Source: Bauldia sp. (GTDB lineage Bacteria; Pseudomonadota; Alphaproteobacteria; Rhizobiales; Kaistiaceae). From it: DNA of 64,000 nucleotides. The number at the start of each line of letters is the position of its first letter. The first letter of the stretch is position 1. The notes under the pieces were generated by a model. That model saw only the letters and a program-made list of their open reading frames with translations. It was not told the origin of the DNA and made no database searches. The DNA lies in NCBI GenBank assembly GCA_026126025.1, contig JAHCJZ010000001.1, positions 248,001-312,000 on the forward strand, given 5' to 3'. Below, in pieces: positions 1-64,000 of this stretch. The translations under genes and the position numbers were made by a program.

Positions 1-433
1 CGGTCTCGTACCGGATGTCCGGGCCGAACGAGGAGCTGACCGGCGCGCCGAACGGGACCGACACGCCGACATGGCCGTGGATCCCGATCTCGAAAAGGCC
101 GAGCGACTTGTAGAGCCGCCCGTTGACGTCGACGAATGCCAGGAGCGGCGTCGACAGCAGGACGCTGCTGCGTTCCGATAGAGTGATACCGAAGCCGGAG
201 GCGAACTTAACATCCACCTCGCCATAGCTGTAGAGCGAGAAGGCCGGCGGCGGGCTTCCGAGGATGACGCTGCCCTCTATGCCCGCTTCGAGCACGACCG
301 ACACCTTCGGTTCGGTGCTGGTCGCCGTCGCCGTCTCGGCGCCGGGCAGCGGCGCGTCCGCAGCCCGGGCGACGGACGCCGCGGCCACCATCAGCGCAAT
401 GCCTGCCGCGCCCGCAACAAATCTGGCTGACAT
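1..433 (-). CDS. Secreted, probably outer-membrane protein (partial, 3' end outside window)
   Basis: The reading frame runs leftwards from an ATG at 433 and is still open at base 1, so only about 144 N-terminal residues are visible. The first 24 residues form a signal peptide (positive start, Ala/Val-rich core, ending near ARAADA). The mature part alternates polar and hydrophobic residues and lacks cysteines, as in beta-barrel or beta-rich envelope proteins. It is clearly paralogous to the next protein (681-1610): both share the signal-peptide pattern, a KVSV block, an FASGFG(I/V)TL block, a GR(L/V)YKS block and an FGPD(I/V)RYET block in the same order. I do not recognise a named family. Function is unknown, and outer-membrane location is inferred. 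Confidence 0.72.
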   Translation of the reverse strand, partial: MSARFVAGAAGIALMVAAASVARAADAPLPGAETATATSTEPKVSVVLEAGIEGSVILGSPPPAFSLYSYGEVDVKFASGFGITLSERSSVLLSTPLLAFVDVNGRLYKSLGLFEIGIHGHVGVSVPFGAPVSSSFGPDIRYET

Positions 434-628
434 GAGCGGCCCCCCGACCCCCCGGCCGCGCTGGTTGCGCGGCCACAGCTCCATGATTTCACCATACTGC
501 ACGCCCGGCATGCGCCGCCAATCCCTTCCGCCAGCATTGGCGGTTGGAAACGGTGCATGTTGCAGATGAGACACACTCGCGCGGGCCCCTACGCCGCCTT
601 CAGGCAGCGTCGCGCATCGTCATCGCGC

Positions 629-658
629 GATCCGGACCGCGTGTCCGCGGTCCGGATC
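629..658 (-). terminator. Perfect 13-bp hairpin downstream of the second secreted paralogue
   Basis: Bases 629-641 are exactly complementary to 646-658 around a 4-base loop, giving a very stable GC-rich hairpin 22 bases after the stop codon at 681 (minus strand). No T-run follows it on the minus strand. It may therefore act as a Rho-independent-like terminator or an mRNA 3' stabiliser rather than a classical terminator. Confidence 0.45.
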
Positions 659-680
659 GATCGGGTGCAGCGTGCAGCGC

Positions 681-1610
681 CTAGAACTCGCCGCTGAGAT
701 CGGGCGGATCGTCGCCCGCGAGGTAGCGCAGGCCGATCCGCGCATCGAAGCTGTGGAAGGTCGGGAATCCGGGGGTGAAGCTCGCGCCGTAATTGGCGCC
801 GCCGATCAGCGAAAGCGGGGTCGCCCCGATCGGCTTCTCGAGGTCGAAGCCGAGATTGACGTTGATGAAGTCGTTGGTCGGCGACCAGAACACCGAGGTA
901 TAGGGTGTGAGCACCCCGAGCGGGAAGCGCGCCTCGACGCCGGCGCCGAAGAAGCGTCCGCCCGTGGTGTCAAAGCCGAACTCGGCGTTCGGAATCACCT
1001 CGAAGTGCGGCGCGACCGTGATCGTCACGGCGTTTGCGACATCGATATACACCGGGAAGCCGGGGCCTCCTTCGACCTCGACATAGGTGAACACCTCGAT
1101 CCGGTCGTTCGGATTGAACGTGACCGTGGTCTCGTTCTCCCAGCGATCGAACGTGCCGAAGAAGAATCCGAACGACGTCGCATTGACGATCGTCAGCCGG
1201 TCGGTCTCGTAGCGGACGTCCGGGCCGAACTCGTAGCCGGCGATGCCGGTGAGGAATGAGCCGCCGAACCCGACCTCGAAGGCGCCGAAGGACTTGTACA
1301 CCCGCCCGCCGAGGATGACGAAGCTCACCGGCGGCGATTGTAGTTCGGTCACCACTTCGCTGAAGAGCGTCACCCCGAAGCCGGAGGCGAACCTCACGTC
1401 GATGCCGGCGCGATTGTCGATCGCGAAGAAGGGCGGGCTGAAATTGTTCACGCCGACGAAGAGCCCCGATTCCACGGCCACCGACACTTTCGTGCCTGAA
1501 CCGGCGACGGTCGCCTCGGCGCCCAACGGCGGCACGTCGGCGGCGTTGGCGGCTCCGGCCGCGACGATCAATGCAGCGCCCGCGACGCCGGCGAGAAACC
1601 TGGATGTCAT
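681..1610 (-). CDS. Secreted, probably outer-membrane beta-rich protein, paralogue of the adjacent gene
   Basis: This is a 309-residue protein. I chose the ATG at 1610 because an AGGGGG sequence lies about 5 bases upstream; the ATG at 1613 is too close to it, and the longer upstream frame has no signal peptide. Residues 1-24 are a typical Sec signal ending ANAADV. The rest is rich in Gly, Phe, Val and Thr, with alternating strands and a final aromatic residue (SGEF), which fits an outer-membrane barrel. The N-terminal half matches the gene at 1-433 block by block, so the two are tandem duplicates. No catalytic motif is visible. I cannot assign a function, and the outer-membrane location is an inference. 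Confidence 0.75.
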   Translation of the reverse strand: MTSRFLAGVAGAALIVAAGAANAADVPPLGAEATVAGSGTKVSVAVESGLFVGVNNFSPPFFAIDNRAGIDVRFASGFGVTLFSEVVTELQSPPVSFVILGGRVYKSFGAFEVGFGGSFLTGIAGYEFGPDVRYETDRLTIVNATSFGFFFGTFDRWENETTVTFNPNDRIEVFTYVEVEGGPGFPVYIDVANAVTITVAPHFEVIPNAEFGFDTTGGRFFGAGVEARFPLGVLTPYTSVFWSPTNDFINVNLGFDLEKPIGATPLSLIGGANYGASFTPGFPTFHSFDARIGLRYLAGDDPPDLSGEF

Positions 1611-1758
1611 CATTGCCCCCTGACCCCGGAACCGAGTCGGCCGTTCGACCGCACCGGCTTTTCGCAACTCTGCACGCGCCGCGTGCGTCGCCAAGGTCTC
1701 CGAGCGCCCGATCAGGATGAAACTGTGAGTGTTGCGCTGAAGCCACGTCGAGTGGCGG

Positions 1759-3192
1759 CTAGCGCTCCAGCCCTTGCTGAACCGCGACATCGGCGGCGTC
1801 CCTCGGCGCGACGTCGCGCGCGCGATGGCCGGAGATCTCGTGCCCGGCATGCGGCGGCAGGCGGGCGAAGAAGAAGAAGGACGAGGCGCAGAGCACTGCG
1901 ACGACGAGGTAGGGCAGGAGGAAATCGCCGGTCGAAATCTCGTCCCCGCCGACCGACAGCTCCAGCGCGATCGCGCCGATCGAGATGCCGACGCTGAGCG
2001 AGAGCTGCTGAAACACCGACGACATCGCGGTCGCCTTGCTCATGCGCGACGGTTCGACCTCGTCATAGGCGATCGCGTTGACGGCCGTGAACTGGAGGGA
2101 GCGGAAGAAGCCGGCGGCAAGGAGGATGGCGACCATCACCGCGATCGGGGTCACCGGGGTGAACGTCGCCGGGATCGCGGTGAAGGTCGCGGTGATGCCA
2201 ATATTGGTGAGGAGCACGGTCCGGAAGCCGAAGCGCTTCAGGATCGGCCCGGCGGCGAACTTCATCGCGATCGCGCCGGCGGCCGAGACGAAGGTGATCA
2301 GCCCGGATTCGAACGGCGTCATGCCGAAGGCGACCTGCAGCATCAGCGGCAGCAGGAAGGGCGTCGCCCCGGCGGCGAGGCGGAAAACCGAGCCGCCAAG
2401 GACGGCGGCGCGGAACGTCGCGAAGCGGAAGAGGCCAAGGTCGAGGATCGCCCGGGCGTTGCGGCGGTAGTACCAGTAATACGCGGCAAGGAGCGCGGCG
2501 CCGACGGCAAGGAGCCCCGCCACCGCCGCCGGGGAGAGAACGCCGAGCCCGAGCGATGTCGACCCGGTGACGAAAGTCGCCAGCCCCAGCCCGACGAGGA
2601 GGAAGCCGCGAATGTCGAACCGCTCGCGCGTCTCGCTCCGGATGTCGGGGAAGAAGATCGTCGCCAGCACCAGCCCGAGCACGCCGATCGGGACGTTGAT
2701 CCAGAACACCCAGCGCCAGTCGGCATAGGTGGTGAGGAAGCCGCCGACCGGCGGCCCCATCACCGGCCCGATCAAGGCGGGGATCGTCAGCCACGCCATC
2801 GCGCCGACCAGCTCGCTCTTCTTGACCGAGCGGAGGATCACCAGGCGCCCGACCGGCACCATCATCGAGCCGCCGATGCCCTGCGCGACGCGGCCGACGA
2901 CGATCTCGCCGACGCTGTCCGACAGGCCGCAATAGACCGACGACAGCGTGAAGATGATGATCGCGAGGCGGAAGATCGTCCGCACCCCGAACCGGTCGGC
3001 GAGCCAGCCCGAGGCCGGCAGGAACACGGCGAGGGCAAGGAGATAGCTGGTGAGCGCCAGCTTGAGCCGGATCGGGCTCTCCCCGAAATCCGCCGCGATC
3101 GTCGGCAGCGCCGTGGAGAGAACCGTCGAATCGAGGTTCTCCATGAAAAGGGCGCAGGCGACGATGAGCGGAAGGAGGATTCTGTCTGGCAT
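1759..3192 (-). CDS. MFS transporter, DHA2 (EmrB/QacA-like) drug exporter
   Basis: A 477-residue membrane protein that opens with the DHA2 pattern: helix 1 containing ENLDSTVLSTALPTIA, followed by the loop 2-3 motif GWLADRFGVRT and the motif GRVAQGIGG. Motif C-like GPVMGPPVGG and an RWVFWINVPIG stretch follow, as in 14-helix EmrB/QacA proton-driven exporters. Length and hydrophobic segments fit 13-14 helices. It would expel hydrophobic compounds across the inner membrane. No membrane-fusion partner (EmrA) is next to it, so it may work alone or pair with a distant adaptor. The substrate cannot be told. The soluble tail after the last helix is rich in His, Arg and Asp. Confidence 0.9.
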   Translation of the reverse strand: MPDRILLPLIVACALFMENLDSTVLSTALPTIAADFGESPIRLKLALTSYLLALAVFLPASGWLADRFGVRTIFRLAIIIFTLSSVYCGLSDSVGEIVVGRVAQGIGGSMMVPVGRLVILRSVKKSELVGAMAWLTIPALIGPVMGPPVGGFLTTYADWRWVFWINVPIGVLGLVLATIFFPDIRSETRERFDIRGFLLVGLGLATFVTGSTSLGLGVLSPAAVAGLLAVGAALLAAYYWYYRRNARAILDLGLFRFATFRAAVLGGSVFRLAAGATPFLLPLMLQVAFGMTPFESGLITFVSAAGAIAMKFAAGPILKRFGFRTVLLTNIGITATFTAIPATFTPVTPIAVMVAILLAAGFFRSLQFTAVNAIAYDEVEPSRMSKATAMSSVFQQLSLSVGISIGAIALELSVGGDEISTGDFLLPYLVVAVLCASSFFFFARLPPHAGHEISGHRARDVAPRDAADVAVQQGLER

Positions 3193-3249
3193 GGCGCAGG
3201 ATGAACTGGCTTATGCCCACGCCGTTCCCCTGTCCATTGTCGCTACTTC

Positions 3250-5055
<1,806 letters not shown>

Positions 5056-5109
5056 CGGGGTCGCGTCAGGCGGGTCGCGTTATCTTCGCATTGATGCCAG
5101 ACCCTCCTA

Positions 5110-5946
5110 CTATCGGCGGGAGTCAGGCCCGCAGACGTGCCACAGACTCTGAGAGGTCGATTGGCCCCGCCGGCCATAGCACCAACCCTGCTCATGGAGC
5201 AGCCTGGCATAGAGGCTACTCGCGAGGCAGGCGGGAGGAGCGAGTGGAACGGCCGAACCTGCATTGCACCAAACGTCCAGCTCCTGTTGGACTCGGAGCA
5301 GGGCTTCAAGGTCGGGCGGCGAACGTAGCGAGAAGGTCCACGCCTCGGAGGTGTAGTCGCGCTCGCTTCTTTCGATATTGAGATCCCAGAGCTCAATTGC
5401 CCGAAGGATGTAGATATCGGCCTCGCCCTCGACTGCGGGTGGATTGAAAGCAAAGAGCACGAGACGCAGGTCGACGTCATAGATCTGAAATCGATCCACG
5501 ATTGCGAGGTATCGAGTCTCGAACCGCTCGTACCCGGCCAACGGGTCAGACCACGTGCCGAAGAGCGCCGGCCCGACACCGAAATCGCCCTCAGCACGGC
5601 GGTCGAGGCCAGCCAGGAACACAAGTACGCAGGCGTCGAAGCACGACGCGCCCTCAGGGATGCGTGTCGAGATCGCATTGCCGAAGACGAGGTCCGCGAT
5701 GACCCTCGCCTCGTCGAGATCACCGCCGGGACTGTCGATCACCAGGGTATCTATGATGATCATTTCTCGCTTAGCTTCGAGGAAGTCGGAGGCCGCGTCT
5801 TCTTCGATCGGACCATCGAGATGCAGCGTACGGTTCCAGGGCTGGTCCTCGAAGTAGAACGGCCCGAATCGCACGATCTCCTGTGCTGCGGCGCCGGTGG
5901 CACCAAGCCCGAGCCCGAATGCGATGGCAGTGAGCGCTAACTTCAT
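5110..5946 (-). CDS. Periplasmic ClpP/crotonase-like protein, probable pseudoenzyme
   Basis: A 278-residue protein with a clear Sec signal peptide (residues 1-21, ending GAAAQ). Residues 63-113 carry the ClpP-like core: a hydrophobic strand, then DSPGGD (72-76), then GASCFDACVLVFLAG. In the related periplasmic COG3904-type proteins I know, this segment reads C-x-S-x-C and the Ser is the nucleophile candidate. Here it is C102-F-D104-A-C106, so that residue is Asp. More cysteines in the C-terminal third (WCN, PPAC, GWC, HVC) could form disulfides in the periplasm. The gene faces guaB tail to tail, and base composition is visibly less GC-rich than its neighbours. A binding rather than proteolytic role is inferred. 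Confidence 0.7.
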   Translation of the reverse strand: MKLALTAIAFGLGLGATGAAAQEIVRFGPFYFEDQPWNRTLHLDGPIEEDAASDFLEAKREMIIIDTLVIDSPGGDLDEARVIADLVFGNAISTRIPEGASCFDACVLVFLAGLDRRAEGDFGVGPALFGTWSDPLAGYERFETRYLAIVDRFQIYDVDLRLVLFAFNPPAVEGEADIYILRAIELWDLNIERSERDYTSEAWTFSLRSPPDLEALLRVQQELDVWCNAGSAVPLAPPACLASSLYARLLHEQGWCYGRRGQSTSQSLWHVCGPDSRR

Positions 5947-6054
5947 CCATCCTCCCCAGCGGTCGAGATCGCCGTCGCAATCGACTCAGGCGAATCTAGC
6001 CTGCATGGCCTGAGAACCGGAAGTCGCGTACAACGCGGGCGCTGGGAGCGGACT

Positions 6055-6549
6055 ATGGCCGATTGGCTGGGCGACATATGGTGGGCGGTCGAGAACGACC
6101 CGCTTGTTGCCGAGTCCCTCGGCGGCTGCCCTATTTGGCATCAGGTTCAGAAGCTGCCCGAGGATCGTCTCGGCGGCCCATCCCTGATGGCGCACTTCGC
6201 CGCGCATTTCCTCTTTGCCCGCGGCAAGCACCTGATCGAGCCGGCCGACGAGGCGCTGGTCGAGGGCGAACTCCGCTATGTCTACAACGACCTCAACAAC
6301 CCGACTGTCCTTGCTGCCCGCCGCAACGACCCTCAAATGCGCACGGAAATGGAGTCCGGTGTTCTCTTCGGGCCGGAAGATCGGGGCTGCACCGGCGGCG
6401 AGATCCGCGAGGAGCTTTGGGTCGAGAGCATCCGCGCCTACATGCTCAACCCGAACTACATAAAGACGGTCGCCAACGAGCTTGCCCGCGTCATTCGCAA
6501 GGTGTGGAACCGCAACCCGGCCACCAACCGCACCGTGAAGTTCAACTAG
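6055..6549 (+). CDS. Conserved-looking hypothetical protein, 164 residues
   Basis: The ATG at 6055 has a GGGAG about 6 bases upstream, and the next gene starts 35 bases after the stop. The protein is soluble, with no signal peptide. It has an acidic and aromatic N-terminus (MADWLGDIWW), an AHFAAHFLFARGKH stretch near residue 48 and a distinct C-terminus (SIRAYMLNPNYIKTVANELA then NPATNRTVKFN). The C-terminal part looks like the tail of larger proteins in which a YIKT segment precedes a short helix and a final strand, but I cannot name the family. It may be a stand-alone domain or a remnant of a longer gene. Codon use is less GC-rich than flanking core genes. Function unknown. Confidence 0.6.
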   Translation: MADWLGDIWWAVENDPLVAESLGGCPIWHQVQKLPEDRLGGPSLMAHFAAHFLFARGKHLIEPADEALVEGELRYVYNDLNNPTVLAARRNDPQMRTEMESGVLFGPEDRGCTGGEIREELWVESIRAYMLNPNYIKTVANELARVIRKVWNRNPATNRTVKFN

Positions 6550-6584
6550 GCTCGCCCGCGGCCCTCGTACCACAGCGTGATTTT

Positions 6585-7877
6585 GTGACTCCTGCCGCCC
6601 GTATTGCTGCCGCCGCCGAGATCCTCCTCGATATCGATACGCGCCACCGGCCGGTCGCCGATGCCCTCAAGGACTGGGGCCTGTCGCATCGCTTTGCCGG
6701 GTCGAAGGACCGCGCCGCGATCGGCAACGTCGTCTATGACGCGCTCCGCCGCCGGCGCTCGTTCGGGTGGATCATGGGCGGCGACGCGCCGCGTGCGTTG
6801 GCGTTGGCTGCGGTCGCGCTCGGTTGGAGGCTCGGCGTCGATCGCGTTGCCGCGATGGTGGCCGACGACCCGCACGGCCCCGGTGCGCTGACGGTGGAGG
6901 AGCGCGGCCGCCTCGCCGTGGCAGATATTGCCGCAGCGCCCGACGCCGTTCGCGCCGACGTGCCCGATTGGCTCGCGCCCTCGCTGGAACGCGGCCTGGG
7001 CGGGGGCTGGGTGGCGGAGTGCGAAGCCGCGGCATTGCGGCCGCCGCTCGATCTCCGCACCAATCGCCTCAAGGCCGATCGCGCCAGGGCCATGAAGGCC
7101 GTCGCGGACGCGGTGCCAGCGCCCTTCGCTCCTGATGGCTTCCGGGTCGCGCCGACCGAAGGCGACGGCCGCCACCCCAACGTCACCGCCGAGCCCGCCT
7201 TCCGCAAGGGCTGGTTCGAGGTGCAGGACGAGGGCAGCCAACTCGCGGCGGCGATGGTCGGCGCCCATGCCGGCATGCAGGTGCTCGACCTCTGCGCCGG
7301 CGGCGGGGGCAAGACCCTCGCGCTTGCCGCGGCGATGGGGAACAAGGGGCAGATCCACGCCACCGACGCCGACCGCCAGCGCCTCGCGCCGATCTTCGAC
7401 CGCCTCCGCCGCGCCGGCACCCGCAACGTCCAGATGCACCCCGCGCGGGCGGCCCTCGACGGTCTCGCCGGGATGATGGACCGCGTCCTCATCGACGCGC
7501 CGTGCTCTGGCTCCGGCACCTGGCGCCGCCGCCCCGACACGAAATGGCGGCTGACGGAGCGCGCGCTGGCGGATCGCGTCGCCGAGCAGGCCGCGCTGCT
7601 GGAGGAGGGCGCGCGCTTCGTGAAGCCCGGCGGCCTCCTCGTCTACGTCACCTGCTCGATGCTGCCGCAGGAGAACCAGGACCAGGCTGCCGCCTTCCTC
7701 GCCGCGACCCCGTCCTTCGCGCCGCTCACCGCCGACGAGATGATCGTGTCCGCGGGGCTAGGCGATGGCGCCGCGGCATTCGCGGCAGCCGTCGGCCGGC
7801 CGGAGGTCGGCGTCCAGCTGACGCCGCTCCGCACCGGCACCGACGGCTTCTACGTCGCCGCCCTCCGCCGCTTTTAG
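6585..7877 (+). CDS. rsmB: RsmB/NOP2-family 16S rRNA (cytosine-C5) methyltransferase
   Basis: Transfers a methyl group from S-adenosylmethionine to C5 of a cytosine in 16S rRNA. The 430-residue protein has a helical NusB-like N-terminal region and then the Rossmann-fold methyltransferase: SAM-binding VLDLCAGGGGKTLALA, motif IV DAPCSGSGTWRR and motif VI YVTCSMLPQENQ. The two cysteines in PCS and TCS are the release and nucleophile residues of RNA m5C enzymes. The GTG at 6585 is the best start in frame, since the open frame upstream overlaps the previous gene; no strong ribosome binding site is visible. Assignment to RsmB rather than another family member is likely but not certain. Confidence 0.85.
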   Translation: MTPAARIAAAAEILLDIDTRHRPVADALKDWGLSHRFAGSKDRAAIGNVVYDALRRRRSFGWIMGGDAPRALALAAVALGWRLGVDRVAAMVADDPHGPGALTVEERGRLAVADIAAAPDAVRADVPDWLAPSLERGLGGGWVAECEAAALRPPLDLRTNRLKADRARAMKAVADAVPAPFAPDGFRVAPTEGDGRHPNVTAEPAFRKGWFEVQDEGSQLAAAMVGAHAGMQVLDLCAGGGGKTLALAAAMGNKGQIHATDADRQRLAPIFDRLRRAGTRNVQMHPARAALDGLAGMMDRVLIDAPCSGSGTWRRRPDTKWRLTERALADRVAEQAALLEEGARFVKPGGLLVYVTCSMLPQENQDQAAAFLAATPSFAPLTADEMIVSAGLGDGAAAFAAAVGRPEVGVQLTPLRTGTDGFYVAALRRF

Positions 7878-7887
7878 GCTAGGCCGT

Positions 7888-8021
7888 CCCGCTTTTGCGG
7901 GGAGGTCGAACCGGCGCAGCCGGTTCGGGAGGGGTGCTGAGCTTCAGCAACGGGCAAGCTTCACGGGCAGCACCCCTCCCCGAAACCGCTTCGCGGTTTC
8001 GACCCTCCCGCAAGGGGAGGG
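7888..8021. repeat. Long inverted repeat between convergent genes
   Basis: Two arms of about 50 bases (7888-7939 and 7968-8019) are nearly complementary. Each contains a smaller internal hairpin (AACCGG-CGCAG-CCGGTT on the left, GAAACCGC-TTC-GCGGTTTC on the right). The element sits exactly between the stop codons of two convergent genes and can act as a bidirectional terminator. It resembles a mobile palindromic unit rather than a gene. Confidence 0.7.
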
Positions 8022-8046
8022 TTGAAGAAGGGAGGGGCCGCGACAG

Positions 8047-8943
8047 CTAGGGCGTCAGGATGATGCGGCCGGCGCCGCCGGCCTCCGCGAGCTTGTGCGC
8101 CTTGGCCGCGTCCGCGAGGGGCATCGTCGTGACCGGGATCGTCACCGCGCCGGCAAGGGCGGCCTCGGCGATGGCCCGCACATCCGCCGCTCCGCCCGTG
8201 ACCTGGACGTTGATCACCTCTGCATCGTCGGTCGCGTTCGCCGGGGCGCCGACGGCAGCCGCGAACCGGCCGCCCTTGCGCACATGGCTGTAGGTCGCCG
8301 CCGCGACCTCGCCGCCGACATTGTCGGCCACGCCGTCGAACGGCCCGGCCGCGGCAAGCTCCGCCGCGTCGTCGAGCGCCACGACCTGAACGCCGAGCAC
8401 GGCCGCGTCGTCCTTCTGCCGCGCGCGAACGCCCGCGACCGGCGTCGCCCCGGCCTTCTGCAGCAGGTGGATGACCACGCGGCCGATCGCGCCCAGCGCG
8501 CCGGTCACCAGGACCTTGTCCCCGGCCTTGACCTGAAGCGCGCTCACTTCCGCCAGCGCCGTCAGGCCGGGCAGGGGGAGCGCCGCAGCGCTGGTGAAGT
8601 CGAGCCCGTCCGGCACCTTGGCGACGCCAGCGGCGCTGGCCTTCGCCTTCTCGGCATAGCCGCCCATCTGCGTCATCACCATCACCCGGTCGCCGATCTC
8701 GAGCCCGGTCACGTCCGGCCCGACCGCTGCAACCGTGCCGGCGACGTCGGCCCCCAGCGTTACCGGCATCGGCAGCTGCCAGAAGGCCTGATACGCGCCG
8801 GAACGGAGCTTCCAGTCCATCGGGTTGACCCCGGCGGCCTTCACGTCCACCACCACTTCGCCCGGTCCGGGCGCCGGATCGGGTGCATCTTCGTAGACGA
8901 GCTGATCCGCGTCGCCGTATTGGTGGAGTCGAACTGCTTTCAT
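8047..8943 (-). CDS. Zinc-independent quinone oxidoreductase / NADP-dependent alcohol dehydrogenase (MDR family)
   Basis: A 298-residue medium-chain reductase. The GroES-like half begins MKAVRLHQYGDADQL and carries the AAGVNPMDWKLRSG segment typical of the QOR/zeta-crystallin branch. The Rossmann half has VLVTGALGAIGRVVIHL for NAD(P)H binding, and the C-terminus ends with AGGAGRIILTP. Zinc-ligand cysteines of classical alcohol dehydrogenases are absent. The start at 8943 is set by a GGAGG 6 bases upstream. It is transcribed divergently from a TetR-type gene over a perfect palindrome (8962-8987), so this reductase is very probably repressed by that regulator and induced by its ligand, perhaps a quinone or reactive carbonyl. 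The substrate is unknown. Confidence 0.88.
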   Translation of the reverse strand: MKAVRLHQYGDADQLVYEDAPDPAPGPGEVVVDVKAAGVNPMDWKLRSGAYQAFWQLPMPVTLGADVAGTVAAVGPDVTGLEIGDRVMVMTQMGGYAEKAKASAAGVAKVPDGLDFTSAAALPLPGLTALAEVSALQVKAGDKVLVTGALGAIGRVVIHLLQKAGATPVAGVRARQKDDAAVLGVQVVALDDAAELAAAGPFDGVADNVGGEVAAATYSHVRKGGRFAAAVGAPANATDDAEVINVQVTGGAADVRAIAEAALAGAVTIPVTTMPLADAAKAHKLAEAGGAGRIILTP

Positions 8944-8961
8944 GGAAGCCTCCATTGGTGA

Positions 8962-8987
8962 GATACGATAGTCCATAGTATCGTATC
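8962..8987. promoter_or_regulatory. Perfect 9-bp inverted repeat, probable TetR-family operator
   Basis: GATACGATA (8962-8970) and TATCGTATC (8979-8987) are exact reverse complements separated by 8 bases. The site lies in the 68-base gap between the divergent reductase and TetR genes. Its size and symmetry fit a TetR dimer site controlling both promoters. Confidence 0.75.
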
Positions 8988-9011
8988 GATCCGGCGGCAA
9001 CGGGCCTTTTG

Positions 9012-9668
9012 ATGCGCGACTGGGACGAGAGTCACCCCAAGGCCGGGTTGCTGGCGCGAAAGCGCGCCGCGATCCTGGCGGCGGCGCGCGCGCGCTTCCT
9101 CGCCTCGGGCTTCGGCGACACCACGATGGACGCGGTGGCGGCGGAGGCCGGCGTCTCGATCATGACGCTCTACCGCCACGCTCGCACCAAGGACGAGCTC
9201 TTCGAGGCCGTCATCGCGATCGAGTGCAGCAGCACGGCGCTGGCGCGCGAGCAGCCGGAGTTCGCCGGGATCCCGCTTCGCGATGCGCTCACCGCCCTCG
9301 GCCGGCTGCGGCTGGCCGCGACCTTCGCGCCCGAGCGCATCGCGATGATCCGCGCCGTCGTCGCCGAGACCGGGCGCTTCCCGCAGCTCGGCGCGATCGT
9401 CTATCGCGCCACGGTCGGCGCGCTCCGCGACACGGTCCTCTGGCTCCTCAGCGTCCATCCCGAGGCCGCCGCGTCGCGCGCCCTTGCTCCTGGCGCGGCG
9501 CAGCTCTTCGTCGACGCGCTCGCCGGCGATCTCGTGCTGCGGCTTCTCCTCGGCCTTGCGGCGGAGGAGGGAGGCGCCGCGGGGCGCGAGCGGCGCATCG
9601 CCCTTGCCGCCGATGCCGCGCTGCGCGAGCTCGCCCGGCCCGACGGTGCGGAGCGCGCCAGCGCATGA
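9012..9668 (+). CDS. TetR/AcrR-family transcriptional regulator
   Basis: A 218-residue one-component repressor. The N-terminal helix-turn-helix (about residues 15-62) is classical: AAARARFLASGFGDTTMDAVAAEAGVS in order, then MTLYRHARTKDELFEAV. The C-terminal helical domain would bind the inducer and dimerise. The ATG at 9012 is used in preference to the TTG one codon upstream. The gene is divergent from the MDR-family reductase across a palindromic operator and overlaps the next gene by 4 bases (ATGA), so its product should autoregulate and also co-control the nucleosidase. The ligand is unknown. Confidence 0.88.
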   Translation: MRDWDESHPKAGLLARKRAAILAAARARFLASGFGDTTMDAVAAEAGVSIMTLYRHARTKDELFEAVIAIECSSTALAREQPEFAGIPLRDALTALGRLRLAATFAPERIAMIRAVVAETGRFPQLGAIVYRATVGALRDTVLWLLSVHPEAAASRALAPGAAQLFVDALAGDLVLRLLLGLAAEEGGAAGRERRIALAADAALRELARPDGAERASA

Positions 9669-10324
9669 GCCGGCGGCCCGTCGCCCGCACGCCGGTCGCC
9701 ACCTATGGCGCCACCTCGGTGCTCTTCGTCATGGCCACCGCGCACGAATACGGCCCGCATCTCCGCCAGCGCATCACGCCGCTCGTCACCGGCGTCGGCC
9801 CGGTCGAGGCCGGCGTCGTCACCGCGGCGGAGCTCGGTGCGCTCGCCGAGCACGGCAGGCTGCCGGACTGGGTGGTGTCGCTCGGCTCCGCCGGCTCGCG
9901 CACCCTCGACCATGCCGGCCTCTACCAGATTGGCGCGGTGTCCTATCGCGACATGGACGCCACCGCCCTCGGCTTCGACAAGGGCCAGACGCCGTTCCTC
10001 GACCTGCCCATCGTGGTGGAAATCCCGCACCGCATTCCCGGCCTTGCGGTCGCGTCGATCGCGACCGGGGCGAGCATCGTTTCCGGCGCCGCCTATGACG
10101 GCATCGAAGCCGACATGGTCGACATGGAGTCCTTCGCGGTCCTGCGCGCCGCCGATCGTTTCGGCGTGCCGATGATCGGCCTTCGCGGCATCAGCGACGG
10201 CAAGGCCGACCTCACCGGCCTCCACGACTGGACCGAGTACCTCCACATCATCGACGAGAAGCTCGCCGAAGCCGTCGACCGCCTCACGGCGTTGGCGACA
10301 GAGGGGCTGCTGAAGCCGAGCTGA
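9665..10324 (+). CDS. 5'-methylthioadenosine/S-adenosylhomocysteine nucleosidase-like protein
   Basis: A 219-residue member of the purine nucleoside phosphorylase/nucleosidase family. Visible family motifs are the TGVGPVEAG segment, VSLGSAGS, the VDMESFAV motif holding the catalytic-site Glu, and RGISDGKAD, whose Asp protonates the adenine N7 in MTA/SAH nucleosidases. It would cleave the N-glycosidic bond of methylthioadenosine or S-adenosylhomocysteine, releasing adenine for salvage. The ATG overlaps the TGA of the TetR gene by 4 bases, so translation is coupled to the regulator. It is slightly shorter than standard enzymes, and exact substrate preference is inferred from motifs only. Confidence 0.85.
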   Translation: MSRRPVARTPVATYGATSVLFVMATAHEYGPHLRQRITPLVTGVGPVEAGVVTAAELGALAEHGRLPDWVVSLGSAGSRTLDHAGLYQIGAVSYRDMDATALGFDKGQTPFLDLPIVVEIPHRIPGLAVASIATGASIVSGAAYDGIEADMVDMESFAVLRAADRFGVPMIGLRGISDGKADLTGLHDWTEYLHIIDEKLAEAVDRLTALATEGLLKPS

Positions 10325-10368
10325 ACCTCTCGAAACGCGAGCGGACCACGGGTCGAAAGGGCCATCCC

Positions 10369-10477
10369 CAGACCTCATCCTGAGGTGCGAGCGCAGCGAG
10401 CCTCGAAGGACCATCGGCATCACCCCAGCGGGTCCTTCGAGGCCCGGCTTGCGCCGGGCACCTCAGGATGAGGTCTG
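10369..10477. repeat. Palindromic repeat element, family A, copy 1
   Basis: The ends read GACCTCATCCTGAGGTGC and the mirrored GCACCTCAGGATGAGGTC, and inner arms GCCTCGAAGGACC and GGTCCTTCGAGGC pair around a short unpaired centre. The same design recurs at 22233, 23491 and 50281. It occupies most of the gap between the nucleosidase gene and guaA and is non-coding. Confidence 0.8.
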
Positions 10478-10580
10478 TGGTTCGTGGCCGCGAAAAACGC
10501 ACCTGTGGCCATTGAACCTTGCCCTCAACTTCGGTGCCCAACCCGTTGCGAAGACTCGCGCCGTTCTCTAGACGCACGCA

Positions 10581-12146
10581 ATGACGACCCCCGACACAAT
10601 CCTCATCGTCGACTTCGGCAGCCAGGTGACGCAGCTGATCGCGCGGCGCGTGCGCGAAGCCGGCGTCTATTCCGAGGTCGTGCCGTTCCACGCCGCCGAG
10701 GCGGCGCTGGAGCGGACCAAGCCGAAGGCGCTCATTCTCTCCGGCGGTCCGGCCAGCGTCGCCGAATCCGGGACGCCGCGCGCGGCGCTGGCGTTCTTCG
10801 CGGCCGGCATTCCGGTGCTCGGCATCTGCTACGGCGAGCAGGCGATGGTCGAGGCGCTGGGCGGCGTAGTCGAGAGCGGCCATCATCGCGAGTTCGGCCG
10901 CGCCTTCCTCGACATCGCCGATGACAGCGCCCTGTTCGCCGGGCTGTGGGACAAGGGCACCCGCCACCAGGTGTGGATGAGCCATGGCGACCGGGTCACC
11001 CGCCTGCCGCCGGGCTTCCGGGTGATCGGCACCAGTGGCGGCGCGCCCTTCGCCGCGATCGCCGACGAGAGCCGGCGCCTTTACGGCGTCCAGTTCCACC
11101 CCGAGGTCGTCCACACTCCGGACGGGGCGAAGCTCCTCGCCAATTTCGTCCACAACGTCGCCGGCCTTCGCGGCGACTGGACGATGGCAGCGTTCCGCCA
11201 GAGCGCGGTCGCGGCGATCCGTGCGCAGGTCGGCACGCGGCGGGTGGTCTGCGGCCTCTCCGGCGGCGTCGATTCAGCGGTCGCGGCGGTTCTGATCCAC
11301 GAGGCGATCGGCGACCAGCTGACCTGTATCCTCGTCGACCATGGGCTGATGCGCCAGGACGAGGCCCGGGAAGTCGTCGAGCTTTTCCGCGGCTCCTACA
11401 ACATTCCCCTCGTCCTCGCCGAAGCCGGACCGGCCTTCCTCGGCGCGCTCGCCGGTGTCACCGACCCCGAGGCGAAGCGGAAGACGATCGGACGCCTCTT
11501 CATCGAGGTGTTCGAGGCGGAAGCCGCCAAGCTCGCCGCCGGCGGCGAGCCTGCCGAGTTCCTCGCGCAGGGGACCCTCTACCCGGACGTGATCGAAAGC
11601 GTCTCCTTCTCCGGCGGGCCGTCGGTCACCATCAAGTCCCACCACAATGTCGGCGGCCTCCCCGAGCGCATGAAGATGAAGCTCGTCGAGCCGCTGCGCA
11701 GCCTCTTCAAGGACGAGGTTCGCGCGCTTGGCCGCGAGCTGGGTCTGCCGGAGCATTTCGTGGGGCGTCACCCGTTTCCCGGTCCAGGCCTCGCCATCCG
11801 CTGCCCGGGCGAGGTCACCGAAGAGAAGCTGGCGATCCTCCGCAAAGCCGACGCGATCTACCTCCAGGAAATCCGCGACGCCGGCCTCTACGACGCGATC
11901 TGGCAGGCCTTCGCGGTCCTGCTCCCCGTGCGCACCGTCGGCGTCATGGGCGACGACCGCACCTACGACTATGTCTGCGCCCTCCGCGCCGTGACCTCGG
12001 TCGACGGCATGACCGCCGATTTCTACCATTTCGACATGGCGTTCCTGGCCCGCGTTGCCGGCCGCATCGTCAACGAAGTCCGCGGCATCAACCGCGTCAC
12101 CTACGACGTGACCTCGAAGCCCCCCGGCACGATCGAGTGGGAGTAG
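10581..12146 (+). CDS. guaA: GMP synthase (glutamine-hydrolysing)
   Basis: Converts XMP to GMP using ATP and glutamine; cytosolic dimer and final step of guanine nucleotide synthesis. The 521-residue protein has the expected two-part layout. The class I glutamine amidotransferase comes first, with nucleophile Cys83 in GICYGEQ and a His-Glu pair in QFHPEVVHT. The ATP-pyrophosphatase follows, with the [13 protein letters not shown]-loop (near residue 230), and then the dimerisation domain ending [16 protein letters not shown], the usual GuaA terminus. The repeat element at 10369-10477 separates it from the upstream gene, so it likely has its own promoter. No strong ribosome binding site is visible. 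Confidence 0.97.
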
Positions 12147-12199
12147 TGGACTAGGGACGGCGCTTGTGTTGACGTTGTGGATACGTTAGATTGCCAAAC

Positions 12200-12532
12200 A
12201 TGCCCAAAAGCCGTTCGCCCCTCGATCCCGCATTCGCTCGGACGAGCACCGACCGATCAAGCGCCGATGAACCCAAAGGGTCGATCAACCTGCGCATCGA
12301 GGCCGGCACCCGGCACCTTATCGACGAAGCTGCGGCAATCCTCGGCAAGACCCGGACCGACTTCATGATCGAAAGCGCGCGCCGGCAGGCGATCGACGTC
12401 GTGCTTGACCGGAGGCTGTTCGAGCTCGAGCCGCAGCGTTACGACGCCTTTGTCGCGGCGCTCGACAATCCGCCCGCACCTGGCCCGCGCCTGAAAGCCC
12501 TGCTGCGCAGGCGGCGGGCATGGGAGGCATAG
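12200..12532 (+). CDS. DUF1778-family antitoxin (TacA-like)
   Basis: A 110-residue protein with an N-terminal disordered stretch and then a ribbon-helix-helix segment, GSINLRIEAGTRHLIDEAA followed by ILGKTRTDFMIESARR, the DUF1778 signature. The C-terminal tail should wrap the partner toxin. The ATG at 12200 is preferred to the TTG at 12191. It overlaps the GNAT gene downstream by 13 bases, the normal antitoxin-first order. By family knowledge it neutralises a tRNA-acetylating toxin and represses its own promoter. A weak promoter (TTGTGT at 12164, TAGATT at 12187, 17-base gap) precedes it. Confidence 0.88.
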   Translation: MPKSRSPLDPAFARTSTDRSSADEPKGSINLRIEAGTRHLIDEAAAILGKTRTDFMIESARRQAIDVVLDRRLFELEPQRYDAFVAALDNPPAPGPRLKALLRRRRAWEA

Positions 12533-13044
12533 GGTTGGGCTTGACGCCGCCCGGGCTGTCCGCTCCGGTCCCTCTTTCACCCGCTCACAACGTGACCGGC
12601 TTTGTCTGCGGCGTCCCCGTCCTGGACGAGTGGCTCCGAGAGAGAGCGCTCCGGAATGAAGGTCGCTATTCCAGGACCTACGTCGTCGCCCTAGGCAATC
12701 GTGTCATCGCATATCACAGCGTTTCCGCGGGAGCCGTGGAACGCGTGGCGGCGCCGGGCAGGCTGCGACGCAACGCACCGGACTCGATCCCGGTCTCCAT
12801 CATCGGAAGGCTCGCGGTCGCCTTGGATCACGCCGGGTCGGGCCTCGGAACCGATATCCTTGCCGATGCGCTCTATCGAATTGCCGTTGCCTCCGAGAGC
12901 ATCGGCATCGGCGCCGTGCTGGTCCACGCCAAGGATGAGCGCGCCCGGCACTTCTATCTGGGGCGTGCTGAGTTCATCGAATATCCGGCGGACAGCCGGA
13001 TCCTGTTCCTGCCGATCGAAACCGTCGTTGCGGCCTTCCGCTGA
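12520..13044 (+). CDS. GNAT-family acetyltransferase toxin (TacT-like)
   Basis: A 174-residue N-acetyltransferase of the type II toxin class that acetylates charged tRNA and stops translation. Family features are the early VLDEWLRERALRNEG segment with SRTYVV, the GRLAVALDHAGSGLGTDILADAL acetyl-CoA loop, and HFYLGRAEF with the catalytic-type Tyr, then the usual ILFLPI end. The first position of the Q/R-x-x-G-x-G motif appears to be Ala (AGSGLG), which could lower activity. The start codon lies inside the antitoxin gene, so expression is coupled. Target tRNA is unknown. Confidence 0.87.
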   Translation: MGGIGLGLTPPGLSAPVPLSPAHNVTGFVCGVPVLDEWLRERALRNEGRYSRTYVVALGNRVIAYHSVSAGAVERVAAPGRLRRNAPDSIPVSIIGRLAVALDHAGSGLGTDILADALYRIAVASESIGIGAVLVHAKDERARHFYLGRAEFIEYPADSRILFLPIETVVAAFR

Positions 13045-13062
13045 AGACGTGGAAGCGCGACC

Positions 13063-13551
13063 TCAGTCCACCACCGACACGACCGTGGACGCCATCCCGT
13101 ACCGCTCCACCAGGTCGAAGAAGATGCGGGCGTTGTCGGTGTGAAGGCGCACGCAGCCATGCGAGGCCGGCGAGCCGAGCTGGCCGACGGCGGTTGTGCC
13201 GTGGATGGCGTAGTCGCCGTTGAAGAACACCGACCACGGCATCGGCGCGTTGTTGTATTTGCTCGACCGGTGGTTGGGCGACAGCCAGTAGGCGTTCCAC
13301 TGGCCGCGCGGTGTGTATGACCCGTAGCCGGCGGTCGAGACCGGCCAGACATGGACCAGCCGGTTCTCGACATAGACATACATGCGCTGCTGGGAGACAT
13401 CGATGCGGGCGAGAACCCGGGTGAACGGGTCGAACTCGCCCTGCGTCAGCGCCGCGCGGTGGATGTCGGCGGGGTCGGGACTCTGCGCCAGCGCAGGGCC
13501 GCCCATGGCGAACAGGGCGGCCGCAACCGCCGCCACGCAAACGATACGCAT
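13063..13551 (-). CDS. L,D-transpeptidase (YkuD domain), secreted
   Basis: A 162-residue protein with a signal peptide (residues 1-23, ending PALAQS) and a YkuD catalytic domain. The domain carries DVSQQRMYVY near its start and the hallmark HGT-x-LG-x-P-x-SHGCVRL with His117 and nucleophile Cys133. It works in the periplasm, making 3-3 cross-links in peptidoglycan or attaching proteins to it. The ATG at 13551 is chosen because the frame upstream reads an arginine-rich stretch before the signal peptide. It is convergent with the GNAT toxin gene (18-base gap). Substrate choice (cross-linking versus protein anchoring) cannot be told. Confidence 0.92.
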   Translation of the reverse strand: MRIVCVAAVAAALFAMGGPALAQSPDPADIHRAALTQGEFDPFTRVLARIDVSQQRMYVYVENRLVHVWPVSTAGYGSYTPRGQWNAYWLSPNHRSSKYNNAPMPWSVFFNGDYAIHGTTAVGQLGSPASHGCVRLHTDNARIFFDLVERYGMASTVVSVVD

Positions 13552-13807
13552 CGCACAACCCAGCCCAAAGCGGCGCCGCCCCCGCGCCGTGACGAAAGAC
13601 ACCGTCCAGCGGGACGCTAGGTCGGTCGAAGTGAAGAATTGGTTGCAACCGGTGGTCGCCGGCCCACAGCCTTACCGAAGTGTGACCGCCGCGAGGGGAG
13701 GGAAGGCCATCGTGGGTGCATAGCCGGAATGCAGGCGGCCGGCAGGCCCTTCCGCGCCGTCATCCGATCGGATAGGGCTGGCCGCCACCCGCACAGGAGG
13801 CTTTCGC

Positions 13808-14629
13808 TTGTCGATCAAGCCGGACCCGCAGCGCATCACCGCCGCCGACATCGGCAAACGGAAGGGCGGCACGCCCATCGTGGCGCTGACCGCCTATCAC
13901 GCCCATACCGCAGCGATCCTCGACCGCGCGGTGGATTTCATCCTCGTCGGCGACTCCCTCGGCATGGTGATGCACGGCTTCAGCACCACCATCCCGGTCA
14001 CGCTCGACATGATGATCCTGCAGGCGCAGGCCGTCATCCGCGGCGCGCGGCGGGCGCTCGTCGTCGTCGACATGCCCTTCGGCTCATACGAGGAGGGCCC
14101 GGCCCAGGCGTTCCGCTCGGCGGCGCGCGTGATGAAGGAAACCGGCTGCGGCGCGATCAAGCTCGAGGGCGGCGCCCGCATGGCCGAGACCATCCGCTTC
14201 CTCGTCGAGCGCGGCGTGCCGGTGATGGGCCATGTCGGCCTGACGCCGCAGGCGGTGAACGTCCTCGGCGGGTTCCGGGTGCAGGGCCGCGACGAAGCCC
14301 GCGCCGATGCCATCGTCGCCGACGCGAAGGCCGTCGCCGAGGCCGGGGCCTTCGCCATGGTGCTGGAAGGCGTCGTCGAGCCGCTCGCCAAGCGGATCAC
14401 CGCGGAGGTGCCGGTGCCGGTCATCGGCATCGGCGCGTCGGCCGATTGCGACGGCCAGATCCTCGTCCTGGAAGACATGCTGGGCCTCAGCCCCGACGTG
14501 CCGAAATTCGTGCGCCGCTATGGCTCGCTGGCAGACCACATCGCCGAAGCGGTGGATGCTTACGCCGCCGACGTGCGCGAGCGGCGGTTCCCCGACGCCG
14601 ACCACGTCTACAAGCCGAAGGCGTCGTAG
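13808..14629 (+). CDS. panB: 3-methyl-2-oxobutanoate hydroxymethyltransferase
   Basis: First step of pantothenate synthesis: transfers a hydroxymethyl group from methylenetetrahydrofolate to alpha-ketoisovalerate. The 273-residue length is normal. Motifs include [11 protein letters not shown] with the metal-binding Asp, [18 protein letters not shown], and [20 protein letters not shown]. Translation begins at a TTG (13808): a perfect AGGAGG at 13795-13800 lies 7 bases upstream and no ATG fits. The usual partner panC is not adjacent. The gene stands alone between an L,D-transpeptidase and an HExxH protein. Confidence 0.95.
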
Positions 14630-14724
14630 GGCCGCGGATTTCGCGCCGGCGCCACCGGCGCTATTGGTGGCAGGCGAACTCCCTGCCCGGATCGATGCCG
14701 CGGGCAGGGTGCGCCGGGACGCGC

Positions 14725-15375
14725 ATGACCGACGAGGACAGGATCACGGCCGTGCACGAGGCGGGCCACGCCGTCGCCCGCTTTCTTACTGCGTCGGAAA
14801 TGGGAATCGAGCCGGCGAAAGCGGTGTCGCGGATCGAGTTCCAGCCCGCGATTGATACGCGGACCGAGGGCACGGCGACTGTCTTCGTCATCCGTCTCGC
14901 CACCACCTTCGGCCCGATGCTGTCGCGCAACATCCAGGCCCACATGGCGACCTTTCCCTTCGGCCACCACGTCACGGGCGCGGAGCTCGAAACGACGATC
15001 GCGGCGGCGCGCGCCGCCGGCGTCGATGTCGCGGGCTGGTGCCGCTCGCGCATGCTCATCCATGTGTTCGGGGCGGTTGCCGAGGCGCGGTTCACCAACC
15101 GGCCGGTCATGGAGCTCTGGGGGAGCGACATCTGCCATTCCGACATCGAGGAGGCCGTCCGGGACGGGCGGCTGGCGGGGCTTTCGCCCGCCCGCATCGA
15201 GGAAGCCGTCGACGCCGCGATCGACGAGGCGATCCGCCTGGTGAACATCCCCGCCATCTGGTCGGCGATCGCGGCTGTCGCCGGTGAGGTGGAGCGGCTG
15301 GGAACCGTCACCGGCCCGCAGGCGCTTGAGGCGATCGCCCGGTCGGGCGCCGAGATCGGCATCGCGACGTCGTAG
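14725..15375 (+). CDS. HExxH-motif protein (FtsH/M41-peptidase-like zincin), unassigned
   Basis: A 216-residue soluble protein starting MTDEDRITAVHEAGHAVAR. The H11-E12-A-G-H15 zinc motif at the very start, followed by Ala-Val, matches the M41 (FtsH) peptidase helix. An acidic third ligand could be provided by the GSDICHSDIEEA region (FtsH uses an Asp in a helix after a GA-x-S-D-type segment), and FGAVAEARF also resembles M41. There is no AAA ATPase, membrane segment or signal peptide. Such free-standing M41-like domains occur as uncharacterised proteins. Activity is inferred from the motif only, and the substrate is unknown. It starts 95 bases after panB. Confidence 0.75.
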   Translation: MTDEDRITAVHEAGHAVARFLTASEMGIEPAKAVSRIEFQPAIDTRTEGTATVFVIRLATTFGPMLSRNIQAHMATFPFGHHVTGAELETTIAAARAAGVDVAGWCRSRMLIHVFGAVAEARFTNRPVMELWGSDICHSDIEEAVRDGRLAGLSPARIEEAVDAAIDEAIRLVNIPAIWSAIAAVAGEVERLGTVTGPQALEAIARSGAEIGIATS

Positions 15376-15476
15376 CGCCGTCGTTCTTCGCGCGCGGTTT
15401 GCATGCGCGGGAGGCCGACGATAATGTCGCGCCGCGCCCGGAGGTCCGGGCCGAAAATCCAGGAAATCTGCCGCCA

Positions 15477-16388
15477 ATGACCGATGTTTTCCGCGAGGTC
15501 GACGAGGACCTGCGCCGCGACCGGCTGAAGAAGCTGTGGCAGCGCTACGGCCGCTGGGTGATCGTCGCCGCCGTGCTCGTGGTCGTCGCCGTGGCGGTGT
15601 GGACCTTCATGCAGTCGCAGGCCGAGCGGCGCGCCGCAGAGAGCGGCGACCGCTTCAACGCCGCGCTGGCGCTGGCTTCGGCCGGATCGCCGGACGAGGC
15701 GCGCGCCGCGCTGGCTGAGCTGGAGGCCAACGGCGCCAACGCCTATCCGGCGCTCGCCGCGATGCAGTCGGCCGCAATCCTCGCCGAAACCGGGGATATC
15801 GAGGGGGCCGTCGCCGGCTACGACGCGATCGTGGCGGACCGGGCCGTCGAGGCGCCGCTGCGCGACGTCGCCGCGCTGCGGGCGGCTCTCCTCCTCGTCG
15901 ACACCGCGCCGTTCTCCACGCTGCTGTCGCGGCTGACGCCGCTGACCGCGGACGGCAACCCGTTCCGCCACCTTGCCCGCGAGCTGCTGGCGGTCTCGGC
16001 GATCCACCATGACGACATGGCGAACGCCCGCGACTGGGTGCTGACCATGCTCTCCGACAACGACATCCCGCAGACGACGTTCCAGCGCGGCAACGCGATG
16101 CTCGGGCTGATCGCAAGCCGCGGCGGCCTGCCCCAGGCCGGTCCGGTCGCGATCGACACCCCAGCGCCCGACGCCGGGGAAGCGCCGGCCTTCGACCCGC
16201 TCGACCCCGGCGCGATGCTGCGCAATCCGGGGGCCGGCGGCGGCGGCTTCGGCGATCCCGTCGCCCCGGCGGAGGGCGTCATCCCGATCCAGCAGCCGGG
16301 CTTCGACCCGGTCGAGCCCGCGGCTCAGTCTTCGGACGAGGCCGAGCCCGCCGACGAGCCTGCCCCCGAGGAGCCGGCGGGCGAATAG
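15477..16388 (+). CDS. YfgM-like tetratricopeptide membrane protein
   Basis: A 303-residue protein: charged N-terminus ([18 protein letters not shown]), one membrane helix (about residues 27-46), then a periplasmic helical domain with TPR-like repeats ([20 protein letters not shown] and similar). A low-complexity Pro/Glu/Asp-rich tail ends EEPAGE. The layout matches the TPR_21/YfgM group, which interacts with the SecYEG translocon and periplasmic chaperones, and the position directly upstream of der is typical for that family (20-base gap). The last 70 residues are probably disordered and may be lineage-specific. Confidence 0.85.
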
Positions 16389-16408
16389 CCCGGACGACGG
16401 CGGATGCC

Positions 16409-17773
16409 ATGGCGAAGCCCATCGAGGTCGCGCTGGTCGGCCGGCCCAATGTCGGCAAGTCGACGCTGTTCAACCGGCTGGTCGGCCGGCGCCTCGCGCT
16501 GGTCGACGATACGCCGGGGGTAACGCGCGACCGCCGCTTCGGCGAGGGCCGGCTCGGCGACCTCGCCTTCACCGTCGTCGACACCGCCGGCCTGGAGGAC
16601 GCCGCGCCGCAATCGCTCGCCGGGCGGATGCGGGAGCAGACCGAGGCGGCGATCCGCTCGGCCGACGTGACGCTCTTCATGATCGACGCCCGCGCCGGCG
16701 TGGTGCCGGTCGACGAGACCTTCGCCGCCCTGCTGCGGAAGGCCGGCCGGCCCGTCATCCTCGTCGCCAACAAGGCCGAGGGGCGGGCCGCGGAGGCCGG
16801 GCTCATCGAGGCCTTCTCGCTCGGCCTTGGCGATCCGGTCGCGATCTCGGCCGAGCATGGCGAAGGCATGGCCGATCTCCGCGACGCGATCGCCGCGCAC
16901 ATGCCCGCGGCGGAGGAAGAGACCGAAGCGCCCGAGGAACCGGACGCGCTGCTGCGGGTGGCGGTGATCGGCCGGCCCAACGCCGGCAAGTCCACGCTGA
17001 TCAACCGCATCCTCGGCGAGGAGCGGCTCCTCACCGGGCCGGAGGCCGGGATCACCCGGGATTCGATCGCCGTCGACTGGGTATGGCGCGGCCGGACCTT
17101 CCGCCTGTTCGACACTGCCGGGATGCGGCGGAAGGCGAGGGTCCAGGAGAAGCTGGAGAAGCTCTCGGTCGCCGACGCGCTCCGCGCCATCCGCTTCGCC
17201 GAAGTGGTGGTGCTGACGCTCGACGCCACCCAGCCCTTCGACAAGCAGGACCTCCAGCTCGCCGACCTCGTCGAGCGCGAGGGGCGCGCCATCGTCGCCG
17301 CGCTCGACAAATGGGACCTCGTCGCAGATCGCAACGCGCGGCTGAAGGAGCTCCGCCACGAGGCGGAGCGGCTGTTGCCGCAGCTCCGCGGCATGGCGGT
17401 GGTGCCGGTGTCGGGCCTCACGGGCGAGGGCGTCGACAGGCTGCTCGGCGCGGTCGTCGCCGCTTACGAAACCTGGAACCGCCGCATGCCGACCGCCGCG
17501 CTCAACCGCTGGCTCGAAGGCGTCACGCAATCGCACCCGCCGCCGGCGGTGTCCGGCCGCCGCGTCAAGCTGCGCTACATGACGCAGCCGAAGGGCCGCC
17601 CGCCGACCTTCGTCCTGTTCTCTTCGCGGCCCGAGGCGCTGCCCGATTCCTATCGGCGGTATCTGGTGAACGGGCTCCGCGACGCGTTCGACCTGCCGGG
17701 CGTGCCGATCCGGCTGACGCTCCGCAAGGGCGACAATCCCTTCGCCTCGCGAAAGAAGAAGCTCGCCGAGTAA
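16409..17773 (+). CDS. der: Ribosome-assembly GTPase Der (EngA)
   Basis: A 454-residue double-GTPase that binds the 50S subunit precursor and is essential for its maturation. It has two complete G domains. The first has [19 protein letters not shown] and NKAEG (in place of NKxD). The second has [23 protein letters not shown] and the base-binding KWDLV. The C-terminal KH-like domain follows (RHPPP-like [19 protein letters not shown], then [22 protein letters not shown]). The first G4 motif NKAE is a mild deviation. It is likely co-transcribed with the YfgM-like gene. It converges on the SDR gene with 3 bases between the stops. Confidence 0.97.
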
Positions 17774-17776
17774 AGA

Positions 17777-18508
17777 CTAAGCGACGCGGACGATCTCGTC
17801 GCGGCCGACGTCGTAGAGGACGCCGGTCTCGGTAAAGGCGGGCGACAGCAGCCGGACGATCGCCGGCGCGACCTTCTCCGGTGGCGGCAGCGTCTCGGGG
17901 TCCTCGCCGGGCATCGCCTTGGCGCGCATCGCGGTGCGCACCACGCCGGGCGCGAGGAGGTTGACGCGAAGCCGCGTCTTGCTGGTCTCCGCGGCATAGG
18001 TCCGCACCAGCGCTTCGAGCGCGGCTTTCGAGACTGCATAGGGGCCCCAATAGGGCCGGAAATGCCAGGCCGCGCCCGAGGTGACGAACACCGCGCGCCC
18101 GGCGGTCGAGGCGCGCAGCAGTGGGTCGAGCGACCGGATCAGCCGCCAGTTGGCCGTGAGGTTGATCGCCATGACGTTGTCCCACACCGCCACGTCGAGA
18201 TGGGCGAGGGGGGTGATGAGGCCGAGCTGGCCGGCATTGCCGAGAAGGCCGTCGAGCCGGCCCCAGCGCTCTGCGATCGCAGCGCCGAGGCGGTCGATGC
18301 CGGCGCCATCGGCGAGGTCGAGCGGTACCAGCGTCGCCTCGCCGCCGACGGCGCGGATCTCGTCGTCGAGCTCCTCGAGCCCGCCGACGGTGCGCGCCAC
18401 CGCGATGATGTGCGCGCCGGCCTCGGCCAGCGCCCGCGCCGCAGCATAGCCGATGCCGCGGGAGGCGCCGGTGACGAGGACGACGCGCCCGGCAGGCGTG
18501 CCGGCCAT
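17777..18508 (-). CDS. Short-chain dehydrogenase/reductase
   Basis: A 243-residue classical SDR: VLVTGASRGIGYAAA for NAD(P) binding, a GNAGQLG segment in place of NNAG, SGAAWHFRPYWGPYAVSK with the catalytic Ser-Tyr-Lys set, and APGVVRTAMR. It therefore should be active, although the substrate is unknown. Its ATG shares one base with the purF stop (TGATG), so translation is coupled to purF. Proteins of this type commonly follow purF in alphaproteobacteria, but a role in purine metabolism is not established by the sequence. Confidence 0.88.
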   Translation of the reverse strand: MAGTPAGRVVLVTGASRGIGYAAARALAEAGAHIIAVARTVGGLEELDDEIRAVGGEATLVPLDLADGAGIDRLGAAIAERWGRLDGLLGNAGQLGLITPLAHLDVAVWDNVMAINLTANWRLIRSLDPLLRASTAGRAVFVTSGAAWHFRPYWGPYAVSKAALEALVRTYAAETSKTRLRVNLLAPGVVRTAMRAKAMPGEDPETLPPPEKVAPAIVRLLSPAFTETGVLYDVGRDEIVRVA

Positions 18509-19968
18509 CACCGCACCTCGGCGAGCACCGGCTTGATGCCGGCCCGGTCGGTCTGTTCGCGGTCGGTGAGCTGCGTGGGGTATTCGCCGGTGAAGCAGGC
18601 GTCGCAGAATTGCGGGGCCGCCCCCTCGCGGCGCGCCTCGCCGACGGCGCGGTAGAGGCCGTCGATCGACAGGAACGCCAGGCTGTCGACCTTGATGAAG
18701 TCGGCGATCTCCTGCTCGGACATGTGCGAGGCGATCAGCTTCGATTTCTCCGGCGTGTCGACGCCGTAGAAGCAGGAATCGCGGGTCGGCGGGCTGGCGA
18801 TGCGGAAATGCACCTCGGCGGCGCCGGCGTCGCGCACCATCTGCACGATCTTCGACGAGGTCGTGCCGCGGACGATCGAATCGTCCACCAGCACCACCCG
18901 CTTGCCGGCGAGGATCTCGCGATTGGCATTGTGCTTGAGCCGCACGCCCATGTGGCGGATCGAATCGGTCGGCTCGATGAAGGTGCGGCCGACATAATGG
19001 TTGCGGATGATGCCGAGCTCGAACGGCAGTCCTGCCGCCTCGGCGAAGCCGATCGCGGCCGGCACGCCCGAGTCCGGCACCGGCACCACGATGTCGGCGT
19101 CGGCCGGCGCCTCGCGGGCAAGCTCGGCGCCGATCTTCTTGCGCGCCGCATAGACCATGCGGCCCTCGACCCGCGAATCCGGCCGGGCGAAATAGACATA
19201 CTCGAAGATGCAGAAGCGCGATCGGGCGGGCGCGAACGGCCGGAAGCTCTGCAGGCCGTCAGCGGTGATCACCACCATCTCGCCGGGCTCGATGTCGCGC
19301 ACATGCGTGGCGCCGATGATGTCGAGCGCGCAGGTCTCCGAGGCGAGGATCCAGGAATCGTCGAGCCGGCCGAGGATCAGCGGCCGGACGCCCAGCGGGT
19401 CGCGGCAGCCGATCATTTTCTTGTTGGTGAGGCAGACGAGGGAATAGGCGCCCTCGACGCGCTGCAGCGCCTCGATGACCTTAGGGACCACCCGGTCCTT
19501 CCGGCTGGTCGCGATGAGGTGGAGGATCACCTCGGTGTCGGAGGTCGACTGGAAGATCGAGCCGCGCAGCTGCAATTCGCGCTGGAGGGAAAGGGCGTTG
19601 GTGAGGTTGCCGTTATGCGCGACGGCAAAGCCGCCGGCGGCGAATTCGGCGAAGAGCGGCTGGATGTTGCGCATCAGCGTGCCGCCGGCGGTGGAGTAGC
19701 GGACATGGCCAATCGCCCGGTCGCCGGCGAGCCGTTCGATCACCGCCGCCTTGGAGAAATTGTCGCCGACGAGGCCGGGATGCTTCTCGGCGAAGAACCG
19801 GCCATTTTCGAGGGAAACGATGCCCGCGGCCTCCTGGCCGCGGTGCTGCAGCGCGTGAAGGCCGAGCGCGGTCAGCGCGGCGGCGTCGCGATGGCCGAAA
19901 ATGCCGAAGATGCCGCACTCCTCGTGGAGCTTGTCATCGTCGAACGGGTTGGTCGAAAGGTCGTCCAT
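18508..19968 (-). CDS. purF: Amidophosphoribosyltransferase
   Basis: First committed step of purine synthesis: makes 5-phosphoribosylamine from PRPP and glutamine. From the ATG at 19968 the protein has 486 residues. A GGAG 6 bases upstream supports this start; a GTG at 20010 overlapping cvpA is the alternative. A 17-residue propeptide is followed by Cys18 of ECGIFG, which becomes the N-terminal nucleophile after cleavage. The PRPP-binding signature VVLVDDSIVRGTTS and cysteines for an iron-sulfur cluster (EVHFRIASPPTRDSCFYG and FCDACFTGEYP) indicate the Bacillus-like, oxygen-sensitive type. It is downstream of cvpA in the same operon. Confidence 0.96.
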   Translation of the reverse strand: MDDLSTNPFDDDKLHEECGIFGIFGHRDAAALTALGLHALQHRGQEAAGIVSLENGRFFAEKHPGLVGDNFSKAAVIERLAGDRAIGHVRYSTAGGTLMRNIQPLFAEFAAGGFAVAHNGNLTNALSLQRELQLRGSIFQSTSDTEVILHLIATSRKDRVVPKVIEALQRVEGAYSLVCLTNKKMIGCRDPLGVRPLILGRLDDSWILASETCALDIIGATHVRDIEPGEMVVITADGLQSFRPFAPARSRFCIFEYVYFARPDSRVEGRMVYAARKKIGAELAREAPADADIVVPVPDSGVPAAIGFAEAAGLPFELGIIRNHYVGRTFIEPTDSIRHMGVRLKHNANREILAGKRVVLVDDSIVRGTTSSKIVQMVRDAGAAEVHFRIASPPTRDSCFYGVDTPEKSKLIASHMSEQEIADFIKVDSLAFLSIDGLYRAVGEARREGAAPQFCDACFTGEYPTQLTDREQTDRAGIKPVLAEVR

Positions 19969-20006
19969 CTGCCGCTCCGCGATCCGCCGGCCGGCGGTTT
20001 CAGCCG

Positions 20007-20678
20007 TCACTGGCCCTCGCCGATGCCTTCGAAGAGGCGGTCGAGGCTGTCGTCGTCGTAAATGGGGGCTTCCTGACCCTCGGATAAGGCCCCGGCGCCC
20101 GGATCGTTTGCCGCACCGGCGGCCGGTTCCGCGCCTTCCTCAACGTCGCCGCCATCGTCCTCCTCGCCCCGGAACCGGTCGAGCAGCATCGCCTCGACGT
20201 CCTCCGGCAGAACGGAAACCAGCTGCTCGCCGAGATTGTCGAGCATCGGCCGGGTCTCGGCATTGGCGATCCAGTCCGGCTGCTCGTCGAGCGGCACCAG
20301 CCAGGAGAAGAAGAAGAACGCGATCACCAGGAGAAGGACGCCGCGCGCGGCGCCGAAAACGAAGCCGAGCAACCGGTCGACTGCGCCGACCCGGCTGTCG
20401 ATCACGAAATCCGCGATCCGGATGGTGATCCAAGTGGCGATGATCAGCGCGACGAAGAAGATCACCGCGACCGCCACGATCGTGGCGATCGTCTCGCTGG
20501 CGATCAGGTTCGGGTAGATCACGCCGAGCAGCGATTCGTAGAAATAGAACGCCGCAAGCGCCGCCAGCACCCAGGAGGCGACCGACAGCACTTCGCGCAC
20601 GAAGCCGCGTACCATCGCCAGCAACGCCGAGATCAGCACCACCGCGAGGACAATGGCGTCGAACAAGGTGAAGTTCAT
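20007..20678 (-). CDS. cvpA: CvpA family membrane protein
   Basis: A 223-residue inner-membrane protein with four predicted helices in the first 125 residues, beginning NFTLFDAIVLAVVLISALLA followed by the family segment VRGFVREVLSVASWV. The C-terminal 80 residues are acidic and probably cytosolic or disordered (EEDDGGDVEEGAEP). CvpA proteins were named for colicin V production and usually sit just upstream of purF, as here; they are linked to envelope homeostasis. The start at 20678 was chosen because the longer frame upstream overlaps radA in another phase. A GTG start for purF would overlap its stop by 4 bases. Confidence 0.92.
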   Translation of the reverse strand: MNFTLFDAIVLAVVLISALLAMVRGFVREVLSVASWVLAALAAFYFYESLLGVIYPNLIASETIATIVAVAVIFFVALIIATWITIRIADFVIDSRVGAVDRLLGFVFGAARGVLLLVIAFFFFSWLVPLDEQPDWIANAETRPMLDNLGEQLVSVLPEDVEAMLLDRFRGEEDDGGDVEEGAEPAAGAANDPGAGALSEGQEAPIYDDDSLDRLFEGIGEGQ

Positions 20679-20719
20679 GAACCGGGCCCCGGGGGAGCGG
20701 AGGTGCGGCGCGAGCCGGT

Positions 20720-22162
20720 TCACCCGGTAGCACGATTTTCCTGGCTCGTCGCGCGGACATGTGACGGAACGGCAACGATCCCCCGCCGGCCGTCCGCGGC
20801 GATTTCCGCAACCAGCGCCGCGAGATCGTCGAGCCGCGACGCGGCAAGGCCGCTGCCGTCCGTCGCCGTCGCCCGCGGCACGATCGCGCGGCGGAAGCCG
20901 AGGCGCTCCGATTCGCGAAGCCGCGCCGGCGCATGCGACACCGGCCGCACCGCGCCCGACAGGCTGACCTCGCCGAAATAGACGCTGTCGGCCGGAAGGG
21001 CGGCGCCGGCGAGGGAGGAGACGAGCGCGGCGGCGACGGCAAGGTCCGCCGCCGGCTCGCCGATCCGAAGGCCGCCGGCGACGTTGAGGTAGATGTCGCT
21101 CGCGCCGAGGCGAAGCCGGCACCGCGCTTCCAGCACCGCCAGCACCATGGCGAGGCGCGACGGATCCCAGCCCACCACGGCACGTCGCGGCGTCCCCAGC
21201 GGGGAGGGCGCGACCAGCGCCTGGATCTCGCAAAGCACCGGCCGCGTTCCCTCCATGCCCGCGAACACGGCCGCGCCGGGCGTTGCGGCGTTCCGCTCGG
21301 AAAGGAAGAGCTCCGACGGGTTGGACACCTCGCCGAGGCCGGTGGTGGTCATTTCGAAGACGCCGATCTCGTCGGCCGGGCCGAAGCGGTTCTTGGTCGC
21401 GCGCAGCACGCGGAAATGGTGCGCCCCCTCGCCCTCGAAGGACAGCACGGCGTCCACCATGTGCTCGACGACGCGGGGGCCGGCGATCTGGCCGTCCTTG
21501 GTGACGTGGCCGACGAGGCAGATCGCGGCGCCCGTGGTCTTGGCGTAGCGGATCATCGCCTGCGCCGCGGCGCGCACCTGCGTGACCGTTCCCGGCGCCG
21601 ACTCCACCGCGCCGGTCCACAGCGTCTGGATCGAATCGAGGACGACGAGGTCCGGCGTCGGCCCGTCGAGGAGGGTGGCGAGGATGTCCTCCACGCAGGT
21701 CTCGGCGGCGAGCGCCACCGGGTTCCCGGCAAGGCCGAGGCGCCGCGCGCGAAGCCGCACCTGCGCCACCGCCTCCTCGCCGGAGATATAGACCGCGCGC
21801 CGCCCCGCCCGGGCGAGCGCGGCGCAGGCCTGGAGGAGGAGCGTGGACTTGCCGATCCCCGGATCACCGCCGACCAGCAGCGCCGAGCCGCGCACGAAGC
21901 CGCCGCCGATCACCCGGTCGAGCTCGCCGATCCCCGTGGCGGTGCGCGGCGCGTCCGCGCTCTCGCCCTTCAGCGCCTCAAGCTCGATGATCCGGCCGCG
22001 GATCGTGCCGGCCGCACCCGGCTGCGGCCTCCCGCTTGGCTCGCCGCCCACCGCCTCCTCGACAATGCTGTTCCATTCCCCGCAGCTGTCGCATTTCCCC
22101 TGCCACCGATGGGTCACCGCCCCGCAGACCTGGCAGACATAACTGATGCGGTTGCGGGCCAT
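20720..22162 (-). CDS. radA: DNA repair protein RadA
   Basis: A 480-residue branch-migration ATPase acting in homologous recombination. In order: an N-terminal zinc finger (YVCQVCG and CDSCGEW), a RecA-like ATPase core with GGDPGIGKSTLLLQ (near residue 75), the RadA-specific KNRFGPADEIGVFEM motif, and a Lon-like C-terminal domain (VNLNVAGGLRI-like, then GEVSLSGAVRPV). The ATG at 22162 is taken because residues upstream in frame come from the repeat and lack homology. It lies upstream of cvpA-purF with a 41-base gap, so may share a transcript with them. Confidence 0.96.
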   Translation of the reverse strand: MARNRISYVCQVCGAVTHRWQGKCDSCGEWNSIVEEAVGGEPSGRPQPGAAGTIRGRIIELEALKGESADAPRTATGIGELDRVIGGGFVRGSALLVGGDPGIGKSTLLLQACAALARAGRRAVYISGEEAVAQVRLRARRLGLAGNPVALAAETCVEDILATLLDGPTPDLVVLDSIQTLWTGAVESAPGTVTQVRAAAQAMIRYAKTTGAAICLVGHVTKDGQIAGPRVVEHMVDAVLSFEGEGAHHFRVLRATKNRFGPADEIGVFEMTTTGLGEVSNPSELFLSERNAATPGAAVFAGMEGTRPVLCEIQALVAPSPLGTPRRAVVGWDPSRLAMVLAVLEARCRLRLGASDIYLNVAGGLRIGEPAADLAVAAALVSSLAGAALPADSVYFGEVSLSGAVRPVSHAPARLRESERLGFRRAIVPRATATDGSGLAASRLDDLAALVAEIAADGRRGIVAVPSHVRATSQENRATG

Positions 22163-22232
22163 CCGGCGGTTCCCCCTGTCGCGACGCGTTGAAGGTAGCG
22201 TATGCGGCAAAGGAGAACAAGGCATGAACATA

Positions 22233-22342
22233 TGACCTCATCCCGAGGTGCGAGCGAAGCGAGCCTCGAAGGACCGTCGGTGGAACACCCCAGCGGGTCC
22301 TTCGAGGCCCCGGCTGCGCCGGGGCACCTCAGGATGAGGTCG
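22233..22342. repeat. Palindromic repeat element, family A, copy 2
   Basis: Same architecture as the copy at 10369: outer arms GACCTCATCCCGAGGTGC and GGCACCTCAGGATGAGGTC, inner arms GCCTCGAAGGACC and GGTCCTTCGAGGC, with a short GC-rich side hairpin. It lies in the 204-base gap between alr and radA and is non-coding. Confidence 0.8.
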
Positions 22343-22366
22343 GGAGAGGGGGTCTCGGGAGACTGA

Positions 22367-23491
22367 TTACGGCAGGTACCGCCGCTCGTAGCGGCGGCCG
22401 AGGCTGGTGAGGAGCTCGTATCCGATGGTTTCAGCGTGGTGCGCGACCTCGTCGACGGGAATGTTCGGTCCGAACAGCTCGGCATAGTCGCCGCGTTCGA
22501 CGCCCGGCACGTCGGTGACGTCGACGGACATGAGGTCCATCGAGACGCGGCCGACCACCGGCGCCCGGCGGCCGTGGATGAACACCGACGCGCCCTTCCG
22601 GGTGTCGCCCGACCCGGCGAGGCGGTGATAGCCGTCGGCATAGCCGATGCCGAGCACGGCGATCTTCGAACGCCGGCAGAGCGTCTCCGTTGCGCCATAG
22701 CCCACGGTCTCGCCTGTCTCGGCCTCGCGGACGAGGAGGACGCGGCCCTCGGCGGTGACCACTGTCTCCAGCGGCGGGTAATCCTCCGCCGCGCGCGCGC
22801 CGTAGAGCGCGATGCCCGGCCGGGTGAGGGCGAAGTGGAACGCCGGTCCGCGCAGGACGCCGGCCGAGTTGGCGAGCGATAGCGGCAGGCCGGGGAAGAG
22901 CGGCGCGAGCGCGGCGAAGGCGGCGCGCTGGCGCTCGGTCATCGGATGGCCGGGCTGATCGGCGCAGGCGAGATGGCTCATCAGCAGCATCAGACCGAGC
23001 CCGGCCACCGTCGCCGGTTCGCCGGCCAGCCTCCGCGCCTCGCCTGGCGACAGACCGAGCCGGTTCATCCCGGTGTCGACATGGAGGGCGGCTTCGCCCG
23101 CACCGCCGGCGTTCTTCCACGCCGCCCACTCCGAGACCTCCGGCAGCGAGGAAAGGATCGGCCGCAACCGGTCGGCGGCGAGCGCCGCCGCGCCCCCCGG
23201 CGGCAGGCCGTCGAGGACGTAGATCGTGGCGTCCGGCGCGATCGCCCGGGCCGTGCGCCCTTCGTCGGCGAGCGCGACGAAGAAGGTCCGGCACCCGGCC
23301 CAGGACAGCGCCGCCACCGCGGCGGGAAGCCCGATGCCGTAGCCGTCGCCCTTCACCACCGCGCCGGTCTCCGCGCCGGGCGCCATCGCGGCGAGCGAAC
23401 ACCAGTTCCGCGCCAGCGCCGCAAGATCGATGGTGAGCCGCCCGCCGGCGAGGGAGTTGTCGGCGATCACTTGCCGGTCGCCATCTGTCAC
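22367..23491 (-). CDS. alr: Alanine racemase
   Basis: PLP enzyme making D-alanine for peptidoglycan. From the GTG at 23491 it has 374 residues, the usual size. The PLP-lysine motif is AVVKGDGYGIG, where most family members read KADAYGHG; the Lys and Tyr-Gly are kept. HVDTGMNRLG, a SHLACAD segment, PGIALYGA and the second-domain ETVGYGATE and GYADGYHR motifs are present, so the enzyme should be active. The GTG start lies at the edge of a palindromic repeat, and the in-frame extension upstream is repeat sequence, so the true start could be a later codon. It is downstream of dnaB on the same strand. Confidence 0.9.
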   Translation of the reverse strand: MTDGDRQVIADNSLAGGRLTIDLAALARNWCSLAAMAPGAETGAVVKGDGYGIGLPAAVAALSWAGCRTFFVALADEGRTARAIAPDATIYVLDGLPPGGAAALAADRLRPILSSLPEVSEWAAWKNAGGAGEAALHVDTGMNRLGLSPGEARRLAGEPATVAGLGLMLLMSHLACADQPGHPMTERQRAAFAALAPLFPGLPLSLANSAGVLRGPAFHFALTRPGIALYGARAAEDYPPLETVVTAEGRVLLVREAETGETVGYGATETLCRRSKIAVLGIGYADGYHRLAGSGDTRKGASVFIHGRRAPVVGRVSMDLMSVDVTDVPGVERGDYAELFGPNIPVDEVAHHAETIGYELLTSLGRRYERRYLP

Positions 23492-23592
23492 AACCTCGTC
23501 CTGAGGTGCTCGCGAAGCGAGCCTCGAAGGACGGCCGGAGAACGCTGCCATCCTTCGAGGCGCGGCTGCGCCGCGCACCTCAGGATGAGGCC
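23491..23592. repeat. Palindromic repeat element, family A, copy 3
   Basis: Outer arms ACCTCGTCCTGAGGTGC and GCACCTCAGGATGAGG, inner arms GCCTCGAAGGA and TCCTTCGAGGC. The element fills the 132-base gap between dnaB and alr and directly abuts the alr start codon, so it forms most of the alr 5' leader if the two genes are co-transcribed. Confidence 0.8.
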
Positions 23593-23623
23593 TGGTTTGC
23601 GGCGGGGCCGCGGCGAGCCGGTG

Positions 23624-25114
23624 TTAGTCCCCATACCGCGTCGGGTAGGCGTCGGGGCGCACGAGGTTGCCGAACCGGGTGAGCTCGGAGTTGAAGTGGA
23701 GCTCGACGGTGCCGGTCGGGCCGTGGCGCTGCTTGCCGATGATGACCTCGGCGCGGCCGCGCTGCGCGTCCATCTCGGCCTGCCATTTGAAGTACTCGTC
23801 GGTGCCTTCCTTCGGCTTCCGGTTCTTGAGGTAGTACTCCTCGCGGAACACGAACATCACCACGTCGGCGTCCTGCTCGATCGAGCCCGATTCGCGAAGG
23901 TCGGAGAGCTGGGGGCGCTTGTCGTCGCGCTGCTCGACCTGACGCGACAGCTGCGACAGCGCCAGAATCGGAACGTTCAGTTCCTTCGCCAATGCCTTGA
24001 GGCTGTTGGTGATCTCCGTCACCTCCTGCACCCGGCTGTCGCCGCTGCGCCGCGACGAGGCCTGCATCAGCTGGATGTAGTCGATCACCATCACGTCGAG
24101 CCCGCGCTGGCGTTTGAGCCGCCGGGCGCGCGCGGCGAGCTGCGCGATCGACAGGCCGCCGGTCTGGTCGATGTAGAGCGGGGTCTTCGCCATCGTCTTG
24201 GCGAACGCGGCGAGCCGCGCGAACTCCGATTCGTCGATCGTGCCGCGCCGGATCTTGTGCGAGGCGACCTCGGTCTGCTCGGCGATGATGCGGGTGGCGA
24301 GCTGCTCGGCCGACATTTCGAGGCTGAAGAAGCCGACGATGCCGCCGTCGACCGTCTTGGTGCTGCCGTCCGGCGCGGCCTCGCCGCGCCATGCCTCGGC
24401 GATGTTGAAGGCGATGTTGGTGGCGAGCGCCGTCTTACCCATGCCGGGGCGGCCGGCGATGATGACGAGGTCCGACGGCTGGAGGCCGCCCATCAGCCGG
24501 TCGAGATCGTCGAGCCCGGTGGCGATGCCCGAGAGATGGCCGTCCCGCTTGTAGGCGGCGGCCGCCATGTCGACGGCGTGGGTGAGGGCGGTCTCGAAAT
24601 TGGCGAAGCCGCCGTCATAGCGGCCGCTCTCGGCGAGCTCGAAGAGACGCCGCTCGGCGTCCTCGATCTGGGTCTGCGGCGCCATTTCGACCGGCGCGTC
24701 ATAGGCGATGTTGACCATGTCCTCGCCGATCAGGATCAGCGAGCGGCGAAGCGCGAGGTCGTAGATCGTCCGGCCGTAGTCGCCGGCATTGATGATCGTC
24801 GTCGCCTCGGCCGCGAGACGCGCGAGATATTGCTGCGGGTTCATGTCCGCGACGCGCAGCGTGTCGGGAAGGAACGTCTTCACCGTGACCGGCGTCGCCG
24901 TCTTTCCGGTGCGGATGATCTCACGCACGATCTCGAAAATCCGCTGGTGCAGCGGCTCGACGAAATGTGTCGGCTCGAGGAAGTCGTGCACCCGGTAGAA
25001 CGCCTCATTGTTGATGAGGATCGCGCCGAGGAGGGCCTGTTCGGCCTCGAGGTTATGGGGCGGCGAGCGATAGCTCTCGCCGGGCTCGTCGAGCCTGCGG
25101 GCGGGAAGGTTCAT
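23624..25114 (-). CDS. dnaB: Replicative DNA helicase DnaB
   Basis: Hexameric helicase that unwinds the chromosome at the replication fork. The 496-residue protein has the N-terminal helical primase-binding domain (beginning near SPPHNLEAEQALLGAIL) and the RecA-like C-terminal domain. That domain contains GRPGMGKTALATNIAF (Walker A), the VMVIDYIQLM Walker B, and QLSRQVEQRDDKRPQLSDLRESG with the arginine finger region. No intein is seen. The ATG at 25114 begins MNLPARRL. Upstream 25115-25263 holds its promoter region and no gene. Confidence 0.97.
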   Translation of the reverse strand: MNLPARRLDEPGESYRSPPHNLEAEQALLGAILINNEAFYRVHDFLEPTHFVEPLHQRIFEIVREIIRTGKTATPVTVKTFLPDTLRVADMNPQQYLARLAAEATTIINAGDYGRTIYDLALRRSLILIGEDMVNIAYDAPVEMAPQTQIEDAERRLFELAESGRYDGGFANFETALTHAVDMAAAAYKRDGHLSGIATGLDDLDRLMGGLQPSDLVIIAGRPGMGKTALATNIAFNIAEAWRGEAAPDGSTKTVDGGIVGFFSLEMSAEQLATRIIAEQTEVASHKIRRGTIDESEFARLAAFAKTMAKTPLYIDQTGGLSIAQLAARARRLKRQRGLDVMVIDYIQLMQASSRRSGDSRVQEVTEITNSLKALAKELNVPILALSQLSRQVEQRDDKRPQLSDLRESGSIEQDADVVMFVFREEYYLKNRKPKEGTDEYFKWQAEMDAQRGRAEVIIGKQRHGPTGTVELHFNSELTRFGNLVRPDAYPTRYGD

Positions 25115-25263
25115 CTGATTCCGATCTTGTACCGACCGTCTGCTTAGCGCGTCGTTAACGGCGCGTTAACCGTCGTCTCGCGGCCGGCGATCCTTCCCTC
25201 GCAATCCCCAGTGTCGAGGGTGGGCGATTCATTTTCGGCTTGCGTCGCGCCCGCGCGATTTCG

Positions 25264-26682
25264 TTAGCCGTCTTGCTCCGGACGCGCGGCGCGCGACCGC
25301 GGCCGGGCCGCGGTGGTGGGCGCCGGCTTGGCGCGGGTGCGCGCCGGAGCGTGCCCGTTCGCCTTCGCGCCATTGACGTGCCCGTCGGGCGCCGCCGCCT
25401 TGGCGGGGCTCTTGCGCGGCGCCTTCGCCGACGCCGTCGCGCGCGCGGCGGCGACCGGCTGCGGCGCGGCCACGGGCTGCGCCGGCGCGTCGGCATACAT
25501 GTAGTCGCGGGTGATCGGCGCGGTGCCGATCTGCTTGGTGATCTGCAGCTGGAAGACGACGAGGCTGCGGTGGCGGAAGCCGGCCTCGCAGCTCTGCAGG
25601 TAGAACTCCCACATCCGGCAGAAGCGCTCGTCGAAGCGCGCGGCGATCTCGGCGCGCTTCGCCTGGAACCGCTCGTCCCACGCCTTCAGCGTCTCGGCAT
25701 AATGGAGGCGGAGCATCTCGTAATCGGTCATCCACAGCCCGCGCCTCTCCAGCTCGGGGCTGAGCTGCGACAGGCTGGGGAGATAGGTGCCGGGGAAGAT
25801 GTATTTGCGGACCCAGGCGTTGATCCCGCCCGGCGTCGCCATGCGGCCGATGGTGTGCAGCACCGCGAGCCCCTCGGGCTTCAGCAGCCGGTCGAGATGG
25901 CGGAAGAACTCGCCAAAATGCTGCCGGCCGACATGCTCGAACATGCCGACCGACACGATGCGGTCGTAGACGCCGGCCTCCTGGCGATAGTCGAGGAGCT
26001 TGAAGGTGACGCGGTCGGAGAGACCCTCGGCCTGGGCGCGGCGAAGCGAAGTCTCGTACTGGTCGGTCGAGAGCGTGAGGCCGGTGACGTGGACGCCGTG
26101 CTCGCGCGCGAGGTGAAGCGCAAGGCCGCCCCAGCCGGAGCCGATGTCGAGCACCTTCATGCCGGGCTGGAGGAGGAGCTTCCGTGCGAGGTGGCGCTTC
26201 TTGTCGCGCTGCGCATCGTCGAGCGAGGTCACCCCCGGGCGCCAGTAGGCGCAGGAATACTGCATGTCCCGGTCGAGGAAGAGTTCATAGAGCGAATGGT
26301 CGATGTCGTAATGGTGCTGGACGTTCTTCGTCGCCCGGCCGAGCGTGTTGCGCCCGCCAAGCACCGACGCCGCACGTGACGCGATCGCGCCTACGATGCC
26401 GGCCGGCTCGCCCGTCGCGGTCGACACCATCAGCACTTCGAGGAAATCGCGGAGCGTCCCTTCCTCGATGACATAGGCGCCGTCGACATAGCCCTCGCCG
26501 AGGAGGAGCCCGGGATTGCGCACCATGCGGCGCGGGAATTTGGGATCGACGAGGCGGACGGTGACATGCGGCCCGGCGCTTCGCCCTTCGAAGCGCTGCG
26601 CGCGCCCGGTGGTGTCGACCACGGTGAGCGTGCCGTGGCGGATGATGCGCTTGAGCAAGAGGTCGAGGGGAAAAAGAGACAT
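25264..26682 (-). CDS. cfa: Cyclopropane-fatty-acyl-phospholipid synthase with basic low-complexity tail
   Basis: Adds a methylene group from S-adenosylmethionine to cis double bonds of membrane phospholipids. The core (about residues 1-400 of 472) carries an N-terminal lipid-binding part with GEGYVDGAYVIEEG, the HHYDIDHSLYELFLD motif, SAM-binding VLDIGSGWGGLALHLA, MFEHVG, and YIFPGTYLPSL, all hallmarks of the family. The last 70 or so residues are rich in Ala, Pro, Lys and Arg and resemble a histone-H1-like tail; this extension is not part of the enzyme fold. The ATG at 26682 has a GGAG about 7 bases upstream. It follows rplI on the same strand. Confidence 0.93.
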   Translation of the reverse strand: MSLFPLDLLLKRIIRHGTLTVVDTTGRAQRFEGRSAGPHVTVRLVDPKFPRRMVRNPGLLLGEGYVDGAYVIEEGTLRDFLEVLMVSTATGEPAGIVGAIASRAASVLGGRNTLGRATKNVQHHYDIDHSLYELFLDRDMQYSCAYWRPGVTSLDDAQRDKKRHLARKLLLQPGMKVLDIGSGWGGLALHLAREHGVHVTGLTLSTDQYETSLRRAQAEGLSDRVTFKLLDYRQEAGVYDRIVSVGMFEHVGRQHFGEFFRHLDRLLKPEGLAVLHTIGRMATPGGINAWVRKYIFPGTYLPSLSQLSPELERRGLWMTDYEMLRLHYAETLKAWDERFQAKRAEIAARFDERFCRMWEFYLQSCEAGFRHRSLVVFQLQITKQIGTAPITRDYMYADAPAQPVAAPQPVAAARATASAKAPRKSPAKAAAPDGHVNGAKANGHAPARTRAKPAPTTAARPRSRAARPEQDG

Positions 26683-26715
26683 CGACGGCTCCAGATTCGC
26701 ATCATTTTAAGGTCC

Positions 26716-26745
26716 GCACCGGACCGGGCAAAGCCCTCCCGGTGC
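26716..26745 (-). terminator. Possible terminator hairpin after rplI
   Basis: On the minus strand GCACCGG (26745-26739) pairs with CCGGTGC (26722-26716), with an inner GGGC-TTT-GCCC step. It lies about 20 bases after the rplI stop. The following bases include only a short TT-AAAA stretch, so termination may be weak. Confidence 0.4.
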
Positions 26746-26765
26746 AGCCCTGAAATGCCGATCGG

Positions 26766-27356
26766 TCAGCCCTGCGCTTCCTCGGTCTCGTCCTCGGCGG
26801 GAGCCTCCGCGGCCTCGCCCTCGGCGGCCTCCTCGGCTTCTTCCTCGACCTCGGCCGCGAAGGTCTCGCGCTGGGTGAGATCCTCGCCGCGCGCCTGACG
26901 CTCGGCCTCGTCGGCGGAGCGGGCGATGTTGACGCTGACCGTCGTGGTGACCTCGGGATGGAGGACGATCTCCACGGTGTGGAGGCCGATGGTCTTGATC
27001 GGCTGGTTCAGCGCCACCTGGTTGCGGGCGATGCTGAAGCCGGCGCCGGTGATCATCTCGGCGAGGTCGCGGGTGGACACCGAGCCGTAGAGCTGCCCGG
27101 TCTCGCCGGCCTGGCGGACGACAACGAAGCTGTGGCCGCCGAGCTTGCCGGCGACGGCCTCGGCCTCCTGGCGACGCTCGAGGTTGCGCGCCTCAAGCTG
27201 GGCGCGCTGGCCTTCGAAGCGCACCTTGTTCGCCTCGGAGGCGCGGAGCGCCTTGCCCTGCGGCAGAAGGAAGTTGCGGGCAAAGCCGTCGCGCACGCGC
27301 ACGACGTCGCCCATCTGGCCAAGGCGCGGGATGCGCTCCAACAGGATGACGTCCAT
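26766..27356 (-). CDS. rplI: 50S ribosomal protein L9
   Basis: A 196-residue L9 protein. The N-terminal rRNA-binding domain starts [36 protein letters not shown] (shown here only to mark the G-x-x-x-x-V-x-V and NFLLP motifs). The connecting helix and C-terminal domain follow. The last 35 residues are strongly acidic ([15 protein letters not shown]), longer than in Escherichia coli L9 (149 residues) but common in alphaproteobacteria. It is the last gene of the rpsF-rpsR-DUF2232-rplI ribosomal operon, 27 bases after the membrane protein gene. Confidence 0.96.
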
Positions 27357-27383
27357 GGGTTTCTCCGTATCGTTCGTTCGGGT

Positions 27384-28313
27384 TCAGGAAGTCGGCCGGC
27401 GGCTTTGCCGCGACCGCAGGTCGATCAGGCTGTCGGCGATGCCGAGGACGGCAAGGAGGATCAGCGACAGGCCGAAAAGGAGGACGAAGGCGTAGGCCAT
27501 CGCGAGGATGAAGCCGCGGCTGAGGCTGTCGCGGGTCAGCGCGTGGAGCGCGGCAAGCCCGACGAGCGCGAAGCCGAAGCCGAGTGCGCCGGCGAAGGCG
27601 CCCGCCGCATCGCCGATCGTGCCGGGGAGGAAGGCAAGCCCGGCCGCGACGAGGAAGAGCACGGCCGCGGCCGGCGGGAACTGCGTCGTCCACAGCGGCT
27701 CGCGCGTCCGCTTGAGGCGGCCGGAGGTTTCCGCGACCCGCGCGCCGAGATAGCCGTTGATCGCCAGCATCGCGAGCGCGCCCGCCGCGGTGGTGTAGGG
27801 CAGCACCGCGACATAGACCTTCATCAGGGTCTCGATCTGGTCGCGGTTGATCGGCGTCGGCGAGCCGGCGAGCCACGCCTGCATCGCGCTGACCGCCTCG
27901 GCGGTGAGGCGCTCGGCGTCGAAATCGGTGACGAGGCCGACGAGGATCAGCCCGAGGCCGACCATCACGCTCGCCTGCAGCAGCGCGCGGCCATAGGGGT
28001 ACCACTCGACCGTGCCGTCGGCGCGTTGCCGCGACAGGCCGAGGACGTAGGTGATCCACACCGTCGGCCCGGCGATGAGGACGAGCGCGGCAACGGCCGA
28101 TGCCGGCCCGGCCGCGAACGCGACGCCTGCGGTCACGGTGACCGCGCCGATCGCGGCGGCCAGCGGCCCGAACGCAAAGCCGGCGACCGCGAGGGGAAGG
28201 GGAGAGAGAATGAAGAGCGGGAAGGCAACGGCGGTCTGCGTCAGCAGCGCCGCCATCAGCAGCATCGCCGCCAGCCCGGCACCGACACCAACAGGGATCG
28301 TCGTCCGTGTCAT
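27384..28313 (-). CDS. DUF2232-family integral membrane protein
   Basis: A 309-residue protein with about eight hydrophobic helices, beginning with short polar residues then AGLAAMLLMAALLTQ. Helices span residues roughly 8-28, 35-100, 110-130, 175-195, 215-285. A conserved-looking FPLFILSPLPLAVAGFAFG stretch near residue 30 fits DUF2232, whose members typically lie between rpsR and rplI in alphaproteobacteria. Function is unknown. Related S-component-like folds suggest a transport role, but this is speculative. It is co-directional with rpsR (136-base gap containing an inverted repeat) and rplI. Confidence 0.82.
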   Translation of the reverse strand: MTRTTIPVGVGAGLAAMLLMAALLTQTAVAFPLFILSPLPLAVAGFAFGPLAAAIGAVTVTAGVAFAAGPASAVAALVLIAGPTVWITYVLGLSRQRADGTVEWYPYGRALLQASVMVGLGLILVGLVTDFDAERLTAEAVSAMQAWLAGSPTPINRDQIETLMKVYVAVLPYTTAAGALAMLAINGYLGARVAETSGRLKRTREPLWTTQFPPAAAVLFLVAAGLAFLPGTIGDAAGAFAGALGFGFALVGLAALHALTRDSLSRGFILAMAYAFVLLFGLSLILLAVLGIADSLIDLRSRQSRRPTS

Positions 28314-28397
28314 TCCCGCTGTCCCGTCCGCTGGACGGTTAGAGTCAGATCACGGGAGAACCCCGGTCTGGCCCAACCAACAAAGCCCGGCAGTCGG

Positions 28398-28446
28398 CAA
28401 TCGGCAGTAGGCAGTCGATCAACTCGCGATTGCCGACTGCCGATTG
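28398..28446. repeat. 20-bp imperfect inverted repeat between rpsR and the DUF2232 gene
   Basis: CAATCGGCAGTAGGCAGTCG (28398-28417) pairs with 28427-28446 with about 18 of 20 positions complementary, leaving a 9-base loop. The sequence is itself built from short direct copies of a CGGCAAT/CGGCAGT unit. It begins 4 bases after the rpsR stop. It could attenuate transcription into the membrane protein gene, or be a degenerate mobile repeat. Confidence 0.6.
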
Positions 28447-28449
28447 CCC

Positions 28450-28698
28450 CTACTTAATAAGATACGGCAGCAGCCCGAGGAAGCGCGCCCGCTTGATGGC
28501 GCGCGCGAGCTCGCGCTGCTTCTTGGCGGACACCGCTGTGATGCGCGACGGCACGATCTTGCCGCGCTCGGAAATATAGCGCTGCAGGAGCCGGACGTCC
28601 TTGTAGTCGATCTTCGGCGCGTTGGACCCCGACAGCGGGTCGCTCTTGCGGCGGCGGAAGAAGGGCCGACGGGTCGGCAGCTGGTTGATGTCGACCAT
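28450..28698 (-). CDS. rpsR: 30S ribosomal protein S18
   Basis: The 82-residue product has the complete S18 core: [12 protein letters not shown], then [39 protein letters not shown] and [11 protein letters not shown]. It binds the platform of the 30S subunit next to S6. Its ATG overlaps the rpsF stop by one base (TAATG), so S6 and S18 are translationally coupled, matching their heterodimer in the ribosome. Confidence 0.97.
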
Positions 28699-29156
28699 TA
28701 TTCGCTCTCCTCGGCACCCTCTTCGCGGCGCGGCCGGTCGCGGCCGCCGCGATCGCGGTCGCGCCCGCCGCCGCCGAAGCCGCCGCGGCCACCGCGATCG
28801 TCACGTCCGCCGCGGTCGCCGCGATCGTCGCGGTCGCGCTTCTGCATCATCGCCGAAGGCTCGGTCTCGTGCTCGTCGACCCGCACCGTCAGGAAGCGCA
28901 GCACGTCCTCGTTGAGCGAGAGCTGGCGCTCCATCTCGGCGAGCGCCGCCGCCGGCGCGTCGATGTTGAGGAGCGCGTAGTGCGCCTTCCGGTTCTTGCG
29001 GATGCGGTAGGTGAGGGACTTGAGCCCCCAGAACTCCACCCGTCCGACCGTGCCGCCATTCTCGGTCAGCACCGACTTCATCTGGTCGACCAGCGCCTCG
29101 ACCTGCTGGCCGGAGACGTCCTGGCGCGCCAGAACCACATGCTCGTAAAGGGGCAT
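28698..29156 (-). CDS. rpsF: 30S ribosomal protein S6 with Arg/Gly/Asp-rich tail
   Basis: A 152-residue S6. The fold (residues 1-95) starts [15 protein letters not shown] and includes [26 protein letters not shown]. After about residue 105 comes a low-complexity tail of repeated [10 protein letters not shown] and GGRDRDRGG units, ending acidic (EEGAEESE). The ATG at 29156 was chosen by homology; upstream in-frame residues are not S6-like. In many bacteria the S6 tail is glutamylated by RimK; here the tail is RGG-like and could bind RNA. First gene of the rpsF-rpsR operon, divergent from fabD. Confidence 0.95.
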
Positions 29157-29451
29157 CGTCTGCCTTTCCGTTTCGCCGGCGCCAAGCCTCACCGAAGCCC
29201 TTCGAGGGAAAGGCGGTCGGATCACTTCGAGAGCGGGAACACCGGAAGCCGGACCCCATGGTCCTGCGGCAACGCCGCCTTCCGTTCAGCCCCCGACCGG
29301 GTTGTGAGGCCGGCGTTATACGGCATCGCCGCCAGAACACAAGCGCCGGTAAAAGCCGTTGCCGCGCCTTGACAGTATGGCCTCGACCGGAAACAAGGCA
29401 CCCGTCGTTTCACCGGGCTCGTCGGAGCCCTCAAGGGTCGCCGCCACGTCG
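29157..29451. promoter_or_regulatory. Divergent promoter region rpsF / fabD
   Basis: This 295-base gap separates the ribosomal protein operon from the fatty-acid operon and must contain both promoters. I could not pick out clear -35 and -10 pairs, and no riboswitch or autoregulatory fold is obvious by eye. An in-frame upstream extension of fabD from 29359 looks non-homologous. Confidence 0.4.
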
Positions 29452-30408
29452 ATGACGGCAGCGTTCGTCTTCCCAGGACAGGGCAGCCAGAGCGTCGGCA
29501 TGGGCAAGGCCCTGGCCGATGCAAGTCCTGCCGCCGCCGCGGTTTTTGCCGAGGTGGACGAGGCGCTCGGCGAGAAGCTTTCGGCCACGATGTGGGACGG
29601 GCCGGAAGATGCCCTGACCCTGACCCGGAACGCGCAGCCGGCGCTGATGGCGGTCAGCATCGCGGCGGTCCGCGCCGTCGGCGAGCGCTTCGGCCCGCTC
29701 GACGGCCTCGCCGCGTATCTCGCCGGCCATTCGCTCGGCGAATATTCCGCGCTTGCCGCGGCGGGCAGCCTGTCGCTGGCCGACACCGCGCGGCTCCTGC
29801 GCCTTCGCGGCGACGCCATGCAGCGCGCGGTTCCGGCCGGGGCGGGCGGCATGGCCGCGGTGATCGGGCTCGATCCGGCCGAGGTCCGCGCCGTCGCGGA
29901 AGCCGCCGCCGAAGGCGAGGTCTGCGCGGTCGCCAACGACAATGGCGGCGGGCAACTGGTCCTTTCCGGCAGCGCGGCGGCGATCGCGCGCGCCATCGAT
30001 CTTGCAAAGGCCCGCGGTGCGAAGCGGGTGGTGCCGCTGCCGGTCAGCGCGCCGTTTCACTGCCGGCTGATGGCGCCGGCGGCCGAGGAGATGGCCGAGG
30101 CGCTGTCGAAGGTGAGCATCGCCGCGCCGTCGGTGCCGGTGGTCGCGAACGTCACCGCCCGGCCCTATGCCGACGTGGTGGAGATCCGCAGCCGGCTGGT
30201 CGAGCAGGTGACCGGCATGGTCCGCTGGCGGGAGTCGGTCGACTGGATGGCGGCGGCGGGCGTCGACCGCTTCGTCGAGGTCGGGTCCGGCAAGGTGCTG
30301 GCTGGTCTCATCCGTCGCATTGCCGCGAATGTCGAAACAGTGTCCGTTGGCGCGCCCGGCGACCTCGACGGGCTCGCGGAACGCCTCAAGGGGGTAGGGA
30401 ACGCATGA
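29452..30408 (+). CDS. fabD: Malonyl-CoA:ACP transacylase
   Basis: Loads malonate onto acyl carrier protein for fatty-acid elongation; cytosolic. From the ATG at 29452 it is 318 residues. It starts AFVFPGQGSQSVGMG, has the nucleophile Ser94 in GHSLGEYSA, and the catalytic His in PVSAPFHCRLM, followed by the family segment MVRWRESVDWM. The longer frame from 29359 is rejected because it lacks homology. Its stop overlaps the fabG start (ATGA). First gene of fabD-fabG-acpP-fabF. Confidence 0.96.
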   Translation: MTAAFVFPGQGSQSVGMGKALADASPAAAAVFAEVDEALGEKLSATMWDGPEDALTLTRNAQPALMAVSIAAVRAVGERFGPLDGLAAYLAGHSLGEYSALAAAGSLSLADTARLLRLRGDAMQRAVPAGAGGMAAVIGLDPAEVRAVAEAAAEGEVCAVANDNGGGQLVLSGSAAAIARAIDLAKARGAKRVVPLPVSAPFHCRLMAPAAEEMAEALSKVSIAAPSVPVVANVTARPYADVVEIRSRLVEQVTGMVRWRESVDWMAAAGVDRFVEVGSGKVLAGLIRRIAANVETVSVGAPGDLDGLAERLKGVGNA

Positions 30409-31154
30409 CGACGGGCGGGATGTTCGACCTCAGCGGCAAGGTAGCGCTGGTCACCGGCGCCACCGGCGGCATCGGCGGCAGCATCGCGCGCGCCTTGCAT
30501 CGGCAGGGCGCCATGCTCGCCCTTTCCGGGACACGCCGCGAGGCGCTGGAGACGATGTGCGCCGCGTTCCCCGATCGCTGCGGCGCGTTTCCGTGCAACC
30601 TCACCGACCACGCCGACGCCGACACGCTGATCCCGGCGGTCGAGGCGGCGTTCGGCCGGGTCGACATCCTCGTCAACAATGCCGGCATCACCCGCGACGG
30701 CCTCCTGATCCGCCTCTCCGACCAGGATTGGGATGACGTCATCGCCCTCAACCTCACCGCGGCGTTCCGGCTTACCCGCGCCGCGATGCGCGGCATGCTG
30801 AAGCGCCGCTACGGCCGCATCATTTCGATCTCCTCGGTGATCGGCATCGCCGGCAATCCCGGCCAGGCCAATTATGCCGCCGCCAAGGCGGGGCTGATGG
30901 GGATGACCCGCGTCCTCGCCAAGGAAGTCGCCAGCCGCTCGATCACCGCGAACTGCGTCGCGCCGGGGTATATCGATACGCCGATGACCAGCGAGCTCAA
31001 CGAGAAGCAGGTCGCCGCCATCATGAAGGACGTGCCGTCCGACCGGCTCGGCACCCCCGACGAGGTCGCGGCGGCGGTCGTCTACCTCGCCAGCGACGAG
31101 GCGGCCTATGTCACCGGCCAGACGCTCGAGGTGAATGGCGGCATGCACATGTAG
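30405..31154 (+). CDS. fabG: 3-oxoacyl-ACP reductase
   Basis: NADPH-dependent SDR that reduces 3-oxoacyl-ACP in the fatty-acid cycle. The 249-residue enzyme has VALVTGATGGIGGSIA, LVNNAGITRDGLL, the catalytic serine in IISISSVIGIAGNPGQ, YAAAKAGL with the Tyr-Lys pair, and ends TLEVNGGMHM, the canonical FabG end. It is translationally coupled to fabD by a 4-base overlap. 262 bases separate it from acpP, where I see no gene. Confidence 0.96.
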   Translation: MTTGGMFDLSGKVALVTGATGGIGGSIARALHRQGAMLALSGTRREALETMCAAFPDRCGAFPCNLTDHADADTLIPAVEAAFGRVDILVNNAGITRDGLLIRLSDQDWDDVIALNLTAAFRLTRAAMRGMLKRRYGRIISISSVIGIAGNPGQANYAAAKAGLMGMTRVLAKEVASRSITANCVAPGYIDTPMTSELNEKQVAAIMKDVPSDRLGTPDEVAAAVVYLASDEAAYVTGQTLEVNGGMHM

Positions 31155-31416
31155 GCTTCGGCCGGGGAACCGGGACCGGCGGCGGGGCGCCCGTCTAGGC
31201 AAGCGGTGCGAAGGTGTGCTACCAGCCGCGCGCCGGACGCCGGCGCCTCCGGAAGGGGTCGCGCGGCTTCGCGACCGGCAAGCGCGATGCGCTCCCGTCA
31301 GCCCGCTGTTTTCGGTTTTGCTCGGTCAGCACATTCGCTAGGAATGCCGCGGGTCACTGGACGCGCGCCGAGCGATTCTGGTTCAATCTGTTGAGGCAAT
31401 CGAGGTTTATCGGACA

Positions 31417-31653
31417 ATGAGCGATATCGCTGATCGAGTGAAGAAGATCGTCGTCGAGCATCTCGGCGTCGAGCCGGAGAAGGTGGTCGACAATGCCAGC
31501 TTCATCGACGATCTCGGCGCTGACAGTCTCGACACGGTCGAGCTCGTGATGGCCTTCGAGGAAGAGTTCGGCGTGGAGATTCCGGACGATGCGGCCGAGA
31601 CGATCCTGACGGTCGGCGACGCCGTCACCTTCCTGAAGAAGGCCTCGGGCTGA
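31417..31653 (+). CDS. acpP: Acyl carrier protein
   Basis: A 78-residue acidic helical protein that carries growing acyl chains. The phosphopantetheine site is Ser37 in [19 protein letters not shown], which is the classic motif. The start [12 protein letters not shown] is standard. A 262-base upstream region suggests a separate, strong promoter in addition to read-through from fabG, as known for acpP in other bacteria. Confidence 0.98.
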
Positions 31654-31715
31654 TCGGGCCCCGCGCGCGCCGCGTCGGTAGCGGCCGCCGCCCGACCGAC
31701 CGCTGAAGACCCAGA

Positions 31716-32981
31716 ATGAGGCGCGTTGTCATCACCGGCCTTGGCATGGTCACACCGCTCGGTTGCGGTGTCGAACCGACATGGCAAAGGCTGATCGCCG
31801 GCGAGAGCGGCGCCCGCCGGGTGACCGATTTCCAGGTCGACGACATCGCCTGCCACATCGCGTTCCAGATCCCCAAGGGGCCGGGCTCCGAGGGGAAGTT
31901 CGATCCCGACGAGTGGATGGAGCCGAAGGAACAGCGCAAGGTCGACGACTTCATCATCTATGCGATGGCCGCCGCCGACCAGGCGATCGCCGATTCCGGC
32001 TGGCGTCCCGCCTCCTATGACGACCAGATCGCCACCGGCGTCCTGATCGGCTCCGGTATCGGCGGCCTGCAGGGCATCGAATCGACCTCGCTCCTCCTCG
32101 CCGAGAAGGGGCCGCGGCGCGTCAGCCCGTTCTTCATTCCCGGCAGGCTCATCAATCTCGCCTCCGGGCAGGTTTCGATCCGTCACGGCCTCAAGGGACC
32201 GAACCATTCGGTGGTCACGGCCTGCTCGACAGGCTCGCACGCCATTGGCGACGCGGCGCGGCTGATCGCGCTCGGCGACGCCGAGGTGATGGTAGCCGGC
32301 GGCGCCGAATCCCCGGTCTGCCGCCTCGCGATGGCGGGCTTCGCCGCCTGCAAGGCGCTCTCGACCGGCTTCAACGACGAGCCCACCAGGGCGTCGCGCC
32401 CCTATGACAGGGACCGCGACGGCTTCGTCATGGGCGAGGGCGCCGGCGTGGTGGTGCTCGAGGAGCTCGACCATGCGCTCGCCCGCGGTGCGAAAATCTA
32501 CGGCGAGGTCATCGGCTACGGCCTTTCCGGCGACGCGTTCCACATCACCGCGCCCGAGCCGATGGGCGACGGCGCCTATCGCTGCATGAAGGCGGCGATC
32601 AAGCGCGCCGGCATCGAACCGTCGGAAATCGACTATATCAACGCCCACGGCACCTCGACGCCGATGGGCGACGAGATCGAGCTCAACGCCGTCGAGCGGA
32701 TCGTCGGCGACGCGGCGGAGACGATCTCGATGTCGTCCACCAAGTCGGCGACCGGGCATCTCCTCGGTGCGGCCGGTGCGGTCGAGGCTATCTTCTCGCT
32801 CCTCGCTATCCGCGACCAGGTCGTGCCGCCGACCCTCAACCTCGACAATCCCTCGGTCAGCACGAAGCTGGACCTCGTTCCCCACAGGGCGCGCCAGCGC
32901 AAGGTTGACGTGGCGCTGTCGAATTCGTTCGGTTTCGGCGGAACGAACGCTTCGCTGGTGTTCCGGCGCTACGCGGCCTGA
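31716..32981 (+). CDS. fabF: 3-oxoacyl-ACP synthase II
   Basis: Condenses acyl-ACP with malonyl-ACP. The 421-residue protein has the KAS II layout: RRVVITGLGMVTPLG, nucleophile Cys170 in VTACSTGSHAIGDA, catalytic histidines in NAHGTSTPMGD and SATGHLLGAAGAVE, and the end NSFGFGGTNASLVFRRY. Located 62 bases after acpP. Part of the fabD-fabG-acpP-fabF cluster; likely key for cis-vaccenate elongation and temperature control of membrane fluidity, as known for FabF. Confidence 0.97.
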   Translation: MRRVVITGLGMVTPLGCGVEPTWQRLIAGESGARRVTDFQVDDIACHIAFQIPKGPGSEGKFDPDEWMEPKEQRKVDDFIIYAMAAADQAIADSGWRPASYDDQIATGVLIGSGIGGLQGIESTSLLLAEKGPRRVSPFFIPGRLINLASGQVSIRHGLKGPNHSVVTACSTGSHAIGDAARLIALGDAEVMVAGGAESPVCRLAMAGFAACKALSTGFNDEPTRASRPYDRDRDGFVMGEGAGVVVLEELDHALARGAKIYGEVIGYGLSGDAFHITAPEPMGDGAYRCMKAAIKRAGIEPSEIDYINAHGTSTPMGDEIELNAVERIVGDAAETISMSSTKSATGHLLGAAGAVEAIFSLLAIRDQVVPPTLNLDNPSVSTKLDLVPHRARQRKVDVALSNSFGFGGTNASLVFRRYAA

Positions 32982-33063
32982 CAGTTCGGGCTTGCCCTAA
33001 TGTCGGTCGAATTGCATGGTCCACCGAACCGCGGCGCTCGGGGGCGTATGGGCAGGGTCTCGT

Positions 33064-34296
33064 ATGAATGATCTGAGCGACGGTGGTGGTGCGACCGAGG
33101 CCGTTGGCGGCCGTTCGTCGCGTCGGCCGCTCTCGCCGCGGAGCGCCCGCGAGCTGCTTCAGCCCGAGCAGGTGCCGCCGCCGCCGGTCCGTTCGCGCGC
33201 CGCCCGCCACCCGCTGGTGGTGTTCTTCAACTTCTTCATCACCGTCGCCGTCGTCGCCGTTCTCATCATCGGCGGCATCGCGCTCTACGCCAAGGTGCAG
33301 TTCGACCGCGACGGGCCGTTGACCGCGACACGGGTCATCGAGGTTTCGCCCGGCGACGGCGTCAGCGACATCTCCGAGAACCTGCAGAATCTCGGCATCA
33401 TCACCAATCGCTGGGTGTTCCGCGCCGGCGTCACGCTCTACGGCGCGGAGGGCAGCCTGCAGGCCGGCGAGTATCTGATCCCGGCGCAGGCGAGCATGCG
33501 CGAGATCGTCGACATCCTCGTCTCGGGCCAGGCCATCGTCTACAACATCACCATTCCCGAGGGCCTGACGAGCTACCAGATCGTCCAGCGGCTCCTCGCC
33601 GACGAGACCCTGACCGGCGAGATCGCGCAGATTCCCCCGGAGGGCTCGCTTCTCCCCGACACCTACCGCTTCAATCGCGGCGAGAGCCGGCAGGCGATCA
33701 TCGACCGCATGATGCGCGAGCGCGACCGCGTCGTCGCCGACATCTGGAGCCGCCGCGTCGAGGGCCTGCCGATCTCGACCCCGGCCGAGCTGGTGACGCT
33801 GGCGTCGATCGTGGAGAAGGAGACCGGCATTGCCGACGAGCGCAGCCGCGTCGCGGCGGTGTTCATCAACCGCCTCCGCCTCGACATGCGCCTCCAGGCC
33901 GACCCGACGGTGGTCTACGGCATCTGGGGCGGCCAGGGCATGCCGGCGAACCGCATCGGGCTGACCACGGCCGAGGTCAACCGGCCGACCGAGTACAACA
34001 CCTACACCATCGCCGGCCTGCCGCCGGGGCCGATCGCCAACCCCGGCCGCGCCGCGCTCGAAGCCGTCGCCAATCCGTCGCGCACTAACGACCTCTATTT
34101 CGTCGCCGACGGCACCGGCGGCCACGCCTTCGCCTCGACGCTCGACGAGCACAACCGCAACGTCGCCCGCTACCGGCAGATCCAGGCCGACGCGGCCGCC
34201 GCAGCGGCGGCCCGTGCGGCGGAAGAAGCCGCCCGGTCGGAAGAGGCCGAAGCGGCCGAGGACGACGAGGCGTCCGCGGAAGAGGCGGCGGACTAG
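33064..34296 (+). CDS. mltG: Endolytic murein transglycosylase MltG
   Basis: Cuts nascent glycan strands at the inner membrane and sets chain length. The 410-residue protein has a charged N-terminus, one membrane helix (about residues 55-80), the LysM-like GDGVSDISENLQNLGII region, and the YceG catalytic domain with the Glu in ASIVEKETG followed by RSRVAAVFINRLRLDMRLQADPTV (family motif, catalytic Glu is the first E of EKE). The last 40 residues are Ala/Glu-rich and probably disordered. The ATG at 33064 was chosen; 16 residues upstream in frame are not conserved. It follows fabF and precedes yicC. Confidence 0.94.
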   Translation: MNDLSDGGGATEAVGGRSSRRPLSPRSARELLQPEQVPPPPVRSRAARHPLVVFFNFFITVAVVAVLIIGGIALYAKVQFDRDGPLTATRVIEVSPGDGVSDISENLQNLGIITNRWVFRAGVTLYGAEGSLQAGEYLIPAQASMREIVDILVSGQAIVYNITIPEGLTSYQIVQRLLADETLTGEIAQIPPEGSLLPDTYRFNRGESRQAIIDRMMRERDRVVADIWSRRVEGLPISTPAELVTLASIVEKETGIADERSRVAAVFINRLRLDMRLQADPTVVYGIWGGQGMPANRIGLTTAEVNRPTEYNTYTIAGLPPGPIANPGRAALEAVANPSRTNDLYFVADGTGGHAFASTLDEHNRNVARYRQIQADAAAAAAARAAEEAARSEEAEAAEDDEASAEEAAD

Positions 34297-34373
34297 GCGC
34301 GGCGGCGGTTGAGCCGCCGGCTCCGCCGCCTTACTGTCCCCCGCGCCCCGAATCCCTCTTGCCGCGAGCCCGG

Positions 34374-35264
34374 ATGGCCCCGCAAGTCCTTCGCAGCATG
34401 ACCGGATTCGCCCGGGCCGACGGCGCCGGCCCCGGCTGCCGGTGGAGCTGGGAGCTGCGCAGCGTCAACGGCAAGGGCCTGGACCTGCGTTTCCGCGGCC
34501 CGCCGGGCTTCGACGACCTCGAGGCCGCCCTTCGCGAACGGGCCGCGGCGCGGTTCAGCCGGGGCACCATCCAGGCGACGCTGACGCTCGACCGCGAGGT
34601 CGCCGCCTCCACCGTCACCGTCAACCAGCAGGCGCTCGATCAGCTCGTTGCGGCGGCCGAGGCGGTGCGGCAGCGCACGGGCGGCCCGCCGGTGGCGGTC
34701 GAGCAGCTCCTCGCCGTCCGCGGCGTCGTCGACATCGTGGAAGGCGAGGGAGAGCGGAGCGAGGCGCTGGTCGCCTCGCTGCTGGTGAGCCTCGACGAGG
34801 CGCTGGAGAAGCTCGGCGCGATGCGGGCGGCCGAGGGCGCCGCGATCGGCGCGATGCTGGAGCTCCGCCTCGCCCGCATTGCCGACCTTGCCGACGAGGC
34901 CGACGCCAATCCCGCCCGCACCGCCGAGGCCATCCGCGCGCGCCTTGCCGAGCAGGTAAGCACGCTCCTCGGCGCGGCGCCGGCGCTCGATCCGGCGCGG
35001 CTTCACCAGGAGGCGGTGATGCTGGCGACCCGTGCCGACATCGCCGAGGAGATCGACCGCCTCCGCGCCCACGTCATCGCCGCGCGGGCGCTGCTCGCCG
35101 ACGGCGGTCCGGTCGGCCGCAAGCTCGACTTCCTGGCGCAGGAGTTCAACCGCGAGACCAACACGCTCTGCGCCAAGGCCAACGACAAGAGCCTCACCGC
35201 GACCGGGCTGGAGCTGAAGGCGGTCGTCGACCAGCTCCGCGAGCAGATCCAGAACCTGGAATAG
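34374..35264 (+). CDS. YicC-family endoribonuclease
   Basis: A 296-residue YicC/YloC protein. The N-terminus has the marker [12 protein letters not shown], followed by [21 protein letters not shown]; the C-terminal DUF1732 region includes [24 protein letters not shown]. Family members are endoribonucleases that affect stationary-phase growth and RNA turnover. The ATG at 34374 keeps five residues before LRSMTGFA, consistent with relatives. It is 2 bases upstream of gmk, an arrangement that is conserved widely (mltG-yicC-gmk). Confidence 0.92.
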
Positions 35265-35266
35265 CG

Positions 35267-35917
35267 ATGGCCGACACCGCGCCCGCCGACACCATCGCCC
35301 GCCGCGGCTTCATGCTGGTGCTGTCCTCGCCCTCGGGCGCGGGGAAGTCGACGCTGACGCGCGCGCTGCTCAAGCCGGGCTCGGGCCTCGAGCTCTCGAT
35401 CTCGGTCACCACCCGCGCGCGGCGGCACAGCGAGATCGAAGACGTCCACTACCGCTTCATCGACCAGAAGCGCTTCGACCGGATGCGCGACGCCGGCGAG
35501 CTCCTCGAATGGGCCGAGGTGCACGGCAATTGCTACGCGACGCCGCGCGAGCCGGTCGAGGCGGCGCTTGCTGCCGGGCGCGACGTCCTCTTCGACATCG
35601 ACTGGCAGGGGACGCGCCAGCTGGCCGAGAAGATGGCGGACGACCTCGCCCGGGTCTTCATCCTGCCGCCCTCGATGGCCGAGCTCAGGGCGCGGCTCGA
35701 CCGCCGCGCCGAGGATCCGCCCGAGGTGATCGCCCGCCGCCTCGCCGCCGCACGCGACGAGATCGCGCACTGGGACGAATACGACTACGTCCTCGTCAAT
35801 GACGATTTGCAGCGCTCGCTGGAGGCGGTCCAGGCCATCATCGCCGCGGAACGCCTCAAGCGCGCCCGCCAGCCCGGCCTCCCCGCCTTCGTCGACGGCC
35901 TCCTCTCGGAGCCCTAG
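35267..35917 (+). CDS. gmk: Guanylate kinase
   Basis: Phosphorylates GMP to GDP. A 216-residue protein with P-loop [14 protein letters not shown] (residues 20-33), [18 protein letters not shown] (GMP-binding site), [10 protein letters not shown] and [10 protein letters not shown] motifs, complete and of normal length. It continues the guanine nucleotide theme of guaB and guaA elsewhere in the window. The last 4 bases overlap the end of rsmA, which is convergent. Confidence 0.97.
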
Positions 35918-36753
35918 CCCCGCCCATCCAGGGCGTTCGCCAGCGCCACGAAGCCGGCGATGTCGATCTCCTCGGCGCGTTTCGTTTCGGCGATGCCGGC
36001 TGCGGCCAGGAGCGGCAGCGGGTCGACGCCGAGGGAGCGGAGGCTCTGCCGCAGCATCTTGCGGCGCTGGCCGAAAGCGGCGCCCGTCACGCGCTCCAGC
36101 GTTGCCGTGCGGCACGGCAGCGGCGCGGCGCGCGGCAGGAGCCGGACGACGGAGGACGTCACCTTCGGCGCGGGCGTGAAGGCGCGGGGGTCGACGTCGA
36201 ACATCATGCGCGCCTCGGTGCGCCAGCCGGCGAGGACGCCGAGCCGGCCATAGGCCGCCGCGCCCGGCTGCGCCACGATGCGCTGCGCGACCTCGCGCTG
36301 GAACATCAGCGTCAGCGACTCCCACACCGGCGGCCACGGCTCCATCACGAGCCAGCGTATCAGGAGCGGCGTCGCGATATTGTAGGGGAGGTTGGCGACG
36401 ACCTTGAGCGGCCCCGGCGCGAGCGCGCGAAGATCGACGTTGAGCGCGTCGTCGGCGACGATCTCCAGCCGCCCGGGGTACGCCGCGGCGATCGCGGCGA
36501 GCGCCGCAAGGCACCGCTCGTCCTTCTCGATCGCGATGACCCGCGCCGCGCCTTCGCCGAGCAGCGCCCGCGTCAGCCCGCCAGGCCCGGGGCCGACCTC
36601 GACGACGGTGGCGCCGTCAAGCGCCCCCGCCGCGCGGGCGATGCGCCCGGTGAGGTTGAGGTCGAGGAGGAAGTTCTGGCCGAGGGATTTCCGCGCCGCG
36701 AGGCCGTGACGGGCGATGACCTCACGGAGCGGCGGCAGGCCGTCCGCCGTCAC
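35914..36753 (-). CDS. rsmA: 16S rRNA (adenine1518/1519-N6) dimethyltransferase
   Basis: Adds four methyl groups to two adjacent adenines near the 3' end of 16S rRNA; also known as KsgA. The 279-residue protein has [10 protein letters not shown], the SAM motif [16 protein letters not shown], and the catalytic [13 protein letters not shown]. It starts with GTG at 36753 overlapping the pdxA stop (GTGA), and is the last gene of the lptF-to-rsmA chain. The overlap with gmk at the 3' end is 4 bases. Confidence 0.96.
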
Positions 36754-37772
36754 CGCGCCGCCTCGGCGGCGGCCATCCTCGCGGCGAGGCGAAGCGCCGC
36801 GATGAGGCTGGCCGGGCTCGCCCGCCCGGTGCCGGCGATGTCGAGCGCGGTGCCGTGGTCCGGCGAGGTGCGGATGAAGGGAAGGCCGAGCGTCACGTTG
36901 ACGCCGTCGTCGAAGGCAAGCGTCTTCGCCGGGATCAGCGCCTGGTCGTGATACATGCAGATCGCGGCGTCATAGGCCGTCCGCGCCGCGGCATGGAACA
37001 GCGTGTCCGCCGGCAGCGGCCCACGCGCGTCGATGCCGCGCGCGCGCAGCGCCTCGACCGCCGGGCGCACGATTTCCTCGTCCTCGCGGCCGATCGTGCC
37101 GCCTTCGCCGGCATGCGGGTTGAGGCCGGCGACCGCGAGCCGCGGAGCGGCGATGCCGAACCGGGCGGCGAGGTCGGCGGCGACGATCCGCGCGGTGTCG
37201 ACGATGAGGTCGGCCGAGAGCTGCCGTGGCACCTCGGCGAGCGGGATGTGGATCGTGACCGGGACGGTGCGAAGCTCCGGCCCCGCGATCATCATCACCG
37301 GCCGCGCCGCCCGGCCCGTACGCCGCTCGGCCAGCGCGCCGAGGAATTCCGTGTGGCCGGGATGGGCGAAGCCGGCCTCGTAGAGCGCCTTCTTGTTGAT
37401 CGGGTTGGTGACGAGCGCGGCGGCACGGCCGGCGAACACTTCGTCCACGCCGCGCTCGATCGCCTCGATCACCGCGGCGCCGTTGGCGGGCGACGCAACA
37501 CCCGGCTCGTCGCGCATGGCCGCGCGGAGCGGCACCAGCGGCAGCGCATCGGCGAACGCCGCGATCGCGTCGCCGGGCTCGACCTCGGCGACCGGCACGT
37601 CGGCCCCGATCCGCTCGCCGCGAGCGGCCAGGAGGCCGGCGTCGCCGAGGACATAGAACGGCGGCAGCGCGAGGTCATCGCGCCGGACCCAGGCCGCCAG
37701 CGTGATCTCCGGCCCGATCCCGCCGGGCTCGCCGATGGTGACCGCGACGGGCTTCGGCGGGCCGGCGCTCAT
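36750..37772 (-). CDS. pdxA: 4-hydroxythreonine-4-phosphate dehydrogenase
   Basis: NAD-dependent step of the DXP-dependent pyridoxal phosphate pathway. The 340-residue product starts with [13 protein letters not shown] and has the metal-ligand histidines in [22 protein letters not shown] and [12 protein letters not shown], plus the [20 protein letters not shown] end segment. The chain surA-pdxA-rsmA is a conserved arrangement in proteobacteria. It begins 3 bases after the surA stop and overlaps rsmA by 4. Confidence 0.96.
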
Positions 37773-37775
37773 GGC

Positions 37776-38684
37776 TCAGTAGCGCTGGACGATCGCGCTC
37801 CGCCGGAGCTCGGCAAGATAGTCCTCGCCGATCTGTTCGCTCTGCTGGATCAGGAGCTCGTTCGCGATCTGAGACCGGGCCTGCTCGTTGGCCTGGATCT
37901 CGGTGATGGAGCAGACCGCGATCACCTCGTAGCCCTGGGTGGTGCGGCTCGGCGGCGTGGTCCGCCCGGCCTGCGTGTTGAGGACGGCGTTGCCCTGCTC
38001 GCCCGAGAGCTGCGTCGAATCGCGGCGGAGCATGTCGAGGACGACGACGCCCGACAGCCCGGCGGCCTGCGCCGCGACGCCGTCGCAGCCGGCGAAGCGC
38101 TGGCGGAAGGCCTCAGCCTCGCTGCGGCGCTGGCTGAGGACGTTGTTGCCGGCATTCGCCGGGACGACGAACACGATCGGCAGCAGGATGTATTCGCGGA
38201 TGGTCGACGTCTCCAGGCCCTGGCCGAGCATCTGCTGGGTGATGTCCTGCTGGTTGATCGCCCCGGCCTGCGCCAGCGTCTGCATCACGCCGGCCCAGGC
38301 GATCTGCGCGCGCAGCCGCTTGCGGAGGGTATCGGGATGGACCCCGGCTTCGCGGAGCGCGCCGGTGAATTGCGACACGCTCATGCCGACCTGGCCCGCG
38401 ATCTGCCCGTAGGCGGCCTCGACCTGGCTCGCCGACACGAAGAGGCCGCGGCGCTCCGCCTCCTCGAGCTGGAGCACCTCGTCGATGAGCTCGTTGAGCG
38501 CGGCGCTTTGCGTTCCCGCGCCGCCGGAAATGCGGTGGAGCGCGACCCGCTGGTCGACGTCGTAGCTGGTGATCGCCGCCCCGTTGACGGTGGCGACGAG
38601 GCTCACCGCGAACGCCATCGTGGCGGGGAGCAGCATGGCAAGGGCGATCGCGGCGGCCGTTGCGCGGCGGGCGAAAGAGGTCAT
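37776..38684 (-). CDS. surA: SurA-type periplasmic chaperone / peptidylprolyl isomerase
   Basis: A 302-residue protein with a signal peptide (about residues 1-25, ending MAFAVS). The SurA N-terminal domain carries VATVNGAAITSYDVDQRVALHRI, LNELIDEVLQLEEAERRGLFVS and ALREAGVHPDTLRKRLRAQIAW. The following part occupies the place of a parvulin domain (EYILLPIVFVVPAN and so on) but lacks the usual parvulin HIL and GGDLG motifs, so catalytic activity is doubtful. It probably escorts outer-membrane proteins, including LptD encoded just upstream. The ATG at 38684 is chosen; the long frame upstream overlaps no homologue. Confidence 0.85.
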   Translation of the reverse strand: MTSFARRATAAAIALAMLLPATMAFAVSLVATVNGAAITSYDVDQRVALHRISGGAGTQSAALNELIDEVLQLEEAERRGLFVSASQVEAAYGQIAGQVGMSVSQFTGALREAGVHPDTLRKRLRAQIAWAGVMQTLAQAGAINQQDITQQMLGQGLETSTIREYILLPIVFVVPANAGNNVLSQRRSEAEAFRQRFAGCDGVAAQAAGLSGVVVLDMLRRDSTQLSGEQGNAVLNTQAGRTTPPSRTTQGYEVIAVCSITEIQANEQARSQIANELLIQQSEQIGEDYLAELRRSAIVQRY

Positions 38685-38773
38685 CGGTTTGGGCGCTCCC
38701 CGTTGTTCTGGCGGCCGGCTCCGAGTCGGCCCGGCGCACACTGGCTCATGGATTCCGGCAAAACCATGAAGCC

Positions 38774-41029
38774 TCAGGGCGAGACCGTCACGTCGAGATC
38801 CGCCAGGGTCCGGAGCGTAAGCCCGAACATGATGGATCGGTTGACGTCCGTCGAGCCGGGCGAACGGCGCGCAGAATAGACCACCGAGAATGACGCGCAG
38901 TCGCACTCATATTGTACGCCGAGCCGGCTTGAGACCAGCGTGCTGCTGATCACGTCGTAGCCGAGGCTGCCGAAGACTGTCCAGTTCGGCGACAGCTCCA
39001 GCGCCGCCGACCCGTTGATGAGGAAGCCGGCCCGCGGCGTGCCCTCGATATCGACATAGGTCGGATCGAACGCGACGCCGGCCGTGGTGGTGAGGGCGCC
39101 GAGCGAAAGGTTGGCGTCGAGCGAGGCATGCTCGACGGAGAAGCCTGACGGGTCGAACCGCCCGCGCGCCACCAGGCTGTGGCCCTGCGCCGAGGTGAGG
39201 CTCAGCCCTGCGACGATGTCGGAGACGTTGTCTTCGAGGCCCGTGTCGCCCCCGGTATTGGCGACATCCGGAACTGCGAACGAGTTGACCCCGGCGAGGT
39301 GGTAGGACTGGCCGACCATCGCCTCGAGGCGCGTGCCGCCGAACTGGCCGAGATAGCGCAGGGCAAGGTTGAGGCGGGTGCCGCCCTCGACGCGGTCCCA
39401 GCCCGAGAACTTGTTCCAGGCGAGGAGGTTCGAGGTGTCGAAGACGAGGCTCTGCGCGTCGTCATTCGGCAGGGCGCCGATCATGGTTTCGCTGGGCCGC
39501 ACGATCAGCTGGGCGATCGGCTCCACGACGTGCCGGGACGCGCCATTGGTGAGGAGCCACGGCCAGCGCCATTCGAGCCCGCCGCCCGCCATGCCGCGGA
39601 ACGCCGCCGCCTCGGTGCTGAAGCCCGGCGGCGGCGCGTCGGGCGACAGGAAGAAGGCATCGGCGCGTGCGAAGACGAACGGCTCGAACACCATCCCCGC
39701 GGGTCCGAAGAGACGGCGCCGCCAGGTCAGCTGCTCGCTGAGGCGGGTGAACGTCCCGGCGAGCCCGTGATGGTAGGTGTCCGCGCCGATGGTGAAGGGG
39801 TCGTTCGCGCCGCGCGACAGGCTGGTGAGATTGCCCGCCAGCGCCAGCTCGCCGCCGAGGACGGGCGTGGCGAGGATGTATTCATGATCGACCGTCGGAT
39901 GGACGATCGCCTGGCGGTCCTGGTCGGTCCGCGCCGTTTCGCGCCGGACATCGGCGAAATGGTAGATGTGGGCGTCGACGAAGGTCCGGTCGTTCAGTCC
40001 GACGAGATAGATCTCCGAGGTGATGAACGGCCCGCCCGGATTGACCGCGTCATAGGCGTTGGTGAAGCCGCGGTCGGTCTGGAGCGTCCCGTCCCAGCCG
40101 AAGGACCAGAAGCGGTTGATCGCGAAGTCGCCCGTCGTGCGCACCGCGCCGCGAAACGACCGCCCCGGCGGGTCGCCGAAGGCGGCGCCGTTGCGTTGCG
40201 AGATGCCGGCAGCCTGGAAGGTGTAGAGGCCGCGGTTCAGCCGATGGCGCCATTCGACCTCGCCGAGGAACCCCTGGCGGGTGAAGAAGGTCGGCGTCAG
40301 CGTCAGGTCGTAGTTCGGCGCCGGCGCCCAGAAATAGGGAACGCCGAAGCCGACGCCGAGCGGCGCGCTGTAGCTGAACTCGGGAAAGAGAAAGCCGGTC
40401 TTGCGGGTGACCGACGGGTCCGGCATCGCGAGATAGGGCACATAGGCGACCGGCACGCCGAAGAATTCGAGCCGCGCGCGCTCGAAATAGATCATCTCCT
40501 CTTCCTGGTTGTGGACGATGCGGGCGGCCCGCACCTGCCACAGGGGCGGCTTCCCCGCCGTCTCGATGATCGCGCAGGCGGTGTAGGTCGCGCGGTCGAA
40601 ATCGGTGATCCGGCCGCCGCTGCGGGTCGCCGTTTCCGCCGTGAAGAAGGTGCGGTCGGCTGTCTGGACGAAGATCTCGGTGACGAAGCCTTCGCTGAAA
40701 TCGTCGGTCACGTCGGCATATTGGGATTCGTAGATGTCGCCGGAGGGGTCGACGATGCGGACATTTCCGGCGGCGATCAGGCGTCCCGTGGCCTGGTAAT
40801 AGGTGACGCGGTCGGCGGTGAGCACATAGCCGCGATAGGTGATGCGGACATTGCCGACGGCTGACAGGACCTCGTTGTCATAGTCGAAGACGAACTCGTC
40901 GGAGGTCAGGTCCATCTGGGCCTGGGCGGCGGCAGGCGAGATGGCGAGGAGAACCGCGATACACGCCACGGCCGCGGCGCGGAGCGCGCGCATGGGGTGC
41001 CACGGGAAGCGGATGGCTGGGAAGGTCAT
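38774..41029 (-). CDS. lptD: LPS-assembly outer-membrane protein LptD
   Basis: Inserts lipopolysaccharide into the outer leaflet. 751 residues. A signal peptide (ending SPAAAQAQ) is followed by the OstA/LptA-like jellyroll (LTSDEFVFDYDNEVLSAVG and RITYRGYVLTADRVTYYQATG) and a large barrel ending in a C-terminal strand (GLTLRTLADLDVTVSP). The ATG at 41029 overlaps the lptG stop by 4 bases; an ATG at 40993 is a second possibility. Cysteines are few, with a CDC pair near the C-terminus, whereas LptD of Escherichia coli uses inter-domain disulfides. Partner lptE is not in the window. Confidence 0.94.
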   Translation of the reverse strand: MTFPAIRFPWHPMRALRAAAVACIAVLLAISPAAAQAQMDLTSDEFVFDYDNEVLSAVGNVRITYRGYVLTADRVTYYQATGRLIAAGNVRIVDPSGDIYESQYADVTDDFSEGFVTEIFVQTADRTFFTAETATRSGGRITDFDRATYTACAIIETAGKPPLWQVRAARIVHNQEEEMIYFERARLEFFGVPVAYVPYLAMPDPSVTRKTGFLFPEFSYSAPLGVGFGVPYFWAPAPNYDLTLTPTFFTRQGFLGEVEWRHRLNRGLYTFQAAGISQRNGAAFGDPPGRSFRGAVRTTGDFAINRFWSFGWDGTLQTDRGFTNAYDAVNPGGPFITSEIYLVGLNDRTFVDAHIYHFADVRRETARTDQDRQAIVHPTVDHEYILATPVLGGELALAGNLTSLSRGANDPFTIGADTYHHGLAGTFTRLSEQLTWRRRLFGPAGMVFEPFVFARADAFFLSPDAPPPGFSTEAAAFRGMAGGGLEWRWPWLLTNGASRHVVEPIAQLIVRPSETMIGALPNDDAQSLVFDTSNLLAWNKFSGWDRVEGGTRLNLALRYLGQFGGTRLEAMVGQSYHLAGVNSFAVPDVANTGGDTGLEDNVSDIVAGLSLTSAQGHSLVARGRFDPSGFSVEHASLDANLSLGALTTTAGVAFDPTYVDIEGTPRAGFLINGSAALELSPNWTVFGSLGYDVISSTLVSSRLGVQYECDCASFSVVYSARRSPGSTDVNRSIMFGLTLRTLADLDVTVSP

Positions 41030-42105
41030 CCATCCTCCTCGTGCAACAGGACCGTTACGCTCACAAGGGTCGCAAGCACTGCCGGAGCCCACGCGGCAAC
41101 CGCCGGGGGGACCACCCCGCCCCGGCCAAGATCGCGGGAAACCTCCAACAACAGGTAAAGCAGAAAGCCGCTGACCGCGCCAGCAACGATGAGCCGCCCC
41201 ACGCCGAGGGTTCGCGAGAAGCGCAGCGAAACCACGGCCGCGATGAGGACCATGGCGGCCAGGAGGAGCGGCAGCGACAGGAGCTCGTGAAGCCTGAGGC
41301 GCAAATGGTTCGCCGGCAGCGCCGAAGCGTTGGCGATCGCGATGAGGTCGGGGAGTTGCCAAAAGGGTACGGTCTCCGGGTCGGCGAAGGTCTCGCCGAT
41401 CTGGGCGGGCGTGAGGTTGGTCGGGAGCCGGTAGCGCTCCTGCTGCGCCGGAAGGCGCCCTTCGGCGGAGACGAGCGGCTCGTCGATGAGCCACTCCCCC
41501 TCACGCAGCCGCGCCGTGGGCGCATCGACGCGCTCGCGGAGCGTCCCGTCCTCGTTGAACACGAACGCCGTGACGCCGCGCAGCACCGTGCCTTCCCGGG
41601 CGGTCTGCGCCGCGCCGATGATCGAGGGTCCGTCGGCGCCGTTCTGCCGGAGCCAGATCTGCCCGTCGGTCGTCAGCGACGAGCGGCTTTCGCCGACGCC
41701 TTTGGCGACCGACGCTTCGCGAAGCGCGGCGGCGCCCGGGCTGTAGAGCGCGATCATCACGATGCCGACGAGCACGGCGACCGCAACCGCCGGCACGAGC
41801 AGCTGCCATGCCGACATCCCCGCCGCGCGCACGACCGTCAGCTCGAGGCGCCGGTTGAGCGAGACGAAGGTGATGATCGCGCCGAAGAGGGTCGCGAACG
41901 GGATCAGGAGGTCCGCCAGCGACGGGCCGCGGAGGAGGGCCGCCAGCGCGGCGTCGGTGACGTCGAAGACGCCCGGCGTGATCCAGCGCGCGAGCTGCGT
42001 GAAGTCGAGGATGGTGATCAGAAGGAGCCCGATCACGAAGAGAACCACGATGGCGACCGTCAGGCGCCAGGCGATGTGCCGCGACAGGGTGAGCCCGATC
42101 CTCAC
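41026..42105 (-). CDS. lptG: LPS export ABC transporter permease LptG
   Basis: A 359-residue inner-membrane subunit of the LptB2FG extractor. It has N-terminal helix LTVAIVVLFVIGLLLITILD, the YjgP/YjgQ segment RRLELTVVRAAGMSAWQL, a periplasmic beta-jellyroll (about residues 120-250) and three C-terminal helices. Translation starts at a GTG (42105) overlapping the lptF stop. The ATPase lptB and bridge proteins lptA and lptC are encoded elsewhere. Confidence 0.93.
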   Translation of the reverse strand: MRIGLTLSRHIAWRLTVAIVVLFVIGLLLITILDFTQLARWITPGVFDVTDAALAALLRGPSLADLLIPFATLFGAIITFVSLNRRLELTVVRAAGMSAWQLLVPAVAVAVLVGIVMIALYSPGAAALREASVAKGVGESRSSLTTDGQIWLRQNGADGPSIIGAAQTAREGTVLRGVTAFVFNEDGTLRERVDAPTARLREGEWLIDEPLVSAEGRLPAQQERYRLPTNLTPAQIGETFADPETVPFWQLPDLIAIANASALPANHLRLRLHELLSLPLLLAAMVLIAAVVSLRFSRTLGVGRLIVAGAVSGFLLYLLLEVSRDLGRGGVVPPAVAAWAPAVLATLVSVTVLLHEEDG

Positions 42106-43253
42106 GGTCCGGCCGCCCGCCGTCGCGCGAGGCCGGGCGCCCGGATGCGCAGCCACGACGGGACCGTCACCTGCCGGCCGCTCGCCATCACGCCGATCGG
42201 CACGATCGTCGCCAGCAGCGGCAGCCCATAGCCGAGCGGCATCATGGCGGGGTCGGCGTCGAGGCCGCCGTCGAGGGAGAGGCCGACTGCCATGACCACG
42301 CCGCCCGCCGCCGCCGCGGCGGTGATGAGCCAGCCGCGGCCGCGCCGGTTGGAGCGCGGCGTGCCGAGGAACATCGCCGGCACGAAGGCCAGCGCCAGCG
42401 CGTAGAGCGGCGTCGTGATCCGGTTGTGCAACTCGCCGGTGTAGCGATAGGGGTTGGCCACGAAGATCGGATCGCTTGGGTCCGGGTCGAGGAGGTAGCC
42501 GACCGGCCGCTCCGCCGGGCCGACCGTCGCCTGCTCGGCGCGCACGATCAGCGCCGAGAGATCGAACGCGTATTCCGCGAACTGGATGACGCGGAGCGTG
42601 CCGGTCGCACGCTCCTGCCGCTGCACCTGGCCGTCCGTCATCCGCAGATAGGAGCGGCCCGATCCTTCGACCGCCGCCCCCGACCGCGCCAGATAGGCGA
42701 TCGTCTGGTCGGCATCGCGCTGGTCGAAGACGAAGATGTCGAGGAGCGTGCCGTCCGGCCTGCGGTCGCCGACATAGATCGTCACGTCGCGATCGAGCGA
42801 CCGGAACTGGCCCGGCTGGATCACCGACGTCAGGAGATTGGCGTTGACGTCGGCGATGAGGTCGCTGCTCGCCCGCAGCGCCGCCGGCCCGAAGAAGAGC
42901 GACGAGCTCGCGACGAGGATCGCGACCGGGATCGCGAGGAGCAGGATCGGGCGGATCAGGAGGGCGGGGGAGATACCGCCCGCGGCGAGGCTGATCAGCT
43001 CCGAATCGGCGTTGAGGCTGTTGAGGGCGTAGATCACCGCGATCAGCACCGTGATCGGCGCGATGATCGTCACTAGGCTCGGCAGGAGGAGGACCGTCGC
43101 CTCCAGGAAGACCCACAGCCCCTGGCCGCGATCGGTGACGAGACTGATCTCGCGCAGCGCCTGGGACGCCCAGATCGAGGCGGCCAGCGCCGGGAAGGCG
43201 ACCAGGAAGGCCGCCAGCAGACGCCTGAAGATGTAACGCTGGGCAAGGCTCAC
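42102..43253 (-). CDS. lptF: LPS export ABC transporter permease LptF
   Basis: A 383-residue YjgP/YjgQ family protein, the partner of LptG. It starts (GTG at 43253) with LAQRYIFRRLLAAFLVAF, the usual first helix. ALNSLNADSELISLAAGGIS is the coupling-helix motif, followed by a periplasmic jellyroll and helices near the C-terminus. It is divergent from pepA (161-base gap) and heads the operon lptF-lptG-lptD-surA-pdxA-rsmA. Confidence 0.93.
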   Translation of the reverse strand: MSLAQRYIFRRLLAAFLVAFPALAASIWASQALREISLVTDRGQGLWVFLEATVLLLPSLVTIIAPITVLIAVIYALNSLNADSELISLAAGGISPALLIRPILLLAIPVAILVASSSLFFGPAALRASSDLIADVNANLLTSVIQPGQFRSLDRDVTIYVGDRRPDGTLLDIFVFDQRDADQTIAYLARSGAAVEGSGRSYLRMTDGQVQRQERATGTLRVIQFAEYAFDLSALIVRAEQATVGPAERPVGYLLDPDPSDPIFVANPYRYTGELHNRITTPLYALALAFVPAMFLGTPRSNRRGRGWLITAAAAAGGVVMAVGLSLDGGLDADPAMMPLGYGLPLLATIVPIGVMASGRQVTVPSWLRIRAPGLARRRAAGP

Positions 43254-43414
43254 GGCCGTTCCTCGACTCCTCCCGGGGATGTTATGGGGTCGGCGGGCCG
43301 CCGAAGGCCAGCACCCGTCGCACAACCCTTGCGTTCGCTGCCATGCGCGGCGAGATTGGCGCGCTTTCGTCGCAAAGCCCGTCGTCTCTCCCCAACCCGC
43401 GCCGCGAGATATCC

Positions 43415-44920
43415 ATGGCTGTCCTTCCGACCGTCACCTTTGCCAAGCCCGGATCGGCCCTGTCCGGAACCGTCGTCGTCTTCACCAATGAGGAATTCCG
43501 GTTCGGTCCGCAGGCCGGCGCCCTCAGGCTCCAGCGCGTCGTCGAGCGCGCCGCCGCCGCCGCCGACTTCAAGGGCAAGCCGCGCAGCACGCTCGACATG
43601 CTGGCGCCGCCAGTCGAGAGCGCGGACCGGCTCCTCGTCGTCGGTCTGGCCAAGGGCGCGGACAAGGCGCCGAGCCACGACTGGCTGAAGCTCGGCGGCG
43701 CGGTGATCGCCAAGCTGCGGCGCGGGCATCCGGCGACGGTGCTGCTCGAGCAGCCCGACGGGAAGCCGGTGCCGGCCGAGGCTGCCGCGGATTTCTGCCT
43801 CGGCGCGGCGCTGCGCGCCTACACCTTCGACAAATACAAAAGCAATGGCGGCGACGACGAGGAGTCCGAGCAGGGCAAGGAATCGCCGCCCGCCCTCACG
43901 GTGCTCGTCGACGATCCGGCGAAGGCGAAGCGCGCCTGGACGAGCCGGCTCGCCGCCGCCGGCGGGGTCTACCTCGCGCGCGACCTCGTCAACGAGCCCG
44001 CCAACGTGCTCGGCCCGGTCGAATATGCCGAGCGGGTCAAGGAGCTGGAATCGCTCGGCGTCGAGGTGACGATCTTCACCGAGAAGGATCTGCGCAAGCT
44101 CGGCATGGGCGCCTATCTCGGCGTCGCGCAGGGCTCCTCCCGCCCGCCGCGCATGGTGATGATGCGCTGGAACGGCGGCAAGGCGAAGGAGAAGCCGGTC
44201 GCGCTGATCGGGAAGGGCGTAGTGTTCGACACCGGCGGCATCTCGATCAAGCCGGCCGCCGGCATGGAGGACATGAAGGGCGACATGGGCGGCTCCGCCG
44301 CCGTGGTCGGCGCCATCGCGACGCTGGCGAGCCGCAAGGCCAAGGTCAACGCGCTCGGCATCGTCGGCCTGGTGGAGAACATGCCGGACGCCAACGCGCA
44401 GCGGCCCGGCGACATCCTCACCTCGATGGCCGGCATCACCATCGAGGTGAACAACACCGACGCGGAGGGCCGGCTCGTGCTCTGCGACCTCCTCCATTAT
44501 GTCGAGAAGGAGTACCAGCCGCGGGTGATGATCGACCTCGCCACGCTGACCGGGGCGATCATCGTCGCCCTCGGCCACCACTATGCAGGCTTCTACGCCA
44601 CCGACGACAAGCTCGCGGCCAATCTCAGCGCCGCCGGCGAGGCGACGGGCGAGCGGGTGTGGCGCATGCCGCTCGGCCCGGAATACGACAAGCAGATCCG
44701 CTCGCGCTTCGCCGACATCAAGAACAGCTCCGGACGCGAAGGGGCGTCGATCACCGCGGCGCAGTTCCTCAAGCGCTTCGTCAAGGAGACGCCCTGGGCG
44801 CATATCGACATCGCCGGCACCGCGATCGCCTCGCCGGCGACTGACGTCAACAAATCTTGGGGCTCCGGCTACGGCGTCCGCCTCCTCGACCGCCTCATCG
44901 CCGATACCTATGAGGGGTAG
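43415..44920 (+). CDS. pepA: Leucyl aminopeptidase (M17)
   Basis: A 501-residue dinuclear-metal aminopeptidase hexamer. The catalytic domain has GKGVVFDTGGISIKPAAGMEDMKGDMGG with the active Lys and metal-binding Asp, and the signature NTDAEGRLVLCD with the second Asp and Glu ligands. The N-terminal domain has a lower-conservation insert (DDEESEQGKES near residue 150). The ATG at 43415 was taken; the frame from 43343 is an unlikely extension. In Gammaproteobacteria PepA also binds DNA. In this order pepA is usually followed by holC, but here a toxin-antitoxin pair intervenes. Confidence 0.95.
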   Translation: MAVLPTVTFAKPGSALSGTVVVFTNEEFRFGPQAGALRLQRVVERAAAAADFKGKPRSTLDMLAPPVESADRLLVVGLAKGADKAPSHDWLKLGGAVIAKLRRGHPATVLLEQPDGKPVPAEAAADFCLGAALRAYTFDKYKSNGGDDEESEQGKESPPALTVLVDDPAKAKRAWTSRLAAAGGVYLARDLVNEPANVLGPVEYAERVKELESLGVEVTIFTEKDLRKLGMGAYLGVAQGSSRPPRMVMMRWNGGKAKEKPVALIGKGVVFDTGGISIKPAAGMEDMKGDMGGSAAVVGAIATLASRKAKVNALGIVGLVENMPDANAQRPGDILTSMAGITIEVNNTDAEGRLVLCDLLHYVEKEYQPRVMIDLATLTGAIIVALGHHYAGFYATDDKLAANLSAAGEATGERVWRMPLGPEYDKQIRSRFADIKNSSGREGASITAAQFLKRFVKETPWAHIDIAGTAIASPATDVNKSWGSGYGVRLLDRLIADTYEG

Positions 44921-44960
44921 CGGCGTTGAAGGATCGGCGAGGCAGACCTAGGATGAGGCC

Positions 44961-45188
44961 ATGACGAGGCTTCTGGAAACCGCCATCGAGCGGCTGCGCG
45001 AATTGCCCGACGAGGTGCAGGACGACCTCGCGGGGGCGCTGATGTCGCTGATGAATCTCGCCCACTCCGACGAAGGGCTCGATGAGGAAACCCGCCTCGC
45101 GATCGCCGAGGCACTGGATCAGGCGGATCGCGGCGAGTTCGCGTCCGACATCGAGATCGCCGCGGTCTTCGGCCGTCCGCTCGTGTGA
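44961..45188 (+). CDS. Antitoxin of a ParE/RelE-type module
   Basis: A 75-residue acidic helical protein starting MTRLLETAIERLRELPDEVQ. The C-terminus (AEALDQADRGEFASDIEIAAVFGR) resembles toxin-binding tails of small antitoxins that pair with RelE/ParE toxins. No DNA-binding fold is certain, although the N-terminal part may form one. It overlaps the toxin gene by 4 bases and starts 40 bases after pepA. Confidence 0.8.
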   Translation: MTRLLETAIERLRELPDEVQDDLAGALMSLMNLAHSDEGLDEETRLAIAEALDQADRGEFASDIEIAAVFGRPLV

Positions 45189-45472
45189 CGATACGGCTTT
45201 CGCCGCGAGCTCTGCGCGATACTGAGTCGATCCTGGCGTATCTCTTGGAGCGGAGCCCCGCCGCCGCAATCGGCCTTCGGGAGTCACTTGCCCGATCGAT
45301 CGAGGCCATCGGCGTCTTTCCGGCCGCCGGACGGGAGTGCCTGCCCGGCGTCCGCGTCACCGCCTTGCGACGTTATCCGTACCTTGTGTATTGGCGTGTC
45401 GAGCGCGACGGTGTCACCGTTCTCCACATCCGGCACGCGTCCCGCCGTCCGTGGCGGGGCATCAGGTCATGA
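45185..45472 (+). CDS. ParE/RelE-family toxin
   Basis: A 95-residue member of the RelE/ParE superfamily: VRLSPRA-like start (IRLSPRALRDTESILAYLLER), a helical hairpin, then RYPYLVYWRVERDGVTVLHIRHASRRPW, the classical C-terminal beta-sheet with a terminal Arg/His cluster. Whether it cuts mRNA (RelE) or inhibits gyrase (ParE) cannot be decided by sequence alone; the RR-P-W tail is nearer to ParE. It starts at a GTG overlapping the antitoxin stop, and its own stop overlaps the holC start. Confidence 0.88.
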   Translation: MTIRLSPRALRDTESILAYLLERSPAAAIGLRESLARSIEAIGVFPAAGRECLPGVRVTALRRYPYLVYWRVERDGVTVLHIRHASRRPWRGIRS

Positions 45473-45915
45473 CCGAAGTCCTCTTCTACCACCTGCAGCG
45501 CCAGCCGCTGGAGGCCGTGTTGCCGGCGCTCTTGGAGCGCTCGCTGGAGCGCGGATGGCGGGTGGTGGTGCAGGCCGGCTCGCGCGAGCGCGTCGAAGCG
45601 CTCGACGCGCATCTTTGGACCTATCGCGACGAATCCTTCCTGCCGCACGGCATCGACGCCGAGACGGCCGCCGAGCAGCCGGTCTTCCTCACCGAGGGCG
45701 AGATCAACCCCAACCGCGCCGATGTCCGCTTCGTCGTCGACGGCGCCGCCATGGGGACTGTCAACGGCTATCAGCGCGTCGTCCTGATGTTCGACGGCAA
45801 TGACGAAGCCGCGGTCGCCGCCGCCCGCGAGGCATGGAAGGGCCTAAAGGACGCCGGTCACAACGCGACCTACTGGCAGCAGAACGACGCCGGTCGCTGG
45901 GAGAAGAAGGCCTGA
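45469..45915 (+). CDS. holC: DNA polymerase III subunit chi
   Basis: A 148-residue protein with the HolC pattern: TEVLFYHLQRQPLEAVLPALLERSLERGWRVVV, DAHLWTYRDESFLPHG, and an LTEGEINPN segment. It links the clamp loader to single-strand binding protein. The start at 45469 overlaps the toxin stop (ATGA), so holC translation is coupled to a toxin gene here. It normally follows pepA in proteobacteria. Confidence 0.93.
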   Translation: MTEVLFYHLQRQPLEAVLPALLERSLERGWRVVVQAGSRERVEALDAHLWTYRDESFLPHGIDAETAAEQPVFLTEGEINPNRADVRFVVDGAAMGTVNGYQRVVLMFDGNDEAAVAAAREAWKGLKDAGHNATYWQQNDAGRWEKKA

Positions 45916-46050
45916 TTTGCGAAAGCGGTCGGCAAGCCCGGCAACTTTTTTGATTGGGGCTTTTGCACAAAAGCGACAGTCGGCTGCGGCAGTGAATGCT
46001 AGCGTCCCCGCCAAAGCTCGGCGAATCGCCGCGGGCAACAGGGGGCCCTC

Positions 46051-46734
46051 ATGAAGAAATTCGTTCTGGCAGCAGCCGCTACCGCAGTATTCGCAGGCGG
46101 GGCGCTGGCCGCAGACCTTCCGCCGCCGCCACCGCCGCCGGAAGCCCAGCCGGCATTCAGCTGGGAGCACACGATCTATATCGGCCTGCAGGGCGGCTAC
46201 GGCGTCGGCTACAAGGACTGGCTCTACAATTCAGGGCTGGGCGGCGACAACATCCATCAGGTTCGCGGCTGGCTGGCGGGCGTCCAGGCCGGCATCAACG
46301 TTCAGCGGGCGAACTTCGTGATCGGCACGGAGGCTGACTGGAACTGGAGCAATGTCGAGGGCAGTGCTCTGTGTCCGCCGCCCGACCTGATGTGCACGTC
46401 GCAAATCAACTGGATCGCGACCTGGACCGCCCGCGCCGGCGTGATGGCGGGGCGAACGCTCCTCTATGTCGAAGGCGGTTTCGCCGCAGCCAACGAGACC
46501 TTCGTGGACACCTACACCGGAATCGTCCCTCCGATCGTTACCGCGGAGACCGTGATGAACTACGGCTGGACCGTCGGTGGCGGCGTGGAGCTCAAGGTCG
46601 GCTCTTCCATGGCGATCGACCTCGAATACAGCTACGTCAATTTCGGCACCGACGACTACATCGTCGGCGCGTCACCGCTCACCGTGACGCAGTCCCTCCA
46701 CATGCTGCGGTTCGGCGTAAACCGGCTGTTCTAG
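46051..46734 (+). CDS. Omp25-like outer-membrane beta-barrel protein
   Basis: A 227-residue protein: signal peptide (residues 1-20, ending GGALAADL), a proline run, then an eight-strand small barrel of the Omp25/Omp31/OmpA-like type. The strands include IYIGLQGGYGVGYKDWLYN, VIGTEADWNWSN, NWIATWTARAGVM, a YGWTVGGGVELKV strand, and the final VTQSLHMLRFGVNRLF. The C-terminal Phe is the outer-membrane insertion signal. It is a close paralogue of the protein at 47132. Cysteines (LCPPPDLMC) could form one disulfide. Function: surface protein or porin-like, unknown in detail. Confidence 0.88.
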   Translation: MKKFVLAAAATAVFAGGALAADLPPPPPPPEAQPAFSWEHTIYIGLQGGYGVGYKDWLYNSGLGGDNIHQVRGWLAGVQAGINVQRANFVIGTEADWNWSNVEGSALCPPPDLMCTSQINWIATWTARAGVMAGRTLLYVEGGFAAANETFVDTYTGIVPPIVTAETVMNYGWTVGGGVELKVGSSMAIDLEYSYVNFGTDDYIVGASPLTVTQSLHMLRFGVNRLF

Positions 46735-46961
46735 CGCGCGGGTCCGAACCGAAGCGGCCGAGGGGATTCTCGCGGCCCGGCCGATGGTTCGCGGCGCCCC
46801 GCCGTCCGCGGCGAGAAAGGCCTGACGAGGCCGCAAGCGCCGGGTTTCGGCCTCCCAGCCGTTAACGAATCGTGGCTGTGGTGGCGAGGACACAGACAGG
46901 GCGGGCCAAGCGGCGGTAGGCTGCCTGTTCGGCGCGGTTTGTGTGCAACTGGGGCGGCGCC

Positions 46962-47055
46962 ATGAAACGGTCCGTAGCTCCGCTGCCCCGCGCTGGACTC
47001 GACCGTTACCCAGTCGCTGCACCTCATCCGGCTCGGGGTCAGCAAAAAGCGTTCT
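46962..47055 (+). pseudogene. Relic of a third Omp25-like gene (start and 3' end only)
   Basis: Between the two intact paralogues the sequence keeps a fossil start (ATGAAACGG at 46962, then a stop three codons later) and, from about 47002, a C-terminal segment that translates TVTQSLHLIRLGV, matching the final strands of both neighbours (VTQSLHMLRFGV and VTQSLHMVRLGV). After that it runs into a decayed end resembling the usual RLF-stop. Everything in between is gone, so this is an internally deleted third copy. Confidence 0.7.
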
Positions 47056-47131
47056 GTGGCATGGTTTGACGACAGTCTGAGCGAGCCTTGCTGACACCCA
47101 CGGGGGCGTCGGCTCGTCCCGGGGGGGTGTC

Positions 47132-47791
47132 ATGAAGAAAATCCTTGTCGCAGCGGCTGTCGCCGCAGCCTTCACGGGTCCGGCGCTGGCGGCGGACATC
47201 GCACCGCCGCCTCCACCGGTCGTCGAGCCGGCACCCCAGTTCAGCTGGGTGCACACGATCTACATCGGCGGACAGCTGGGTTACGGCCTCGGCTACAAGG
47301 ACTGGGATTACATCGGTCCCAATACGCATCAGGTGCGCGGTCTGCTGGCCGGTGTTCAGGGCGGCATCAACGTTCGGCGCGGCAACCTCGTCGTCGGCGC
47401 CGAAGCCGACTGGAACTGGAGCAACATCATTGGCAGCGCCGACTGCCCGGTCATGTTCACCTGCATCTCCGAGATCAACTGGATCGCAACCTGGACCGCC
47501 CGCGCCGGCATCATGGCAGGTCCGGCTCTGCTCTATCTCGAGGGCGGTGTCGCGGTCGCAAACGAAACGTTCACCGACATCACGCCGGTTGAGACTGACA
47601 TCATCACCGTCCGGAATCTTGGCTGGACGGTCGGCGGCGGCGCCGAGTTCAGCGTCGGCACCAACTGGGCGATCGACCTCGAATACAGCTATGTCGATTT
47701 CGGGACCGATACATATGACGGGCTCAGTGGCGAGCTGATCGTGACCCAGTCGCTCCACATGGTCAGGCTTGGCGTGAACCGCCTTTTCTGA
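47132..47791 (+). CDS. Omp25-like outer-membrane beta-barrel protein, paralogue
   Basis: A 219-residue protein: signal peptide (residues 1-20, ending PALAADI), a Pro-rich linker, and the small barrel with HTIYIGGQLGYGLGYKDWDY, VVGAEADWNWSN, INWIATWTARAGIM, NLGWTVGGGAEFSVG, and a terminal MVRLGVNRLF. It is highly similar to the protein at 46051 and shows the same two-cysteine insert (DCPVMFTC). It is followed by a strong terminator. Surface exposure and role are unknown. Confidence 0.88.
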   Translation: MKKILVAAAVAAAFTGPALAADIAPPPPPVVEPAPQFSWVHTIYIGGQLGYGLGYKDWDYIGPNTHQVRGLLAGVQGGINVRRGNLVVGAEADWNWSNIIGSADCPVMFTCISEINWIATWTARAGIMAGPALLYLEGGVAVANETFTDITPVETDIITVRNLGWTVGGGAEFSVGTNWAIDLEYSYVDFGTDTYDGLSGELIVTQSLHMVRLGVNRLF

Positions 47792-47812
47792 TCTTCGTGA
47801 CGCCAGTCTCAG

Positions 47813-47837
47813 AAGGCCCGGCATCGTCGGGCCTTTT
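47813..47837 (+). terminator. Rho-independent terminator after the barrel gene
   Basis: AAGGCCCG (47813-47820) pairs perfectly with CGGGCCTT (47828-47835) across a 7-base loop and is followed by a short T stretch. It lies 22 bases after the stop codon, the right place for the tandem barrel genes. It can also serve the convergent ABC-F gene from the other side. Confidence 0.85.
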
Positions 47838-47866
47838 GCTTCGCCGGCCTCTGGATCGGGATCGAC

Positions 47867-49747
47867 CTAGCCGGCGCCGTCCGCCGCCTCGTATTCCGCG
47901 CTGAGCGCGAGCCAGGCCTCCTCGGCCTGGGCGAGCTGGCGCCCGGCGTCCGCCTTCGCGCGGGCGTGCCCGGCGGCCGCAGCGGGGTCGCGCGTGTACA
48001 GGGCGGGATCGGCGAGCAGCGCATCGAGCCGCTGAATCTCTTTCTCAAGGCGCGCCATCAAGGACTGGGAATCCTTGATCTTCTTGCGCATCGGCGCCAG
48101 CGCCTCGCGGCGTTGCGCCGCCTCGCGCCGTCGCTCGCCGGCGTTCGGCTTCGCGGCGTCGTCGCCGCGGCCGCGGGCGCCGCCGCGATCGTCGAGGACG
48201 CGCCGGCGGTAGTCGTCGAGGTCGCCGTCGAACGGGCGGACGGTGCCGTCCGCCACCAGCCACAGCCGGTCGACGGTCGCCTCCAGGAGGTGGCGGTCAT
48301 GGCTGATGATGATGACGGCGCCGGCATAGTCGTTGAGGGCGCGGATCAGCGCCTCGCGGCTGTCGATGTCGAGATGGTTGGTCGGCTCGTCGAGAATGAG
48401 GAGGTTCGGCGCGCCGAAGGCGGCGAGCCCGAGGAGGAGGCGCGCCTTCTCGCCGCCGGAGAGCTCGCGCGTCGGCGTGTCCATCTTCGCGCCGGGAAAG
48501 CCGAGCGCGCCGGTGCGCGCCCGCACCCGCGCCGGCAGCTCGCCCGGCATCAGACGGCGGACATGGTCGGCCGCCGAGCCGTCGGGATCGAGCTCGTCCA
48601 GCTGGTGCTGCGCGAAATAGCCGACGGAAAGGCGCGGCGAGCCGCGCATCTCGCCCGCCATCGGCTTGAGGCGGCCGGAGATCAGCTTGGCGAAGGTCGA
48701 TTTGCCGTTGCCGTTCTGGCCAAGGAGCCCGACCCGGTCGTCGACGTCGAGCCGGAGGTCGAGCTGCGACAGCACCGCCCGTTCGCCATAGCCGACCGCG
48801 ACGTGATCGAGCGCGACCAGCGGCGGGGCGGCGGGCTTGGCCGGATCAGGGAAGCTGAAGCCGTAGACATGCTCGTCGACCAGCTCGGCGATCGGCTCCA
48901 TCCGCTCCAGCATCTTGAGGCGCGACTGGGCCTGCCGCGCCTTGGTCGCCTTCGCCCGGAAGCGGTCGACGAAGGCCTGCATGTGGGCGCGCGCCGCTTC
49001 CTGCTTGACCCGCGCCTTCGCCTGCAGCGCCTGCCGCTCGCGGCGCTGGCGGTCGAACTGCGTGTAGCCGCCGCGATAGGGAACGAGCTTGCCGTCGTCG
49101 ATATGGACGATCATCTCGACCGCCGCGTCGAGGAGGTCGCGGTCATGCGAGACCACGATCACGGTGTGGCGGTAGCGCGCGAGGAAGGCGTGAAGCCACA
49201 GCGTGCCCTCGAGGTCGAGATAATTGGTCGGCTCGTCGAGGAGGAGAAGGTCCGGCTCGGCGAAAAGCACCGCCGCGAGCGCGACCCGCATCCGCCAGCC
49301 CCCCGACAGCGCCGAGCACGGGCCGCGCTGCGTTGCGGCATCGAAGCCGAGGCCGGAGAGGATCGCGCCGGCGCGGGCTTCGGCCGAATGCGCGCCGATG
49401 TCGACCAGCCGCGTCTGGATCTCGGCGATGCGGTGCGGGTCGGTTTCGGTCGCGGCGGCCGCAAGGAGCGCCGCCCGCTCGCGGTCGCCCGCCATCACCA
49501 CCTCCAGCAGCGTCTCCGGACCGGACGGTGCCTCCTGCGCGACCTGGCCGATCCGCGCGCCGCGCGGCATCGCGATGTCGCCGCTCTCCGGCGCGAGCTC
49601 GCCGGTGATCAGCTTGAGCAGCGTCGTTTTCCCCGCGCCGTTGCGGCCGACGAGGCCGGCGCGGGTGCCCGCGGGCAGGCTGACGCTGGCGCCGGAGAGG
49701 AGGACCCGGTCGCCGATGCGGTAGGTGAGGTTGCCGATCTGCAGCAT
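47867..49747 (-). CDS. ABC-F family ATPase (translation factor / Uup-like)
   Basis: A 626-residue protein with two ABC ATPase domains and no membrane segment. First domain: Walker A GRNGAGKTTLLK, signature LSGGWRMRVALA. Linker: charged helices around residues 230-320 (RVKQEAARAHMQAFVDRFRAKATKARQAQS), the P-site tRNA interaction motif. Second domain: GQNGNGKSTFAK and LSGGEKARLLLGL, followed by DEPTNHLDID. A basic coiled-coil tail (about residues 540-626) matches the Uup or YheS branch. Such proteins act on stalled ribosomes. The ATG at 49747 is chosen; the longer frame is not homologous. Confidence 0.93.
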   Translation of the reverse strand: MLQIGNLTYRIGDRVLLSGASVSLPAGTRAGLVGRNGAGKTTLLKLITGELAPESGDIAMPRGARIGQVAQEAPSGPETLLEVVMAGDRERAALLAAAATETDPHRIAEIQTRLVDIGAHSAEARAGAILSGLGFDAATQRGPCSALSGGWRMRVALAAVLFAEPDLLLLDEPTNYLDLEGTLWLHAFLARYRHTVIVVSHDRDLLDAAVEMIVHIDDGKLVPYRGGYTQFDRQRRERQALQAKARVKQEAARAHMQAFVDRFRAKATKARQAQSRLKMLERMEPIAELVDEHVYGFSFPDPAKPAAPPLVALDHVAVGYGERAVLSQLDLRLDVDDRVGLLGQNGNGKSTFAKLISGRLKPMAGEMRGSPRLSVGYFAQHQLDELDPDGSAADHVRRLMPGELPARVRARTGALGFPGAKMDTPTRELSGGEKARLLLGLAAFGAPNLLILDEPTNHLDIDSREALIRALNDYAGAVIIISHDRHLLEATVDRLWLVADGTVRPFDGDLDDYRRRVLDDRGGARGRGDDAAKPNAGERRREAAQRREALAPMRKKIKDSQSLMARLEKEIQRLDALLADPALYTRDPAAAAGHARAKADAGRQLAQAEEAWLALSAEYEAADGAG

Positions 49748-49845
49748 GGCGCGTGTTTGCCGTGCCTCGGGCGGCGAGAGCAAGAGGGCTTGCCAACGGC
49801 CGCGGCGACGGCAAAGTGCCCGCCGCGAACGGGGTGGGAACGGCA

Positions 49846-50235
49846 ATGTCTTCGAATGGTGAAGTATTGCGGCGCTACGGCGCCGCGTCCGAGGTCGACG
49901 ACTTCGCGACGATGGGTGCTTTGAAGCACCCCGACTGGCAGCTGGAGCTGCCGCAGTCGGGCGAGGTTTTCGTCGGCCACGACAATTACGTGGCGATGCG
50001 CACCAGCCGCCCCGAGGGGCTGCCCCGGCTCAAGGGCCTGAGGATGGACGGCGAGGGCGACCATTGGTGGGGCGAGGACATCATCACCTATGGCGACGGC
50101 TCGCGCTGGCTGGTGGTGAGCATCGTCACCTTCAAGGGCGGCCTGATCTGGCGCGAGCGGAGCTACTTCATGCAGCCCTTCCCCGCGCAGCCCGCCCGCG
50201 CGCAATGGGTCACGCGCGTCGAACCGGCGCTGTAG
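49846..50235 (+). CDS. SnoaL/NTF2-like small protein
   Basis: A 129-residue soluble protein. It begins with MSSNGEVLRRYGAASEVDDFATMGALKHPDWQLEL, resembling the first helix and strand of the NTF2-like fold, then a GHDNYVAMR stretch, WWGEDIITYGDG, and IWRERSYFMQPF, which fit the SnoaL_2 pattern (pocket lined with Trp/Tyr/Arg). No signal peptide. The family includes ketosteroid-isomerase-like enzymes and stress proteins. Function here is not deducible. It sits divergently from the ABC-F gene with 98 bases between starts. Confidence 0.78.
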   Translation: MSSNGEVLRRYGAASEVDDFATMGALKHPDWQLELPQSGEVFVGHDNYVAMRTSRPEGLPRLKGLRMDGEGDHWWGEDIITYGDGSRWLVVSIVTFKGGLIWRERSYFMQPFPAQPARAQWVTRVEPAL

Positions 50236-50280
50236 CCGCACACCACCGACGTCATCGAGGCAGAAGCCTGGACTTCCTCC

Positions 50281-50383
50281 GACCTCGTCCTGAGGTGCCG
50301 CCGTAGGCGGCCTCGAAGGACGGCAGGAGCGCACCAGCGGGTCCTTCGAGGCCCGGCTTCGCCGGGCGCCTCAGGATGAGGTC
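50281..50383. repeat. Palindromic repeat element, family A, copy 4
   Basis: Outer arms GACCTCGTCCTGAGGTGC and GCGCCTCAGGATGAGGTC, inner arms GGCCTCGAAGGAC and GTCCTTCGAGGCC. Same family as the elements at 10369, 22233 and 23491, each lying between genes. The 431-base gap before rsgA contains this copy followed by a promoter and leader. Confidence 0.8.
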
Positions 50384-50418
50384 GGCTGCGTGGTGGAGGC
50401 ACAGGACACGGGTGCGGC

Positions 50419-50447
50419 TTGAGCAGTGGGTCTCACGGGTCTACATA
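50419..50447 (+). promoter_or_regulatory. Sigma-70-type promoter upstream of the rsgA leader
   Basis: TTGAGC (50419-50424) and TACATA (50442-50447) are separated by exactly 17 bases, a strong match to a housekeeping promoter. Transcription would start near 50454, giving a leader of about 210 bases before rsgA. The site lies just after the palindromic repeat. Confidence 0.55.
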
Positions 50448-50483
50448 GCCGTTGTCACCACCACCGGACCGGGGAGGGTATTC

Positions 50484-50528
50484 ATGACAGCCATTGTCGC
50501 CCGTCCGGTCGGTTGTCCGGCCCGCTAG
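50484..50528 (+). CDS. Candidate 14-codon leader ORF ahead of rsgA
   Basis: ATG at 50484 with GGGGAGGG at 50471-50478 (5-base gap), encoding MTAIVARPVGCPAR and stopping at TAG (50526). It lies 30 bases after the predicted transcription start and 138 bases before the rsgA ATG. Its Shine-Dalgarno sequence is stronger than that of rsgA itself, which is consistent with a translated leader peptide controlling the downstream gene. The function is inferred and the ORF may be chance. Confidence 0.4.
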   Translation: MTAIVARPVGCPAR

Positions 50529-50563
50529 CGCAAGCTTCGTCCCGCAGGGACATCCAGCGCCAG

Positions 50564-50658
50564 CACCATCCGGGCAATCCGGCCGCGCATCGCGCCGACC
50601 CATGTCGGCCCGAACGCGCGTCTGCGTGACCCGCGCCCATCGGCGCTCCTGGATGGTG
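50564..50658 (+). promoter_or_regulatory. Possible long-range pairing that covers the rsgA ribosome-binding region
   Basis: CACCATCC at 50564-50571 is exactly complementary to GGATGGTG at 50651-50658, which ends 8 bases before the rsgA ATG. Pairing would hide the place where a Shine-Dalgarno should be. A second pair, AGCGCC at 50556 with GGCGCT at 50642, cannot form together with the first in a nested way, so two alternative folds are possible, as in attenuators. Confidence 0.3.
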
Positions 50659-50666
50659 ATCCTCCA

Positions 50667-51725
50667 ATGTCTTCCGATTTCCGCGGGCTGGCCGCCTATG
50701 GCTGGTCCCCGCATTTCCATGCCCGGCTCGATGAAACCGAGCTGGCGGACTTCGTTCCCGCCCGCGTCGTGGCGGTCCATCGCGGTGCGATCGACGTCGA
50801 AGGCCCGGCCTTCACCGGCCGCGTGCCGCAGCTCGACGCCGACGATCCGCTCGATCGCGCCACCGTCGGCGATTTCGTGCTGCTCGACCGCAGCGGACGA
50901 TCGCGCCGCGTCCTCGAACGGAAGAGCCTCTTCAAGCGCCGCGCCGCCGGGACCGGCCGCGAGCTCCAGCTCGTCGCCGCCAATGTCGATACGCTGCTGA
51001 TCGTCACCTCGTGCAATCACGACTTCAACCTGGCGCGGTTGGAGCGCTACCTCGTGCTCGCGCGCGAGGCGGGCGTCACGCCGCTGATCGTGCTGACCAA
51101 GGCCGATCTCGCCGACGATCCGGACGAGCTTGCGGCGAAGGCCCGCAAGCTCGCGCCGGGTCTCCTCGTCGAGCCGCTCGACGCGCGCGACCCGGCCGAG
51201 GTCGACCGGCTCCGCTTCTGGTGCGGACCGGGCGAGACCGTGGCGCTGCTCGGCTCGTCCGGCGTCGGCAAGTCGACGCTGGTCAACACGCTCCTCGCCG
51301 CGGAGGCGCAGGCGACCGGCGGCATCCGCGAGGGCGATTCGCACGGCCGGCACACCACCACCGGCCGGTCGCTGCTGCGGCTTCCCGCCGGCGGCTGGCT
51401 TCTCGACACGCCGGGCATGCGCGAGCTCCAGCTCACCGATGTCGGCGACGGCATCGACCAGGTGTTCGACGATGTCGTCCGGCTGGCGGCGCGATGCCGC
51501 TTCGCCGACTGCCGCCACGAGACCGAGCCCGGCTGTGCGGTGCAAGCCGCGATCGCGGCCGGCGACCTCGAACCGGGGCGGCTCAAGCGCTACCGCAAGC
51601 TCGAAGCCGAAGACCGGCGCAACACCGAGACGCTCGCCGAATCCCGCGCCCGCTTCCGGCGCTTCGGCCGCCTGACCCGCAGCGCGCTGCAGGACAAGCG
51701 GCTGCGGAGCGGCCGCGACCCGTGA
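50667..51725 (+). CDS. rsgA: Ribosome biogenesis GTPase RsgA
   Basis: Late 30S assembly GTPase; circularly permuted. The 352-residue protein has an OB-fold domain (residues about 30-110), then G4 (LTKADLAD) before the P-loop GSSGVGKSTLVN (residues 196-207), and the G3 DTPGMRELQ. The C-terminal zinc-binding segment uses Cys-His-Cys spacing (RCRFADCRHETEPGCAV). The order G4-G1-G3 is the family's diagnostic permutation. It is convergent with the DinB-family gene. Confidence 0.95.
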   Translation: MSSDFRGLAAYGWSPHFHARLDETELADFVPARVVAVHRGAIDVEGPAFTGRVPQLDADDPLDRATVGDFVLLDRSGRSRRVLERKSLFKRRAAGTGRELQLVAANVDTLLIVTSCNHDFNLARLERYLVLAREAGVTPLIVLTKADLADDPDELAAKARKLAPGLLVEPLDARDPAEVDRLRFWCGPGETVALLGSSGVGKSTLVNTLLAAEAQATGGIREGDSHGRHTTTGRSLLRLPAGGWLLDTPGMRELQLTDVGDGIDQVFDDVVRLAARCRFADCRHETEPGCAVQAAIAAGDLEPGRLKRYRKLEAEDRRNTETLAESRARFRRFGRLTRSALQDKRLRSGRDP

Positions 51726-51753
51726 GGGGGAGGGGGCGAGAAGGCGAGAGGGC

Positions 51754-52266
51754 CTAAAGGCCGACGCCGGTCTCGCGCTGGTAGAGGAGGAGGTCGAGCG
51801 GCGGGGCGAAGTCACGGTCGACGAGCTGCGTCATCAGCGCGTGGACCTGCCCGCGATGGTGGGTCTGGTGGTTGAAGAAGTGGAAGAGGGCGGGGGCGAG
51901 CGGCTGGGTGATCTCGGCGGGGTTGGTGATCGTGCGGTAGGTGATCGGTCCGGCCAGCGTCGCGTCCGAGACGCCACCCACGAACGCGATGATCCGTTCG
52001 TCCTCGGCCGCGCGCGCCTCGGCCAGCGCGGCGCGGTCCTCGAACAGGATCGCGTCGAGCCGGTTCGGCGCGTCGCCGGCGCCGGTGAAGCGCCGCATCC
52101 AGATGCGGTCGGCAACGAGGAGGTGGTTGAGCGTGCGGTGGACCGAGCCGAAAAACGCGCCGCCATCGGCGCGATAGGCGGCGTCGTCCATCGCCGCGGC
52201 GCGGGCATAGAGCCGCCGGTTCGCCCAGCGATTGTAGCCGGCCATCATTGCGAGATAGTCTCTCAT
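51754..52266 (-). CDS. DinB-family four-helix-bundle protein
   Basis: A 170-residue protein starting MRDYLAMMAGYNRWANRRLYARA, the DinB/DUF664 N-terminus. The metal-site histidines of the fold are visible: HRTLNHLLVADRIW (first His) and FFNHQTHHRGQVHALM (later His residues), expected to bind nickel, zinc or similar. DinB-like proteins include thiol-S-transferases and stress proteins; activity is unknown. The start at 52266 was chosen because residues upstream in frame are arginine-rich with no homology. Confidence 0.9.
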   Translation of the reverse strand: MRDYLAMMAGYNRWANRRLYARAAAMDDAAYRADGGAFFGSVHRTLNHLLVADRIWMRRFTGAGDAPNRLDAILFEDRAALAEARAAEDERIIAFVGGVSDATLAGPITYRTITNPAEITQPLAPALFHFFNHQTHHRGQVHALMTQLVDRDFAPPLDLLLYQRETGVGL

Positions 52267-52440
52267 GACGGCCCCATAGCGCAGTCGCGGAGCGATCGCC
52301 ATCGCCCGGCGCGCCGGCCGGTCATGCAGTTGAGTCAGCATGCGGCCCGAGCGGCCGACGGATCGGAACTTGCATCGCGACTTGTCGTCGCCCGGCGCGA
52401 TCGGGCGATCCCACAGCGGTCAACCGGGGAGCGACCAGCC

Positions 52441-53301
52441 ATGGCCAGCAGAGCGCGGGGTGCAGCAGCGAGCGAGGAAACCCTCTCCAGCAAGGACGGC
52501 GTGACGATCTTCGTCCGGTCCTGGGAGCCGGCGCCCGCGCCGCGCGCGGTCGTGGTGATCTGCCACGGCCTCAACGCGCATAGCGGGCTCTACGCCTGGG
52601 CCGCGGCGCAGCTCGCGGCGGCCGGTTTCGCGGTCTTCGCGCTCGATCTTCGCGGCCGTGGCCGGTCGGAGGGCGAGCGGTTCCTCGTCCGCGACATCGC
52701 CGATTATGTCGCCGACGTCCACACAACGGTGATGGCCGCGAAGAGCCGGCATCCCGGCCTTCCCGTCTTCCTGCTCGGGCACAGCGCCGGCGGTGTGACC
52801 GCCTGCGTCTACGCGCTCGACCACGGGTCGGAGCTGGCGGGCCTCATCAGCGAGAGCTTTGCCTTCCGGGTTCCTGCGCCGATGATCGTGCTCACCGTCA
52901 TGAAAAGCGTGAGCGGCCTCATCCCGCGCGCCAAGGTGCTGAGGCTGAAGAGCCGCGACTTCTCGCGCGATCCGCAAGTCGTCGCCGCGCTCGACGCCGA
53001 TCCGCTGATCGCCAACGAGGCGCAGCCGGCGGCGACCATAGCCGCCCTCGTGCGTGCCAACGACCGGCTGCTCGCCGAGCTTGGCAGGATCACGCTTCCG
53101 GTGCTGATCCTCCACGGCACCGCCGACAAGGTGACGCTGCCGGCCGGAAGCCAGCTCTTCTTCGACCGCGCCGGCTCGAGCGACAAGCAGCTGAAGCTCT
53201 ATGACGGCCACGTCCACGACCTCCTCGCCGACTACGGCAAGGAGGGCGTGATCGCGGACATCATCGGCTGGATTGACCAGCGCGTTCCCGCCGCGGCGTA
53301 G
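52441..53301 (+). CDS. Alpha/beta hydrolase, monoacylglycerol-lipase-like
   Basis: A 286-residue enzyme of the serine aminopeptidase S33 (Hydrolase_4) type: oxyanion HGLNAHSG, nucleophile elbow GHSAGG, catalytic Asp in HGTADKVTL and His in DGHVHDLL. No signal peptide, so cytosolic. Likely substrates are monoglycerides or lysophospholipids, based on family members only. Convergent with the catalase gene (7-base gap between stops). Start ATG at 52441 follows a GGGGAGC stretch. Confidence 0.88.
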   Translation: MASRARGAAASEETLSSKDGVTIFVRSWEPAPAPRAVVVICHGLNAHSGLYAWAAAQLAAAGFAVFALDLRGRGRSEGERFLVRDIADYVADVHTTVMAAKSRHPGLPVFLLGHSAGGVTACVYALDHGSELAGLISESFAFRVPAPMIVLTVMKSVSGLIPRAKVLRLKSRDFSRDPQVVAALDADPLIANEAQPAATIAALVRANDRLLAELGRITLPVLILHGTADKVTLPAGSQLFFDRAGSSDKQLKLYDGHVHDLLADYGKEGVIADIIGWIDQRVPAAA

Positions 53302-53308
53302 TCCGCCG

Positions 53309-54817
53309 CTACTCGGCGGCCGCCTGCGGCGAATCCGGCATCATCTGCTGCTGCGCCGTCTCGGCGGCGTGGCGGCGGTCCATATGGGCGAGCGCCTCGC
53401 GGACGCCGGCGCCATAGTCCGGATGGACCTTGTCGAAATGCGCGATCTGGCGGTCGGCGATCTCCTTCGGGATGCCCCACATCGCCTCGGCGATGTTGAG
53501 GTAGAGCCGGTCGCGCTGCGCGCTGTTGAAGAGCTCGAAGAGCGCGCGCGGCTGGCGGTAATCGTCATTGCCGTCGCGATGATTGTAGCGGTCCGCGGCG
53601 CCGCTGAGCGCGAGCGGCGGCTCCTTCGCCGACGGCTGCTCGACCGGCCCGTTGAACGAGTTCGGCTCGTAATAGGCGTCGGCATTCGGGTTGTTGGGGA
53701 AGAACCGCATCGGTCCGTCCTTGTGGTAATGCGCCACGCCGGACTTCGGCGCGTTCACCGGCAGCGCCTCGTAATGCGTGCCGAGCCGGTAGCGATGCGC
53801 GTCGGCATAGGAGAAGACGCGCGCCTGCAGCATCTTGTCCGGCGAGTAGCCGATGCCCGGCACCTTGTTGGAGGGCGAGAACGCCGCCTGCTCGATCTCG
53901 GCGAAATAATTGTCGGGGTTCCGGTTGAGCTCCAGCACGCCGATGTCGATCGGCGGATAGTCGCCATGCGGCCAGACCTTGGTCAGGTCAAACGGGTCGT
54001 ACCAGTGCTTGCCGACATCCGACTCCGGCATGATCTGGACCCGGACCTTCCAGCGCGGGAAGTCGCCCTTCTCGATCGAGGTGAAGAGGTCCTCCTGCGT
54101 CGATTCGCGGGTGCGGCCGACGATCTCGGTGGCCTCGTGGTTGGTCCAGTGCTGGTGGCCCTGCTGGGTCTTGAAGTGGAACTTGACCCAGACGCGCTCG
54201 TCGTCGGCGTTGATCAGCGAATAGGTGTGCGACCCGTAGCCGTTGATGTGGCGCACGCCGATCGGCAGGCCGCGGTCCGAGAAGAGGATCGTGACCTGGT
54301 GGAGGCTCTCCGGCGACAGCGACCAGAAATCCCACATCGCCGTCGGCGAGCGCATGTTGGTGCGCGGGTGGCGCTTCTGGGTGTGGATGAAGTCCGGGAA
54401 CTTGTACGGGTCGCGGATGAAGAACACCGGCGTGTTGTTGCCGACGAGGTCCCAGTTGCCCTCCTCGGTGTAGAATTTGAGCGCGAAGCCGCGCACGTCG
54501 CGCTCGGCGTCGGCGGCGCCGAGCTCGCCGGCCACCGTCGAGAACCGCGCCAGCATCGGCGTCACCGCGCCCGGCTGCAGCACCTTGGCCTTGGTGTATT
54601 GCGCGATGTCGCCGGTGATCGTCAGCGTGCCATAGGCGCCCCAGCCCTTGGCGTGCACCGGGCGCTCGGGAATGCGCTCGCGGTTCTGGTGCGCGAGCTT
54701 CTCGATCAGCTGGTAGTCCTCAAGGAGGAGCGGTCCCTGGCGACCCGCCGTCAGGCTGTTCTGGTTGTCCGGCACCGGCGCGCCGCCGGTCGTGGTCAAA
54801 GTAGGCTTGTCGGCCAT
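53309..54817 (-). CDS. Monofunctional haem catalase
   Basis: Converts hydrogen peroxide to water and oxygen. 502 residues, small-subunit size (clade 3). Visible features: catalytic His55 in [12 protein letters not shown], the [18 protein letters not shown] segment with the distal Asn, and the haem-ligand Tyr in [14 protein letters not shown]. The start [15 protein letters not shown] is typical of KatA/KatE. It is divergent from oxyR across a 119-base gap, so it is probably induced by peroxide through OxyR. Confidence 0.95.
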
Positions 54818-54890
54818 GATGGTCCCCTCGTTTCAGGTGCGGGCGCCCCGCTGCGGCGCCCGAGTCCGATGGTTCATCGCAAACTCCGGC

Positions 54891-54927
54891 GATAAATTCC
54901 AATCGCATTCGCGGTATGTCGTGATAA
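54891..54927. promoter_or_regulatory. Candidate OxyR site between catalase and oxyR genes
   Basis: Four 4-base blocks (GATA 54891, ATCG 54902, GGTA 54913, ATAA 54924) are spaced exactly 11 bases apart, the periodicity of the OxyR motif ATAG-N7-CTAT-N7-ATAG-N7-CTAT. Only some bases match the Escherichia coli consensus. The position just before the oxyR ATG fits control of both divergent genes. Confidence 0.45.
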
Positions 54928-54936
54928 CGCTGGATT

Positions 54937-55824
54937 ATGATCACGACCCGGCAGCTTCGCTATTTCGACGCGCTGGTGCGGACCGGGCATTTTGGCCGCG
55001 CCGCCGAGGAGGTCGGCGTCAGCCAGCCGGCGCTCTCGATCCAGATCCGCGAGCTGGAGGCGGCGCTCGGCGGGCCGCTGGTAGACCGCGGCACGACCGC
55101 GCACCGGCTGACCCCGCTCGGCGCCGAGGTGGCGGCGCGGGCCGCCGGCATTCTGACGGCGCTGCGCAATCTGGAGGACCTTGCCTTCGTGCGCGGCGAG
55201 GTGCTGACGGGGCCGCTCAGCCTCGGCATCATCCCCACGATCGCGCCCTATCTCCTGCCGCGCCTCATGCCGGTGCTGGCCGAGCATCACCCGCGATTGC
55301 GGCTCCTGCTGCGCGAGGCGGTTACCGCCACCGTGGTGGACGAGCTGAAGGCCGGCAAGCTCGACGCGGTGGTGGCGAGCCTGCCACTCAACGAGCCGGA
55401 GTTCGACGAGGCGCCGGCCTTCGTCGACCGCTTCCTCCTCGCCGCCCCGGCCGGTTCGCCGATGGCGGAAGCGGGCGAAGTCTCGCCCGGGGAGGTCCGC
55501 GCCGGCGACCTCCTGCTGCTGGAGGACGGGCATTGCCTCCGCGACCAGGCGCTCGCGGTCTGCGGCATGATCGATCCGCGGCGGCTGCGGACCTTCGGCG
55601 CGACGAGCCTTGCGACCATCCTGCAGCTTGTCGCGGCGGGGCAGGGGGTGACACTCCTCCCCGAGATGGCGATCGACCCCGGCCTTCGCGCCGACCGCCG
55701 CCTCGCGCTCGTCGAGTTCACGCAGCCGCAGCCCGGGCGCACCATCGGCGTCGCGTGGCGGAAGGGCTCGCCGCGCGATGCGGATTTCCGCGCGCTCGCC
55801 GCCGCGATCACCGCGGCGGCGTGA
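54937..55824 (+). CDS. oxyR: Hydrogen peroxide-responsive LysR-type regulator OxyR
   Basis: A 295-residue LysR regulator. N-terminal [25 protein letters not shown] and [13 protein letters not shown]. The effector domain has the redox pair Cys200 and Cys209 in [17 protein letters not shown], matching the Cys199/Cys208 disulfide switch of Escherichia coli OxyR. Oxidation by peroxide would alter DNA contacts and activate the divergent catalase gene. The ATG at 54937 is the first start that gives an intact HTH. Confidence 0.94.
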
Positions 55825-55897
55825 CCGCCCGCGCCTTGCCGCTGTCACGCGCGCTGGCTATATCCCCGCCACCCGATCAAACCCCAAGGACCGAACC

Positions 55898-56320
55898 ATG
55901 GCCGTCGAGCGCACCTTTTCCATGATCAAGCCGGACGCCACCCGGCGGAACCTGACCGGGGCGATCACGGCCAAGCTGGAAGAGGCCGGCCTTCGCGTCG
56001 TCGCGTCGAAGCGGGTGTGGATGAGCCGCAAGCAGGCCGAGGGCTTCTACGCCGTGCACCGCGAGCGCGGCTTCTTCAACGAGCTGGTGGAGTTCATGTC
56101 CTCCGGCCCCACCGTGGTCCAGGTGCTTGAGGGCGAGAACGCCATCCTGAAGAACCGCGAGATCATGGGCGCCACCGACCCCGCCAAGGCCGACTCCGGC
56201 ACCATCCGCAAGGAATTCGCCACCTCGATCGGCGAGAACGCGGTCCACGGCTCCGACGCCCCCGAGACCGCTCGCGAGGAAATCGCCTACTGGTTCGCGG
56301 AAACCGAGATCGTCGGCTAG
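55898..56320 (+). CDS. ndk: Nucleoside diphosphate kinase
   Basis: Transfers gamma phosphate from ATP to other nucleoside diphosphates. The 140-residue enzyme has [15 protein letters not shown], the [13 protein letters not shown] segment and the active-site His in [16 protein letters not shown] at 55898 was chosen over an upstream frame in the oxyR tail. It follows oxyR by 73 bases. Confidence 0.97.
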
Positions 56321-56322
56321 CG

Positions 56323-56664
56323 CTACTCGATCAGCACGATGTTCACCGTCCAAGGTCCCCGCCCGCTTACCTGTACGTAGTATCGCCCGGGCTCTCGGAT
56401 GTAGGACGCGCCGGTGCCCGCTCCGGTCTGCATGGCCGAGGACACTGGGTCACCAGTCGCGTCGTCGTAGATGTAGAACGCAGTCGTGTCACCGACGTCC
56501 CATTGGATTTCCCAAGGGGCCGAGACGGTGAACGGCCGTGTGGTTTGTGACCCGTTCCCGGTGAACGTCGCAACGAGCTGGTCGGCCAGCGCAGGATAGG
56601 TTAACGCGACGATCAGTGCGCCTGCCGCCCATTTCTGCTTCGTGCCAGTTCGGGTGATGGCCAT
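56323..56664 (-). CDS. Small secreted protein of unknown function
   Basis: A 113-residue protein with a signal peptide (about residues 1-27, ending PALADQ; a basic segment KQKW precedes the core). The mature part of about 86 residues is rich in Thr, Gly, Tyr and Val and alternates as a beta-sandwich (QTTRPFTVSAPWEIQWDV then YYVQVSGRGPWTVNIVLIE). This pattern resembles domains that bind ligands or act as pre-peptidase or adhesin modules. Composition is less GC-rich than its surroundings. The family is not recognised. It is convergent with ndk and downstream of pgsA. Confidence 0.65.
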   Translation of the reverse strand: MAITRTGTKQKWAAGALIVALTYPALADQLVATFTGNGSQTTRPFTVSAPWEIQWDVGDTTAFYIYDDATGDPVSSAMQTGAGTGASYIREPGRYYVQVSGRGPWTVNIVLIE

Positions 56665-56685
56665 ACGAACGCCTCGTCTGGATAG

Positions 56686-57282
56686 CTAATCAACCAGGTG
56701 CTTCAGGCCGGCGCGGAAGTAGTCGTAGCCGGTGTAGAGCGTCAGGATCGCGGCGAGCCACAGGAGCGTCAGCCCGACCTCCTCGGTGTAGGCGAAGAGC
56801 TTCTCGCCGGCCGGCCCGACGAGCAGGAAGCCGATCGCGACCATCTGCACGGTGGTCTTCCACTTGGCGAGCCGGCTGACCGGCACCGACACCCGCACCT
56901 CGGCGAGGAACTCCCGCAGGCCCGACACCAGGATCTCGCGGGAGAGAATCACCAGCGCCGCCCATAGCGACCAGCCGCCGATCGTGCCGTCGGCGAGGAG
57001 CACCAGAAGCGCCGCCGCGACGAGCAGCTTGTCGGCGATCGGGTCGAGCATCCGGCCGAGCGAGGATTGCTGGCCCCAGGCGCGCGCGAGATAGCCGTCG
57101 AAGAAGTCGGTGACCGCCGCGAGGACGAAGACGACCAGCGCCGTGATCCGGCCGGCATCGCCGGGGATGTAGAAGCACGCGACCAGCGCGGGGACAGCCG
57201 CGATCCGCCCGAACGTCAGGAGATTCGGGAGCGAGGTCGGGCTGACGCGGTCCGGTCCTGCCGGGGTCGTGGGTTGCACCAT
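56686..57282 (-). CDS. pgsA: CDP-diacylglycerol-glycerol-3-phosphate 3-phosphatidyltransferase
   Basis: First step of acidic phospholipid synthesis. The 198-residue membrane enzyme has the CDP-alcohol phosphotransferase motif D-G-x2-A-R-x8-G-x3-D-x3-D, seen in FFDGYLARAWGQQSSLGRMLD followed by PIADK. It starts MVQPTTPAG and has about five or six helices. The longer frame upstream overlaps uvrC and was rejected. Located between uvrC (91-base gap) and the secreted protein gene. Confidence 0.94.
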   Translation of the reverse strand: MVQPTTPAGPDRVSPTSLPNLLTFGRIAAVPALVACFYIPGDAGRITALVVFVLAAVTDFFDGYLARAWGQQSSLGRMLDPIADKLLVAAALLVLLADGTIGGWSLWAALVILSREILVSGLREFLAEVRVSVPVSRLAKWKTTVQMVAIGFLLVGPAGEKLFAYTEEVGLTLLWLAAILTLYTGYDYFRAGLKHLVD

Positions 57283-57373
57283 GGCGACGGCAAAAAGGCC
57301 CGTGGATCGGGCCGTTCCTCTATCGCGCGCAGAAGACAGCGTGGTGACGCCCCGGTCAAGCAAGAAGGGCGCG

Positions 57374-59380
57374 TCACGCGTCGCTGCGCAGATGCTCATA
57401 GATGGTGCGGGCCATCTGTTCGGAAATCCCCTCCACCGCGGTGAGGTCGGGGACGCTTGCGCGGCCGAGCGCCTTGGCGGTGCCGAAATGGCGCAGCAAG
57501 GCGCGCTTCCGCGTCGGCCCGATGCCGGGAATGTCGTCCAGCGGATTCCGCGCCAGCTGCGCCTTCCGCTTCTGCCGGTGCGACCCGATCGCGAAGCGGT
57601 GCGCCTCGTCGCGAAGGCGCTGCACGAAATAGAGCACGGGATCGCGTGGTTGCAGCATGAACGCTTCGCGGCCGGGCATGTGGAATTTCTCCAGGCCCGC
57701 GTCGCGCTCCGGTCCCTTGGCGACGCCGACCATGGCGACGTCGTGGAGGCCGAGCTCGGCCAGCGTCTCGCGCGCCGCGGCGAGCTGCCCGGCGCCGCCG
57801 TCGATGAGGACGAGGTCGGGCCACGCCGGCACCTGCGGCTCCTCGTCGGACTCCGGCGCGGGCGCGTCCGGCTCCGTCGCTCCCTGCGGGAGAGGGGACA
57901 CCAGGTCGTAGCCGTCATTGCCGAGGAGCTCGGGCCGCGGCGCTTCCTTGAGGAGCCGGGCGAAGCGACGCCGCAGCACCTCGCGCATCATGCCGTAATC
58001 GTCCCCCGGCGCGAACGCGTCGGAGCGGATGTTGAACTTGCGGTACTGGTTCTTGATGAAGCCCTCGGGGCCGGCGACGATCATCGCGCCGACCGCGTTG
58101 GTGCCCATGATGTGGCTGTTGTCGTAGACCTCGATGCGCCGCGGCGGATGCGGCAGGCCGAAGGTCTGGCAGAGGCCCGCGAGCAGCGCCCGCTGCGTCG
58201 ACGATTCAGCAAGCCGCCGGCCGAGCGCCTCCTTCGCATTGGCGAGCGCATGCGCGACGAGGTCGCGCTTCTCGCCACGCTGCGGCACCCCGATCGCGAC
58301 GCCGGCGCCGGCCTTCTGCGACAGCGCCTCCTCAAGCAGCGCCTGGTCCTCGACCGCGTGGGAAAGGAGGATCAGCCGCGGCGCGGTCTTGTCGTCGTAG
58401 AACTGCGCGAGGAACGCGCCCAGCACCTCGGCCGGACCGAGCGACTTGTCGGCGCGCGGGAAATAGGCGCGGTTCCCCCAGTTCTGGCCGGTGCGGAAGA
58501 AGAACACCTGGACGCAGGTCTGCCCGCCCTCCTGGTGGCAGGCGAAGACGTCGGCGTCGGTGACGCCGCGCGGGTTGATGCCCTGGTGGCCCTGGATCAT
58601 CGACAGCGCCGCGATGCGGTCGCGATAGGCGGCGGCGGCCTCGAAGTCGAGCCGGTTCGCCGCTTCCTCCATCGCCCGGCCCATGTCGTTGCGGATCGCC
58701 TGGCTGCGGCCGGAGAGGAACGCGCGCGCCTCGCGGACGAGCTCGCGATAGCCGTCCGGCGAGATCTCGCCGGTGCAGGGCGCGGAGCAGCGCTTGATCT
58801 GGAAGAGAAGGCACGGCCGCGTGCGGCTCTCGAACACCGCATCGGTGCAGGAGCGCAGCAGGAAGGCGCGCTCCATGGCGTTGATCGTGCGGTCGACCGC
58901 GCCCGCCGAGGCGAACGGCCCGTAATAGTCGCCCCGCCGGTTCTGCGGGCCGCGATGCTTGACGATCTGCGGCGCCGGATGATCGCCGGTGATCAGGATG
59001 TAGGGAAACGACTTGTCGTCCCGCAGCAGCACGTTGTAGCGCGGGCGGAGGCGCTTGATGAGGTTCGCCTCGAGGAGAAGCGCCTCGGTCTCGGTGCGGG
59101 TGGTGATGACCTCCATCGTCGAGGTCGCGTCAATCATCCGCATGATCCGGGCCGAGAGACCGGCGGCGCGGGTATAGGAGAGGACGCGCTTCTTCAGGCT
59201 CCTCGCCTTGCCGACATAGAGCACCGAGCCGCCGGCATCGATCATCCGGTAGACGCCGGGCGCGTTGGGCAGGCGCTTGACGACGGCCGCGATCGCATCC
59301 GTGCCGCCGGGGCCGGACCTGCGCGGCTCGTCGAGGCTGATGACGATGTCGGGGGCGTCGTCGGGGAGGGCGGTCGTCAT
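57374..59380 (-). CDS. uvrC: Excinuclease ABC subunit C
   Basis: The dual-incision nuclease of nucleotide excision repair. 668 residues. N-terminal GIY-YIG domain ([25 protein letters not shown]), a UVR motif ([27 protein letters not shown]), a central Cys-containing region (SCTDAV and CSAPC), the RNase-H-like endonuclease with [11 protein letters not shown], and C-terminal helix-hairpin-helix ([20 protein letters not shown]). A Pro/Glu/Asp-rich linker of about 25 residues precedes the RNase-H part. It overlaps the upstream SDR gene by 4 bases. Confidence 0.96.
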
Positions 59381-60150
59381 TCTCGCGTGCCGACGACGTC
59401 GGGCGTTTCCCAGGCGAGATGCTGCCCGCCGTCAAGCGCGATCATCTGGCCCGTGATCGACGGCGTCTCCACGAGATAGCGGACGGTGCGCCCGAACTCC
59501 GCCAGCGCCGGCGAGCGGCGGAGGGGGAGCGTCGCGACCTGGCGGTCCATGTCGGCCTGGGTCTGCCGGCTGCTGGGCAGCACCGGGCCAGGGCCGATGG
59601 CGTTGACGCGGATTCGTGGCGCGAGCGCCTGGGCCATGGTCCGTGTCGCGGTCCACAGCGCCGATTTGCTGATCTGATAGGAGAAGAAGGCCGGCACGGG
59701 CTTCCAGACGCGCTGGTCGATGATGTTGACGATGTTGCCGTCCGCGCCGGCCGGCAGCGCCGCCGCGAAGGCCTGCGCCAGGAACACCGGTGCGGTGAGG
59801 TTGACCGTGATCTGGCGGTTCCACGCGCCGGGATCAAGGCGCCCGATCGCGTCCTCCTCGAACATCGCCGCGCTGTTGACGAGAAGATCGATCGGACCGA
59901 GCGCCGCGCTCGCGTGCTTCAGCGCCAGGGGGAGCCCCGCGAGGTCGGAGAGCTCGGCCTGGACAACCGCGGCACGTCCCCCGTTTGCGCTGATCGACGC
60001 GGCCAGCGCGTCGGCCTCGGCGCGCGCGGCGCGACAGTGAATCGCGACGCCCCAGCCATGCGCTGCAAGGTCATCCACGATGGCGCGGCCGATCCTCAGC
60101 GCACCTCCAGTCACGAGGGCGGTTCGGTGAGGGGGCGGCGAAGAAACCAT
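59377..60150 (-). CDS. Short-chain dehydrogenase, FolM/pteridine-reductase-like
   Basis: A 257-residue [18 protein letters not shown] for cofactor binding (the Arg after the Leu is typical of the pteridine-reductase/FolM branch, which prefer NADPH), [12 protein letters not shown], a D-x-R-V-W segment and catalytic YQISKSALW, then [12 protein letters not shown]. This group often reduces dihydromonapterin or dihydrofolate. The substrate here is inferred. It overlaps uvrC by 4 bases (ATGA), so the two are coupled. Confidence 0.87.
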
Positions 60151-60536
60151 GGCGGCACGACCCAGATTGGCGGAGTCGCGCCGACGCTACCACAGGCGCT
60201 GGACTGGGCGGACCGCGAGACCTCACGATCCGGCTTCTCGGCTCCGGTCGCGGCTTTCGCAGTATTAACCGGGGAGTAACCATAAATATGGTGAGAGCAT
60301 TGCAGATTGCGGCGCCGGCCTGAGGGTCGATATAGTTTACTGCTCGTTATCTAAACCGATCGGATTTTATGTGATCTTTCCGCAACTGCGCTGAAGACTG
60401 TTGCGATTGCCCGGCAATTGCCTCATTCTGTGTCAGATTTCGCCGCAATCGGCACGTTAATGCGTTGCAACGCGCCGATCGGCAGACGGAACGAAAGCCC
60501 GCTGCGAGCAGTTGCGAGTTTCAGGAGGTACCTCTG
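60151..60536. promoter_or_regulatory. AT-richer intergenic region upstream of the barrel cluster
   Basis: This 386-base gap has no credible gene. It holds an AT-rich stretch around 60265-60380 (ATTAACC, TAACCATAAATATG, TATAGTTTACTG), notably richer in A and T than the flanks, suggesting promoters for the divergent genes on either side. A TTAA-N7-GTAA element near 60266 resembles half of a CtrA site but is not a full match. A strong AGGAGGT at 60523-60529 sets the start of the next gene. Confidence 0.4.
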
Positions 60537-61145
60537 ATGCGAACCATGCGTATTCTTGTGGCCACCACGGCCGTTGCCGCTCTCGCCGCCGGGTCGGCGC
60601 TTGCGGCTGACCTCTACACCCCGCCCCAGGTGGCCGTGCCGACCCCGGTCTACACGACCCCGGTGCGGGCCTATGACTGGACCGGCCCCTATGCGGGCGC
60701 GCTGGTCGGCTATGGCTGGGGCGCGTTCGGCGCGCCAATCGGCAGCGCCCCGACCGGCTTCGTGGCGGGCGGCTTCGTCGGCTACAATGTCCAGGCCGGC
60801 AACGTCGTCTACGGCGCCGAGATGGACGCCGCATGGTCGGGCCGCAGCGACGGCGCCGGCAACGACGTCAACTGGACCTCCAGCTTCCGCGGCCGCATCG
60901 GCTATGCCTTCGGCCGCGTCCTGGTCTACGGCACCGGCGGTCTCGCGGTTGCGGGCGTATCGACCGCCCCCGGCCCGTCCACCTCGACCGAGATCGGCTG
61001 GACCGCAGGCGGCGGCGCCGAGTTCGCCATTACCGACTCGCTCTTCGCCCGTGCCGAGTATCTCTATTCCAGCTACGGCGCGATCCCGGATGCCTCGTCG
61101 CTCTCCACCCAGGAAGTGCGCCTCGGCATCGGCTTCCGCTTCTAG
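60537..61145 (+). CDS. Omp25-like outer-membrane beta-barrel protein
   Basis: A 202-residue protein with a signal peptide (ending SALAADL) and a small barrel: YDWTGPYAGALVGYGWG, the VYGAEMDAAWSGRSDG strand, NWTSSFRGRIGYAFGRVLVYGTGG, and a C-terminal VRLGIGFRF. The motif order W-x-G-x-Y-x-G then SFRGRIGYA is the typical hemin-binding/Omp31 family pattern in Hyphomicrobiales. The ATG at 60537 lies 7 bases after a perfect AGGAGGT. It is followed by a strong terminator, so it is a stand-alone unit. Function as porin or adhesin is unproven. Confidence 0.88.
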   Translation: MRTMRILVATTAVAALAAGSALAADLYTPPQVAVPTPVYTTPVRAYDWTGPYAGALVGYGWGAFGAPIGSAPTGFVAGGFVGYNVQAGNVVYGAEMDAAWSGRSDGAGNDVNWTSSFRGRIGYAFGRVLVYGTGGLAVAGVSTAPGPSTSTEIGWTAGGGAEFAITDSLFARAEYLYSSYGAIPDASSLSTQEVRLGIGFRF

Positions 61146-61164
61146 TCCAGACCCGCGAAATCTC

Positions 61165-61192
61165 AGCGCCCGGCCTCGGCCGGGCGCTTTTT
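61165..61192 (+). terminator. Strong Rho-independent terminator
   Basis: AGCGCCCGGC (61165-61174) pairs with GCCGGGCGCT (61179-61188) across a CTCG tetraloop and is followed by five T bases (61188-61192). It lies 20 bases after the stop of the barrel gene at 60537-61145. Confidence 0.93.
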
Positions 61193-61342
61193 CGTTGCCC
61201 GGTGGCAACAGCGCCTGGCATTCACCGTGAACCGGGCCAAACCATCCCCGCGCGCCCCATGTCGGCCTTGAGGCGGTACCGCGACCGGGCTTAGGGTCAG
61301 GCAGCGGCGCACCGCAACCTGCGCCGCCGACTCGGGGTCGGG

Positions 61343-61942
61343 ATGAAGGCATTTGGAGCTACCCTTTTGGTGGCGGGCGTTCTTGCCATCGGTGCGGCGC
61401 ACGCGGCCGAACCGGTCCCGCCGGCTCCTCCACCGCCCGGTCCCACGGTATCTGCGGATACGTTCGAGGAACGCTGGCACGGCGCCTATGCGATCGGCCT
61501 GGTCGGGAAGGGCTGGGCGAACATGTTCACCCCGCAGTCGAGCGGCCTCGGCTGGACCGCGGGCCTTGCCGTCGGCTTCAACCGGCAGCAGGGCCGCTTC
61601 GTCACGGGCGTCGAAGCGGACGGCATGTGGTCCGGCCGCGAAGGCACGTTCTACGACATACCGTGGACGAGCAGCTTCCGTTTGCGCTGGGGCATTGCCG
61701 GCGAGCGGTTCCTTCTCTACGGCGCCGGCGGCGCTGCGGCGACGCACGTCAACAACACCGCGACGGCGCCGTTCTCCTCGACCGAGTTCGGCTGGACGAT
61801 CGGCGGCGGCCTCGACATCGGGCTCGGAAACCGCTTCATTGGCCGCGTGGAGTATCTCTACTCCCGCTATGGCGACCTCAACGGCACCAATTTTCCGGTG
61901 GCGACCCATGAGGTCCGTATGGGTGCGGGCGCCCGCTTCTAG
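61343..61942 (+). CDS. Small outer-membrane beta-barrel protein, second of cluster
   Basis: A 199-residue protein with signal peptide (MKAFGATLLVAGVLAIGAAHA) and a Pro-rich linker. The barrel strands contain HGAYAIGLVGKGWANM, VTGVEADGMWSGREG, SSFRLRWGIAGERFLLYGAGGAA, GWTIGGGLDIGLGNR and VRMGAGARF. It lies 24 bases upstream of a further paralogue and shares its architecture, so the two form an operon. Its role is unknown. Confidence 0.87.
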   Translation: MKAFGATLLVAGVLAIGAAHAAEPVPPAPPPPGPTVSADTFEERWHGAYAIGLVGKGWANMFTPQSSGLGWTAGLAVGFNRQQGRFVTGVEADGMWSGREGTFYDIPWTSSFRLRWGIAGERFLLYGAGGAAATHVNNTATAPFSSTEFGWTIGGGLDIGLGNRFIGRVEYLYSRYGDLNGTNFPVATHEVRMGAGARF

Positions 61943-61966
61943 CGGGCCTCCTTTGGGGGACGCGTG

Positions 61967-62545
61967 ATGAAGGTCGGCGTGTTGCGTCTGGCGGGCCTTG
62001 CGCTGGCGGGTGGGCTGATGGCCTCCGCGGCGAGCGCCCAGATCTGGGTCGAGAAGGCGGTCGATCCCGCGGGCTTCACCTGGCGGGGCCCCTATGTCGG
62101 CGTCTTCGGCGGATACGGCCTCGGCACCTTCGGCGGCATCGCCGCCGGCAGCATCTCCGGCCCGATCGCCGGCGGCTATGTCGGCTTCAATTTCCAGAAC
62201 GGCGCCGGCGTCGTCGGCGTCGAGTTCGACGCCGCGTGGTCAGGGATGGACGATGGCGGCGCCCGGGCGGTCACCTGGATCGGGTCGTTCCGCGGCCGCA
62301 TCGGCTGGGCGCTCGGCCAATGGCTGCCCTTCCTGCAATACGGCTTCTCCTATGCCGGCGTGGTGATCTCCGGCGCCACCCATGCCGAGCTCCACCCCGA
62401 AATCGGCATCGGCGTCCAGCGCGCGATCAACGACCGCCTGTTCGCCCGCGCCGACTATCTGCTCACCTTCGACGAGAAGATGTCGCCCGCCGGCACCGAA
62501 CTGATGACCCACGAATTCCGCATCGGCGTCGGCACCCAGTTCTAG
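61967..62545 (+). CDS. Small outer-membrane beta-barrel protein, third of cluster
   Basis: A 192-residue protein: signal peptide (ending ASAASAQIW), then barrel strands FTWRGPYVGVFGGYGLG, GGYVGFNFQNG, VGVEFDAAWSGMDDGG, WIGSFRGRIGWALGQ, a LQYGFSYAG strand, and FRIGVGTQF at the end. It begins with an ATG 6 bases after a GGGGGA; a GTG one codon earlier is possible. Same layout as the two preceding barrels, but sequence identity is low enough to suggest old duplications. Function unknown. Confidence 0.87.
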   Translation: MKVGVLRLAGLALAGGLMASAASAQIWVEKAVDPAGFTWRGPYVGVFGGYGLGTFGGIAAGSISGPIAGGYVGFNFQNGAGVVGVEFDAAWSGMDDGGARAVTWIGSFRGRIGWALGQWLPFLQYGFSYAGVVISGATHAELHPEIGIGVQRAINDRLFARADYLLTFDEKMSPAGTELMTHEFRIGVGTQF

Positions 62546-62595
62546 GGTCTGCACGCGGCCGCCGCGAAGTCCCCGCGCCGCCTTCCTTCTTTCTC

Positions 62596-62706
62596 GTCAT
62601 TCCGGCGAAGGCCGGAATCCAGACCACGGACGCCGAGCCTGCGGCCCTGGACCCCGGCCTTCGCCGGGGTGACGATGTTGGGGAACGGGGTGACGATGTT
62701 GGGAAG
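62596..62706. repeat. Repeat unit downstream of the barrel cluster (family B) with a 21-base tandem duplication
   Basis: GTCATTCCGGCGAAGGCCGGAATCC (62596-62620) and ACCCCGGCCTTCGCCGGGGTGAC (62651-62673) form a palindromic layout typical of another mobile intergenic repeat family. The end is duplicated: GGGGTGACGATGTTGGG occurs at 62666-62682 and again at 62687-62703. It could end transcription of the barrel operon. Confidence 0.7.
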
Positions 62707-62723
62707 GTGGGCGGCTGGCCGCC

Positions 62724-63380
62724 CTAGGAAGCCGCAGTCGGGCTGATCAGCACGCCGGTCGAGCCCTCGATACCATCGACGACCACCCGCTCATCGACCA
62801 CGCGCGCGCGGCCTGACGCGACCCATTCGAGCGCGCGCGGATAGACTTGGTGCTCCACGGGCAGCAGTCGTTCCGCCAGCGAGTCGGGCGTGTCGTGCGG
62901 CAGGACCGGGATCGCGGCCTGGATGATGATCGGCCCGTCGTCGGTCGCCGCGCGCACGAAATGCACCGTGCAGCCGTGAAGCCGCACGCCTGCGGCAAGC
63001 GCCCGGGCATGCGTGTCGATGCCGGGGAAAGCCGGGAGAAGCGACGGGTGGATGTTGATCAGCCGGTCGTGCCACGACGCGACGAACTCCGCCGACAGGA
63101 GCCGCATGAAGCCGGCGAGGCAGACGAGGTCGATCCGCGCCGCCGCGAGGTGGCGCTGGATCGCGGCCTCGAAGGCCGGCTTCGAGCCCAGCGTCTTGCG
63201 GTCGGCGATGGCCGTCGGAATGCCCTCGGCCGCGGCGAACCCTAGGCCGCCCGCATCCGGCTTGTCGGAAAGGACGAGGGCGATTTCGGCGGGATAGGCG
63301 GGCTCTTTCGCCGCTGCGATCAGCGCGGCCATGTTGCTGCCGCGGCCGGAGATCAGCGCCGCGACGCGGCGCCGGCTCAA
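62724..63380 (-). CDS. purN: Phosphoribosylglycinamide formyltransferase
   Basis: Third step of purine synthesis: formylates GAR with 10-formyltetrahydrofolate. The 218-residue protein has [16 protein letters not shown] at its start, the [13 protein letters not shown] segment with catalytic Asn/His, [17 protein letters not shown] with the Asp, and PRALEW. Translation starts at a TTG at 63380 that overlaps the purM stop; no ATG or GTG fits as well. Confidence 0.94.
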
Positions 63381-64000
63381 ACCGCGCCCCCGATGAGCGA
63401 GCCGTCGAACACCATTGCCGCCTCGGCCCGCGGTTCGATGGTTCCGATGCGCAGCACCATTTCGCCGGACTCCGTCAGGGCGGCGGTCACGGCGTCGGCG
63501 GCTTCGGCGGCGACGATGACCGCCATGCCGATGCCGCAGTTGAAGGTGCGCAGCATCTCCGCCTGCTCGATGCCGCCCAGCGCGCGCAGCCACGCGAAGA
63601 CCGGCGGCAGCGGCATGGCGCGAAGGTCGATCCGCGCGGCGAGCGTGTCGTCGAGGACGCGCGGCAGGTTCTCGGTCAGCCCGCCGCCGGTGATATGCGC
63701 CATCGCCTTGACGCCGGCGTTCTGTCGCAGGGCGGCGAGGAGCGGCCGCACATAGATCCGCGTCGGGCGCAGCAGCACCTCGCCGAGCGGCTTCTCCGGC
63801 TCGAACGGGGCAGGGCGGTCCCATTTGAGGCCGGCCTGCGCGACCAGCCGGCGGACCAGCGAATAGCCGTTGGAGTGGACGCCCGACGCGGCGAGGCCGA
63901 GGACGACGTCGCGCGGCGCCATGTCGCCGCGCGGCAGCAGCGTCCCGCGCTCGGCGGCGCCGACGGCGAAGCCGGCGAGGTCGTAGTCGCCGGGCTGGTA
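63377..64000 (-). CDS. purM: Phosphoribosylformylglycinamidine cyclo-ligase (partial, 5' end outside window)
   Basis: Fifth step of purine synthesis (AIR synthetase). The open frame continues past the right edge, so about 207 C-terminal residues are seen. It contains [54 protein letters not shown], and CGIGMAVIV, the conserved PurM segments. It overlaps purN by 4 bases, so the two are coupled, an arrangement conserved in proteobacteria. Confidence 0.95.

Follow-up and report, generated by a model that had tools for sequence, protein, structure and literature searches.

A short-ORF leader with mutually exclusive helices ahead of rsgA homologues in Pseudomonadota, a candidate translational attenuator

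Ribosomes on a short open reading frame (ORF) upstream of rsgA probably decide whether RsgA is made. We analyzed a 64,000-nt stretch of a Bauldia sp. genome (hereafter, the window), in which rsgA is preceded by a leader that carries a 14-codon ORF with its own Shine-Dalgarno (SD) sequence and two mutually exclusive RNA helices. Comparison of homologous loci supports the ORF, its SD, both helices and their covariation, and indicates that such leaders are common to many rsgA homologues of Alphaproteobacteria and to some in other Pseudomonadota. We consider it fairly likely that the leader is a translational attenuator controlled by its upstream ORF (uORF), in which the ribosome's position on the ORF selects between two RNA folds. 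How ribosome-assembly factors are matched to the state of the ribosome is, in our judgement, little understood. If the proposal is true, the mRNA of a 30S-maturation GTPase would carry a cis-acting sensor, and a ribosome-assembly gene would join the targets of leader-ORF attenuators, which are mostly resistance and biosynthesis genes.

The leader and its gene in the window

The elements of the locus are listed in Table 1. No gene other than rsgA matched TIGR00157 at E ≤ 1e-20 in the 3.2-Mb genome that contains the window, and the encoded RsgA is 64% identical to its nearest named homologue, from a Bauldia metagenome assembly. RsgA acts in late 30S maturation, at helix 44 and the decoding centre (PMC9032327), and its loss leads to 17S rRNA and poor subunit association (PMC3669203). 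The leader stretch is flanked by rsgA and by a gene for an NTF2-like protein (SnoaL_2, slightly under the Pfam cut-off).

An earlier note on this DNA had described an SD, a short ORF and pairing elements, and all of them are present at the coordinates given in Table 1. Its "good promoter" did not hold up: the site agrees with the sigma-70 consensus at 7 of 12 positions by our count, and a promoter scan returned 0 sites. In the leaders of 75 relatives, promoter-like sites (at least 8/12) peaked with the end of the -10 element 31–36 nt before the ORF, with 13 sites in this 6-nt bin and at most 6 in any other. The -10 element of the window ends 36 nt before the ORF, inside this peak bin, and the site itself lies below the 8/12 threshold. 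The pattern RTGWCNGCCATTGTV occurred once in the window genome and 16 times in 28 genomes of the family (reversed control, 0), and only the seven matches preceding rsgA were SD-led short ORFs.

No terminator-like site was found in 50235–50760 of the window, and the intrinsic terminator of a trp-type transcription attenuator is accordingly lacking between leader ORF and rsgA at this locus. The window leader resembles trpL/peTrpL of Sinorhizobium meliloti in its 14-residue leader peptide and its alphaproteobacterial host, whereas the latter is described as a leaderless ORF in a transcription attenuator (PMC10117765).

Table 1. Elements of the rsgA locus in the window
Feature	Position	Strand	Basis or remark
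ABC-F gene	47870..49747	-	divergent, upstream of rsgA; best NCBIfam match PRK10636, below cut-off
REP-like dispersed palindromic repeat	50300..50396		immediately upstream of the promoter-like site
Promoter-like site, TTGAGC-N17-TACATA	50419..50447	+	TTGAGC 50419-50424, TACATA 50442-50447; weak by consensus
SD of the short ORF, GGGAGG	50472..50477	+	sequence; SD-led ORFs recur in relatives
Short ORF (uORF), 14 codons, MTAIVARPVGCPAR	50484..50528	+	SD-led 10-20-codon ORFs recurrent in relatives
Segment 1, codons 10-13 of uORF, GGTTGTCCGG	50511..50520	+	can pair with CCGGGCAATC, 50570-50579; 1:2 covariation in relatives
AGCGCC / GGCGCT	50556..50561 / 50642..50647		present in the window
CACCATCC / GGATGGTG	50564..50571 / 50651..50658		extendable to an 11-bp helix, 50564-50574 / 50648-50658
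Segment 2	50564..50579	+	50564-50574 can pair with segment 3, 50570-50579 with segment 1
Segment 3, rsgA ribosome-binding region	50648..50658	+	can pair with 50564-50574
rsgA, 30S-maturation GTPase, 352 aa, regulated gene	50667..51725	+	Pfam RsgA_GTPase E 3.2e-48; TIGR00157 136.9 bits, cut-off 100

Recurrence ahead of rsgA homologues

A blastn search of the leader against 60 relatives gave short matches elsewhere only and none to rsgA leaders, which suggested an unconserved leader; this was overturned by the upstream regions of rsgA homologues. Such homologues were found in 15 of 28 genomes of the family (TIGR00157), 50 of 249 in the order (E ≤ 1e-30), 37 of 385 in the class (1e-60) and 96 of 398 in the phylum (1e-50), only part of the last (24 loci and 40 loci) being used. 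A mechanical scan covered the 164 loci that have 200 nt or more of upstream sequence. These formed 81 clusters, and one genome, G141, was counted twice, as L110 and L147. Upstream sequence was shorter than 200 nt at L132 and L199, and the rsgA start of L206 was placed one base off.

An SD-led ATG or GTG ORF of 10–20 codons was present at 67 of the 164 loci, against 7.4 ± 2.6 expected from dinucleotide shuffles. The counts by RsgA identity were 27 of 41 loci at 55% or more (1.2 expected), 22 of 64 at 48–55% (3.7 expected) and 18 of 59 at 30–48% (2.5 expected). Conservation of an SD-led short ORF upstream of the regulated gene, a mark of leader attenuators on which the earlier note had made its proposal depend, was thus found. 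Chance, in the form of an unconserved ORF with accidental inverted repeats, would suit the blastn result and the whole-leader fold of the window, which is modestly better than shuffled sequences (z -2.1; 7 of 200 shuffles as good). It is contradicted by the excess of short ORFs, by the covariation and by the shared segment 2 reported below, and we regard it as highly improbable.

From the mechanical lists we picked 75 leaders by eye, with ORFs of 10–19 codons that start with ATG (64), GTG (8) or TTG (3). L086, which has a stop in the rsgA frame and 7 nt between its ORF and the start, was excluded; L092, the ORF of which was cut off in the first scan, and L157 are also outside this set. The peptides encoded ahead of rsgA include MTAIVCRRAGELVRGLSR (L043) and MSAIVPTGLVAQG (L048, same genus), VIVVVSHKAGESRTEA (L081, GTG-started), MSVMTVFRANCG (L101), MIVVSQKLAALV (L116) and MIVRVSHRGTAAA (L070, Chachezhania sediminis). 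Gammaproteobacterial cases were found in Photobacterium sp. DA100 (MIVFRTHSAKNVKTAR) and Pseudoalteromonas sp. NC201 (MIVLLSHPVKVVARCD). These two were the only short-ORF leaders of this class among 12 plasmid-collection records, of which Leisingera carries another class, described below, and the remaining nine showed no convincing short-ORF leader. Within the family of the window, the leader was absent from 5 of the 15 genomes with rsgA, all of one genus.

Mutually exclusive helices

Three RNA segments recurred in these leaders: segment 1 within the ORF (about codons 8–12), segment 2 after the ORF, and segment 3, which is the rsgA ribosome-binding site (RBS). The pairings 1:2 and 2:3 exclude each other. 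In the window, the 2:3 pairing was better than shuffled sequences (p 0.04), and none of the RBS segments swapped in from other leaders paired as well with the window linker (swap p 0.00). The earlier note had proposed AGCGCC/GGCGCT as the competing pair; this pair exists, but the competitor that relatives conserve is the 1:2 pairing with a segment inside the ORF, which the note had overlooked and which reached a shuffle p of 0.18 in the window.

The arms of the 2:3 helix vary widely among relatives, from CACCATCCGGG/CCTGGATGGTG in the window to TCTCGACCAG/CTGGTCGAGA (L043), TCTCGATC/GATCGAGA (L045), TCTTGCCT/AGGCAAGA (L101), CTGCCTGA/TCAGGCAG (L134), GTTCACCAGC/GCTGGTGAAC (L122) and TCCAGCA/TGCTGGA (L116). 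We counted covariation in a structure-blind MAFFT alignment (A1) of 32 of the 75 leaders, chosen by us, with stem columns chosen by viewing the alignment. For the 2:3 stem, 63.4% of cells were paired, compared with 58.4 in shuffled and 27–42 in slid controls, and 23 cells had changes on both sides, compared with 13.6 in shuffles; neither value was reached in any of 500 shuffles, and further pair types were ordinary in number (332 of 500). For the 1:2 stem the corresponding values were 74.8% paired cells (68.7 shuffled, 28–48 slid) and 25 both-side changes (13.2 shuffled), again with 0 of 500 shuffles reaching either. Kinship alone can lift sequences above shuffles without any structure, and the slid controls retain kinship. 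The 5′ arm of the window row is misaligned, so the window contributes little to these counts.

The compensatory stem changes that the earlier note had looked to for support are thus found in relatives, in both stems. In a second alignment (A2, 12 of the 75 leaders, also chosen by us), 88% and 90% of cells were paired, and double changes were few (5 and 4 cells). RNAalifold returned no consensus pairs for the 32-leader alignment and recovered the 2:3 stem from the 12-leader alignment. Segment 2 was also placed from each side separately: between the ORF and the rsgA site, the best helix from the one and the best helix from the other shared 4 nt or more in 25 of the 75 leaders, against 6.4 ± 2.3 with shuffled ORFs, or in 12.2 of 44 against 3.8 ± 1.8 when counted by cluster. 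The arrangement expected of an attenuator, mutually exclusive helices one of which hides the RBS of the main gene, is therefore supported by covariation, weaker on 12 leaders, together with the shared segment 2.

Taken individually, the helices were less prominent. Gap-free helices were adopted for the 2:3 and 1:2 tests after Duplexfold, with free internal loops, had given little 2:3 signal (median z -0.5, with 19% of the 75 leaders reaching p ≤ 0.05). Against shuffles, the 2:3 helix alone reached p ≤ 0.05 in 24 of the 75 leaders; by cluster it did so in 7 of 44, with a median p of 0.31. For the 1:2 helix alone, the number was 13 of the 75 leaders. The helix signal is spread through the family and is not strong in each member.

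We also considered pairing between the ORF start and the rsgA start, which appeared with 15–22 predicted pairs in 24 of 75 minimum-energy folds (e.g., L072, L078, L081 and L124). As a general feature it was rejected, not being significant over the 75 leaders against swapped or shuffled partners; a swap p ≤ 0.05 was obtained in 7 of 75 leaders, with 2 of 75 and 1 of 74 in controls.

Predicted effect of a ribosome on the leader

We slid a 30-nt block in silico along the 75 leaders in 21 positions and recalculated how costly it would be to open the rsgA site. With the block at -6..+23 of the ORF, the predicted opening cost changed by a mean of -1.9 kcal/mol (40 leaders down, 11 up by >0.5), and at +18..+47 by +0.6 (41 up, 14 down). 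The cost also fell with blocks placed immediately before the ORF (-0.6 to -0.7) or beyond +54 (-0.5 to -1.0), so the opening is partly unspecific; closing on average was seen only with blocks over segment 1. By cluster, the effects of the start block and the segment-1 block had p values of 0.0009 and 0.03, these being one pair among the 21 positions viewed. An earlier version with ribosome-like footprints agreed, with means of -1.7 at the ORF start and +0.6 at the ORF end.

For the window, the predicted probabilities P(1:2)/P(2:3) were 0.72/0.08 in the free leader, 0.79/0.00 with a ribosome at the AUG, 0.12/0.66 at codon 5 and 0.00/0.79 at the stop. A helix flip is therefore predicted by the model, without full specificity, as control blocks also raised P(2:3), to 0.42 (50530–50555) and 0.55 (50580–50610). 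The corresponding opening costs were 8.6 (free), 9.6 (AUG), 8.8 (codon 5) and 10.5 kcal/mol (stop), and for the window the model does not predict the opening by an early ribosome that the average over relatives shows.

Modest fold energies and the weak opening-cost effect in the window, together with the 2:3 stem across leaders, would be consistent with a fixed hairpin that lowers rsgA translation, the short ORF only recruiting ribosomes or protecting the mRNA and no switching taking place. Such a hairpin needs neither covariation of the 1:2 stem nor a common landing site for both helices, and the observation of both makes it unlikely in our view.

Isoleucine codons and the leader peptide

Isoleucine within codons 2–5 of the short ORF was encoded by ATT in 52 of 57 cases (75 leaders). 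At loci above 60% GC, ATT accounted for 31 of 33 of these isoleucine codons and for 28 of 212 in rsgA itself (p about 1e-20, kinship unweighted). Neither the peptide nor the tested pairings account for this preference across the whole set. The motif [ILV][VA] in codons 2–5 was picked after viewing the peptides, and its count of 52 versus 0.5 is therefore no independent test.

The wealth of isoleucine and valine in codons 2–5, and the prevalence of ATT there, could reflect an attenuator in which starvation for either amino acid stalls ribosomes in these codons and alters the fold. Each leader has merely one to four such codons, however, and some have none (MTQSHTFPVRAH, L164), while rsgA has no known link to branched-chain amino acids. 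One tRNA decodes both ATT and ATC, so the preference between them argues for a cause in the RNA or in decoding and not in starvation, and the starvation explanation appears very doubtful. Arrest of the ribosome by the nascent peptide is similarly improbable. Hydrophobic residues do recur in codons 2–5, as does AG or RA near codons 8–10, but the C-termini differ, the segment-1 codons are explained by RNA pairing, and the changed codons of 14 close leader pairs (22 non-synonymous and 16 synonymous) indicate weak selection on the peptide.

Proposed switch and its trigger

In the attenuator that we favour, a free 3′ half of the ORF would let segment 1 pair with segment 2, sparing the rsgA RBS, and a ribosome on this half would free segment 2 to pair with segment 3 and close the site. 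Some relatives may have a further closed state, in which the first codons of an ORF free of ribosomes are paired to the rsgA start; in these, rsgA would be on mainly while ribosomes sit at the ORF beginning. The signal may come from ribosomes detained around the ORF start, either through immature 30S subunits, the substrate of RsgA, or through initiation-stalling drugs. The earlier note had proposed that the translation state of the leader decides whether rsgA is translated. The exclusive, covarying helices and the in silico blocking profile fit this proposal, with the amendment that ribosome position on the ORF, not mere translation, seems to matter. Feedback from subunits that bind the SD without moving on would be sensible, and we infer that cells use the switch, the ribosome-dependent flip of which is predicted in silico.

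Attenuators of the ermC and cat types likewise combine a leader ORF with helices that exclude each other and mask or uncover the downstream gene's RBS. Their targets are resistance genes, and ribosomes are arrested by a drug at defined codons of the leader. When a ribosome stalls in ermC, a 2:3 helix forms and the RBS becomes accessible, whereas in the rsgA leader the RBS is part of the 2:3 helix.

The nearest described system that we found is toiL/topAI of E. coli, in which a short SD-led ORF also lies ahead of the regulated gene; the sequence of this uORF pairs with the RBS that follows it, and a ribosome held at the uORF start is proposed to free this site (PMC12121999, which also mentions ermB and ermC). 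It differs in its genes (topAI-yjhQP, Rho-linked) and in that a stall at any point of the uORF has been proposed to cause induction (PMC12121999), whereas the rsgA leader carries a further segment downstream of its ORF, which would add a closed state with a ribosome near the ORF end. A search of the open-access literature yielded no leader ORF or such leader for rsgA among the best matches listed, and the main texts of the uORF4u paper (PMC10219788) and of a Sinorhizobium ribosome-profiling paper (PMC10117765) do not mention rsgA. At the curated scores, Rfam gave 0 matches in the window and, in 19 relatives, a tRNA in L135 only.

The main rival keeps the same switch and assigns its trigger to a ribosome-targeting drug, RsgA being made in a translation-stress response rather than in feedback on 30S maturation. 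The drug induction of toiL/topAI, in which tetracycline has been proposed to trap ribosomes at the start of the uORF (PMC12121999), points this way, as does Streptomyces coelicolor, where an RsgA/EngC paralogue pair is named among the genes that WblC controls and that have paralogues (PMC7157823). A divergent ABC-F gene upstream of rsgA, found in 6 of 91 loci examined, all in the family of the window (the window, L043, L044, L045, L046 and L048), is also in its favour. The known role of RsgA is 30S maturation, however, and the single TIGR00157 gene in the genome makes a purely stress-specific role less natural; we consider a drug trigger possible without expecting it.

A second leader class

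Another leader class was found at 15 loci and in Leisingera sp. S132, ahead of rsgA homologues with an N-terminal extension of the MxRDYSxF type. It consists of an SD, an ORF of 2–3 codons (ATG TCC CGG TAA and variants, encoding MSR, MPR, MSW or MS) and a GGGGAGG/CCTCCC hairpin, in this order. In an alignment of 16 sequences (A3; L139:2548-2747, L240:963-1158 and 14 further loci), the AUG and GGAG columns were invariant, and RNAalifold predicted 24 pairs, 10 of them with double changes. Five loci scanned gave no Rfam match. In both classes an rsgA homologue is preceded by a very short ORF with its own SD and by RNA that pairs, but the second differs in the length of its ORF, in its helices and in the extension, and its arrangement is not similar.

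Two unrelated very-short-ORF leaders in one gene family would make ribosome sensing more plausible for both. More tentatively still than the drug trigger, we suggest a widespread homeostatic loop, in which rsgA would be on while immature or blocked 30S subunits linger at the ORF start and off when ribosomes reach the end, with the two leader classes (10–19-codon and 2–3-codon ORFs) having arisen for the same gene family.

Surroundings of rsgA

The gene itself is patchy in the family of the window, 13 of 28 genomes lacking a TIGR00157 match at E ≤ 1e-20. On plasmids, the rsgA genes of Rhizobium leguminosarum pRLN4 (L238) and Ensifer canadensis pT173c (L241) are without the short-ORF leader and are closely preceded by a small annotated hypothetical protein gene. 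In Lysinibacillus fusiformis plasmid pMGMM7 (L249), no such leader ORF was recognised, and the fosfomycin-resistance gene fosM directly follows the rsgA homologue.

In the window, the NTF2-like gene and the palindromic repeat separate the ABC-F gene from rsgA. The repeat took 71 of the 72 genome matches of a query spanning 50300–50700. A gene for an ABC ATP-binding protein is also divergent to rsgA in Sphingomonas paeninsulae.
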